From contig CAMNRF010000015.1 of the NCBI GenBank assembly GCA_946551795.1, positions 1 through 36,457 on the forward strand: a stretch of DNA of 36,457 bases. The letters run 5' to 3'. This DNA comes from an uncultured Oscillibacter sp. Its GTDB lineage: Bacteria; Bacillota; Clostridia; Oscillospirales; Oscillospiraceae. Position 1 is the stretch's first letter. Each line of letters opens with the position of its first letter. Shown here piece after piece: positions 1 through 36,457 of the stretch. The notes below the pieces were generated by a model. That model saw only the letters and a program-made list of their open reading frames with translations, ran no database searches and was not told the origin of the DNA. A program made the position numbers and the translations under genes.

Positions 1-2
1 CC

Positions 3-317
3 AGCCAGCTCTCCGGCGGCCAGCAGCAGCGGGTGTCCATCGCCCGGGCCCTGGCGGGGGAGCCCTCCGTCATCCTGGCCGACGAGCCCACCGGCGCCCT
101 GGACTCCCGCACGGGCCGGGAGGTGCTGGGCTTCCTCCAGAAGCTCAACGCCGAGGGGGACACGGTGGTCCTGATTACCCACGACAACTCCATCGCCGTC
201 AAGGCACGCCGCATCGTCCGCCTCCAGGACGGGCGGGTGATCTACGACGGCGACGCCGGCGATCCCCGGGCCGTGGTGCGGGCCGAGGACGGGGAGTCCG
301 GGGAGGTGGGGGCATGA
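3..317 (+). CDS. ABC transporter ATP-binding protein, MacB/LolD type (3' part only)
   Basis: This is the C-terminal part of an ATPase whose start lies before the window; the frame is open from base 3. The visible protein begins with the ABC signature LSGGQQQR, followed by Walker B and D-loop ([13 protein letters not shown]) and the switch histidine in LITHD. This order and the 'PTGALDS' wording are typical of the MacB/LolD/FtsE-like exporters. It should power the membrane subunit encoded next, with which it shares an ATGA overlap (stop of one, start of the other), so the two are translationally coupled. Walker A is outside the window. The acidic 25-residue tail after the core fold has no recognised role. 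The substrate cannot be told from sequence; in this family peptides, antimicrobials or lipoproteins are known cargo. Confidence 0.93.
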
Positions 318-1567
318 ATTTCACCCAGTCCTTTAAATTGGCCATCAAATCTCTAAAGACCAGCAAGGCCCGGGCCATTTTGACCATGCTGGGCATCATC
401 ATCGGCGTGGCGGCGGTGATTGTCATCATCTCCCTGGGCAACGGTCTCACCGGCATGGTGGAGCAGCAGGTGGAGAAGGTGGGCATCAACCAGATCTACG
501 CCTACAACTGGGGCTTCGGCGGCGGTGCCCTGGCCCTGGACGCCCAGGACATCTACGACCTGGTGGAGGAGCGGCCGGACGTGTTCGTGGGCGTCACCCC
601 CTGGGTCGGCGCCGGCACCGGCGCCCGGCGGGACAGCGAGAAGTACGAGAAGACCAACATCTACGGCGTCAGCGAGGCCTTCTACAACCCGGAGCTGTCC
701 GCCACCCTGGACGGGGACCGGCTGGGAGAGGGCCGCTTCCTGGGCTATGTGGACGTGCTCCAGCGGAGCAATGTCTGCGTCATCGGCGCGTACCTGGAGA
801 AGACCGCCTTCCACGGCGACGCCCTGGGCCAGGGGCTCATTGTGGGCGGCGTGCCCTACACCGTCATCGGCGTGATGAAGCAGGGCAGCGAGGTGATGGA
901 GGAGGGCGGCGGCGACGACTTCGTCTACATCCCCTACGAGAACGCCCTCCAGCTCACCGGCACCCGGCAGGTCCAGCTCTTCCAGCTCACCTGCACCTCC
1001 CGGGAGACCTCGGGCCTTGCCAAGGAGCTCCTCACGGAGCTGATGCTGGACTTCTACGGCGAGGAGTACAGCGACAACAGCAGCACCTTCTACATCCAGA
1101 CCATGGCGGAGCAGGTGGCCATGATCAACGGCATGATGGGCGTGGCCATGGCGGTGCTGGTGGCCATTGCCGCCATCAGCCTACTGGTGGGGGGCATCGG
1201 CATCATGAACATCATGCTGGTGTCCGTCACGGAGCGCACCCGGGAGATCGGCATCCGCAAGTCCCTGGGGGCCAAGCGGCGGGACATCCGGCGGCAGTTT
1301 GTCATCGAGGCCGGCACCACCTCCGCCATCGGCGGCCTGCTGGGCATCGGCTTCGGGTGCCTGATGGCCATGGGCATCGGGGCCCTCATGGGCGGGATGC
1401 TGGTGGAGTCCCTGGGGGCCAGCGGTGTCACCTTCAACGCCGCCCCCACCTTCGGCGCCATCGCCGTGTCCTTCGGCGTGTCCGTGGGCATCGGCGTCCT
1501 CTTCGGCTACCTCCCCGCCAACAAGGCGGCGAAGCTCAACCCCATCGACGCCCTGCGGTACGACTGA
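314..1567 (+). CDS. ABC transporter permease, MacB/FtsX family
   Basis: A 417-residue membrane subunit of an ABC exporter. It has one N-terminal membrane helix (about 21-43), a large extracytoplasmic MacB_PCD domain (about 45-265) and three C-terminal helices (about 276-300, 339-364, 380-400), the standard MacB/FtsX topology. The motif [20 protein letters not shown] (about 306-325) after the second helix is the family's conserved cytoplasmic loop. The length is normal for Gram-positive MacB-like permeases. It overlaps the upstream ATPase gene by four bases and is the last gene of that operon: a gap full of hairpins and then a terminator follow. An adaptor protein (MacA-like) would be expected upstream, outside the window. 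Its proximity to an envelope-stress sigma factor suggests, but does not show, a role in envelope defence. Confidence 0.94.
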
Positions 1568-1580
1568 CAGATTTTTGGAG

Positions 1581-1732
1581 ACCCGTGAAGCTGCGGGTAC
1601 CGGGCCGCCGCCCTCTGGGTGCGGCGGTCCCTGTGGTCCTTTGATTGGCGGCCCGCCTGTAAGGGCCGCCCCCCTGGGCGGCCCGTCCCAACAAGGTGTC
1701 GGGAGCACGTGCCAAAAGGTGTTCCCGTGACA
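1581..1732 (+). other. Run of consecutive stem-loops after the ABC exporter genes
   Basis: Non-coding. The stems that can be read directly are: ACCCG/CGGGT at 1581-1598; a ten-pair stem at 1602-1630 with CCGCCGC as its left core; GGCGGCCC at 1647-1654, which can pair with GGGCCGCC at 1663-1670; and the same GGGCCGCC, which can instead pair with GGCGGCCC at 1677-1684. A looser stem with TGTC, GGGA and CAC arms lies at 1697-1732. The two GGCGGCCC copies compete for one partner, so only one of the two hairpins can form at a time. A conventional terminator follows at 1740. Confidence 0.7.
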
Positions 1733-1739
1733 GAGGAAG

Positions 1740-1773
1740 AATTCCGGTGAAAAATTTTCGCCGGAATTTTTTT
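1740..1773 (+). terminator. Intrinsic terminator after the ABC exporter operon
   Basis: AATTCCGGTGAAAA pairs with TTTTCGCCGGAATT with a single G-T wobble, and the 3' arm runs into a T tract ending near 1773. It separates the exporter genes from the sigma factor promoter that starts only about ten bases later. Confidence 0.85.
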
Positions 1774-1781
1774 CTCTCTTC

Positions 1782-1806
1782 AAACTTTTTCCCGCCCGCT
1801 GCCGTC
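1782..1806 (+). promoter_or_regulatory. Probable ECF-sigma (self-recognised) promoter of the sigma/anti-sigma pair
   Basis: AAAC (1782-1785) followed by a T run, and CGTC (1803-1806) 17 bases further on, match the general ECF pattern of an AAC-type -35 and a CGTC-type -10 seen for SigV, SigM and SigW of Bacillus. No good -35 exists for the TATACT at 1807-1812 under a housekeeping sigma factor. Autoregulation is typical of such loci, so the sigma factor encoded 36 bases downstream is the likely user. This is inference from motif and context. Confidence 0.6.
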
Positions 1807-1841
1807 TATACTACAGAACAACAGAGAAGGGAGGTGCGTAT

Positions 1842-2333
1842 ATGGCGTCTTTGAAAGAGGACCAGCTGGAGGCGTATCTCATCGGCGGTCAGGCCCGGTT
1901 CTACCGCCTGGCGTACAGCTACCTCCAGGACCGGGAGGAGGCCCTGGACGCGGTGCAGACCGCCGTCTGCCGGGCGCTGGAGCGGCGGGACAGCCTGCGG
2001 GACGAGGCGGCATTGCGGACCTGGTTCACCCGCATCCTGGTGAACACCTGCATGGACCTGCTGCGCCAGCGCAAGCGGGTGGCCTTTGTGCCGCCGGAGG
2101 CCCTGGACACTGGCAGCTATGAGGACCCCCTGCCGGAGGACGACGCGCTGGCCAGCCGGGTGAACGCCCTGCCGCCCGAGGTTCAGACCGTGGTGAAGCT
2201 GCGGTTCTACGAGGACATGGCCCTCCGGGACATCAGTGAGGTCACCGGCTGGAACCTGAACACCGTGAAGAGCCGCCTGTACGCGGGATTGAAGAAACTG
2301 CGGGTATCATTGGAAGGAGTGACACTGGAATGA
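1842..2333 (+). CDS. ECF-type RNA polymerase sigma factor, SigV-like
   Basis: A 163-residue sigma-70 family factor with only regions 2 and 4, the ECF architecture. Region 2 spans about residues 12-80 (FYRLAYSYLQDREEALDAVQ and WFTRILVNTCMDLLR) and region 4 about 105-155 with a helix-turn-helix (LRDISEVTGWNLNTVKSRL). The ATG at 1842 has a GGGAGG ribosome-binding site eight bases ahead. The stop overlaps the start of the next gene (ATGA), so sigma and anti-sigma are translated together. Because the partner is RsiV-like, the closest described model is SigV of Bacillus subtilis and Clostridioides difficile, which answers lysozyme by switching on peptidoglycan and teichoic-acid modification. Which genes this one controls is unknown. 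Confidence 0.9.
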   Translation: MASLKEDQLEAYLIGGQARFYRLAYSYLQDREEALDAVQTAVCRALERRDSLRDEAALRTWFTRILVNTCMDLLRQRKRVAFVPPEALDTGSYEDPLPEDDALASRVNALPPEVQTVVKLRFYEDMALRDISEVTGWNLNTVKSRLYAGLKKLRVSLEGVTLE

Positions 2334-3178
2334 ACGAATTCAAAAAAGCCAGAGAGGACTACGAGGCCACCCCCATCCCCCAGGAGCTGGAGAGCCGGGT
2401 CCGGGCGGGCATCCGCCAGGGAAGGGCCAATTACCGCCGCAGGCGGTGGAGGAAGTACGGCATCGGAGCCGCCGCGTGTCTTGCGGTGCTGGTGGGGGCG
2501 CTGAACCTGTCTCCCACCGTGGCGGCGGCGGCGGCGGAGGTGCCGGTGCTGGGGGGCCTCTTCCGGGTGATGACCTTTATCAGCTTCAACGCCTCCGACG
2601 GCGGCATCAACTATGCGGTTTCCGTTCCCAGGCTGGAGACCGACGGAGAGAGTGAACTGGCCCAAGCTGTCAACGACGCCATTGAAAACAAGGTGCTCCG
2701 GCTGGAGGAAAAAGCCCGGCAGGACTGGGAGGACTACAAGGACGCCTTCTTCGCTACCGGCGGCACGGAGGAGGAGTGGGGCGAGAGGACCATGGACGTC
2801 ATCGTGGACTACGAGATCAAGAGCCAGACAGACACCCGGGTGTCCTTTGTGGTGACCTTTGCCGAGGGCTGGGTGGCCTCCATGGAGGAGAGGTACTGCT
2901 ACAACCTGGATCTGGCGGAGGACCGGGACATCACCCTGGCGGACCTGCTGGGTGAAAACTGGGTGGAGCGGTGCAACGAGGCCGTGAACGCCGGCATCGC
3001 CGCCAGTGTGGACGAGGAGGGCTTCACCTACTTCTTCACGCCGGAGGAGGGCGGCTTTACCACGGTGGACGAGACCACCGCCTTCTATATCCGGGAGGAC
3101 GGCGTGCCGGTGCTGGTGTTTCCCGAGTACTCCATCGCCGCCGGCGCGGCTGGAAGCCCGGAATTCCCCGTGGAGTGA
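2330..3178 (+). CDS. RsiV-like transmembrane anti-sigma factor (DUF3298)
   Basis: A 282-residue single-pass membrane protein. A basic cytoplasmic N-terminus (about 1-42) is followed by one membrane helix (about 43-62), then the stretch SPTVAAAAAEVPVLGGLFRV that RsiV-type proteins carry next to the membrane, and an extracytoplasmic domain ending in a DUF3298-like fold (DITLADLLG near 200, VPVLVFPEYSIA near 265). In the known family the outer domain binds lysozyme, signal peptidase then cuts near the membrane, and the N-terminus releases its sigma factor. Gene order and the four-base overlap with the sigma gene agree. A strong terminator follows 27 bases later. Family placement is by motif reading; lysozyme binding is inferred from relatives. 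Confidence 0.85.
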   Translation: MNEFKKAREDYEATPIPQELESRVRAGIRQGRANYRRRRWRKYGIGAAACLAVLVGALNLSPTVAAAAAEVPVLGGLFRVMTFISFNASDGGINYAVSVPRLETDGESELAQAVNDAIENKVLRLEEKARQDWEDYKDAFFATGGTEEEWGERTMDVIVDYEIKSQTDTRVSFVVTFAEGWVASMEERYCYNLDLAEDRDITLADLLGENWVERCNEAVNAGIAASVDEEGFTYFFTPEEGGFTTVDETTAFYIREDGVPVLVFPEYSIAAGAAGSPEFPVE

Positions 3179-3204
3179 TTAAAAATAGATTCCAAATCAA
3201 AAAG

Positions 3205-3240
3205 ACGGGAGGGAACCGCACTGGGTTCTCTCCCGTTTTT
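3205..3240 (+). terminator. Intrinsic terminator of the sigma/anti-sigma operon
   Basis: ACGGGAGGGAACC (3205-3217) pairs with GGTTCTCTCCCGT (3224-3236) with one wobble, a six-base loop, and a T run to 3240. Confidence 0.92.
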
Positions 3241-3347
3241 GATATTTGCGTTACAAAAAGTCTGCCCGAATCAAAGCAATTCCCCCGATGCCGTCGCAGA
3301 GGCTTGTTGGATTACCCAGTCCCCGCAGCGCGCGAAAGCTCTTTTTG

Positions 3348-3427
3348 GATACTTTTCACTCAAGAGTATAAGGGCCTCTAAACGTCAGAGACGTTAAGAG
3401 GCCCTATATCTCTCGAGAAAAAGTATC
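3348..3427. repeat. 80-bp imperfect palindrome at the end of sufB (bidirectional terminator or MITE-like)
   Basis: The whole stretch is nearly its own reverse complement. The outer arms GATACTTTT and AAAAGTATC are followed inward by matching ACTCAAGAGTAT-like segments, and the core AGGGCCTCTAAACGTC pairs with GACGTTAAGAGGCCCT around the loop AGA with one mismatch. The right outer arm reaches the stop codon of the minus-strand sufB gene. Read on the minus strand the core is followed by a weakly T-rich stretch, so it can end sufB transcription; the extra outer arms are longer than a terminator needs. The stretch 3241-3347 holds no gene that I can see. Confidence 0.75.
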
Positions 3428-4352
3428 AAGCCAGGAAGCCCTTGAGGATGCAGTCCTCCGCCTCCTCCTCGGTGAGGCCCAGGGTCTCCAGCTTCAGAAG
3501 CTGGTCGCCGGCGATTTTGCCGATGGCGGCCTCGTGGACCAGCTGGGCCTCGGTGCAGTTGGCGGTGATGGCGGGGATGGACTTGATTTTGGCCTCCCCC
3601 ATGATGATGGAGTCGCACTGGACGTGGCCGAAGCACTGGGCGTTGCCCACCATCCGGGGGTAGAACACCTGGCTGGACCGGTCCTGGGCGACAGACCGGG
3701 AGATCACCCGCCCCCTGGAGCCCTCGCCGTCCAGGACGATCTCCATGTCACTCTCCGCCGCCTGATCCCCATGGGTCAGAAGCCGCTCAGTGACGACGGC
3801 CTCGGCGTCTTTGCCGCAGACGATCTTCGTGTTCCGCCTGGTGGAGTCGATGCCCCGGATCTGGACGGTCTCCATCTGAATGGAGGCCCCCTCCTCCAGG
3901 TAGACCACCGTCTCCGGATTCATGATGCGGCCGCCGGTGCCGTCACCCTCGCCGTAGTGCTTCTCCGTGTACTTCACCCTGGAGTTTTTGCCCACGTAGA
4001 AGGTGTGGACGCCGTCGTGGCGGCTGGTCTGGTCGCCGCAGTTGTGGATGCCGCACCCGGCCACGATGTTCACATCGCAGTTCTCGCCGATGTAGAAGTC
4101 GTTGTAGACCATCTCCTCCACGCCGGACTTGGTGATGATGACGGGGATGTGGCAGGTCTCGCCCACGGTGCCGTCCTTCACGCGGATGTCGATGCCGCTC
4201 TTGCCGTCGGTCTTGGAGGTGATCTCAATGTGCTCCGTGGACTGGCGGCCGTCACAGCCGCTGTCCTTGCGGATATTGAAAGCCCCCACGGGCTTGCCGA
4301 CCAGGTCCGCGATCTTCTCCAGAAGCTCGCGGTCAATCTCGGTGTCCATCAT
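3426..4352 (-). CDS. sufB: SufB/SufD-family Fe-S cluster scaffold protein (short form)
   Basis: A 308-residue SufB/SufD family protein, much shorter than the roughly 470-residue SufB of the full SUF system. The conserved C-terminal core is present: CDS at 246-248 and the pair H273-E274 in LVHEAAIGKIAGDQ, which align with the cluster-forming Cys, His and Glu residues of SufB. Extra cysteines lie at 33, 67, 92, 100 and 105. It builds Fe-S clusters with the SufC ATPase, whose gene overlaps it by four bases. No sufS, sufU or sufD is adjacent, so this is the minimal SufC-SufB arrangement described in anaerobes and archaea. GGAGG lies about ten bases before the ATG at 4352; a second ATG follows directly and could also serve. 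Confidence 0.9.
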   Translation of the reverse strand: MMDTEIDRELLEKIADLVGKPVGAFNIRKDSGCDGRQSTEHIEITSKTDGKSGIDIRVKDGTVGETCHIPVIITKSGVEEMVYNDFYIGENCDVNIVAGCGIHNCGDQTSRHDGVHTFYVGKNSRVKYTEKHYGEGDGTGGRIMNPETVVYLEEGASIQMETVQIRGIDSTRRNTKIVCGKDAEAVVTERLLTHGDQAAESDMEIVLDGEGSRGRVISRSVAQDRSSQVFYPRMVGNAQCFGHVQCDSIIMGEAKIKSIPAITANCTEAQLVHEAAIGKIAGDQLLKLETLGLTEEEAEDCILKGFLA

Positions 4353-5089
4353 AGCGTGTTCGCCTCCTTTGTCAGTACCGGGCAGCCGCCCAGGGTGTCC
4401 GCCAGAATCTGGGGCAGAATCTCCGATGCCGTGCCCCGGTGGCGCAGCCGTCCGTCCCCTACCACAATGACCTCGTCCGCCAGGGAGATGATGCGCTCCT
4501 GGTGGGAGATGATGATCATGGTGCCATTGCCCGCGGCGTGGATCTGCTCAAAAGTCTCCGTCAGCCGGGCGAAGCTCCACAGGTCGATGCCCGCCTCCGG
4601 CTCGTCGAAGATCATCAGCTGGGCGCCCCTCGCCAGGATGGAGGCGATCTCGATGCGCTTGACCTCGCCGCCGGAGAGGGACACGTCCACCTCCCGGTCC
4701 AGGTAGTCGTTGGCGCACAGGCCCACCCGGGTGAGGTACTGGCAGCACTTGTCCTTGGAGAGCTTCTCGTCCCCGTGGGCCAGGGTCAGCAGGTCCCGCA
4801 CCGTCAGCCCCTTGAAGCGGGGGGGCTGCTGGAAGCCATAGCTGATGCCAAGGCGGGCCCGTTCCGTGATGCCCAGGGAGGTGATGTCCTGCCCGTTCCA
4901 GAGGATCTGGCCGGCGGTGGGTGTCACCAGCCCCATGATGATCTTGGCCAGGGTGGTCTTGCCGCCGCCGTTGGGGCCGGTGAACACCACCAGGCGGTGG
5001 TCCGGAATGGTGAGGGAGATGTCGTTCAAAATGCCCAGCTCCCCGTCTCCCTCCCGGACGGAGTAGCTGATGGACTTGAGTTCCAGCAT
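4349..5089 (-). CDS. sufC: Fe-S cluster assembly ATPase SufC
   Basis: A 246-residue ABC-type ATPase without membrane domains. Walker A is GPNGGGKTT (38-46), the signature is LSGGEVKR (138-145), Walker B is MIFDEPEAGID (159-169), and the switch histidine lies in IIISHQ near 195. The EPEAGID wording and the GEVKR signature are characteristic of SufC. In the cytoplasm it drives conformational change of the SufB-type scaffold during cluster building. It is the first gene of a two-gene minus-strand operon with sufB, with a GAGGAGG ribosome-binding site nine bases before the ATG at 5089. A promoter and an operator-like palindrome lie just upstream. Confidence 0.95.
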   Translation of the reverse strand: MLELKSISYSVREGDGELGILNDISLTIPDHRLVVFTGPNGGGKTTLAKIIMGLVTPTAGQILWNGQDITSLGITERARLGISYGFQQPPRFKGLTVRDLLTLAHGDEKLSKDKCCQYLTRVGLCANDYLDREVDVSLSGGEVKRIEIASILARGAQLMIFDEPEAGIDLWSFARLTETFEQIHAAGNGTMIIISHQERIISLADEVIVVGDGRLRHRGTASEILPQILADTLGGCPVLTKEANTL

Positions 5090-5124
5090 GGTTTGGAACC
5101 TCCTCAGAGTGTGAATTTCAAAAA

Positions 5125-5160
5125 CGTATCTATTTTACCAGATACGGCAGAAAAAGACAA
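5125..5160 (-). promoter_or_regulatory. sufCB promoter with an inverted repeat spanning the -10
   Basis: On the minus strand TTGTCT (5160-5155) and TAAAAT (5137-5132) are separated by 17 bases, a good housekeeping promoter. CGTATCT (5125-5131) and AGATACG (5140-5146) form a perfect seven-base inverted repeat with an eight-base spacer that contains the whole -10 element. A protein bound there would block RNA polymerase, so it is a candidate operator for an Fe-S or redox sensor. The regulator is not encoded in the window. Confidence 0.75.
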
Positions 5161-5317
5161 CATATCACTGTGGTGGGTTTATTTGGGGAAAACCATCCTT
5201 TGCAGAGATAGTCTACCCCATTTGACAGAAATTTACCTGTGACAAATGCAACAAGGAACAAAAAAGTCCGCCGCGGCATAGGATGGGGCGCAGATGAAGA
5301 GCAAAGGAGTGGCTTTT

Positions 5318-5938
5318 ATGGCAGAGAACATACATAGTCCCGAGGTGTATGACTTCCGGCGGTACGACCGGGTCTGGCAGCGGGTGGCCCCGGATCTGGA
5401 GCCCTATCCCGGCGTGAACGCGGCGGCGGCACCGGCGCCCCAGCCGCAGGCGGCCCCCGCCGGGCAGCTGGCCCGGCAGGAGAGCCAGCTGCCCGGGGCC
5501 TCCCAGGACCCCTGCTGCATGGGCAGCGCCGCGGCGGAGATGCTGGAGGTGCTCACCGGATTCATCGAGGAGGAGCTGGAGGACCGGCGGTACTATCTGG
5601 CCATGAGCCGCCAGGCCCCCGCCTGGGCCCGGCAGCGGCTGCGGGACATCGCCGCCGACGAGGGGGCCCACGCCCGGCGGCTGATGGCGGCCCACTATCT
5701 GATCACCGGCCAGTGCTACCGGCCCGCCATTGCCGGCGGCGCCGTCACCATCGGGCGCTGGTGTCCGGCCCTGCGGGAGCGGTATCACATGGAGGCCTGC
5801 AACGGCATGAACTACGCCCGCTCCGCCGACGGCACCACGGACCCGTGTCTGGCGAAGCTCCTGAACGAGCTCAGCGAAGACGAGTACCGCCACGCCGGGG
5901 AGCTGATGGCCATGCTGGAGCGGTCCATCCAGGGATAA
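5318..5938 (+). CDS. Ferritin-like (rubrerythrin-type) di-iron protein
   Basis: A 206-residue protein with a flexible Ala/Pro/Gln-rich region (about 34-62) and a four-helix ferritin-like domain (about 72-204). Two ExxH pairs, E115-H118 in DEGAH and E189-H192 in EDEYRH, plus glutamates near 85-88 and 159, give the expected di-iron ligand set. There is no rubredoxin domain, and the cysteines at 66-67 and 133 are not spaced as one. Rubrerythrin-type proteins remove peroxide or handle iron in anaerobes. The ATG at 5318 is chosen over one at 5294 because AAAGGAG lies eight bases ahead of it. TTGACA at 5222 may be its -35, but no convincing -10 follows. It is divergent from sufCB, another iron and oxidative-stress locus. 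Confidence 0.82.
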   Translation: MAENIHSPEVYDFRRYDRVWQRVAPDLEPYPGVNAAAAPAPQPQAAPAGQLARQESQLPGASQDPCCMGSAAAEMLEVLTGFIEEELEDRRYYLAMSRQAPAWARQRLRDIAADEGAHARRLMAAHYLITGQCYRPAIAGGAVTIGRWCPALRERYHMEACNGMNYARSADGTTDPCLAKLLNELSEDEYRHAGELMAMLERSIQG

Positions 5939-5945
5939 AAGAATG

Positions 5946-5974
5946 GGAGGAGCGGTTGACCCCGCTCCTCCTTT
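5946..5974 (+). terminator. Terminator of the ferritin-like gene, overlapping the next promoter
   Basis: GGAGGAGCGG (5946-5955) pairs perfectly with CCGCTCCTCC (5962-5971), followed by a short T run. The six-base loop, 5956-5961, is itself the -35 element of the promoter of the next gene. Confidence 0.85.
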
Positions 5975-5984
5975 CTGGTATAAT
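5956..5984 (+). promoter_or_regulatory. Promoter of the DUF2461 gene, nested in the preceding terminator
   Basis: TTGACC (5956-5961), 17 bases, TATAAT (5979-5984): a near-consensus housekeeping promoter. Its -35 is exactly the loop and its spacer is the 3' arm of the ferritin-like gene's terminator hairpin. Confidence 0.88.
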
Positions 5985-6014
5985 CGGCAGGAAAAACGAC
6001 GATGGGAGCGCGCC

Positions 6015-6695
6015 ATGTTTACCGGATTTACAGACGAGACCGTGGACTTCATGTGGGGCATCCGCTTCAACAACGAGCGGACGTGGTTTGAGGCCCACAA
6101 GGAGATCTACCTGACCCATTTCTACCGCCCCATGTGCGACCTGGCGGACGAGCTGTACGCCTTCATGCTGGAGCAGAGGCCGGACAGCGGATTGATCCGC
6201 AAGGTGACGAGAATCTACCGGGACGCCCGGCGGCTCCACGGCCGGGGGCCCTATAAGGAGAGCCTGTGGCTCTCTGTGGAGCAGGCGGGGGAGCAGTGGA
6301 CCGCCCGGCCCACCTTCTGGTTCGAGCTGATGCCGGAGGGGTGGACCTGCGGCATGGGCTACTGGATGCCCAAGCCCGCCACCATGGCCAAGCTCCGGGC
6401 CCGGATCACCCGGGACCCCGGGACCATGGAGAAGCTGACGGGGAAGCTGGCGGGGCAGACGGAGTTCACTCTGGAGACCCAGGACTACAAGCGGCCCAGG
6501 GCCGCCGCGCCGTCGCCGGCGCTGGAGCCCTGGTTCCGGGCCAGGTCCTTTACCATCATTCACGAGGACAAGCTGACGGAGGAGCTGTTCAGCCGGGACA
6601 TCGTGGACCGGGTGAAGGCGGGCTGGAAGTTCCTGCTGCCCTATTATGACTATTTCGTCACCCTGGACGGGGACCCGGACCCCGGTGAAATATGA
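6015..6695 (+). CDS. DUF2461 family protein
   Basis: A 226-residue soluble protein that fits the DUF2461 (TIGR02453) family: an N-terminal segment with FNNERTWFEAHKEIYL, the central RIYRDARRLHGRGPYKESLW (about 67-86) and a C-terminal half with LMPEGWTCGMGYWMP. The family is widespread and its function is unknown. The ATG at 6015 is preferred over upstream in-frame starts because it has GGGAG six bases ahead, lies 30 bases after the TATAAT box, and begins with the family's usual FTGFT. It is transcribed alone from the nested promoter and ends at a hairpin facing a convergent small gene. Confidence 0.85.
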   Translation: MFTGFTDETVDFMWGIRFNNERTWFEAHKEIYLTHFYRPMCDLADELYAFMLEQRPDSGLIRKVTRIYRDARRLHGRGPYKESLWLSVEQAGEQWTARPTFWFELMPEGWTCGMGYWMPKPATMAKLRARITRDPGTMEKLTGKLAGQTEFTLETQDYKRPRAAAPSPALEPWFRARSFTIIHEDKLTEELFSRDIVDRVKAGWKFLLPYYDYFVTLDGDPDPGEI

Positions 6696-6698
6696 GAG

Positions 6699-6722
6699 AG
6701 CGGTCCCCGATTGGGGACCGCT
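6699..6722. terminator. Symmetric hairpin between convergent genes
   Basis: AGCGGTCCCC pairs perfectly with GGGGACCGCT around GATT. T tracts are poor on both sides, so termination is likely but not certain. It lies between the DUF2461 gene and the small minus-strand gene and may serve both. Confidence 0.6.
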
Positions 6723-6727
6723 TCGCT

Positions 6728-6847
6728 CTATCTGCGCCCCAGGAACCACGAGACCGCCTTCAGCATCCCGACGGTGCCGAGAAGCGCGCAGAGCATGATC
6801 ACAGGCACAGACAGCACCTGTCCGACCCATGAGAGAAGCGTGTGCAT
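6728..6847 (-). CDS. Small hydrophobic membrane protein, 39 residues
   Basis: A short gene with strong signals. A perfect AAAGGAGG ribosome-binding site lies six bases before the ATG at 6847, and a promoter is placed upstream. The 39-residue product starts MHTLLSWVGQVL, has one membrane helix (about 10-34) and ends in a basic tail WFLGRR. I do not recognise the family. It is divergent from a TetR-type regulator and the two promoters overlap, so the regulator probably controls it. Small single-helix proteins in this setting can be regulators of transporters or stress peptides; no function can be assigned from sequence. Confidence 0.72.
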   Translation of the reverse strand: MHTLLSWVGQVLSVPVIMLCALLGTVGMLKAVSWFLGRR

Positions 6848-6872
6848 TCAAATCCTCCTTTCACGATATATG

Positions 6873-6921
6873 TTGATTTTTGCGACAGATGTATTATAAT
6901 ATCGGGAAGAGCGGCCGGCAA
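6873..6921. promoter_or_regulatory. Face-to-face promoters sharing one ATTATAAT
   Basis: Plus strand, towards the TetR gene: TTGATT (6873-6878), 16 bases, TATAAT (6895-6900). Minus strand, towards the small membrane protein: TTGCCG (6921-6916), 17 bases, TATAAT (6898-6893). The two -10 boxes overlap in the palindromic octamer ATTATAAT (6893-6900), so polymerase can occupy only one promoter at a time. A repressor bound here would silence both genes. Confidence 0.75.
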
Positions 6922-6990
6922 CCGGCAATTGGGGCGGAAGTGTCCGTTCTGCGGCACGGCGGCGGAAACTGTTGAAAAGGGGTGCGGGGG

Positions 6991-7566
6991 ATGGCTCAGG
7001 ACGTGCGGGTGCGGTATACCCGGCGGGTGATTCAGGAGGCCTTTGTGGAGCTTTTGCGGGAGATGCCGCTGAACAAGGTGACCGTAAAGGAGATCTGCCG
7101 GCGGGGGGAGATCAACCGGGCGACATTTTACCGGCACTATGCGGACCCTTACGACCTGATGGACAAAATCGAGGAGGGGCTTTTGGAGCAGCTGGAGGAC
7201 TATGTGGAGCAGTCCGTCGTGGACGGCTTTCAAAAGACGATGGAGGGTATGCTGAGGCAGGTGGTGAAAAACGGCGGCGTATACCAGGTCATCGCCTCCG
7301 CCAACGGAGACCCCCGCTTTTCTCAGAGACTGTCGGAGCTTTGCTGGCGGCAGCTGTCCGGCCAGACGGCCGCCAGGTTTCCCGGGCTCTCTGCCGTTCA
7401 GCAGAGGTGGCTGTATGAGTTTTTGGCGCAGGGGTGCGGCGGGATTCTCCGGAACTGGATGGCCGGCGGCATGGCCGAGCCGCCGGAGGAGACGGCGGCC
7501 TTTCTGGGCCGCCTGACAGAGCAGGTGGAGTTCGCCGCGGGGCGGTTGCAAACGGACGGAAAATGA
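6991..7566 (+). CDS. TetR/AcrR family transcriptional regulator
   Basis: A 191-residue regulator. The N-terminal TetR helix-turn-helix is clear (about 8-55: RRVIQEAFVELL, then KVTVKEICRRGEINRATFYRHY), and it is the form found in the DhaS/YfiR-like clade. The C-terminal ligand domain is not diagnostic. ATG 6991 is preferred to GTG 6982 because AAAAGGGG sits eight bases ahead of it. It is divergent from a 39-residue membrane protein with shared promoter DNA, the usual layout for a self-controlling repressor and its target. The promoter of the next gene lies inside the last codons of this one. Confidence 0.9.
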   Translation: MAQDVRVRYTRRVIQEAFVELLREMPLNKVTVKEICRRGEINRATFYRHYADPYDLMDKIEEGLLEQLEDYVEQSVVDGFQKTMEGMLRQVVKNGGVYQVIASANGDPRFSQRLSELCWRQLSGQTAARFPGLSAVQQRWLYEFLAQGCGGILRNWMAGGMAEPPEETAAFLGRLTEQVEFAAGRLQTDGK

Positions 7567-7574
7567 GGTATACT
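7546..7574 (+). promoter_or_regulatory. Promoter of the HD-domain gene
   Basis: TTGCAA (7546-7551), 17 bases, TATACT (7569-7574). The -35 lies inside the last codons of the TetR-type gene. Confidence 0.8.
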
Positions 7575-7610
7575 GTTGGTGCTGAAATTTGGTAAAAAGG
7601 AGCGATGACT

Positions 7611-8195
7611 ATGAAAACCTGTCCCGACCGGGCGGCGGCCCTGGCACTGCTGCGCAAGTACAACGCCGAGCCCTTCCACATCCAGCACGCCCTGACGGTG
7701 GAGGGCGTCATGCGGTGGTACGCGGGCGAGCTGGGCCACGGCGAGGACGCGGACTTCTGGGCCGCGGTGGGCCTCCTCCACGACGTGGACTTTGAGAAGT
7801 GGCCGGAGGAGCACTGCAAGAAGGCGCCGGAGCTGCTGTCGGAGATCGGATGCGGCGAGGACCTGATCCACGCCGTGTGCAGTCACGGCTACGGACTGTG
7901 CTCCGACGTGGAGCCCGCCCACGAGATGGAGAAGGTCCTCTTCGCGGCGGACGAGCTGACGGGCCTCATCGGCGCGGCGGCCCGGATGCGCCCCAGCAAG
8001 AGCTGCCAGGACATGGAGGTCAGCTCCCTGAAGAAGAAGTTCAAGGACAAGAAATTCGCCGCCGGCTGCTCCCGGGACGTCATCAAGGACGGCGCGGAGC
8101 GGCTGGGCTGGACCCTGGAGGAGCTGATGGAGAAGACGATTTTGGCTATGCGGTCCTGCGAGGACGCGGTGAACGCGGAGATGGAGGCGCTGTAA
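7611..8195 (+). CDS. HD-domain protein (putative phosphohydrolase)
   Basis: A 194-residue protein of the HD superfamily. H26, the H57-D58 pair in GLLHDVDFE and a later histidine in CSHGYG (about 94) supply metal ligands. The KKFKDKKFAAGCSRDVI segment is common in a clostridial subfamily annotated only as 'HD domain protein'. Such enzymes act on nucleotides or other phosphate esters; the substrate is unknown. ATG 7611 is chosen over ATG 7605 because AAAAGGAG is eight bases ahead of the former and only two from the latter. The next gene follows six bases after the stop and is probably cotranscribed. Confidence 0.88.
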   Translation: MKTCPDRAAALALLRKYNAEPFHIQHALTVEGVMRWYAGELGHGEDADFWAAVGLLHDVDFEKWPEEHCKKAPELLSEIGCGEDLIHAVCSHGYGLCSDVEPAHEMEKVLFAADELTGLIGAAARMRPSKSCQDMEVSSLKKKFKDKKFAAGCSRDVIKDGAERLGWTLEELMEKTILAMRSCEDAVNAEMEAL

Positions 8196-8201
8196 AACGC
8201 C

Positions 8202-8639
8202 GTGGAGAGGGCCTGGAAGTGGTTTGTCCGAATCGACATTTTCGTAACGCTGGCAGGCTTTATCGCCCTGGGGGGATGGCACGCCTACTGGCTGACCACG
8301 CTGTCGGATGTGTGGCTCCTGGGGGCCATGATCGCGCTGGCGTTTGACTTTCTGGCTCTGGCGCTGCTGGCGGCGGCGTCTCTTGTGCTGCTGGTGGCCC
8401 GGCGGGCCCGGAGCCATGGGGGCGTCCTGGCGGGCACCCTCTTCCAGCTGGCGTACGGCGCGGGTTACAGCGCCTTTTGCGCGAAGATGGAGGGCTTCCT
8501 GACCCCGGGGTTCATGGGGGCGCCGGCGGCCCTGACGGTGGGACTGGTGGGGCTGGTCATGTGTCTGGCGGTTCCCAAGGACCAGCGCGGCTGGGAGAAG
8601 CCGGGAAAGCGGCCCCCGCCTCCGGGGGAGATCGACTGA
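8202..8639 (+). CDS. Membrane protein of unknown function, four helices
   Basis: A 145-residue product starting at GTG 8202. Four hydrophobic segments are visible (about 9-27, 34-65, 77-93, 105-124), with a Pro-rich polar tail (RPPPPGEID). No family was recognised. There is no clear ribosome-binding site, so translation probably relies on coupling with the HD-domain gene six bases upstream, whose last codons contain GGAGG. The frame is open throughout and the hydrophobic pattern is regular, so I accept it as a gene with moderate confidence in the start. Confidence 0.65.
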   Translation: MERAWKWFVRIDIFVTLAGFIALGGWHAYWLTTLSDVWLLGAMIALAFDFLALALLAAASLVLLVARRARSHGGVLAGTLFQLAYGAGYSAFCAKMEGFLTPGFMGAPAALTVGLVGLVMCLAVPKDQRGWEKPGKRPPPPGEID

Positions 8640-8642
8640 AAA

Positions 8643-8677
8643 AAGGAGCGGTATGGCCTGGGGCCATACCGCTCCTT
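8643..8677. terminator. Bidirectional terminator between convergent genes
   Basis: AAGGAGCGGTATGGCC (8643-8658) pairs perfectly with GGCCATACCGCTCCTT (8662-8677). The minus-strand reading is followed by a run of T, making it a strong terminator for fakA; the plus-strand reading ends the membrane-protein operon with a weaker T tract. Confidence 0.92.
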
Positions 8678-8688
8678 CTATGGTTCGC

Positions 8689-10377
8689 TCACTCCATGGA
8701 GATGATATAGTAGTATACGGGCTGTCCGCCGGAGAGGACGGCCACCTCGGCCTCGGGGCAGGCCTCCCCGAAGAGCTTCCCGGCGGCGTCCGCCTCCTCC
8801 TGGGACACGTCCTCGCCGAAGTACAGCGAGATGAAGGAGGAACCCTTCTCCCGGGCGGAGCCCGCCAGTCGCTCCAGCAGGACGGAGAGGGACCCGTCGG
8901 TGCCGAAGAGCTTGCCCTCCTCCAGGGCGAGATAGTCGCCCTCCCTGATGTCAAAGCCGTCGAAGTCGGAGCTTCGCGCGGCATAGGTGATCTGGGCGGT
9001 GGTGACGGTGGGCAGGCTCTCGGTCATGGCGGCGGTGATGTCCTCCGCCTCGGGGGCCTCGAAGTCCACGTTCATCATGGCGGTGATGCCCTGGGGCACG
9101 GTTTTGGTGGGGATGACCACCACGTTCTTCTCCGTCAGGGCGGCGCACTGCTGGGCGGCCATGATGATGTTGCCGTTGTTGGGCAGGACGAACACCGTCT
9201 CGGCGGGGACGGCGTCCACGCCCTCCAGAATGGCCTCGGTGGAGGGGTTCATGGTCTGCCCGCCGGACACCACGCCGTCCACGCCCAGGTCCTTGAAGAC
9301 CGCCTCCAGCCCGGCTCCGGCGCACACCGCCAAAAAGCCGTACTTCTTCTCCGGCGGGGCCACCACGTGGCCCCCGGCCTGGGCGGCGCCGGACTCCAGG
9401 GCCTCCTCCAGGTTGTCCAGGTCGTCGGTGCTCTGGACACGGCGGCCAGCGGCCAGGTCCTCCGCCTGGGTGCGCATATTCTCGATCTTGGCCAGCTCCA
9501 GGGTGCCGTATTTCTGGGCCTCCGTCAGGGCGGCGCCGGGGATGTCGGTGTGGACGTGGACCTTGAAGGCGTCGTCGTCCTCGCCGATCACCAGGCTGTC
9601 GCCGATGCTGCCGAGGTAGGTCCGCAGGGGGTCCAGGGACCGCTCCACCGTCTTGCGGACGATGAACACCGTGTCGAAGGTGAAGGTGATGTCCTCATCG
9701 GAGAGGGCGGCGAAATCGGCCTTCTCCCGGGAGGCGGCCTCCTCCGAAATCTCAGGCATGGGCTCGCCCCGCATCTCCGCCAGCATCCCCTCCAGGATCA
9801 GGAGGTAGCCCTTGCCGCCGGCGTCCACCACGCCGGCCTTTTTCAGCACCGGGTTCATGTCGGTGGTTTGGGCCAGGGTGTCGTAGCCCTCCCGGATGGC
9901 CTCCTCCAGCACCTTTTCGATGTCCCGCTCCTCCGCGGCGCACTCCACCGCCCGCTTGGCGGCAAGGCGGGAGACGGTGAGCACCGTGCCCTCGGCGGGC
10001 TTCATCACCGCCTTGTAGGCGGACTGGACGCCCTGCTGCATGGCGGCGGCGAAGGCGGCGGCGTCGGCGGTCTCCAGGCCCTTGAGGCCCTTGCTCAGCC
10101 CCCGGAACAGCAGGGACAGGATGACGCCGGAGTTTCCCCGGGCGCCCCGCAGCAGCGCGGAGGCGGTGAGGTCGGCGGCCTGGGTCAGTGTGGCGGGAGC
10201 GGATTTCCGCAGCTCCGTCACGGCGGTGCCGATGGTCATGCTCATGTTGGTGCCGGTGTCCCCGTCGGGCACCGGGAAGACGTTCAGGTCGTTGATGGCC
10301 TGCTTCTGGGCGGTGATGGCGGCGGCGCCGTGGAGCACCATCTGCTTGAAGAGGGCCCCTGTAATCTGTTCGTTCAT
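8689..10377 (-). CDS. fakA: DAK2-domain fatty acid kinase catalytic protein, FakA/YloV-like
   Basis: A 562-residue protein with an N-terminal DAK2 (DhaL) nucleotide-binding domain (about 1-200), a linker/central domain and a DegV-like C-terminal part (about 310-562). The metal and ATP motif PDGDTGTNM (37-45) and the helix-capping RGARGNSGVI (about 78-87) are intact. FakA proteins phosphorylate exogenous fatty acids presented by a separate FakB carrier, feeding phospholipid synthesis; no fakB is in the window. The length is close to the roughly 550 residues usual for the family. It follows asp23 by 16 bases in the same operon, the conserved yloU-yloV order of Firmicutes. Substrate is inferred from family. 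Confidence 0.9.
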   Translation of the reverse strand: MNEQITGALFKQMVLHGAAAITAQKQAINDLNVFPVPDGDTGTNMSMTIGTAVTELRKSAPATLTQAADLTASALLRGARGNSGVILSLLFRGLSKGLKGLETADAAAFAAAMQQGVQSAYKAVMKPAEGTVLTVSRLAAKRAVECAAEERDIEKVLEEAIREGYDTLAQTTDMNPVLKKAGVVDAGGKGYLLILEGMLAEMRGEPMPEISEEAASREKADFAALSDEDITFTFDTVFIVRKTVERSLDPLRTYLGSIGDSLVIGEDDDAFKVHVHTDIPGAALTEAQKYGTLELAKIENMRTQAEDLAAGRRVQSTDDLDNLEEALESGAAQAGGHVVAPPEKKYGFLAVCAGAGLEAVFKDLGVDGVVSGGQTMNPSTEAILEGVDAVPAETVFVLPNNGNIIMAAQQCAALTEKNVVVIPTKTVPQGITAMMNVDFEAPEAEDITAAMTESLPTVTTAQITYAARSSDFDGFDIREGDYLALEEGKLFGTDGSLSVLLERLAGSAREKGSSFISLYFGEDVSQEEADAAGKLFGEACPEAEVAVLSGGQPVYYYIISME

Positions 10378-10393
10378 TCGACTTGCTCCTCCC

Positions 10394-10744
10394 TCACAAG
10401 GTCATGGAATCCACGCACACGTCCACAGCCCTGACAGGCACGCCGGTGTTTTTCGTGACAACATAGCGGACCTCGTTCATAATGGAGCGGCACACCGCGG
10501 GCAGGTTGACCCCATTTTCCACGATGATGTGGAGCTCGATGGAGATGGAGTTGTCGTCGTGATAGGTGATGCTGACGCCCTTGCTCATGGCCTCCCGCCG
10601 CAGCAGGTGGACCAGGCCGTCGGTCATGGAGCGGAAGGCCATGCCCTTGACGCCGAAGCAGTTGGTGGCGGCCATGCCGGTGATGTTGGAGAATACGGCG
10701 CTGCTGATGGAGATCTCACCCTGATCGGAGTTGAATTGAATCAT
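10394..10744 (-). CDS. Asp23/Gls24 family envelope stress protein (YloU-like)
   Basis: A 116-residue protein of the Asp23/Gls24 family: the GEISISSAVFSNITGMAA start, the GVKGMA segment (31-36) and the IELHIIVENGVNLPAVCRSI core (about 69-88) are typical. Longer in-frame starts are rejected because the family begins here and AAGGGA lies about nine bases ahead of the ATG at 10744. Family members associate with the membrane or respond to envelope and alkaline stress; the YloU type is always near the FakA-like gene, with which this one forms an operon. Its promoter lies over 200 bases upstream, leaving a long structured leader. Confidence 0.9.
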   Translation of the reverse strand: MIQFNSDQGEISISSAVFSNITGMAATNCFGVKGMAFRSMTDGLVHLLRREAMSKGVSITYHDDNSISIELHIIVENGVNLPAVCRSIMNEVRYVVTKNTGVPVRAVDVCVDSMTL

Positions 10745-10773
10745 GAGAATGTCCCTTCTTTCCTGATAGGATT

Positions 10774-10915
10774 CCCGTGTGAGAGCACGGGGGTCCTGCC
10801 ATTTGAATTGAACCGCTCTGCCCGCCGCCGGAAGCGGCGGCGGCCGCGGAACATGGCATACCCCCCGGACGTTCCGTCCGGAGGCAATACAGCCGGGGGA
10901 GGAGAGCACCGCCCC
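10774..10915 (-). other. Structured 5' leader of asp23-fakA (run of stem-loops)
   Basis: Between the promoter and the ATG of asp23 the transcript has about 200 non-coding bases. Stems seen directly: CCCGTG/CACGGG at 10774-10791; a nine-pair stem CCGCCGCCG/CGGCGGCGG at 10822-10843; CCGGACG/CGTCCGG around a three-base loop at 10865-10881; and a weaker GGGG/CCCC stem at 10895-10915. No match to a riboswitch, 6S RNA or SRP RNA was recognised. Confidence 0.65.
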
Positions 10916-10951
10916 AGTGACAGCCATATGCAGCCATATTAGGTAAATTCT

Positions 10952-10980
10952 ATTATATACGATTCCTCCGGAAAGTACAA
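10952..10980 (-). promoter_or_regulatory. Promoter of the asp23-fakA operon
   Basis: On the minus strand TTGTAC (10980-10975), 17 bases, TATAAT (10957-10952). It is divergent from the rsmD promoter about 36 bases away. Confidence 0.85.
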
Positions 10981-11015
10981 GTCCCAAAAAAGAGGGACCG
11001 GACCGCAAAAATCTA

Positions 11016-11044
11016 TTGAAAACCGGTGGGATTTGCCGTAGAAT
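11016..11044 (+). promoter_or_regulatory. Promoter of the rsmD-coaD operon
   Basis: TTGAAA (11016-11021), 17 bases, TAGAAT (11039-11044). A small hairpin, CCGCCG/CGGCGG at 11054-11070, follows in the short leader. Confidence 0.8.
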
Positions 11045-11091
11045 AGGGGAAAACCGCCGGAGGACGGCGGGGGGACAGAGGAGGGAGCGCC

Positions 11092-11655
11092 GTGCGCGTC
11101 ATCACCGGCTCCGCCAGGGGCCGCCGCCTGAGAGAGCTGGAGGGCATGGAGACCCGCCCCACCACCGACCGGGTGAAGGAGGGGCTGTTCAGCGCCCTCC
11201 AGGGCGACATCGAGGGGCGGCGGGTGCTGGACCTCTTCGCCGGCACGGGGCAGCTTGGCATCGAGTGCCTCAGCCGGGGGGCGGCCTTCGCCGTCTTCGT
11301 GGACCGGCGGGAGGACGCGGTATGTCTGGTGCGGGAGAACCTGGCCCTCACCGGGCTCCAGGACCGGGCCAGGGTGGCGCGGGGGGACTCTCTGGAGTAC
11401 CTGCGGTCCCTGCGGGAGAGGTTCGACCTGGTGTTTCTGGACCCGCCCTACCAGGCGGGGCTGCTGGAGCCGGCGCTGGAGCTTCTCACGGGATTTGACA
11501 TTTTGAATCCCCATGGTATAATTGTGGCGGAACACCCGGCGGACCGGGTGCTGGCGGCCCCCGAGGAGCCCTACCGTGTCCGCCGGACCTACCGCTACGG
11601 GAAGATCGGATTGACCCTCTTCCGCCGGGGCGGAAACGAAGAGAACGAGGAATAA
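11092..11655 (+). CDS. rsmD: 16S rRNA (guanine(966)-N(2))-methyltransferase RsmD
   Basis: A 187-residue class I methyltransferase. The N-terminal MRVITGSARGRRL is the RsmD hallmark for rRNA contact. The SAM-binding motif I is LDLFAGTGQLG (46-56) and the catalytic motif is DPPY (117-120), as expected for an N2-guanine enzyme. It methylates G966 of 16S rRNA during small-subunit assembly. The GTG at 11092 has AGGAGGGAG just upstream. The adjacent coaD, five bases downstream, is the classical partner of rsmD in bacteria, so the two are cotranscribed. Confidence 0.95.
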   Translation: MRVITGSARGRRLRELEGMETRPTTDRVKEGLFSALQGDIEGRRVLDLFAGTGQLGIECLSRGAAFAVFVDRREDAVCLVRENLALTGLQDRARVARGDSLEYLRSLRERFDLVFLDPPYQAGLLEPALELLTGFDILNPHGIIVAEHPADRVLAAPEEPYRVRRTYRYGKIGLTLFRRGGNEENEE

Positions 11656-11660
11656 CTCCC

Positions 11661-12167
11661 ATGAGAACAGCCGTTTGCTCAGGCAGCTTTGACCCCATCA
11701 CACTGGGCCACTTGGACGTGATCCGGAGGGCGGCCGCCTGTTTTGACCGCGTGGTGGTCTGCGTCAGTCCCAACGCGGAGAAGCGCAGCCAGATGTTCAC
11801 GCCGGAGCAGAAGCTCCAGCTGGTGCGCGCCGCCGTGGCGGAGCTGCCCAGCGTGGAGGCGGAGCTGTGGCCCGGCCTGCTGGCGGACTTCGCGGCGGCC
11901 CACGGGGCCGATGTGATCGTCCGTGGCGTGCGGAACGTGACGGACTTTGACGCGGAGTATCAGATGGCCCTGATCAACCGCGGGCTCTGCCCCGGACTGG
12001 AGACCATGCTGCTGCCCGCCGGGCAGGAGTACCAGCATTTCAGCTCCTCCATGGTCCGGGAGATGATCCGTTACCGCCAGCCGCTGGAGAGATACCTGCC
12101 CATGTCCATCGTGCCCATGGTGCTGGAGATGATGGGAAGTCATACTGGAATTCACGAAAAAGCCTGA
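11661..12167 (+). CDS. coaD: Pantetheine-phosphate adenylyltransferase CoaD
   Basis: A 168-residue nucleotidyltransferase that makes dephospho-CoA from 4'-phosphopantetheine and ATP, the fourth step of CoA synthesis. The T/HxGH motif is present as TLGH (14-17) after GSFDP, the substrate loop as RGVRNVTDFDAEYQMA (about 88-103), and the second ATP motif as SSSMVRE (about 128-134). The length is normal. It is cotranscribed with rsmD. The hairpin run that follows begins inside its last codons. Confidence 0.97.
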   Translation: MRTAVCSGSFDPITLGHLDVIRRAAACFDRVVVCVSPNAEKRSQMFTPEQKLQLVRAAVAELPSVEAELWPGLLADFAAAHGADVIVRGVRNVTDFDAEYQMALINRGLCPGLETMLLPAGQEYQHFSSSMVREMIRYRQPLERYLPMSIVPMVLEMMGSHTGIHEKA

Positions 12168-12292
12168 GAGGCTTTTCGCGGCGTCGAAGACGCCTTACAT
12201 TCCCATGAGACGTGTTTTGTGCCGGTGGGGCGCAAGACGGAAACGCGTCCGCGCGGTTCCGTTTCAGATCAGACAGAAGTGGTGATCTGAAA
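12155..12292 (+). other. Run of five stem-loops between coaD and the coiled-coil gene
   Basis: Non-coding. AAAAGCC/GGCTTTT (12158-12176, the first bases overlapping the coaD stop region); GGCGTC-GAA-GACGCC (12180-12194); a weak CCCA/TGGG pairing near 12202-12229; ACGGAA-a-CGCG paired with CGCG-g-TTCCGT (12237-12262); and a perfect ten-pair TTTCAGATCA/TGATCTGAAA (about 12262-12292). None has a T tract typical of a terminator, so read-through to the next gene is possible. Confidence 0.7.
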
Positions 12293-12317
12293 TCAGTGTC
12301 AGAAAGGATAGGGACCT

Positions 12318-12854
12318 ATGGCCAATGATATTAATCGTCTGATCGATATGCTGTTTGAGCGGATTGAGGACGCCAAGTCCCCGGCGCTGAAACCCAATAT
12401 GAGCCTGGTGGACCGGGACGAGATCCTGGATCTGCTGGAGGAGCTGCGGGCCCAGCTGCCGGTGGAGATCAAGCGGGCCCAGGAGCTGCTGGCCGCCCGG
12501 GAGAAGTTCGTGGAGGAGGCCAAGCGGGACGTGGACCGCATGATGCGCCAGGCGGAGCTGGACGCCAAGACCAAGGTCTCCGAGAGCGAGGTCCTCTACG
12601 CCGCCAAGGAGAAGGCCCGCCAGATTGTGGGCCGGGCGGAGGAGCGGTCCCGCCAGCTCTACCAGGTGGCCAACGAGTACGCCGAGGACGCCCTGGCCCG
12701 CACGGAGGAGGCCGTCCAGGCCGCCCTGGACGAGGTGAAGCAGTCCCGGGTCCGGTTCCGCACCGCCTCCGCCGCCGCCATGCAGGAGCAGCGGGACAAG
12801 CTGGCGGGCAGGAGCGACCCGGAGGACCCGCCGTCCGAGACCGGCCGCGGTTGA
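12318..12854 (+). CDS. Coiled-coil protein of unknown function (DivIVA-/ATPase-stalk-like)
   Basis: A 178-residue, highly charged protein that is almost entirely helical. From about 50 to 165 there is a continuous heptad-like pattern rich in Glu, Arg, Lys and Ala. The N-terminal ALKPNMSLVDRDEILDLLEELRAQLP resembles proteins annotated in clostridia as 'ATPase' or V-type ATPase subunit H-like, found downstream of coaD. There is no nucleotide-binding motif, so the ATPase name is probably not meaningful. A DivIVA-like scaffold role would fit the coiled coil and the nearness of division genes, but this is speculation. It ends in a disordered acidic/Pro tail. Confidence 0.8.
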   Translation: MANDINRLIDMLFERIEDAKSPALKPNMSLVDRDEILDLLEELRAQLPVEIKRAQELLAAREKFVEEAKRDVDRMMRQAELDAKTKVSESEVLYAAKEKARQIVGRAEERSRQLYQVANEYAEDALARTEEAVQAALDEVKQSRVRFRTASAAAMQEQRDKLAGRSDPEDPPSETGRG

Positions 12855-12975
12855 CCATAATTTCCGCTCCCGCCGGAAGACCCGGAAGGACCGCCGGAAA
12901 AATTTGTTAAAATTGACGGAAAAATTCCGGGAACATTTTTCAAAAATCTATATCTGGGGCAGGGATTCCCATAGG

Positions 12976-13016
12976 ACACCCGTAAACACAAGATTTTGTG
13001 TTTGCGGGTGTTTTTT
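12976..13016 (+). terminator. Strong terminator before the dcw cluster
   Basis: ACACCCG-t-AAACACAA pairs with TTGTGTTT-g-CGGGTGT (12976-13011) and runs into six T. Upstream, at 12873-12930, CCGGAA occurs three times with one TTCCGG that could pair with any of them. The rest of the 12855-13254 gap holds only the mraZ promoter and operator. Confidence 0.93.
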
Positions 13017-13129
13017 GTTTTACGTCAACCGAAGCGCCCACAGTCGAACGCACGTTTGAAAATAGGGGTTTTGGACACAAAATAGAGGAATTTGCGTGTT
13101 TTTTGCGAATTTCCGGCAGAAAATAATCC

Positions 13130-13158
13130 TTGCAATTTCCAGAGCTTTTGCGTATACT
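13130..13158 (+). promoter_or_regulatory. Promoter of the mraZ-led dcw cluster
   Basis: TTGCAA (13130-13135), 17 bases, TATACT (13153-13158). It lies about 12 bases upstream of the MraZ boxes and about 97 bases before the mraZ start. Confidence 0.88.
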
Positions 13159-13169
13159 AAAAACACTGG

Positions 13170-13194
13170 TGGGGAAAAGTGGGTAATAAGGGGT
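13170..13194 (+). promoter_or_regulatory. MraZ operator: three direct repeats at ten-base spacing
   Basis: TGGGG (13170-13174), TGGGT (13180-13184) and GGGGT (13190-13194), each separated by five bases, reproduce the TGGGN-N5 repeat pattern described for MraZ binding in Escherichia coli. They start just after the expected transcription start, so bound MraZ would block initiation or escape. Confidence 0.82.
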
Positions 13195-13254
13195 ATTAAG
13201 TGCCATCAGAACCCACGAAATCCCAAAAAGAGGGGAGAAGGGGGGCGGCCTTCC

Positions 13255-13698
13255 GTGGCGAGACTGCTGGGAAAATCCAACAACAGCATCGACTCCAAGG
13301 GCCGCCTGGTCATTCCCTCTGCCATGCGGGAGGCCCTGGGAGATACCTTTTATATCACCATCGGCGCGGAGCACTGCCTGACCATCTACCCCCAGGCCAA
13401 ATGGGAGCAGATGTCCGAGGAGATGGACGATCTCAGCTACAGCGAGATGCGGGCGCTGACTCTGCTGTACGCCAACGCCGTCCAGTGCGAGCCGGACGGG
13501 CAGGGGCGGGTGCTGATCCCCGCCGGGCTGCGGAACCACGCGGGGCTGAAAAAGACCGCCACCATCGTGGGCTTGAACTCCTTTGCCGAGATCTGGGACG
13601 AGCAGACCTGGGCCGAGCGGGAGCGGAAGATGCTGGAGAGCGACGACATGGCCTCCGCCATGGACGCCCTGGCCCGTGCCCGCCGGAGCCGTGGATAA
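13255..13698 (+). CDS. mraZ: Transcriptional regulator MraZ
   Basis: A 147-residue protein with two SpoVT/AbrB-like halves: [16 protein letters not shown] (about 12-27) and [16 protein letters not shown] (about 82-97). MraZ forms a ring that binds direct repeats in its own promoter and represses the division and cell-wall cluster; the matching repeats lie at 13170-13194. The GTG at 13255 is chosen over the longer frame because it has AAGGGGGG nine bases ahead and starts at the family's conserved N-terminus. It is the first gene of the dcw cluster, seven bases before rsmH. Confidence 0.95.
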
Positions 13699-13704
13699 GG
13701 GCCC

Positions 13705-14652
13705 ATGGAGTACACCCACAGACCCGTCCTTTTGGACGAGTGCATCGAGCTGCTGAACATCCGCCCCGACGGGGTGTATGTGGACGGGACCCTGGGCCGG
13801 GCGGGGCACTCCCGGGAGATCGCCCGGCGGCTCACCACCGGCCGCCTGATCGGCATTGACCAGGACATGGCCGCCATCCGTGCGGCGGAGGAGCGCCTGG
13901 CCCCCTGGCGGGACCGGGTCACCCTGGTCCACGGCAATTTCTCCGCCCTGGCGGACATCCTGCGGGATGCGGGGGTCTCCGGCGTGGACGGGGCCCTGTT
14001 CGACTTGGGCGTGTCCTCGCCCCAGCTGGACGACGCCTCCCGGGGCTTTTCCTATATGCGCGACGCCCCGCTGGACATGCGAATGGACGATACCGCGGCC
14101 CTGACCGCCCGGGAGGTGGTCAACACCTGGAGTCAGGAGGAGCTGCGGCGGATTTTGTACGAGTACGGCGAGGAGCGGTACGCCCCCGCCATCGCCAGGG
14201 CCATCGTCCGGGCCAGGGAGACAAGCCCTGTGGAGACCACCCTGGAGCTGGCGGACATCGTCCGGGGCGCCATGCCCCCGGCGGCGCTGCGGGAGAAGCA
14301 GCACCCCGCCAAGCGGACCTTCCAGGCGGTCCGCATCGCCGTCAACGGCGAGCTGGACGCGCTGCCGCCCATGCTGAGAGCGGCGGTGGAGAGGCTGGTC
14401 CCCGGCGGGCGGCTGGCGGTGATCACCTTCCACTCCCTGGAGGACCGGATCGTGAAGCAGACCCTGCGGGACATGGCCCGGGGCTGCACCTGCCCGCCGG
14501 AGTTCCCGGTGTGCGTGTGCGGCAAAAAGCCGAAGGTCCGCCTGGTGACCCGGAGGCCCATCGTGCCCGGAGAGGCGGAGGTCGCGGAGAATCCCCGGGC
14601 CAGGAGCGCCAAGCTCCGGGCGGCGGAGAAGTGCGAACCATTTGATATTTAG
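13705..14652 (+). CDS. rsmH: 16S rRNA (cytosine(1402)-N(4))-methyltransferase RsmH
   Basis: A 315-residue SAM-dependent methyltransferase (formerly MraW). Family signatures are HRPVLLDECIELL at the start, the SAM-binding DGTLGRAGHS, FDLGVSSPQLDDASRGFSY, and ITFHSLEDRIVKQ near 235-247. It modifies C1402 in the decoding centre of 16S rRNA and is the standard second gene of the dcw cluster. AAGGG lies close to the ATG. A Cys-rich loop (CTCPPEFPVCVCGKKP, about 256-271) is normal for the family in Firmicutes. Confidence 0.97.
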   Translation: MEYTHRPVLLDECIELLNIRPDGVYVDGTLGRAGHSREIARRLTTGRLIGIDQDMAAIRAAEERLAPWRDRVTLVHGNFSALADILRDAGVSGVDGALFDLGVSSPQLDDASRGFSYMRDAPLDMRMDDTAALTAREVVNTWSQEELRRILYEYGEERYAPAIARAIVRARETSPVETTLELADIVRGAMPPAALREKQHPAKRTFQAVRIAVNGELDALPPMLRAAVERLVPGGRLAVITFHSLEDRIVKQTLRDMARGCTCPPEFPVCVCGKKPKVRLVTRRPIVPGEAEVAENPRARSAKLRAAEKCEPFDI

Positions 14653-14697
14653 CGGGACAGGCTGTCCCGAACACTTTGGAGAGAGGGGGAATCTTCC

Positions 14698-15264
14698 TTG
14701 GCTTCGGCGGCGAAGGATCTGCGCTATCGCGGCGGCCGGCCCGCGTCCGTGGACGGCAATCTGGCCCGCAGCCTGGACTTTGAGGTCCGGGAGCGGGAGC
14801 TGCGCCACGCCGGGGAGGCCCCCCGGCACCGGGAGGCGGCCAGGGAACAGCCCAGAGTCCGCAGCCTTCCCAAGGTCCAGCTGCGGGAGGCGCAGCACGT
14901 GGCCCCCCTGGCTGTGGCGGGCGCGGCAGCGGCGGCGGTGCTGGCCGTGCTGCTGCTTTTGAGCTACATCCGGCTGACGGTGCTCTCCGCCGACATGGTG
15001 GAGCTGCGGAGCGAGCTGAAGGTGCTGGAGAAGGAGAACGTGGTTCTCACCACCCAGTATGAGCAGATCTACGACCTGGCCACGGTCAAGGCGGCGGCGG
15101 AGGCCGCGGGCATGACGAAGCCCGGCGCCAGCCAGGTCTACTATGTGGACGGCTCCGGAGGAGACGCCGCCGTGGTGTATCAGCAGGAGGAGACCGGCTT
15201 TTTGGACAAAGTGCGGGACTCGCTCCACCACGGGATCTACGCGGTGGTGGAATATTTCGACTGA
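14698..15264 (+). CDS. ftsL: FtsL-like cell division protein
   Basis: A 188-residue bitopic protein: a long basic cytoplasmic region (1-68), one membrane helix (about 70-91), an extracytoplasmic leucine-zipper-like coil (about 93-127) and a short C-terminal tail. Topology, size and position between rsmH and the PBP gene identify FtsL/DivIC-type, which joins FtsQ/DivIB at the septum. The start is TTG at 14698 with GAGAGGGGG ahead; no ATG fits. Sequence identity to FtsL is always low, so the call rests on topology and context. After the stop come 376 non-coding bases. Confidence 0.82.
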   Translation: MASAAKDLRYRGGRPASVDGNLARSLDFEVRERELRHAGEAPRHREAAREQPRVRSLPKVQLREAQHVAPLAVAGAAAAAVLAVLLLLSYIRLTVLSADMVELRSELKVLEKENVVLTTQYEQIYDLATVKAAAEAAGMTKPGASQVYYVDGSGGDAAVVYQQEETGFLDKVRDSLHHGIYAVVEYFD

Positions 15265-15321
15265 GCGGCGCACTATAATGCTTTGAAGAAGGACCATTGG
15301 CTGACGAGGGGCGGCGCGCCT

Positions 15322-15581
15322 GCCAGCGGCGGTGCTGGCCCCGAAAAACCGGATTGCCTTTTGCCGGCCCATGGGTTTGCAGGGAGCGAGAAGGAGTCTT
15401 CTTGCTCCCTGAATTCGATCTATCGTCACCGCGGTTGAAAAGAAGCATTTACTTCTCTTCAACCCTGGGCGCGTATGCGCCCCAGGAGCCGTGAAACGGC
15501 TTGGCGGTGGACTCAGAACCCGGCACATTTGATGTGCCGCGGGCGATGTCCGCCTTGAAAAGCGGTATGCCGATTTTCAAG
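15322..15581 (+). other. Run of seven stem-loops between ftsL and the PBP gene
   Basis: Non-coding gap 15265-15640. Stems read directly: GCCAGC/GCTGGC (15322-15339); a 14-pair stem beginning CAGGGAGC (15380-15411); GGTTGAA-a-AGAAG with CTTCT-c-TTCAACC (15433-15464); CTGGG-CGC with GCG-CCCCAG (15465-15485); AGCCGT-gaa-ACGGCT (15487-15501); CGGCACA/TGTGCCG (15521-15539); CTTGAAAA-g-CGG with CCG-a-TTTTCAAG (15554-15581). Several follow with only one to twenty bases between them. TATAAT at 15274 lacks a matching -35. No T tract marks any of them as an ordinary terminator. Confidence 0.78.
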
Positions 15582-15640
15582 TGTTTCGACGATTTCAATT
15601 TCAATCTATCACGCCGGAGGGCAGGAGAAGGAGAAGTTCC

Positions 15641-18133
15641 ATGGCAGGCAAGTCCCCGAGAAAAAGCGACGCGGCCCGCAGGGCCAATCAGGTGGTGCGC
15701 GGCAGGACGGTGATCGTCATGCTGCTGCTGGGCGTGGTCACCTTTATCATGCTCTTCTGGAAGCTGTACGACCTGCAGATCCGGCGGCATGAGGAGCTCC
15801 AGAACGAGGCCGCGTTTCAGCAGACCCGGGAGAGTACGGTGGCCGCCTCCCGGGGGACCATCTACGACCGGAACTACCATCCCCTGGCCACCTCCGCCAC
15901 GGCGGAGAATGTGTGCATCTCTCCTCTGGAGCTGGAGGCCTTTGTCAGGAAGCAGGAGGAGGCCAACGAGGAGGCCCGGAAGAAGGCGGAGGAGGCCGGC
16001 AGGACCTACGTCCCCGTCCAGGTCCTGGACGAGGCGTATGTGGCTCGGGGCCTCAGCCGGATTCTGGGCGAGGAGGAGGAGAAGATCCTCCGCCTGGCGG
16101 CGATGACCGAGACCAGCTATCAGCGGGTCACCAGGCGGGTGGAGCAGGACGTGGCCGACGAGGTCCGCCGCTTCATCAACGGCGAGATCGACGATGAGGG
16201 CCGGGAGCTCACCTTTGTCAACGAGGAGGGCAGGACCCGTCTGCTGTCCAACCCCAACAAGGCGCCCACGGCCCTCCAGGGGATCTTCCTGGAGCTGGAC
16301 TCCCGGCGGTACTACCCCTACGGCACCCTGGCGGCCAATGTGATAGGCTTTGTCAACAGTGAGAACCAGGGGGCCTACGGCCTGGAGTCCAAGTTCAACG
16401 ACGTGCTGGAGGGCACCACCGGCTACACCGTGGTCGCCAAGAACGCCCGCAACACGGACCTGCCCTTCCACTATGAGAAGATCATCGACCCGGAGAACGG
16501 CTACGACATGGTGCTGACCCTGGACACCCGTGTCCAGGCCTCCCTGGAGAAGAACATGGAGAGCATGCTGGAGACGTATGACGCCAAAAACGGCGGCACC
16601 GGCATCGTCATGGAGGTCAACACCGGCGCCATCATCGCCATGGCCTCCTATCCCAACTTCGATCCCGCCGACCACAGCACCGTGGTGGACGAGAAGCTCC
16701 GGGCCTCCGTGGACGCGAAGATCGAGGACCTGGAGAAGAAGAAGGACACCTTCGAGACGGAGAAGGAATACAGCGAGGCCATCGACCAGGTTTGGAAGGA
16801 CGCCCAGGGCCTCCAGTGGCGCAACCGCTGCGTCAGCGACACCTATGAGCCCGGCTCCACCTTCAAGCCCATCACTCTGGCGGCGGCTTTGGAGGAGGGC
16901 GTGGTGAACATGAATTCCTCCTTCAGCTGTTCCGGTTCCGTCATGGTCCAGGGCTGGGATAAGCCCTTCTACTGCTCCAAAAAGGCCGGCCACGGCACCC
17001 AGAGTTTGAAGGTGGCCACCGGCAACTCCTGCAACCCCGCCTTCATCTCCATCGGATTGAAGATGGGCACCCAGAAGTACTACAAGTACCTCCGCTCCTT
17101 CGGCCTCATGGACCCCACGGGGTTCGACATGGCGGTGGGCGAGGGCAAGGGCATCTTCGCCGACGAGAAGAGCTTCAACTCCAACGTGGTCTCCCTGGCG
17201 TCCTACGCCTTCGGCCAGACCTTCAATGTCACCCCCCTGGAGCTGATCCGGGCCCAGGCGGCCTGCATCAACGGCGGCTACCTGTACACCCCCTACGTGG
17301 TGGACCAGGTGCTGGACGGGGAGGGCAACATCATCCAGCAGCACGGCGCCTCCACCCCGGTGCGGCAGGTGGTCAGCGAGGAGACCTCCGCCCTGGTGCG
17401 GGAGTGCCTGGAGTACGTGGTGGCCTCCGGCACCGGCAAGAACGGCCAGGTCACCGGCTACCGCATCGGCGGCAAGACCGGCACCGCCGACAAGACCGGC
17501 ACCAAGACCCCCGACAACCCCAAGGGCGACGTGGTGGTCTCCTTCATGTGCTTCGCCCCGGCGGACGATCCCCAGTACATCATGCTCATCACCATGGACA
17601 CCCCCAGCCGGAACACCGGCGTCTATGTCTCCGGCGGCAACATGGTGGCCCCCACGGCCAGCCGCATCATGGGCGAGATATTGCCGGACCTTGGCATCGA
17701 GCCGGACTACTCCTCCTCGGAGCTGCTGGTCTCCGACGTGCCGGTGCCCAACGTGGTGGGGCAGACCCTGGCGGACGCCAGGGCTAAGCTGGAGAGCGCG
17801 GGCTTTGCCTGCCGCACGGTGGGGGACGGAGAGACCGTCACCGCCCAGACCCCGGCGGGGGGCGCCATCGTTCCCAACGACGCCTCCATCATCCTCTACC
17901 TGGGCCAGGAGAAGCCGGACGCCCCCTGTACGGTGCCCAATGTCTCCGGCCGGACCGCGGCGGAGGCCAACCGGATGCTGACCAACGCGGGGCTCATCAT
18001 GAAGATGGCGGGCACCATGGTCACCGGTTCCGGCAACGTCCACGCCATGAGCCAGAACGTGGCGGAGGGCACGGAGCTGCCCGCCGGCAGCGTGGTGACG
18101 GTGTGGTTCGGCGACAGCTCGGTGCTGGACTGA
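15641..18133 (+). CDS. Class B penicillin-binding protein with two PASTA domains (FtsI/SpoVD-like)
   Basis: An 830-residue transpeptidase. One N-terminal membrane helix (about 24-45), a PBP dimerisation region with RGTIYDRN (about 71-78), a transpeptidase domain with the catalytic S406-TF-K409, S463-C-N and K612-T-G motifs, and two C-terminal PASTA domains (about 698-760 and 766-830). It crosslinks peptidoglycan, most likely at the division septum. PASTA domains and position after ftsL fit both vegetative PBP2B and sporulation SpoVD; sequence alone does not separate them, and no second copy is present here. ATG 15641 is preferred because AGAAGGAG sits seven bases ahead. The helical Lys/Glu-rich insert near 112-126 is unremarkable. 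Confidence 0.93.
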   Translation: MAGKSPRKSDAARRANQVVRGRTVIVMLLLGVVTFIMLFWKLYDLQIRRHEELQNEAAFQQTRESTVAASRGTIYDRNYHPLATSATAENVCISPLELEAFVRKQEEANEEARKKAEEAGRTYVPVQVLDEAYVARGLSRILGEEEEKILRLAAMTETSYQRVTRRVEQDVADEVRRFINGEIDDEGRELTFVNEEGRTRLLSNPNKAPTALQGIFLELDSRRYYPYGTLAANVIGFVNSENQGAYGLESKFNDVLEGTTGYTVVAKNARNTDLPFHYEKIIDPENGYDMVLTLDTRVQASLEKNMESMLETYDAKNGGTGIVMEVNTGAIIAMASYPNFDPADHSTVVDEKLRASVDAKIEDLEKKKDTFETEKEYSEAIDQVWKDAQGLQWRNRCVSDTYEPGSTFKPITLAAALEEGVVNMNSSFSCSGSVMVQGWDKPFYCSKKAGHGTQSLKVATGNSCNPAFISIGLKMGTQKYYKYLRSFGLMDPTGFDMAVGEGKGIFADEKSFNSNVVSLASYAFGQTFNVTPLELIRAQAACINGGYLYTPYVVDQVLDGEGNIIQQHGASTPVRQVVSEETSALVRECLEYVVASGTGKNGQVTGYRIGGKTGTADKTGTKTPDNPKGDVVVSFMCFAPADDPQYIMLITMDTPSRNTGVYVSGGNMVAPTASRIMGEILPDLGIEPDYSSSELLVSDVPVPNVVGQTLADARAKLESAGFACRTVGDGETVTAQTPAGGAIVPNDASIILYLGQEKPDAPCTVPNVSGRTAAEANRMLTNAGLIMKMAGTMVTGSGNVHAMSQNVAEGTELPAGSVVTVWFGDSSVLD

Positions 18134-18144
18134 CCGGAATGGAA

Positions 18145-18282
18145 CGGGAGGACAGCTTTTGCGCATCTTTCAGCACTTTCTCCCGTATACTTTACAATTC
18201 CTGGCGCCTATAATGAGAACCGGCGGACTTTCCGCCGATTACGGGGGACCGCTGATTCGATCCGTGCGCGCGGATGTGCGCA
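18145..18282 (+). other. Hairpins and weak promoter-like boxes before murE
   Basis: CGGGAG (18145-18150) can pair with CTCCCG (18180-18185). CGGCGGA-ctt-TCCGCCG (18221-18237) is perfect. ATCCG/CGGAT (18260-18275) competes with TGCGC/GCGCA (18265-18282). TATACT (18186) and TATAAT (18209) are good -10 boxes but neither has a recognisable -35, so an internal promoter for murE is possible, not shown. Confidence 0.5.
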
Positions 18283-18322
18283 GGGATGCACCCGGCGGCC
18301 TCCGAGGGAAGGGGCGCGTTTT

Positions 18323-19771
18323 ATGCGGTTAAAAGAACTTCTGGAGGGCATCCCGGTCCTCTCCGCCACGGCGGACCTGGAGCTGGAGATCCCCGATGTC
18401 AGTTACGACTCCCGGCAGGTAGAGCCCGGCGGGCTGTTTGTTGCCATGACCGGCTTCGCCGCGGACGGACACGACTTCATCGGAAAGGCCATGGAGGCCG
18501 GCGCGGCGGCGGTGGTGTGCCAGAGGGTGCCGGAGGGGGATGTCCCCTATATCCAGGTGGCGGACTCCCGCCGGGCGCTGGCGGTGATCGGAGCCAATTT
18601 CTTCGGCCATCCCGCCGCGGATATGACCATGGTGGGCATCACCGGCACCAACGGCAAGACCTCCTCCACCTACCTGCTGAAGGCCATTCTGGAGCAGGCG
18701 GCGGGGGCCAGGGTGGGCCTCATCGGCACCAACCAGAACATGATCGGCCAGGAGGTCATCCCCACGGAGCGCACCACGCCGGAGTCCTTCGAGGTCCAGC
18801 GGCTCTTCGCCCGGATGCGGGCTGCGGGCTGCACCCATGTGGTGATGGAGGTCTCCTCCCACGCCCTGGCTCTGGACCGGGTGTACGGCGTCCGCTACGC
18901 CGTGGGCGTCTTCACCAATCTCACCCAGGACCACCTGGACTTCCACGGCACCATGGAGGACTACTGCGACGCCAAGTCGGTCCTGTTCCAAAACTGCGGC
19001 GTGGGCGTGGTCAACGCCGACGACCCCTGGACGCCCCGCCTTCTCAGGGACACCGCCTGTGAGGTGCGCACCTACGCCGAGGCGGCGGAGGCGGACCTGC
19101 GGGCGGAGGACATCGCCCTGGGGGCGGACCACGTGGCCTTCACGGCGGTCACAGAGGAGAGGCGGGTCCCCGTCCGGGTGAACATCCCCGGCGCTTTCAT
19201 GGTCTACAACACCCTGGATGTGCTGGGAGCGGCCCTGGCCCTGGGAGTCTCCCTGGAGGACAGCGCCGCGGTTTTGGCGAAGGTCCCCCACGTGAAGGGC
19301 CGGGTGGAGGTGGTCCCCACTCCGGGAGAGGACTACACCGTTCTGATCGACTACGCCCACAGCCCCGACGGGCTGGAGAACGTCCTCTCCTCCGTGAGAG
19401 GCTTTGCCAAGGGCCGTACCGTGGCGCTGTTCGGCTGCGGCGGCGACCGGGACCGGACCAAGCGCCCAAAGATGGGCGCCGCCGCCGCCCGGAACGCGGA
19501 CTTTCTGGTGGTCACCACCGACAACCCCCGCACCGAAAGCCCGGAGGCCATCATCGCCGACATCCTGCCGGGGCTGGAGGGCAGCGATACGCCCTACGTG
19601 GTGGTGACGGACCGGATCGAGGCGATCCATTGGGCTATGGACCACGCGGAGAGGGGTGACGTGATCGTCCTCTGCGGCAAGGGCCACGAGACCTATCAGG
19701 AGATCAACCATGTCAAGCACCACATGGACGAGAGAGAAATTGTGGCGGATTACCTGAAAGCCCGCGAATAG
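18323..19771 (+). CDS. murE: UDP-N-acetylmuramoyl-tripeptide synthetase MurE (diaminopimelate type)
   Basis: A 482-residue Mur ligase that adds the third amino acid to UDP-MurNAc-L-Ala-D-Glu. The ATP loop is GTNGKTS (108-114). The DNPR motif at 400-403 is the known marker for meso-diaminopimelate rather than lysine as substrate. Other family motifs are MEVSSHAL and HSPDGLENVL. Length is normal. In the order PBP-murE-mraY, murF would normally sit between murE and mraY; here it is missing and only 62 bases separate the two. Confidence 0.96.
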   Translation: MRLKELLEGIPVLSATADLELEIPDVSYDSRQVEPGGLFVAMTGFAADGHDFIGKAMEAGAAAVVCQRVPEGDVPYIQVADSRRALAVIGANFFGHPAADMTMVGITGTNGKTSSTYLLKAILEQAAGARVGLIGTNQNMIGQEVIPTERTTPESFEVQRLFARMRAAGCTHVVMEVSSHALALDRVYGVRYAVGVFTNLTQDHLDFHGTMEDYCDAKSVLFQNCGVGVVNADDPWTPRLLRDTACEVRTYAEAAEADLRAEDIALGADHVAFTAVTEERRVPVRVNIPGAFMVYNTLDVLGAALALGVSLEDSAAVLAKVPHVKGRVEVVPTPGEDYTVLIDYAHSPDGLENVLSSVRGFAKGRTVALFGCGGDRDRTKRPKMGAAAARNADFLVVTTDNPRTESPEAIIADILPGLEGSDTPYVVVTDRIEAIHWAMDHAERGDVIVLCGKGHETYQEINHVKHHMDEREIVADYLKARE

Positions 19772-19833
19772 ATTCCACAAAACGAATTGACAGTGAAAGC
19801 GCCGGGTGTGTGACCGGTGAGAGGGAGAGAACA

Positions 19834-20838
19834 ATGGTATCGATCTGGACAGAATGGGCGGAGGCGCTGATTGCCGCGGGGCTCGGCTTTTTGCTGACCC
19901 TGGTGATCGGGCGGTTTCTGATCCCGGAGCTGCGGAAATTAAAGGCCGGCCAGGAGATCCGGGCCGACGGCCCCGCCTGGCACGCCTCCAAGGCCGGCAC
20001 ACCCACTATGGGGGGCATCATGTTCATCATCGGCGCGGGCGTCACGGTGTTCGCCCTGGGCTGGCCGCGGATGCTGGGAGGGGACTTTGCCCATCTGTAT
20101 GTCTACCTCTTCGCCCTGTGCTTCGGCCTCATCGGCTTTGTGGACGACTACCGCAAGGTGCGCCAGCACCAGAACGAGGGCCTCACCGCCAGGCAGAAGT
20201 TCATTCTGCAGCTGCTGGCCGCCGTGGTATTCCTCAGCCTGATGCGCTATGAGGGCCTGCTGACCAACCGCCTGTATATCCCTGGGCTCCAGGTGAACAT
20301 CACCGTCAACTGGATCTTCTACCTGATGTTCGCCGCCTTTGTCATCGTGGGGGCGGTGAACGCCGTGAACCTCACCGACGGCATCGACGGCCTGGCGTGC
20401 AGCGTCACCCTTGTGGTGATGGTGTTCTTCACCGCGGCGGCGGCGCTGTGGCATCTGTCGGCCCTGGCCCTGTTCCCCTCCGCCCTGGCGGGGGGGCTGG
20501 CGGCCTTCTTCGTCTACAACCACCACCCCGCCAGGACCTTCATGGGGGACACCGGCAGCCTCTTCCTGGGCGGCGCGGTGGCGGCCCTGGCCTTCGCCAT
20601 GGATATGCCCCTGATCCTGATTCCGGTGGGGATCATCTACATTATTGAGACCCTGTCCGACATCATCCAGGTGGCCTACTTCAAGGCCACCCACGGCAAG
20701 CGGTTTTTCAAGATGGCCCCCTTCCACCATCACCTGGAGCGGTGCGGCTGGAGCGAGGCGAAGATCGTCACGGTGTTCAGCGCCGTCACGCTGGTTTTCT
20801 GCGTCCTGGCATATCTTTCCATCCAGGGGCGCCATTGA
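19834..20838 (+). CDS. mraY: Phospho-N-acetylmuramoyl-pentapeptide transferase MraY
   Basis: A 334-residue polytopic membrane enzyme that transfers phospho-MurNAc-pentapeptide to undecaprenyl phosphate to form lipid I. About ten hydrophobic segments are seen. Family motifs are KAGTPTMGG, the magnesium-binding VDDYRK, NLTDGIDGL, FMGDTGSL and FFKMAPFHHH. ATG 19834 is chosen over GTG 19810 because GAGGGAGAG precedes it and the added residues are not conserved. It is followed after 25 bases by ftsW in the same operon. Confidence 0.97.
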   Translation: MVSIWTEWAEALIAAGLGFLLTLVIGRFLIPELRKLKAGQEIRADGPAWHASKAGTPTMGGIMFIIGAGVTVFALGWPRMLGGDFAHLYVYLFALCFGLIGFVDDYRKVRQHQNEGLTARQKFILQLLAAVVFLSLMRYEGLLTNRLYIPGLQVNITVNWIFYLMFAAFVIVGAVNAVNLTDGIDGLACSVTLVVMVFFTAAAALWHLSALALFPSALAGGLAAFFVYNHHPARTFMGDTGSLFLGGAVAALAFAMDMPLILIPVGIIYIIETLSDIIQVAYFKATHGKRFFKMAPFHHHLERCGWSEAKIVTVFSAVTLVFCVLAYLSIQGRH

Positions 20839-20863
20839 GAGTTTTTCAGAGAGGAGGGTCCCT

Positions 20864-22090
20864 ATGGTGGAGACGAGGCGGCGGAGGCGGCCCATCAGCC
20901 GGGAGGAGGCGTTGGCCCGGCAGGAGAAAAAGCGGCTTCGGAAGGAACGGGAGGAGCTGAGCCGGGAGCTGGCCAAGGGGCCCATCGACCTGCCCTTCTG
21001 CCTGCTGGTGCTGCTGCTGATGGGCATCGGCCTTGTCATGCTGCTCTCCGCCAGCTTTCCCTCCGCCTACTACGACAACAACGACCCCGTCAAATATTTT
21101 CGGCAGCAGGGCGTCTTTGCCATCGCGGGCGTTGCGGCCATGCTCTTTATCGGCAAGATCAACTACCAGCGGTTCCGGGGCGCGGCGAAGCCGCTTTTGT
21201 ACCTCTCCATCGTGCTGCTGGTGCTGGTGATCATCCCCGGCAACCCCATCGCCCTCACCCGGAACAACGCCACCCGCTGGCTGGGCATCCGGAACACCAG
21301 CTTCCAGTTCCAGCCCTCGGAGGTGGCCAAGATGGCGGTGGTGCTGTACTTCTCTGACACCATCTCCAAGAAGAAGGACAAGATGCACACCACCCGGTAC
21401 GGCGTGGCGCCCTATGTGCTGATCCTGGGCGTGCTCTCCATTTTGATGATGCTGGAGCCCCACCTGTCCGGCACGGTGCTGCTGCTGGGAGCCGGCGCGG
21501 TGCTGATGCTGGTGGGCGGCATCAACCTCACCTGGGTGGCGGCGGCGGTGGCCGGCGCCGGCGGCGTCGCGTTTTTGATGTTCTCCGGCGTCATCAAGTA
21601 CGGCCAGTCCCGCCTTGCCATGTGGCAGAACCCCTGGCTGGACCCCCGGGGCGACGGCTACCAGCTGGTGCAGAGCCTGCTCTCCATCGGTTCCGGCGGC
21701 CTCTGGGGCGTGGGCCTTGGCAGGAGCCGGCAGAAGTTTTTGTACCTGCCGGAGGAGCACAACGACTTCATCTTCGCCATCGTCTGCGAGGAGCTGGGCC
21801 TCATCGGGGCCACCATCATCATGCTGCTCTTCGCGGCGCTGATCCTCCGGGGCTACTGGATCGCCCTCCACGCCCGGGACCGCTTCGGGAGCCTGCTGGT
21901 GGTGGGCGTCACCACCCTGATTGCCATGCAGACCTTTTTGAACATCGGCGTGGTGACGGGCCTGCTGCCCACCACGGGCATCTCCCTGCCCTTTTTCAGC
22001 TACGGAGGCACGGCGCTGCTGATTCAGCTGGCGGAGATGGGCATTGTGCTGTCGGTCTCGCGGCAGATGAAACCTGCGAGGGCGGGGTGA
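20864..22090 (+). CDS. ftsW: FtsW-family lipid II polymerase (SEDS protein)
   Basis: A 408-residue SEDS glycosyltransferase with about ten membrane helices after a basic cytoplasmic N-terminus (1-45). Family features include LSASFPSAYYDN, NNATRWLGI, FQFQPSEVAKMAVVLY, LPEEHNDFIFAIVCEELG and the C-terminal TTGISLPFFSYGG. In the dcw cluster this is the division-specific member rather than RodA. It should work with the class B PBP encoded upstream. GAGGAGGG lies before ATG 20864; the much longer frame running back into mraY is an overlap artefact. Immediately after the stop begins the densest hairpin run of the window. Confidence 0.95.
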   Translation: MVETRRRRRPISREEALARQEKKRLRKEREELSRELAKGPIDLPFCLLVLLLMGIGLVMLLSASFPSAYYDNNDPVKYFRQQGVFAIAGVAAMLFIGKINYQRFRGAAKPLLYLSIVLLVLVIIPGNPIALTRNNATRWLGIRNTSFQFQPSEVAKMAVVLYFSDTISKKKDKMHTTRYGVAPYVLILGVLSILMMLEPHLSGTVLLLGAGAVLMLVGGINLTWVAAAVAGAGGVAFLMFSGVIKYGQSRLAMWQNPWLDPRGDGYQLVQSLLSIGSGGLWGVGLGRSRQKFLYLPEEHNDFIFAIVCEELGLIGATIIMLLFAALILRGYWIALHARDRFGSLLVVGVTTLIAMQTFLNIGVVTGLLPTTGISLPFFSYGGTALLIQLAEMGIVLSVSRQMKPARAG

Positions 22091-22093
22091 AGG

Positions 22094-22386
22094 AAAGAGG
22101 GGACTACGTCCCCCCTTTACGCTCCGCCGGGCTTTGCCCGGCTCCGCTATTCCCCCTGCTCTACCGGGGGACTGGGGGCGGACAGAACTGCTGGAGTTCT
22201 GCCGGCGGCGCGCTCTGACACCAGTGAGGTCCACTCACTGGTGTGTGCGCCCCAAGGGTGCACGGGTCTCGGTATTTTCGCCACGTACACGCCGCGGCGA
22301 AAATGATTTCATTATTTTGATTTGCCCTTGGCAAATCAACCAGGAACCTGCGGTTCCCTGGCCCCTCCCTTAGCGCCTGCGGGCGC
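22094..22386 (+). other. Run of about ten stem-loops between ftsW and murG
   Basis: Non-coding gap 22091-22423. In order: GGGGAC-tac-GTCCCC (22099-22113, flanked by AAAG/CTTT); GCCGGGC-ttt-GCCCGGC (22126-22142); TCCCCC/GGGGGA (22151-22171); CAGAACT/AGTTCTG (22183-22201); ACACCAGTGAG/CTCACTGGTGT (22218-22244); GTGC-CCC with GGG-GCAC (22245-22263); ATTTTCGCC/GGCGAAAAT (22274-22304); TGATTTGCC-ctt-GGCAAATCA (22318-22338); CCA-GGAACC with GGTTCC-TGG (22340-22361); GCGCC/GGCGC (22373-22386). The sequences differ from each other and none has a proper T tract. Confidence 0.82.
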
Positions 22387-22423
22387 GGGATCGGGGACTG
22401 CTTTGGAAAAGGAGATGGTTGCC

Positions 22424-23554
22424 TTGCCTCAAAACCTGAAACGGGTCATCTTCACCTGCGGCGGGACGGCGGGGCATATCAACCCGGCCATCGCCCTGGC
22501 ACAGCTGATGTACGGCAGGGACCCGGAGACAGCGTTCCTGTTCGTGGGGGCGGAGCGGGGGCTGGAGAAGGAGCTGGTCCCCAAGGCGGGGTACGACTTT
22601 CGCACCGTCCACATCTCCAGCTTCCACCGGTCCTTCAGGCCCAGGGAGATCCGGCACAACCTGGTCTCCGTCTGCAACCTCCTGCGGGCCCCCCGGGAGG
22701 CCCGGGCCATTCTGCGTGCTTTCCGGCCGGACGCGGTGATCGGCACCGGCGGCTACGCCAGCTTTCCGCTGGTGAAGGCCGCCGCCAAGGCCGGCATCCC
22801 CACGGTGGTCCACGAGTCCAACATGGTGCCCGGGCTCACCACGGAGATGCTGGAGCCCTTCGCGGACCGGATTCTGGTGGGCTTCGAGTCCTGCCGCCGG
22901 CACTACCGGCACCCGGAGAAGGTGATTGTCACCGGTACGCCGGTGCGGGGGGACTTCTTTGACCTGACAAAGGAGGAGGCCAAGCGAAAGCTGGGCGTGG
23001 ACGACGGGCGGCCCCTGATCGTCTCCTTCTGGGGGTCCCTGGGAGCCTCCGGCATGAACCGCCAGATGGCGGATTTTCTGGCGTTGGAGGCGAAGAAGGA
23101 GCCCTTCCACCACATTCACGGCGCGGGGGAGACGGGGTATCCCCTCCTGCTGGCGCTGCTGGGGGAGAGGGGCGTGGACCTGCGGGACCACCCGGCGCTG
23201 GATGTCCGGGAGTACATCTACGACATGGCGGCGGCCATGCGGGCGGCGGATCTGGTGATCTGCCGGGCCGGGGCCTCCACCATCAGCGAGCTGACGGCCC
23301 TGGGCGTCCCGGCACTGATCGTGCCCTCCCCCTACGTGACCAACAACCACCAGGAGAAGAACGCCCGGGCCCTGGAGGAGGCCGGCGCGGCGGCGGTGCT
23401 GCTGGAGAAGGACAGCACCGGCCAGGCCCTGTTCCAGGCCGCCTGCGGCATCCTCCACGACAAGGAGCGCCGGGCCGGCATGGAGAGGGCCATGGCGGCC
23501 CTGGGCATCCGGGACGCGGCGGAGCGGATTTACCGGACGGTTTTGGAGGTGTGA
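22424..23554 (+). CDS. murG: UDP-N-acetylglucosamine transferase MurG (lipid II synthase)
   Basis: A 376-residue GT-B glycosyltransferase that converts lipid I to lipid II on the cytoplasmic membrane face. The N-terminal GGTAGHINPAIALA loop, TGGYASFPLV, the HESN segment (HEQN in many relatives), GSLGAS and the sugar-nucleotide region CRAGASTISELTALG are present. The start is taken as TTG 22424 because AAAGGAG ends nine bases ahead of it; the ATG at 22415 touches the same ribosome-binding site and would be too close. The gene lies downstream of the longest hairpin run. Confidence 0.94.
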   Translation: MPQNLKRVIFTCGGTAGHINPAIALAQLMYGRDPETAFLFVGAERGLEKELVPKAGYDFRTVHISSFHRSFRPREIRHNLVSVCNLLRAPREARAILRAFRPDAVIGTGGYASFPLVKAAAKAGIPTVVHESNMVPGLTTEMLEPFADRILVGFESCRRHYRHPEKVIVTGTPVRGDFFDLTKEEAKRKLGVDDGRPLIVSFWGSLGASGMNRQMADFLALEAKKEPFHHIHGAGETGYPLLLALLGERGVDLRDHPALDVREYIYDMAAAMRAADLVICRAGASTISELTALGVPALIVPSPYVTNNHQEKNARALEEAGAAAVLLEKDSTGQALFQAACGILHDKERRAGMERAMAALGIRDAAERIYRTVLEV

Positions 23555-23559
23555 GGATA

Positions 23560-23651
23560 CCGGCCCGCCGGATGGGCGGACCGGCGCGCAGTCACCAGTT
23601 TTTCCCCGGACCCATAGGATGGTCTGTATGAGACCATTTTTGGGTACGGGG
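23560..23651 (+). promoter_or_regulatory. Two-part RNA structure covering the murA ribosome-binding site
   Basis: The first hairpin, CCGG-c-CCGCC with GGCGG-a-CCGG, is at 23560-23584. The second, at 23604-23651, is a nested stem: CCCCG, ACCCA and ATGGTCT pair in order with AGACCAT, TGGGT and CGGGG, giving 17 pairs with small internal loops. Its last arm (23647-23651) overlaps the GGGGGGA ribosome-binding site of murA (23648-23653), so folding would hide it. Inference: translational control of murA. Confidence 0.7.
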
Positions 23652-23660
23652 GGAACATGT

Positions 23661-24926
23661 ATGAGCCAGCTATTGGTGCGGGGCGGCAGGAGCCTTTTGG
23701 GGGAAGTGGCCGTCCAGGGAGCGAAGAACAGCGTGCTGCCCATTCTGGCGGCGACGCTGCTGACAGGCGGACAGGTGGAGCTGCGGGGCTGTCCCCGCCT
23801 GCGGGACGTGGACGCCTCCATCCGGATTCTCAAAACCCTGGGCTGTGACGCCCGCTGGGAGGGGGACAGCCTCCTGGCAGATACTTCCGGGTTGAACTGC
23901 TGTGCCGTCTCTGATATACTGATGCGGGAGATGCGCTCCTCCGCCATCTTCCTGGGGGCCATCCTGGCCCGGTGCGGGGAGGCGGAGATGAGCTACCCCG
24001 GCGGCTGTGAGCTGGGCCCCAGGCCCATCGACCTGCATCTTGCGGGACTGCGGGACCTGGGGGCGGAGATCCAGGACAGCGGCGGGATGCTGCGGTGCAA
24101 GGCCCCCCGCCTGCGGGGGAGGGACCTGGTTTTGAGCCTGCCCTCCGTGGGGGCCACGGAGAATTTGATGCTGGCCGCCTGCGGGGCGGAGGGCGTCACC
24201 ACCATCGCCAACGCCGCCCGGGAGCCGGAGATCGTGGATCTCCAGGGCTTCCTGAACGCCTGCGGCGCGGCCGTCTCCGGCGCGGGGACCTCCACCGTCA
24301 CCGTGGAGGGAAGACATCCTCTCCACGGCTGTACTTATGAGATCATGCCGGACCGCATCGCGGCGGCCACCTATCTCTGCGCCGCGGCCTCCGCCGGCGG
24401 GGAGATCTACTTGCGAAAGGCCCGGGAGGACCAGCTGTCCACCGTTACCGCCGTGCTGCGGGAGGCGGGATGTGCGGTCCGGGCGGACCGGGGCGGCGTG
24501 GGCTGTGTCTGCCGGGGGCGGCTGAAGAGCGTCCGCCCGGTGCGGACGGCGCCCTATCCGGGCTTCCCCACGGACGCCCAGGCGGTTTTGATGGCCGCGC
24601 TTCTGCGCAGCCGGGGGGCCACGGTCTTTGAGGAGACCATCTTTGAAAACCGGTACCGCCATGTGGACGAACTGGTCCGCATGGGGGCGGACATCCGGGT
24701 GGCGGGCCGTGTGGCGGTGGTCACCGGAGCGGAGACCCTTCACGGCGCGCCGGTGCGCTGCACGGACCTGCGGGGCGGTGCGGCGCTGTGCGTGGCGGCC
24801 CTGGCGGCGGAGGGGGAGACCTCCATCACGGAGATCAGCCACATCGACCGGGGCTACGAGTGCATTGAGCGAGAGCTGCGGACTCTGGGGGCGGACATCG
24901 TCCGCACGGAGCTGAGAGAGCTCTGA
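23661..24926 (+). CDS. murA: UDP-N-acetylglucosamine 1-carboxyvinyltransferase MurA
   Basis: A 421-residue enolpyruvyl transferase for the first committed step of peptidoglycan synthesis. GAKNS near 20 contains the conserved Lys-Asn pair, and C116 in PGGCELGPRPIDLH is the catalytic cysteine targeted by fosfomycin, so natural resistance by Cys-to-Asp change is not expected. ENRYRHVDELVRMGADI is the conserved C-terminal active-site segment. ATG 23661 with GGGGGGA ahead is preferred to an upstream in-frame ATG at 23619. Presence of murA inside the dcw cluster between murG and ftsQ is known in some Firmicutes. A hairpin overlaps its stop codon. Confidence 0.95.
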   Translation: MSQLLVRGGRSLLGEVAVQGAKNSVLPILAATLLTGGQVELRGCPRLRDVDASIRILKTLGCDARWEGDSLLADTSGLNCCAVSDILMREMRSSAIFLGAILARCGEAEMSYPGGCELGPRPIDLHLAGLRDLGAEIQDSGGMLRCKAPRLRGRDLVLSLPSVGATENLMLAACGAEGVTTIANAAREPEIVDLQGFLNACGAAVSGAGTSTVTVEGRHPLHGCTYEIMPDRIAAATYLCAAASAGGEIYLRKAREDQLSTVTAVLREAGCAVRADRGGVGCVCRGRLKSVRPVRTAPYPGFPTDAQAVLMAALLRSRGATVFEETIFENRYRHVDELVRMGADIRVAGRVAVVTGAETLHGAPVRCTDLRGGAALCVAALAAEGETSITEISHIDRGYECIERELRTLGADIVRTELREL

Positions 24927-24972
24927 TGGAATCGGCGCGTGCGGCAGAACGCGCGGGGGAATTCCATCAGAG
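24921..24972 (+). other. Nested hairpin over the murA stop codon
   Basis: CTCTGATGGAAT (24921-24932) pairs perfectly with ATTCCATCAGAG (24961-24972), and inside it GCGCGT (24935-24940) pairs with ACGCGC (24949-24954). The left arm contains the murA stop codon TGA. There is no T tract, so it is more likely an RNA-stability or coupling element than a terminator. Confidence 0.75.
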
Positions 24973-25004
24973 GTCCTTAAAGATATAGGAGTTCAAAGAG
25001 AGAT

Positions 25005-25787
25005 ATGGCAAGACGCAGAAAAACCAACCGGCGGAGAAGGGGAAGGTCCGGCTTCCTCTATAAGCTGCTGTCCGTTTTGGCCATGTGCGTCTGCCTCATC
25101 GCGGCGCTGACGCTGTTTTTCCGGGTGGACAGCATTGTCATCACCGGCGGAGTGCGCTACACCGAGCAGGAGCTGCGGGACGCCACCGGGGTCCGGGACG
25201 GGGCCAACCTGCTGCTTTTGAACAAGGGCCGGGTGGCGGCCAGCATGACGGAAAAGCTGCCCTATCTCAAGGAGATCAGCGGCATCAGCAAGAAGCTGCC
25301 GGACACTCTGGTGATCCGGGTGGAGGAGTGCGGAAGGCCCCTGGCGGTGGTTCAGGACGGCGCCGCCTGGCTCATCAGCCCCACCAGCTCCGGACGGGGC
25401 AAGATTGTGGAACAGCTGCCCGCGGCGGCCGCCGCCGGATACGGTGTGATCGACGGCTGCCAGCTGCTGGCGCCCTCGGTGGGCACCGGCCCCGCCTTCG
25501 CCACGGAGTACGCCGTACAGCAGAGCAGCCTGCTCAGTCTGCTGGGCGCCCTGGAGGAGGCGGAGATGCTGGAGCAGGTGGAGGCCATCCACCTGGGGGA
25601 CGCCGCAGAGATCACCATGGAGTACGGCGGGCGCTTTACCGTGCGCCTGAGCTACAGCGCGGACTACGCCCGCAAGCTCACAAAGCTCCAGTGGAGCCTT
25701 GCCGAGGGCGTCATTCAGGACAACATGACCGGCACCTTTGACATGCGGGGAGACAGCAAGGACTTCTTCCAGCCCGATCTCCAGTGA
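25005..25787 (+). CDS. FtsQ/DivIB-type cell division protein
   Basis: A 260-residue bitopic protein with a very basic N-terminus (RRRKTNRRRRGR), one membrane helix (about 18-39), a POTRA domain (about 41-112, starting VDSIVITGGVRYTEQEL) and a C-terminal beta domain. This is the architecture of FtsQ/DivIB, which joins FtsL and the septal synthase complex outside the membrane. It lies between murA and ftsZ, the usual place. A purine-rich AGGAG and AAAGAGAG lie upstream of ATG 25005. Confidence 0.92.
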   Translation: MARRRKTNRRRRGRSGFLYKLLSVLAMCVCLIAALTLFFRVDSIVITGGVRYTEQELRDATGVRDGANLLLLNKGRVAASMTEKLPYLKEISGISKKLPDTLVIRVEECGRPLAVVQDGAAWLISPTSSGRGKIVEQLPAAAAAGYGVIDGCQLLAPSVGTGPAFATEYAVQQSSLLSLLGALEEAEMLEQVEAIHLGDAAEITMEYGGRFTVRLSYSADYARKLTKLQWSLAEGVIQDNMTGTFDMRGDSKDFFQPDLQ

Positions 25788-25848
25788 GAAATTGGATGTT
25801 TTTTCCGTTTTCTTTTGGAAAAAACCCTCGAAAAGGGACTGAGAGGGC

Positions 25849-25877
25849 TTGACCGGAACAAAAAAGTGTCATACAAT
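25849..25877 (+). promoter_or_regulatory. Dedicated ftsZ promoter
   Basis: TTGACC (25849-25854), 17 bases, TACAAT (25872-25877). Just upstream GTTTTTTCC and GGAAAAAAC (about 25798-25825) form a stem that may end the preceding transcript. ftsZ thus has its own promoter although it lies at the end of the cluster. Confidence 0.87.
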
Positions 25878-25964
25878 AGACACAATATATTGAGATACTG
25901 GATATTGTGGAAAGCGCCGGGCATTTTCGCCCTTTTCTACAAATGATAGCAGGAGGCAGCACTT

Positions 25965-27065
25965 ATGGCATTTGGACTGGAAACGACTTCCGATACCGTT
26001 GTCAACATCAAGGTGATCGGCGTTGGCGGCGGCGGAAACAACGTGGTCAACCGCATGGTCCGCTCCGGGACCAAGGGCGTGGAATTTGTGGCGGTGAATA
26101 CGGATAAGCAGGCGCTGAACGTCTCCAGTGCCTCCGACAAGATCCAGATCGGCGAGAAGCTGACCCACGGCAAGGGCGCCGGCGCGGACCCGGAGATCGG
26201 CCGCAAGGCCGCCGAGGAGAGCCGCAACCAGATCGCCAAGGCCCTGGAGGACACGGACATGGTGTTCATCGCCGCCGGCATGGGCGGCGGCACCGGCACC
26301 GGCGGCGCGCCCATCGTGGCGGAGATCGCCAAGGAGATGGACATTCTCACCGTGGGCGTGGTCACCAAGCCCTTCGGCTTTGAGGGCCCCCGCCGGATGC
26401 GGGCCGCCGAGGCGGGCATCGCCGAGCTGGAGGGGAAGGTGGACTCCCTGGTCATCATCCCCAACGAGCGGCTGAAATACGCCACCGACCAGAAGGTGAC
26501 CTTTGCCAACGCCTTTGAGATCGCCGACGACGTGCTGCGCCAGGCGGTGCAGTCCATCTCCGACCTGATCCGGGACACCGGCTTCATCAACCTGGACTTT
26601 GCCGACGTCACCGCCATCATGAAAAACGCCGGCATGGCCCACATGGGCGTGGGCCGGGCCGCCGGGAAGGGCAAGGCCGAGGAGGCCGCCAAGATGGCCA
26701 TCTCCAGCCCCCTGCTGGAGACCTCCATCGATGGGGCCAAGGGCGTGCTGATCAACATCACCGGCTCCATGGACATCGGGCTGGAGGAGGTGGAGCAGGC
26801 CGCCAGCCTCGTGCGGGACGCCGTCCACCCCGACGCCCTGACCATCTTCGGCGCCACCTTTGACGAGACCATGGACGACGAGATCCGGGTCACCGTCATC
26901 GCCACCGGCTTTGAAAAGGACGCCAAGCTGCCCAAGGTGGCCCAGGAGGGCCAGACCGGCGGCGCCCCCGCCCCCGTGCCCCTGGGGGAGGAGGATGTGC
27001 CCAAGGCCGAGAAGGAGGACGACCCCTTCGACGACATCTTCAAAATTTTCAACAAGCGCGATTAG
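25965..27065 (+). CDS. ftsZ: Cell division protein FtsZ
   Basis: A 366-residue tubulin-like GTPase that forms the division ring. The GTP signature GGGTGTG lies at 107-113, with GVGGGGNN near 19-26 and the T7-loop NLDFADV near 205. The C-terminal linker is short, and the protein ends in [16 protein letters not shown] do not see the classical IPxFLR-type tail peptide that binds FtsA, SepF or ZapA, but a related IFKIF peptide may take its place. Neither ftsA nor sepF is next to it. GGAGG precedes ATG 25965. A very structured region follows the stop. Confidence 0.97.
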
Positions 27066-27069
27066 GCCT

Positions 27070-27279
27070 TGTTTGATAAATGGCGAAATGCCCAACGGCG
27101 AGAGATTTTTCCGACTCGCCAAGAGCCGCCGCAAGCGGCGGTTGCTCGCTGGACGCGCCTGCGGGCGCAGTCGCCAATCAAGGCGATTTTCCTTGCCATA
27201 CTCTGTGTATGGCAAGGAAAATCAACGCAGAGTGGCGGAAAAAGATCCGCTGTTTGGGCGTTTTATCATTTTTCAAACA
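27070..27279 (+). other. 210-base nested, branched RNA fold after ftsZ
   Basis: The outer arms TGTTTG (27070-27075) and CAAACA (27274-27279) enclose GCCCAA/TTGGGC (27090-27095 with 27254-27259), GCG/CGC and an eight-pair TTTTTCCG/CGGAAAAA (27106-27113 with 27236-27243). Inside lie three hairpins: CCGCCGC-aa-GCGGCGG (27126-27141), GCGCC/GGCGC (27155-27168) and a perfect 16-pair stem beginning GATTTTCC (27185-27223). The shape is a closed multi-branch junction, like a folded ncRNA or a MITE rather than a plain 3' UTR. Confidence 0.72.
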
Positions 27280-27297
27280 TGGTCTGAAAAATCTGGA

Positions 27298-27327
27298 AAA
27301 ACCCGCGGGCTTTTGCCTGCGGGTTTT
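27298..27327 (+). terminator. Terminator of ftsZ and the dcw cluster
   Basis: AAAACCCGC-g-GGC pairs with GCC-t-GCGGGTTTT around TTTT. Two more perfect hairpins follow before spoIVB: CAAGGCA/TGCCTTG (27350-27368) and CCGCCGGC/GCCGGCGG (27427-27450). No convincing sporulation-sigma promoter was found in 27328-27479. Confidence 0.85.
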
Positions 27328-27479
27328 CTCTGTGCCCTTGAAAATCGGACAAGGCAGTCTGTGCCTTGGACACGCTGCCGCTTTTTGCAAGGTGTGTTTT
27401 CGCGGCGGAAGCAAATCATAAGAGTGCCGCCGGCGAGGTTTTGCCGGCGGATGTGATTTGATCAAAAGGGGTGATCGCA

Positions 27480-28505
27480 TTGTATGAAGTACCAAAACAC
27501 ACAAAGGGACTGCTGCGGGGCGGCGCGGCGTTCCTTCTGGCCCTGCTCCTCTGTGCCGGAGCGCCCGCGAAAGCGGCGGAGGTGACGGGCGTTTTTTCAG
27601 ATGAGACCGCCCGGATGCTGGTGCCCGTGGGCCACACCGTGGGCATCAAGCTCTTCTCCCGGGGCGTGGTGGTGGTAAAGCTCAGCGACGGCGGCACGCC
27701 CGCCAGGAGTTGCGGACTGCGCACCGGGGATGTGATCGAGGAGTGCGGCGGAGCCGCGGTGACCTCCACCGAACAGTTCCAGTCCCTTCTCCAGGAGAAT
27801 GGGGGCTCTGAGACGGACCTCCAGGTCCGCCGGGACGGCGGCAGCATGACCCTCTCCGTGGCCCCCGCCCGGAACGACCAGGGCGTCTACTGCATCGGCG
27901 CCTGGATTCGGGACAGCATGGCGGGCATCGGCACCATGACCTTTTACGACCCGGCCACCGGCGTCTTCGGCGCCCTGGGCCACGGCATCACCGACGTGGA
28001 TACGGCGCTGCTGATGCCCTTTTCCAACGGCTCCGTTCTGCCCTCCACGGTGAAGGCCGTGAAAAAGGGCGAGGCCGGCGCCGCCGGAGAACTGCGGGGG
28101 GATTTTGACCTCACCCGGGATCTGGGCCGGCTGTACGCCAACACCAGCAGCGGCATCTTCGGCACGCTGGAGACCGACGGGCTGCGCTCCGACGGGGCCG
28201 TGCCCACCGGGCAGCCCAGGGAGGGCCCCGCGGTGATCCGCGCCAACGTCCAGGGGGACCAGGTGGCGGAGTATGACATTGACATCGTCAAGGTGATTCC
28301 CGGCGCCGGGGACGGACGGGACATGGTGCTCTCCGTCACGGACCCGGACCTCATTGCCGTCACCGGCGGCATTGTTCAGGGCATGAGCGGCAGCCCCATT
28401 CTCCAGAATGGGAAAATCGTGGGGGCCGTGACCCATGTCCTGTTGAATCAACCCACAAAAGGTTATGGAATTTCCATCGAAAATATGCTGAGCGCAGCGG
28501 GATAA
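27480..28505 (+). CDS. spoIVB: SpoIVB serine peptidase
   Basis: A 341-residue S55-family protease of the sporulation signalling pathway, secreted from the forespore to trigger processing of pro-sigmaK. An N-terminal hydrophobic segment ends near AKAAEV (about 11-33), a PDZ domain follows (about 48-120), and the peptidase domain holds H168 in GHGITD, D288 and S303 in GMSGSP; the spacing D288-S303 equals that of the catalytic pair in Bacillus SpoIVB. The start is taken as TTG 27480 because AAAAGGGG lies eight bases ahead; GTG 27471 would overlap that site. The classical neighbour spo0A lies 1.3 kb downstream, with two unrelated genes between. Confidence 0.94.
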   Translation: MYEVPKHTKGLLRGGAAFLLALLLCAGAPAKAAEVTGVFSDETARMLVPVGHTVGIKLFSRGVVVVKLSDGGTPARSCGLRTGDVIEECGGAAVTSTEQFQSLLQENGGSETDLQVRRDGGSMTLSVAPARNDQGVYCIGAWIRDSMAGIGTMTFYDPATGVFGALGHGITDVDTALLMPFSNGSVLPSTVKAVKKGEAGAAGELRGDFDLTRDLGRLYANTSSGIFGTLETDGLRSDGAVPTGQPREGPAVIRANVQGDQVAEYDIDIVKVIPGAGDGRDMVLSVTDPDLIAVTGGIVQGMSGSPILQNGKIVGAVTHVLLNQPTKGYGISIENMLSAAG

Positions 28506-28536
28506 TTCCACTATATTAGAGATATTGATCAAAATG

Positions 28537-28578
28537 GCGGCAGTTCCCGGCGGTTTTACAGGGAGCTGCCGCTTTTTT
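28537..28578 (+). terminator. Terminator of spoIVB
   Basis: GCGGCAGTTCCC (28537-28548) pairs with GGGAGCTGCCGC (28561-28572) with one wobble, then six T. The stop codon of the convergent Nudix gene lies in its loop. Confidence 0.92.
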
Positions 28579-29161
28579 GCCGTCGGTCCCGCTGATGGAG
28601 ACAGAAGTCCGCCAGCTTGGCGTTGAGCTTGCTGTAGATCCGCTCCCGGAACCAGGGCTCCGAGGAGGCCGCCGCGGCCTCCTCCGGCGAAAACCAGCCC
28701 ACGCGGCTGTTCTCGTCCGGCTTGCACCACACCGCCTCCGCCGGGTCCGCCTCCAGCAGGTAGGTGACGTTCAGGTGCAGGTGGCTGGGGACGTACCGTC
28801 CCCGTTTCTCGTGGCCGTCCACGGATAAAATTTCCAGCGAGTAGACGCGCTCCGACAGGGGCCGGACATGCTCCAGCCCGCTCTCCTCCCGCACCTCCCG
28901 CAGGGCGGCGGAGAGGAGGTCCCGCTCCCCGTCGGCGTGGCCGCCCAGCCAGGCCCAGGAGCCGTAGAGGTTGTGATAGGCCATCAGCACCCGGCGGCGG
29001 TCCGGGCTCACCACCCAGGCGGAGGCGGTGAGATGGGCGCCGCGGTTCTCCCGGGTGTAGAGGTCCTCGCCCGTTCGCAGGCGGCGCAGGATCTCCTCCC
29101 GGTCCCCGGCCTCCTGGGCGTTCCAGGGGATATACTGCTCCAGCTCTGTCAGAAGATCCAT
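28556..29161 (-). CDS. Nudix hydrolase
   Basis: A 201-residue Nudix-fold protein. The Nudix box is GGHADGERDLLSAALREVRE (about 73-92) then ESGL, with the catalytic R88-E89 and E92-E93. The glutamate usually found between the box's first glycine and REV is replaced by R80, which may weaken metal binding. The subfamily with GHADG is mostly uncharacterised; it should cleave a nucleoside diphosphate linked to another group. ATG 29161 with GGAGG nine bases ahead is preferred over an in-frame start at 29194. It is inserted in reverse between spoIVB and spo0A and converges on spoIVB. Confidence 0.9.
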   Translation of the reverse strand: MDLLTELEQYIPWNAQEAGDREEILRRLRTGEDLYTRENRGAHLTASAWVVSPDRRRVLMAYHNLYGSWAWLGGHADGERDLLSAALREVREESGLEHVRPLSERVYSLEILSVDGHEKRGRYVPSHLHLNVTYLLEADPAEAVWCKPDENSRVGWFSPEEAAAASSEPWFRERIYSKLNAKLADFCLHQRDRRQKSGSSL

Positions 29162-29200
29162 TCCGCGGCGCCTCCATCTTTTCTCAAAAATCACAGTGCC

Positions 29201-29229
29201 ATGTTACCACAGGGCGGGGGAGAAGTAAA
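29201..29229 (-). promoter_or_regulatory. Candidate promoter of the Nudix gene
   Basis: Minus strand TTTACT (29229-29224), 17 bases, TAACAT (29206-29201). Each box matches consensus at four of six positions. Confidence 0.5.
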
Positions 29230-29254
29230 GAAGGGAGCGGCGCCGGAAAATCAA

Positions 29255-29283
29255 TTGAATTTCGCCGGTGGACATGGTATGAT
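29255..29283 (+). promoter_or_regulatory. Promoter of the small membrane-protein gene
   Basis: TTGAAT (29255-29260), 17 bases, TATGAT (29278-29283), about 35 bases before the ATG at 29318. Divergent from the Nudix promoter. Confidence 0.78.
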
Positions 29284-29317
29284 AAAAAAGACAGGAGCAG
29301 AGGGACGGAGGGGACGT

Positions 29318-29581
29318 ATGAAGCAGATTATTATCAATTGGCTGTATGTGTTTATCGGCCCGCCGGCCATTGGCCTTGCCCTTCGTTTTTTCTGCCGCCG
29401 CTGGAAAAGGGCGTACTGGATCACGCTCTGCCTGCTGCTCCTTACGGCGGCGGCGTGGACCCTCGCGTGGACGGCTCCCCAAGGGCTGGAGTGGTATGGG
29501 CTGGCGGCGGTGCAGGTGTCCCTGGCCGCCGCGGGATCGCTGGCGGCCGGCGCCGCGCTCTGGCTGGCGGGAAAAAAGTGA
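29318..29581 (+). CDS. Small membrane protein, 87 residues, three helices
   Basis: The product starts MKQIIINWLYVFIG and has three hydrophobic segments (about 5-25, 33-51, 60-84) with positive charges on the loops. The longer frame reaching back to 28868 runs through the Nudix gene and is not used. The start is supported by a near-consensus promoter and by GGAGGGG eight bases ahead of the ATG. I do not recognise the family. It lies in front of spo0A but has its own promoter; a link to sporulation is possible only by position. Confidence 0.72.
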   Translation: MKQIIINWLYVFIGPPAIGLALRFFCRRWKRAYWITLCLLLLTAAAWTLAWTAPQGLEWYGLAAVQVSLAAAGSLAAGAALWLAGKK

Positions 29582-29707
29582 CGCGTCCCTGGGGGACAAT
29601 GAGCCATACCTCGTGGAAGATACTGGTCAAAGATGGTACTATATTAGCGGATAGCAGGAGAGAGCGGGGATATTACCACAAAAGGACGGGATCTGTCGTG
29701 AAAAAGC

Positions 29708-29714
29708 TGTCGAA
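29708..29714 (+). promoter_or_regulatory. 0A box (Spo0A-binding site) upstream of spo0A
   Basis: TGTCGAA at 29708-29714 matches the Spo0A recognition sequence TGNCGAA exactly. It lies 25 bases upstream of the -35 of the housekeeping-type promoter. A second near-match (TTTCGAA, minus strand) lies at about 29794-29800. Autoregulation is inferred. Confidence 0.72.
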
Positions 29715-29738
29715 TATTTCTTGGAATTTATTTACAGT

Positions 29739-29767
29739 TTGACTTGAAAAAACTGTAAATTTATGCT
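29739..29767 (+). promoter_or_regulatory. spo0A promoter with an inverted repeat over the -35
   Basis: TTGACT (29739-29744), 17 bases, TATGCT (29762-29767). The arms TTTACAGTT (29731-29739) and AACTGTAAA (29751-29759) are a perfect inverted repeat enclosing the -35, so this may be an operator for another regulator. AGGAAA at 29775 recalls part of a sigmaH site but no proper -10 was found. Confidence 0.75.
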
Positions 29768-29845
29768 AATTTATAGGAAAGGCAATTCCAACCTTCGAAA
29801 ACGCGTCGCAATTCCTAAATTTTGGAAAAAGGACAAGGGTAAATC

Positions 29846-30610
29846 ATGGAAATCAGGAGAAACGTGTTGCTGGCGGACGCCAACGAGGAATTCCGCGCCA
29901 TGCTGCGGGAAGAGATTGAGAAGAGCGAGAGCTTTGCGGTGGTGGGATCTACGGGAAACGGGTCGGAGGCGCTGGAGCTGGCGGGCGAACGCCGGCCGGA
30001 CCTGCTGGTGATGGACGTGGTCCTGCCGGGACAGGACGGCCTGTCCGTCCTGCGGCAGCTGAAAGCCGATGGGACCATGCCCAAGGTCATCCTGCTCTCG
30101 GCGTTCTGCGCTGACCAGGTGGTGGCGGAGGCCAGCGACCTGGGCGTCAGCTATTTCCTGCCCAAGCCCTGCGAGGTGGGCACCCTGCTGGACCGGATGC
30201 GGGCGGTGTTCGCCCAGTCCGCCCCGGCGGAGGACCACGCCTCGTCTTTGAAGAATATGGTGACCTCCGTGATCCATGAGATCGGCGTGCCCGCCCACAT
30301 CAAGGGCTACCAGTACCTGCGGGAGGCCATCATGATCACCGTGGAGGATATGGACGTCATCAACGCCGTGACCAAGGTGCTGTACCCGGCGGTGGCCAAG
30401 CGGTTCGCCACGACGCCCTCCCGGGTGGAGCGGGCCATCCGCCACGCCATTGAGGTGGCCTGGGACCGGGGCGATCTGGAGACGCTGCAAAAGTACTTCG
30501 GCTACACCGTCTCCAACGCCAAGGGCAAGCCCACCAACAGCGAGTTCATCGCCATGATCGCGGACAGGCTGGTCCTGGAGATGCGCAACAGCGGCCGGCT
30601 GTCCGGCTGA
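29846..30610 (+). CDS. spo0A: Sporulation master regulator Spo0A
   Basis: A 254-residue response regulator. The receiver domain (about 5-120) has acidic D11, phospho-acceptor D57 in LLVMDVVLP, and the lysine of FLPKP. The C-terminal DNA-binding domain (about 135-250) contains [36 protein letters not shown] and [13 protein letters not shown], unmistakable for Spo0A. When phosphorylated it binds 0A boxes and starts sporulation. AAGGACAAGGGT precedes ATG 29846. Upstream DNA carries a perfect 0A box and a housekeeping-type promoter. A terminator follows within 18 bases, so it is monocistronic. Confidence 0.97.
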
Positions 30611-30627
30611 GACGGAGATTACGCGGA

Positions 30628-30653
30628 GGAGAGGCGAAAGCCTCTCCTTTTTT
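30628..30653 (+). terminator. Terminator of spo0A
   Basis: GGAGAGGC-gaaa-GCCTCTCC with a GNRA-type loop, followed by six T. Confidence 0.95.
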
Positions 30654-30668
30654 GCTCTGAAGAGGGAC

Positions 30669-30735
30669 TGTCAACGGACGGTTGACAATCTGTGCCGGCT
30701 CGTTGCTTGCCCGCGGGGGCGGTCTATGGTACACT
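30669..30735 (+). promoter_or_regulatory. Promoter of the HTH gene with an upstream inverted repeat
   Basis: TTGCCC (30707-30712), 17 bases, TACACT (30730-30735). Upstream, TGTCAAC and GTTGACA (30669-30687) form a perfect seven-base inverted repeat around GGACG, a likely protein-binding site, perhaps of the HTH protein itself. Confidence 0.68.
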
Positions 30736-30782
30736 GTGAGCATAAAAACTCATTACCGCGGAGAAAAGAGGGGGAACGAGCC

Positions 30783-31535
30783 ATGGAGAACATGGAGTGG
30801 AATCAGCGCCTCGCCGTTGTCCGGAAGGCCGCCGGACTCACCCAGGAGCAGCTGGGGGAGCTGGTGGGCGTTACCCGGCAGGCCGTCAGCAAGTGGGAGA
30901 GCGGTCAGGCGGTGCCGGACGCCCTGGTGATCGCGTCCATCTGCCGGGTCCTGCACGTGTCGGCGGACTACATTCTGCTGGACCGGGAGCCGGAGGAGGA
31001 CGAAGACGGAGACGGCCCGTCCCTGTTCCCGGACACCTGTCCCTGCTGCGGGCGGAGGACCTCCGGGGGCATCTGCCCCGTCTGCGGCTACGCACCCCCC
31101 GCGGGGACGGCGCCTCCGGGGCCGCAGTACGCGGTGGTCGCCGCCCTCTCGGGCCCCATCCAGCAGGATCAGGCGCAGAAAATCGTGAAGTACTGCGGCC
31201 TCGCCCGGGAGGAGATCGACCGAATCAACGGGGGATACCAGTGCACCTATCCCCATAACCAGGTGCTCCTGTGCCGGGGACGGGATGTCCGGGCCGCCCA
31301 ATGGATCGCGTCCCATCTGGGCCAAGTACTCCTGCCCCGGATCGTGGAGGACCAGGGGGAGGAAGAGGACGTCCTGCGGGTCAAGGTCGACGCCATGAAG
31401 ACGCCGTCCCTGGAGCAGGTGGACTCCGGCGAGCTTGGCGTTTGGGGCTTTTTATGTACCGTGGGAGCAGTGGTCGTAGGCGTTGCCCTGGAGCGGCTCT
31501 TCCACTTTATCCTGACGCAGATATTCTTCTTATAG
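30783..31535 (+). CDS. XRE-family regulator with zinc ribbon and C-terminal membrane anchor
   Basis: A 250-residue protein in three parts: an XRE helix-turn-helix (about 6-62, GLTQEQLGELVGVTRQAVSK), an acidic linker, a zinc ribbon with C86-x2-C89 and C98-x2-C101, a soluble middle part with paired 'KIVKYCGL..' and 'VDAMKTPS' segments, and one membrane helix at the end (about 226-247). The combination of DNA binding and a membrane anchor suggests a sensor that works at the membrane. ATG 30783 is chosen since GAGGGGG lies eight bases ahead. Probably monocistronic; signal and targets are unknown. Confidence 0.85.
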   Translation: MENMEWNQRLAVVRKAAGLTQEQLGELVGVTRQAVSKWESGQAVPDALVIASICRVLHVSADYILLDREPEEDEDGDGPSLFPDTCPCCGRRTSGGICPVCGYAPPAGTAPPGPQYAVVAALSGPIQQDQAQKIVKYCGLAREEIDRINGGYQCTYPHNQVLLCRGRDVRAAQWIASHLGQVLLPRIVEDQGEEEDVLRVKVDAMKTPSLEQVDSGELGVWGFLCTVGAVVVGVALERLFHFILTQIFFL

Positions 31536-31611
31536 TCGATGTACTTGAGACCCGGCGGACGGTTTTCACGGCGGGGTGAGGAATCCCAAAAGATCATTGC
31601 ATTTTAAATAG

Positions 31612-31646
31612 AAGAGCCCCGCGCCTTCAAAAGGCGCGGGGCTCTT
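31612..31646. terminator. Bidirectional terminator between HTH gene and PTS gene
   Basis: AAGAGCCCCGCGCCTT and AAGGCGCGGGGCTCTT pair perfectly (16 pairs) around a three-base loop. It serves both convergent genes. Confidence 0.92.
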
Positions 31647-31668
31647 TGTGTGCGCAGAGGAAGAATCC

Positions 31669-32793
31669 TCACAGATTCAGCTTGTAGTCCCCCTCTTTGA
31701 TGAGGCCCTGCTTCCGCATGAGCTCTGACACCAGCCAGGCCACGGCGGCGGGGATCACCACCGCCACCAGTACCAGGCCGATCCAGTCCAGGGCGCCGGC
31801 GGCCAGGGCGGCCTCCCCCTGGGCCAGAGCGTCCTCGGAGGGGCTCAGCCAGCCGGTGATGACGCCGATGGGGCCCACCAGGCCGCAGGTGCCCATGCCG
31901 GAGGAGATGGCCGCGCCGTTCATCTTCAGGCCAAAGACGCAGGTGGCCACGGGGCCGTTGACGACGGAGGCGATCACCGGCGGCACCCAGAGCACGGGCT
32001 TTCTCAGGAGGTTGGGCACCTGGAGCATGGAGGTGCCCAGGCCCTGGGAGGTGAGACCCCCTACGCCGTTCTCCCGGTAAGAGGCCACGGCGAAGCCCAC
32101 CATGTGGGCGCAGCAGCCCGCCACGGCGGCACCTCCCGCCAGCCCCACCAGGTGGAGGGCGGCGCAGATGGCGGCGGAGCTGATGGGCAGGGTCAGGATC
32201 ACGCCGATGATGGCGGAGACCAGGATGCCCATCAGGAAGGGCTGCTGGTTGGTGGCCCACATGATGAGGTTGCCCAGCCACGTGGCGGCGGCGCCGATGG
32301 GCGGCGCGATCAGAGAGGCCGCCAGCACGCCGGAGAGGATGGTGACGGTGGGGGTGACGATCAGGTCCACGGGGGTGCGCTTGGACACCAGCTTGCCCAG
32401 GAAGATGGAGACCAGCGTCACCACGAACACCGCCAGAGGGCCGCCGGTGCCGCCCAGGGAGTTGGCGGCGTAGCCCACCGCCAGGCAGGAGTAGAGCACG
32501 TAGGGCGGCGCCTTCATGGAGTAGGCGATGGCCCCGCCCATGGCCGCGCCCTGGACGGCGTAGGCGAAGGTCTTGGAGTCCACCAGCAGGGCGAAGTCCT
32601 GGCCCCAGAGGGTGTAATTCAGGTCGAAGAGATAGACCCCGACGGTGTTGAAGATGGTGCCGATGAGGAGCGACGCGAAGAGGCCGTGGGCCATGCCGCC
32701 CAGGCCGTCGATGAAGATGCGCTGGGCGGTGAAGGAGATGTTCTGCTCCGCGCAGTATTTGCGGAAGCCCGTCAGTTCTTTGGTGTTGTCCAT
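31669..32793 (-). CDS. PTS-type EIIC membrane protein (PTS_EIIC_2 family), orphan
   Basis: A 374-residue polytopic protein with about ten hydrophobic segments and repeated Gly/Ala-rich helices (GGLGGMAHG-like, AAPPIGAAATWLG, GVGGLTSQGLGTSML, NGPVATCVFGLKMNG, GMGTCGLVGPIGVITGW). These wordings fit the PTS_EIIC_2 (PF13303) family, a group of membrane proteins related to sugar phosphotransferase permeases. No EIIA, EIIB, HPr or sugar enzyme is next to it, so phosphotransfer is not supported and the substrate is unknown. AGAGGGAAA precedes ATG 32793. I could not find a convincing promoter in the 112-base gap upstream, which is shared with the aminotransferase terminator. Confidence 0.85.
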   Translation of the reverse strand: MDNTKELTGFRKYCAEQNISFTAQRIFIDGLGGMAHGLFASLLIGTIFNTVGVYLFDLNYTLWGQDFALLVDSKTFAYAVQGAAMGGAIAYSMKAPPYVLYSCLAVGYAANSLGGTGGPLAVFVVTLVSIFLGKLVSKRTPVDLIVTPTVTILSGVLAASLIAPPIGAAATWLGNLIMWATNQQPFLMGILVSAIIGVILTLPISSAAICAALHLVGLAGGAAVAGCCAHMVGFAVASYRENGVGGLTSQGLGTSMLQVPNLLRKPVLWVPPVIASVVNGPVATCVFGLKMNGAAISSGMGTCGLVGPIGVITGWLSPSEDALAQGEAALAAGALDWIGLVLVAVVIPAAVAWLVSELMRKQGLIKEGDYKLNL

Positions 32794-32852
32794 GTTGTGT
32801 TTCCCTCTTGTTTTCTCATTTGTTTTCCTTTTTGCGCTCTCTATATAAGGGG

Positions 32853-32882
32853 GCCTTACAGGGGTATCCGCCCCTGTAAGGC
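32853..32882. terminator. Terminator after the aminotransferase gene
   Basis: GCCTTACAGGGG and CCCCTGTAAGGC pair perfectly (12 pairs) around a six-base loop. On the minus strand it follows the aminotransferase stop; the T tract is modest. Confidence 0.75.
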
Positions 32883-32905
32883 GCCGGGATTTGCGGGGAT
32901 CGCGG

Positions 32906-34060
32906 TCACAGCTTTTTCAGCCCCTCCAGGCGGTTCAGGGCGTCCAGCAGGGTTTCGTCCCTTTTGGCGAAGTGGAGGCGGATCAGGTGGTTCACCGGCT
33001 CCCGGAAGAAGCTGGAGCCGGGCACGGCCCCCACGCCGATGTCCCGGGCCAGCATCTCGCAGAAGGCGAGGTCGCTGTCATAGCCGTACCGGGAGATGTC
33101 CAGCAGGACGTAGTAGGCCCCCTCCGGGGTGTTGTGGACAAGGCCCAGATCGTCCAGGCCCTTCAAAAACAGCTCCCGCTTGTGAGTGTACTTGGCCAGC
33201 AGCTGGTCGTAGTAGTCCTGGCCGAACCGGAGGCCGGGGATCACCGCCTCCTGGAGGGGGGCCGCCGCACCCACGGTGAGAAAGTCGTGGACCTTCTTGA
33301 TCCGCTCGGAGATCTCCGCCGGGGCGATGGTGTAGCCCAGCCGCCAGCCGGTGATGGAGTAGGTCTTGGACAGGGAGGAGCAGGAGATGGTCCGCTCCCA
33401 CATGCCGGGGAGGGAGGCGAAATAGATGTGCCGGTGGGGGGCGTAGACGATGTGCTCATAGACCTCGTCGGTGATGACGTAGGCGTCGTACTTCTCCGCG
33501 AGAGACGCGATGACCTCCAGCTCCTCCCGGGTGAACACCCGGCCGCAGGGGTTGGAGGGGTTGCACAGCACCAGCGCCTTGGGGCGCTGGCGGAAGGCGT
33601 CCTCCAGCACCTCCGGGTCAAAGTGAAAGTCCGGCGGCGTCAGGGGCACGTAGATGGGCTCCGCCCCGGAGAGGATGGTGTCCGCCCCGTAGTTCTCGTA
33701 GAAGGGGGAGAAGACGATGACCTTGTCGCCGGGGTTGGCCACGGTCATCATGGCGGCCATCATGGCCTCGGTGCTGCCGCAGGTGACGGTGATCTCGCCC
33801 TCGGGGTCGATGGTCCGCCCCATATAATGGGTCTGCTTTTCCGCCAGGGCCTCCCGGAAGTTCTGGGCGCCCCAGGTGATGGAGTACTGGTGGACGTTCT
33901 CCCCCGGGGTCTGGGCCAGCCGGTCCAGAATGGCCTGGGGCGGGTCGAAGTCCGGAAAGCCCTGGGAGAGGTTGACGGCGCCGTACCGGTTGGAGATCCG
34001 GGTCATGCGCCGGATCACCGAGTCGGTGAAGTGGGCCGTGCGGGTGGACAGCGATTGCAT
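32906..34060 (-). CDS. PLP-dependent aminotransferase, class I/II
   Basis: A 384-residue fold-type I aminotransferase. Conserved residues are N170 in NPSNPCG, D198 in TDEVYE, the PLP lysine K232 in SSLSKTYSITGWRLGY, and a C-terminal RLHF arginine for the substrate carboxylate. The LSQGFPDFDPP start and overall wording match the KAT/YbdL-like group that acts on methionine, aromatic amino acids or kynurenine with 2-oxo acids. It is divergent from a methionine synthase operon with a very similar promoter, so a methionine-related substrate is plausible. GAGGAGGG lies before ATG 34060. Confidence 0.92.
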   Translation of the reverse strand: MQSLSTRTAHFTDSVIRRMTRISNRYGAVNLSQGFPDFDPPQAILDRLAQTPGENVHQYSITWGAQNFREALAEKQTHYMGRTIDPEGEITVTCGSTEAMMAAMMTVANPGDKVIVFSPFYENYGADTILSGAEPIYVPLTPPDFHFDPEVLEDAFRQRPKALVLCNPSNPCGRVFTREELEVIASLAEKYDAYVITDEVYEHIVYAPHRHIYFASLPGMWERTISCSSLSKTYSITGWRLGYTIAPAEISERIKKVHDFLTVGAAAPLQEAVIPGLRFGQDYYDQLLAKYTHKRELFLKGLDDLGLVHNTPEGAYYVLLDISRYGYDSDLAFCEMLARDIGVGAVPGSSFFREPVNHLIRLHFAKRDETLLDALNRLEGLKKL

Positions 34061-34101
34061 TTCGGTTCCCTCCTCTGGATTGTGAATCTTTTGACCAGCA
34101 C

Positions 34102-34130
34102 ATTTTACAACGCCCGACCGTTTCCGTCAA
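34102..34130 (-). promoter_or_regulatory. Promoter of the aminotransferase gene
   Basis: Minus strand TTGACG (34130-34125), 17 bases, TAAAAT (34107-34102). Both boxes and the spacing are identical to those of the divergent metH-side promoter. Confidence 0.85.
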
Positions 34131-34193
34131 GCCTCAAAAAAGACCGCCGGGAGGTCCCGGGGAACGGAGGGGGGCCGGAATGGCGGGGAGATA

Positions 34194-34222
34194 TTGACGG
34201 AGGGCGCGAAAGGGTGTAAAAT
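34194..34222 (+). promoter_or_regulatory. Promoter of the methionine synthase operon
   Basis: TTGACG (34194-34199), 17 bases, TAAAAT (34217-34222). The leader to the ATG at 34283 is about 55 bases and contains GCACAG/CTGTGC; it is too short for a SAM or cobalamin riboswitch. Confidence 0.85.
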
Positions 34223-34282
34223 TTTCAGCAAAACGCACAGAGGCGCGGTGCCCTGTGCCCGCATTTTCAGCGGAAGGGCGGG

Positions 34283-34948
34283 ATGACTTTGGAGTCCGGT
34301 TTGGTTGAGGAGGCCCTGCGGTACCTGGGGGCGGCGGAGGCGCCGGAGGCGCTGCGGCGGCAGGCGGCCGGGGAGATGGAGGCATTGCGGGCCCAGGTCC
34401 GGCCCCGGTATGTCTACCGGGTGTGGGACCTGGACTTCCGGGGGGACGGCATCGCCCTGCGGGGCACCGGCCTGGTTCTGCGGGGCACCGGCGCCGCCCG
34501 GATGCTGGAGACCTGCGACCAGGCGGCGCTGCTGGCCTGCACCCTGGGAGCCCGGTTTGACCTGTCCCTCACGGCCCTGCAGGCCAGGGACATGGCCCGG
34601 GCCGTGATCGTGGACGCCTGCGGCAGCGCGCTGGTGGAGCAGGGCTGCGGCGAGGCGGAGGCGGAGCTGTCCGCCCGGTTTCCGGGGCGGTATCTCACGG
34701 ACCGGTTCAGCCCCGGCTACGGGGACCTGCCCCTGGAGCTCCAGGGGGACATCTGTGCCGTCCTGGACGCCGCCCGGCGGCTGGGACTCACGGTGACGGA
34801 GAGCCTGCTGCTGAACCCGGTGAAGTCCGTCACCGCCGTCATCGGCCTCTCGGACCGGCCCCAGATGGCCCGAATCCGGGGGTGCGCCTGCTGTCAGATG
34901 CGGGAGTGCTGTGCGCTGCGCAAGGGAGGGAAGCACTGTGGGAGCTGA
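34283..34948 (+). CDS. Vitamin B12-dependent methionine synthase reactivation-domain protein
   Basis: A 221-residue protein matching the C-terminal activation domain of cobalamin-dependent methionine synthase: the key motif DRFSPGYGDLPLELQ (about 147-161) contains the conserved Arg-x3-GY-x3-P region that binds S-adenosylmethionine, and GLTVTESLLLNPVKSV follows. In full-length MetH this domain re-methylates oxidised cobalamin. Here it is a separate gene upstream of the catalytic part, an arrangement known in Clostridia. A Cys-rich end (CACCQMRECC) is unusual and could bind metal or take part in electron transfer. Its stop lies inside the start of metH (11-base overlap), so translation is coupled. 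Confidence 0.88.
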   Translation: MTLESGLVEEALRYLGAAEAPEALRRQAAGEMEALRAQVRPRYVYRVWDLDFRGDGIALRGTGLVLRGTGAARMLETCDQAALLACTLGARFDLSLTALQARDMARAVIVDACGSALVEQGCGEAEAELSARFPGRYLTDRFSPGYGDLPLELQGDICAVLDAARRLGLTVTESLLLNPVKSVTAVIGLSDRPQMARIRGCACCQMRECCALRKGGKHCGS

Positions 34949-36457
34949 GTTCTTTCACGATAAAATCATACTTCTGGACGGGGCCATGGGCACCGTCCTC
35001 CAGCAGCGGGGGCTGCCCCCAGGCGGACAGCCGGAGCTGCTGAACCTGACGGACCCGGAGCTGCTGGCGGGCGTGTACCGGGAGTACGCGGAGGCCGGGA
35101 GCCAGGTAGTCTACGCCAACACCTTCGGAGCCAACGCCCTGAAGCTGGCCCGCTCCGGACACACCGTCCCGGAGGTTGTCACCGCCGCCGTCAAAATCGC
35201 CCGGGAGGCCGTGGCGGGCAGGGCCCTGGTGGCCCTGGACGTGGGGCCCCTGGGAGAGCTGCTGGAGCCCCTGGGGAGCCTCACCTTTGAGCGGGCCTAT
35301 GGCCTCTTCCGGGAGATGATGGCCGCCGGCGCGGCGGCGGGGGCGGACCTCGTGGCCATCGAGACCATGACGGACCTGGGCGAGGCCCGGGCGGCCCTGC
35401 TGGCGGCCAAGGAGAACACCGCCCTGCCGGTGCTGGTCACCATGTCCTTTGAGGAGAGTGGGCGCACCTTCACCGGCTGCACCGCGGCCTCCATGGCCCG
35501 CACGCTGGAGGGCCTGGGGGCCGATGCCGTCGGCCTGAACTGCTCCCTGGGGCCGGACCAGCTGGCGCCCCTTCTGGAGGAGCTGTGCGAAAACACCCGC
35601 CTGCCGGTGGCCGCCAAGCCCAACGCGGGCCTGCCGGACCCGGTGGACGGGCACTACGGCATGGGGCCGGAGGAATTCGCCGCCGCCCTGGCCCCCTGCC
35701 TCGACCTGGGGGTCACCGTCTTCGGGGGATGCTGCGGCACCTCTCCGGCGTACATCCGGCGCCTGCGGGCGGCGCTGGAGGGGGCCCGGCCCGCCCCCCG
35801 GCGGTACCGGGGCGGCGGCTTTGTCTGCACGCCGGTGACGCCGCTCCATCTGGAGGGTGTCCGGGTCATTGGCGAGCGGGTGAATCCCACCGGGAAGAAG
35901 CGGCTCCAGCAGGCGCTGCTGGAGGAGGACCTGGACTACGTCCTGGATGTGGCCGCGGCCCAGGAGGAGGCGGCGGACATCCTGGATGTGAACGTGGGCT
36001 GTCCCGGGGTGGACGAGGTGTCCATGCTCCCCCGGGTGGTGAAGAAGATCCAGAGCGCCGTCTCCCTGCCCCTGCAGCTGGACTCCTCCAACCCCGACGC
36101 CCTGGAGGCGGCGCTGCGGGTCTACAGCGGCAAGGCGGCGGTGAACTCCGTCAACGGTGAGGCGGAGAGCCTGCGGCGGGTGCTGCCCATTGTGAAAAAG
36201 TACGGGGCCGCCGTAGTGGGCCTCACCATGGACCAGGAGGGCATCCCCCAGACGGCGGAGAAGCGGGTGGAGATCGCCCGGCGTATTCTGGAGGCGGCCT
36301 TGGAGCATGGGATTCCAAGGGAGGACGTCTGGATCGACTGCCTGGCCCTCACCGTCTCCGCCCAGCAGGACCAGGCGGCGGAGACGCTCCGGGCCATCCG
36401 GACCGTCCGGGAGGAGCTGGGGCTCCAGACGGTGCTGGGGGTGTCCAACATCTCCTT
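34938..36457 (+). CDS. metH: Cobalamin-dependent methionine synthase MetH (5' part)
   Basis: The first 506 codons of metH; the gene runs past the window end. The N-terminal homocysteine-binding barrel (about 1-295) has the zinc ligands C202, C265 and C266 in GLNC and GGCCGT, at nearly the same spacing as in Thermotoga MetH. The methyltetrahydrofolate (pterin-binding) domain begins near 305 with VIGERVNPTGKK and continues with ADILDVNVG and LDSSNPDALE. The cobalamin domains should follow outside the window, while the reactivation domain is encoded separately just upstream. GTG 34938 has GGGAGGG seven bases ahead. Together the two genes remake methionine from homocysteine. Confidence 0.95.
   Translation, partial: MGAEFFHDKIILLDGAMGTVLQQRGLPPGGQPELLNLTDPELLAGVYREYAEAGSQVVYANTFGANALKLARSGHTVPEVVTAAVKIAREAVAGRALVALDVGPLGELLEPLGSLTFERAYGLFREMMAAGAAAGADLVAIETMTDLGEARAALLAAKENTALPVLVTMSFEESGRTFTGCTAASMARTLEGLGADAVGLNCSLGPDQLAPLLEELCENTRLPVAAKPNAGLPDPVDGHYGMGPEEFAAALAPCLDLGVTVFGGCCGTSPAYIRRLRAALEGARPAPRRYRGGGFVCTPVTPLHLEGVRVIGERVNPTGKKRLQQALLEEDLDYVLDVAAAQEEAADILDVNVGCPGVDEVSMLPRVVKKIQSAVSLPLQLDSSNPDALEAALRVYSGKAAVNSVNGEAESLRRVLPIVKKYGAAVVGLTMDQEGIPQTAEKRVEIARRILEAALEHGIPREDVWIDCLALTVSAQQDQAAETLRAIRTVREELGLQTVLGVSNIS

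Follow-up and report, generated by a model that had tools for sequence, protein, structure and literature searches.

A hairpin-rich gap between ftsL and a class B PBP gene of Oscillibacter: a conserved leader and a MITE-like cloverleaf element

In the window, the whole 36,457-nucleotide stretch of Oscillibacter DNA that was analysed, a gap full of hairpins separates ftsL from a class B PBP gene. What are these hairpins, and do they belong to the PBP gene? The genes are arranged in the order mraW, ftsL, class B PBP with two PASTA domains, murE, mraY, ftsW, and murG, where murE is a Mur ligase named from its position. The two genes bordering the gap are:

14698–15264, + strand, ftsL, named by its position between mraW and the PBP gene, without a Pfam hit
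15641–18133, + strand, class B PBP of the SpoVD/FtsI type, with Pfam domains Transpeptidase, PBP_dimer, and PASTA (two copies)

A composite gap

The gap extends over 376 bases from the ftsL stop (15264) to the ATG of the PBP gene (15641), the length given in the earlier note. The seven hairpins described there are all located, at 15322–15339, 15380–15411, 15433–15464, about 15465–15486, 15487–15501, 15521–15539, and 15554–15581, and an eighth, degraded hairpin is present at 15539–15553. Their stability exceeds chance. The RNA minimum free energy (MFE) of the whole gap has a z score of −4.5 (0 of 100 shuffles are as stable), and that of 15421–15600 alone a z score of −6.7, with no shuffle equally stable. 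The hairpin at 15380–15411 has 14-nt arms, with one G-U.

The seven hairpins had been treated as a single feature, which they are not: the hairpin at 15380–15411 is ancestral and conserved in the genus, and the later ones are part of a dispersed repeat that inserted here. A search of the same genome with the gap sequence yields nine further copies of most of the second half, at 71–85% identity, and one weak, short match to the first half. Among 60 congeners (Oscillibacter/Dysosmobacter, including Oscillibacter sp. 1-3, O. valericigenes, and Dysosmobacter MAGs), the second half again occurs in many copies. The strong first-half matches, in genomes G051 and G053, are the same ftsL–PBP gap. The gaps of these two genomes are 191 and 207 bases long and lack the second half; the N-terminal region of the PBP is 90–91% identical. 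We conclude, with a probability of roughly 0.85, that the gap is of composite origin, an old leader with a mobile element inserted in it.

The gap is indeed unusually long here, but ftsL and the PBP gene never touch in this genus, where gaps range from 83 to about 450 nt. When relatives are compared, as had been proposed, a promoter-like pair and one conserved hairpin are nearly always present, and the extra hairpins are no property of the gene pair itself.

The ancestral leader

The ancestral part covers 15249–15411, and the first 155 bases of the gap are orthologous across the genus. It contains four features:

15249–15256, + strand, −35-like element GGAATATT within the last ftsL codons, identical in nearly all of 67 loci
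15274–15279, + strand, −10-like element TATAAT, 17 nt downstream of the −35-like element
15322–15339, + strand, short hairpin GCCAGC-ggcggt-GCTGGC, poorly conserved
15380–15411, + strand, ancestral conserved hairpin of the PBP leader, with 14-nt arms and one G-U, in 90 of 97 distinct gaps

In Oscillibacter and near relatives, the gap begins with the promoter-like pair GGAATATT-N17-TATAAT, which in the form GGAATATT-N-CAYTATAATG occurs only once in the genome under study. The start of the gap, a few bases from the ftsL stop, reads GCACTATAATG or a close variant, first in 30 congeners and then in 67 loci of named genomes. The last ftsL codons are GGAATATTT. The glutamate codon within the −35-like element is GAA at all 67 loci, compared with 339 of 1029 (33%) glutamate codons in the rest of ftsL (Fisher p = 3e-31); these last codons also show a preference for TAT (p = 8e-12). 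Because of this codon bias, the −35 region at the end of ftsL is conserved at the DNA level, beyond what the protein needs.

The sigma-E consensus consists of a −35 kmATATT and a −10 CATACAmT, 13–15 nt apart. Its −35 is found in nearly all loci. Its −10 is matched, or nearly so, in four outgroup loci with the same −35, which carry CATACAAT (L217), CATAGAGT (L221), CATATAGT (L223), and CATACAGT (L224), but not in crown species. The −10 of crown Oscillibacter, CACTATAATG, is nearer to sigma-A than to sigma-E, although a scan found no sigma-70 pair. Upstream regions of spoIVA in the same genus contain GTCATACTT-N-CATAGAGT. In eight Oscillibacter genomes (L262–L269), GACGGGCYGTCATACTT...GGACATAGAGT is strongly conserved upstream of spoIVA and probably represents a sigma-E promoter.

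The promoter of spoVD in Bacillus subtilis is sigma-E dependent and lies in the dcw cluster. Since the outgroup −10s CATACAAT, CATAGAGT, and CATACAGT resemble sigma-E sites, the promoter at the ftsL–PBP gap is probably of a sporulation type, like that of spoVD. On the comparison with spoIVA, with B. subtilis sigma-E promoters, and with spoVD, a sigma-E gene there, we consider it slightly better than an even bet that the ancestral promoter is of the sporulation sigma-E type. The −10 would then have drifted towards TATAAT in most Oscillibacter species. As in B. subtilis, the putative promoter directly precedes a dcw PBP with PASTA domains, and the outgroups have sigma-E-type −35 and −10 elements. 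Unlike in B. subtilis, it starts within ftsL, as there is no separate pbpB here; a conserved hairpin follows, and the Oscillibacter −10 has drifted to CACTATAATG. The dcw PBPs of sporulating Clostridia are likely SpoVD or SpoVD-like (PMC10693644), which fits the sigma-E reading.

The conserved hairpin has the form GGGGAGTRAGAAG-loop-CTTCTTRCTCCCC and is present in 65 of the 67 named loci. In the 90 distinct gaps that contain it, there are 37 distinct arm pairs with loops of 3–7 nt, and the stem changes are compensatory or involve G-U pairs. Because the loop varies and G-U pairs occur, an RNA hairpin is favoured over a protein-bound DNA dyad. An intrinsic terminator was considered and rejected, as a proper T run is lacking and a terminator scan gave no call; 3–5 T are found within the 10 nt following the hairpin in 85 of 90 sequences. 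The short hairpin at 15322–15339 pairs as GCCGGC/GCCGGC in L065, differs in L066, and is missing from most relatives.

The ancestral promoter and hairpin probably control the PBP gene. The promoter-like pair may drive separate transcription of the SpoVD-like PBP; in the PBP mRNA, the hairpin may act as RNA, in processing, stability, or protein binding. Present in genomes of spore-formers, the two features bear on whether the dcw-encoded PBP of Clostridia is FtsI, SpoVD, or both.

At one locus, L193 (CANQPD010000021.1), the ftsL–PBP gap contains two copies of the conserved leader hairpin, each with about 40 nt of its surroundings. Between them lie about 200 nt of different, hairpin-rich sequence, an arrangement resembling the insertion of a further element accompanied by a long duplication.

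The inserted element and its fold

The second half of the gap is the inserted element, with the following parts:

15421–15594, + strand, MITE-like cloverleaf element, whole insertion, inserted at TA; covariance-model match of 159 bits
15421–15427, + strand, left terminal inverted repeat TATCGTC (consensus TATAGTCA, longer form TATAGTCANCRCAGTTGAAAAG)
15433–15464, + strand, hairpin H1 of domain I
15465–15486, + strand, hairpin H2 of domain I
15487–15501, + strand, hairpin H3 of domain I, with a GAA triloop
15521–15539, + strand, hairpin H4 of domain II
15539–15553, + strand, hairpin H5 of domain II, degraded in the ftsL–PBP copy and intact in most other copies
15554–15581, + strand, hairpin H6 of domain II
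15588–15594, − strand, right terminal inverted repeat GACGATT (consensus TGACTATA)

Copies of the element are non-coding, measure 175–195 bp, and share alignable ends, TATAGTCA...TGACTATA, with unrelated flanks. Read outward-in, both ends match TATAGTCANCRCAGTTGAAAAG, which has 107 matches with at most two mismatches in genome G001 and none for a reversed control. Three orthologous empty sites contain a single TA: that of the L003 copy in G024, that of the L004 copy in G012, and the ftsL–PBP gap in G051. Copies have two TA where empty sites have one, a comparison made with diverged relatives rather than near-identical strains, and the ends themselves start with TA. A longer target duplication, indicated by AATTCGATCTATC and AATTTCAATCTATC beside the ftsL–PBP copy, is not seen at other copies and was discarded. 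The insertion at 1501–1687 of L004, with its empty site in L110, lies in the TA of a TATCAT, which resembles a −10 box and precedes a gene; the insertion recreates TATCAT at its own right end. A TCA follows several of the other copies as well.

The covariance model recognises 13 copies in the genome under study, 12 of them outside the ftsL–PBP gap; by the same model, 22 of 86 congeners carry the element, some with at least 31 copies. One congener, the distant G055, has an independent copy in the mraW–ftsL gap (L043), in the orientation opposite to the genes. Under stricter filters, an order-level search of 245 genomes reveals the element in only one other genome, G274, and plasmid and phage records gave no match. 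The three copies in G274, which belongs to another genus, are single-domain forms of 116 bp, TATAGTTAACGCA...TGCGTTTACTATA, with three hairpins; a contig from a viral collection (L284) holds one single-domain form of 100 bp. The 97-nt model matches in G055 were rejected as single-domain forms, since the contigs end there. In the close relative L222, whose PBP is 89% identical, a 56-bp remnant, TATAGCC...GACGATA, occupies the same place with the same ends, and pairs of terminal inverted repeats in G001 span 56, 135, 157, 172, and 193 bp. Judged from these lengths, internal deletion of the element is common. Three 56-bp elements in G001 (C157:3206-3261, C32:3643-3698, and C95:2056-2111) consist of just the two terminal repeats back to back.

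The element is probably non-autonomous, with a transposase that would act in trans on the ends of about 22 bp at TA dinucleotides, as for MITEs. No pair of terminal repeats 260–5000 bp apart was found in the loci examined or among the listed G001 matches. A helper search, confined to the IS630-type DDE_3 family and run on fragmented assemblies, detected no such transposase in 8 of 13 element-bearing genomes. IS630 was rejected as the helper on this count, and the end motifs of the element are not paired around the copies in G033. The IS630-type insertion sequence itself is about 1 kb long and occurs in several nearly identical copies (G033 C7:162241-162663 and others, L232, L237, L241, and L242); it is not flanked by the end motifs of the cloverleaf element.

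In the consensus fold, a helix of the terminal inverted repeats encloses two tandem domains, each composed of a closing stem and three hairpins. Domain I is closed by TCACCG/CGGTGG around H1–H3 and domain II by CAAAACA/TGTTTTG around H4–H6; the linker is GACTTCATAG. Across 19 copies, 93% of the pair cells are paired, a figure that falls to about 40% when the partners are slid, and 19 pairs have changed on both sides, compared with a mean of 6.1 in shuffles (0 of 500 shuffles reach this count). The stems of subfamilies in other species differ in sequence, with domain II closed, for example, by GTCAGCACAG/CTGTGCTGAC, and most of these subfamilies, predicted individually, adopt the same two-domain fold. 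The two-domain structure is kept by paired changes. Echoes of the outer ends are found in several subfamilies at the end of domain I, TTGACTTCATAG, and at the start of domain II, CATAGTCA. These inner ends, and the single-domain forms found elsewhere, suggest that Oscillibacter carries a dimer in which a single-domain cloverleaf is repeated in tandem.

Since pairing is maintained, the folded single strand appears to matter, either as DNA in transposition or as RNA that keeps insertions in transcripts quiet. A speculative reading, which we think less likely than not, is that this is a mobile lineage with the fold as its sole cargo, a three-hairpin cloverleaf doubled into two domains in Oscillibacter, with stems rewritten between subfamilies. 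Its architecture might then be kept because the folded single strand is recognised or because it renders insertions in transcripts harmless, which we hold just as tentatively. The usual definition of a small mobile repeat is based on its end sequences; in this element, the conserved trait is the fold of the interior, and the stem sequences turn over completely. This raises the question of what selects shape in a non-coding transposon, for which natural variants are available for testing.

The strongest alternative is that template switching (quasi-palindrome correction) matches the arms regardless of their sequence, so that the paired changes would not reflect selection on the fold. In all hairpins, H1, H2, and H5 among them, the arms are matched even where subfamily sequences differ completely, as expected if one arm is copied from the other, and for single hairpins template switching is a serious rival. 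It explains the long-range helices less well: the domain-closing helices, each spanning about 80 nt, and the helix of the terminal repeats (helices 1, 2, and 6) also stay paired, and domain II closes in some subfamilies as GTCAGCACAG/CTGTGCTGAC in place of CAAAACA/TGTTTTG. G-U pairs are also tolerated, and loop and linker motifs (GACTTCATAG) are conserved. As a full account of the paired changes, we judge template switching rather unlikely.

A two-domain fold with covariation, 175–195 nt in length and present in many copies, might also be expected of a structured noncoding RNA gene or an RNA-guided mobile RNA (omega-RNA, IStron-like) with a function in trans. This is unlikely: the element is nearly palindromic, and the model matches the reverse strand too in many copies, as expected for DNA bounded by terminal inverted repeats. 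There are also sub-forms measuring 56, 100, and 116 bp, and we know of no partner protein for such an RNA.

Still less likely, the hairpin run would be an RNA that regulates the PBP gene in cis, an attenuator or riboswitch that evolved in place. The run does lie in the highly structured 5′ leader of one gene, and one hairpin and a promoter-like pair are truly conserved there. However, neither G051 nor G053 has the six downstream hairpins in this gap, and the genome under study carries them at 12 further loci; an Rfam match and a terminator were both looked for and not found. For 15421–15594, a riboswitch or attenuator was rejected on account of the dispersed copies and empty sites; the reading holds only for the ancestral hairpin.

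The hairpin run is not tied to this gene pair, one of two outcomes that the earlier note had named as counting against its view, and belongs to a mobile repeat dispersed through the genome; the other, a decayed gene, was suggested by the unusual gap length and is ruled out by the gaps of relatives, which hold no gene here, the gap consisting of repeats and leader.

On the preferred reading of an old leader carrying a mobile element, the element in the PBP mRNA would be an insulated structure, tolerated rather than used, as it is positioned downstream of the ancestral hairpin and ahead of the ribosome-binding site, with the promoter-like pair left intact. Placed in the leader of an essential operon, its effect on the mRNA is measurable.

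Related and neighbouring repeats

The element is short (<600 bp) and non-coding, with many dispersed copies, terminal inverted repeats, and empty sites in relatives, all features of MITEs. We use the term MITE-like only, because an autonomous partner was not found (DDE_3 search, fragmented assemblies). Its closest counterparts are the Correia elements of Neisseria, from which it differs in being a two-domain cloverleaf. Correia repeat enclosed elements (CREE/NEMIS) are a MITE family of 100–157 bp with more than 100 copies and no coding capacity; their terminal inverted repeats start with TATAG, they insert at TA, form stem-loops in mRNA leaders, and include internally deleted short forms (PMC2649163). 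TATAG-type ends, a TA target, small size, many copies, the lack of coding capacity, leader stem-loops, and short forms are shared. The full CREE terminal repeat, TATAG[CT]GGATTAA..., is absent, TATAG alone being common to both. Unlike in CREE, the interior comprises two tandem three-hairpin domains with long-range covarying closing helices, and the element is limited, in the samples searched, to Oscillibacter and rare relatives.

Like REP/REPIN sequences, which are linked to RAYT, IS200/IS605-like transposases, the element has hairpins that probably matter as folded single strands in a mobile step. Unlike them, it has a TA target, true terminal inverted repeats, and domains of three hairpins rather than one or two REP hairpins. 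RUP has a TA target and an IS630 helper; BOX is modular but, to our knowledge, has no cloverleaf with terminal inverted repeats. RUP, BOX, and SPRITE are described as small dispersed structured repeats of the Gram-positive Streptococcus pneumoniae (PMC3049150), a description that applies to the present element as well; it has no Rfam hit. An Rfam search of the window, of the gap itself, and of 15 further loci gave no match above the gathering score, and a literature search on MITEs of Oscillibacter or Faecalibacterium returned nothing relevant.

The gap between ftsL and the PBP gene had been likened to the ftsW–murG gap, as the same architecture with unrelated sequences. Tandem hairpins are present there too, but they belong to another family of dispersed repeats, of which that gap holds one copy, and the likeness arises because different families of dispersed hairpin-rich repeats are involved. 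This second repeat occupies 22091–22321 of the window and has 10 further matches in the genome. It often starts right at a stop codon, reads TAAAGAGGGG...CCCCCCTTTA, and contains ACACCAGTGAnnnnnTCACTGGTGT. A third hairpin-rich repeat region lies at 27066–27480. The ftsW–murG gap and this region represent two further dispersed families, unrelated to the cloverleaf element. Pieces of the third region are found again, in differing combinations, at about 20 genomic sites, suggesting that its repeats are modular.
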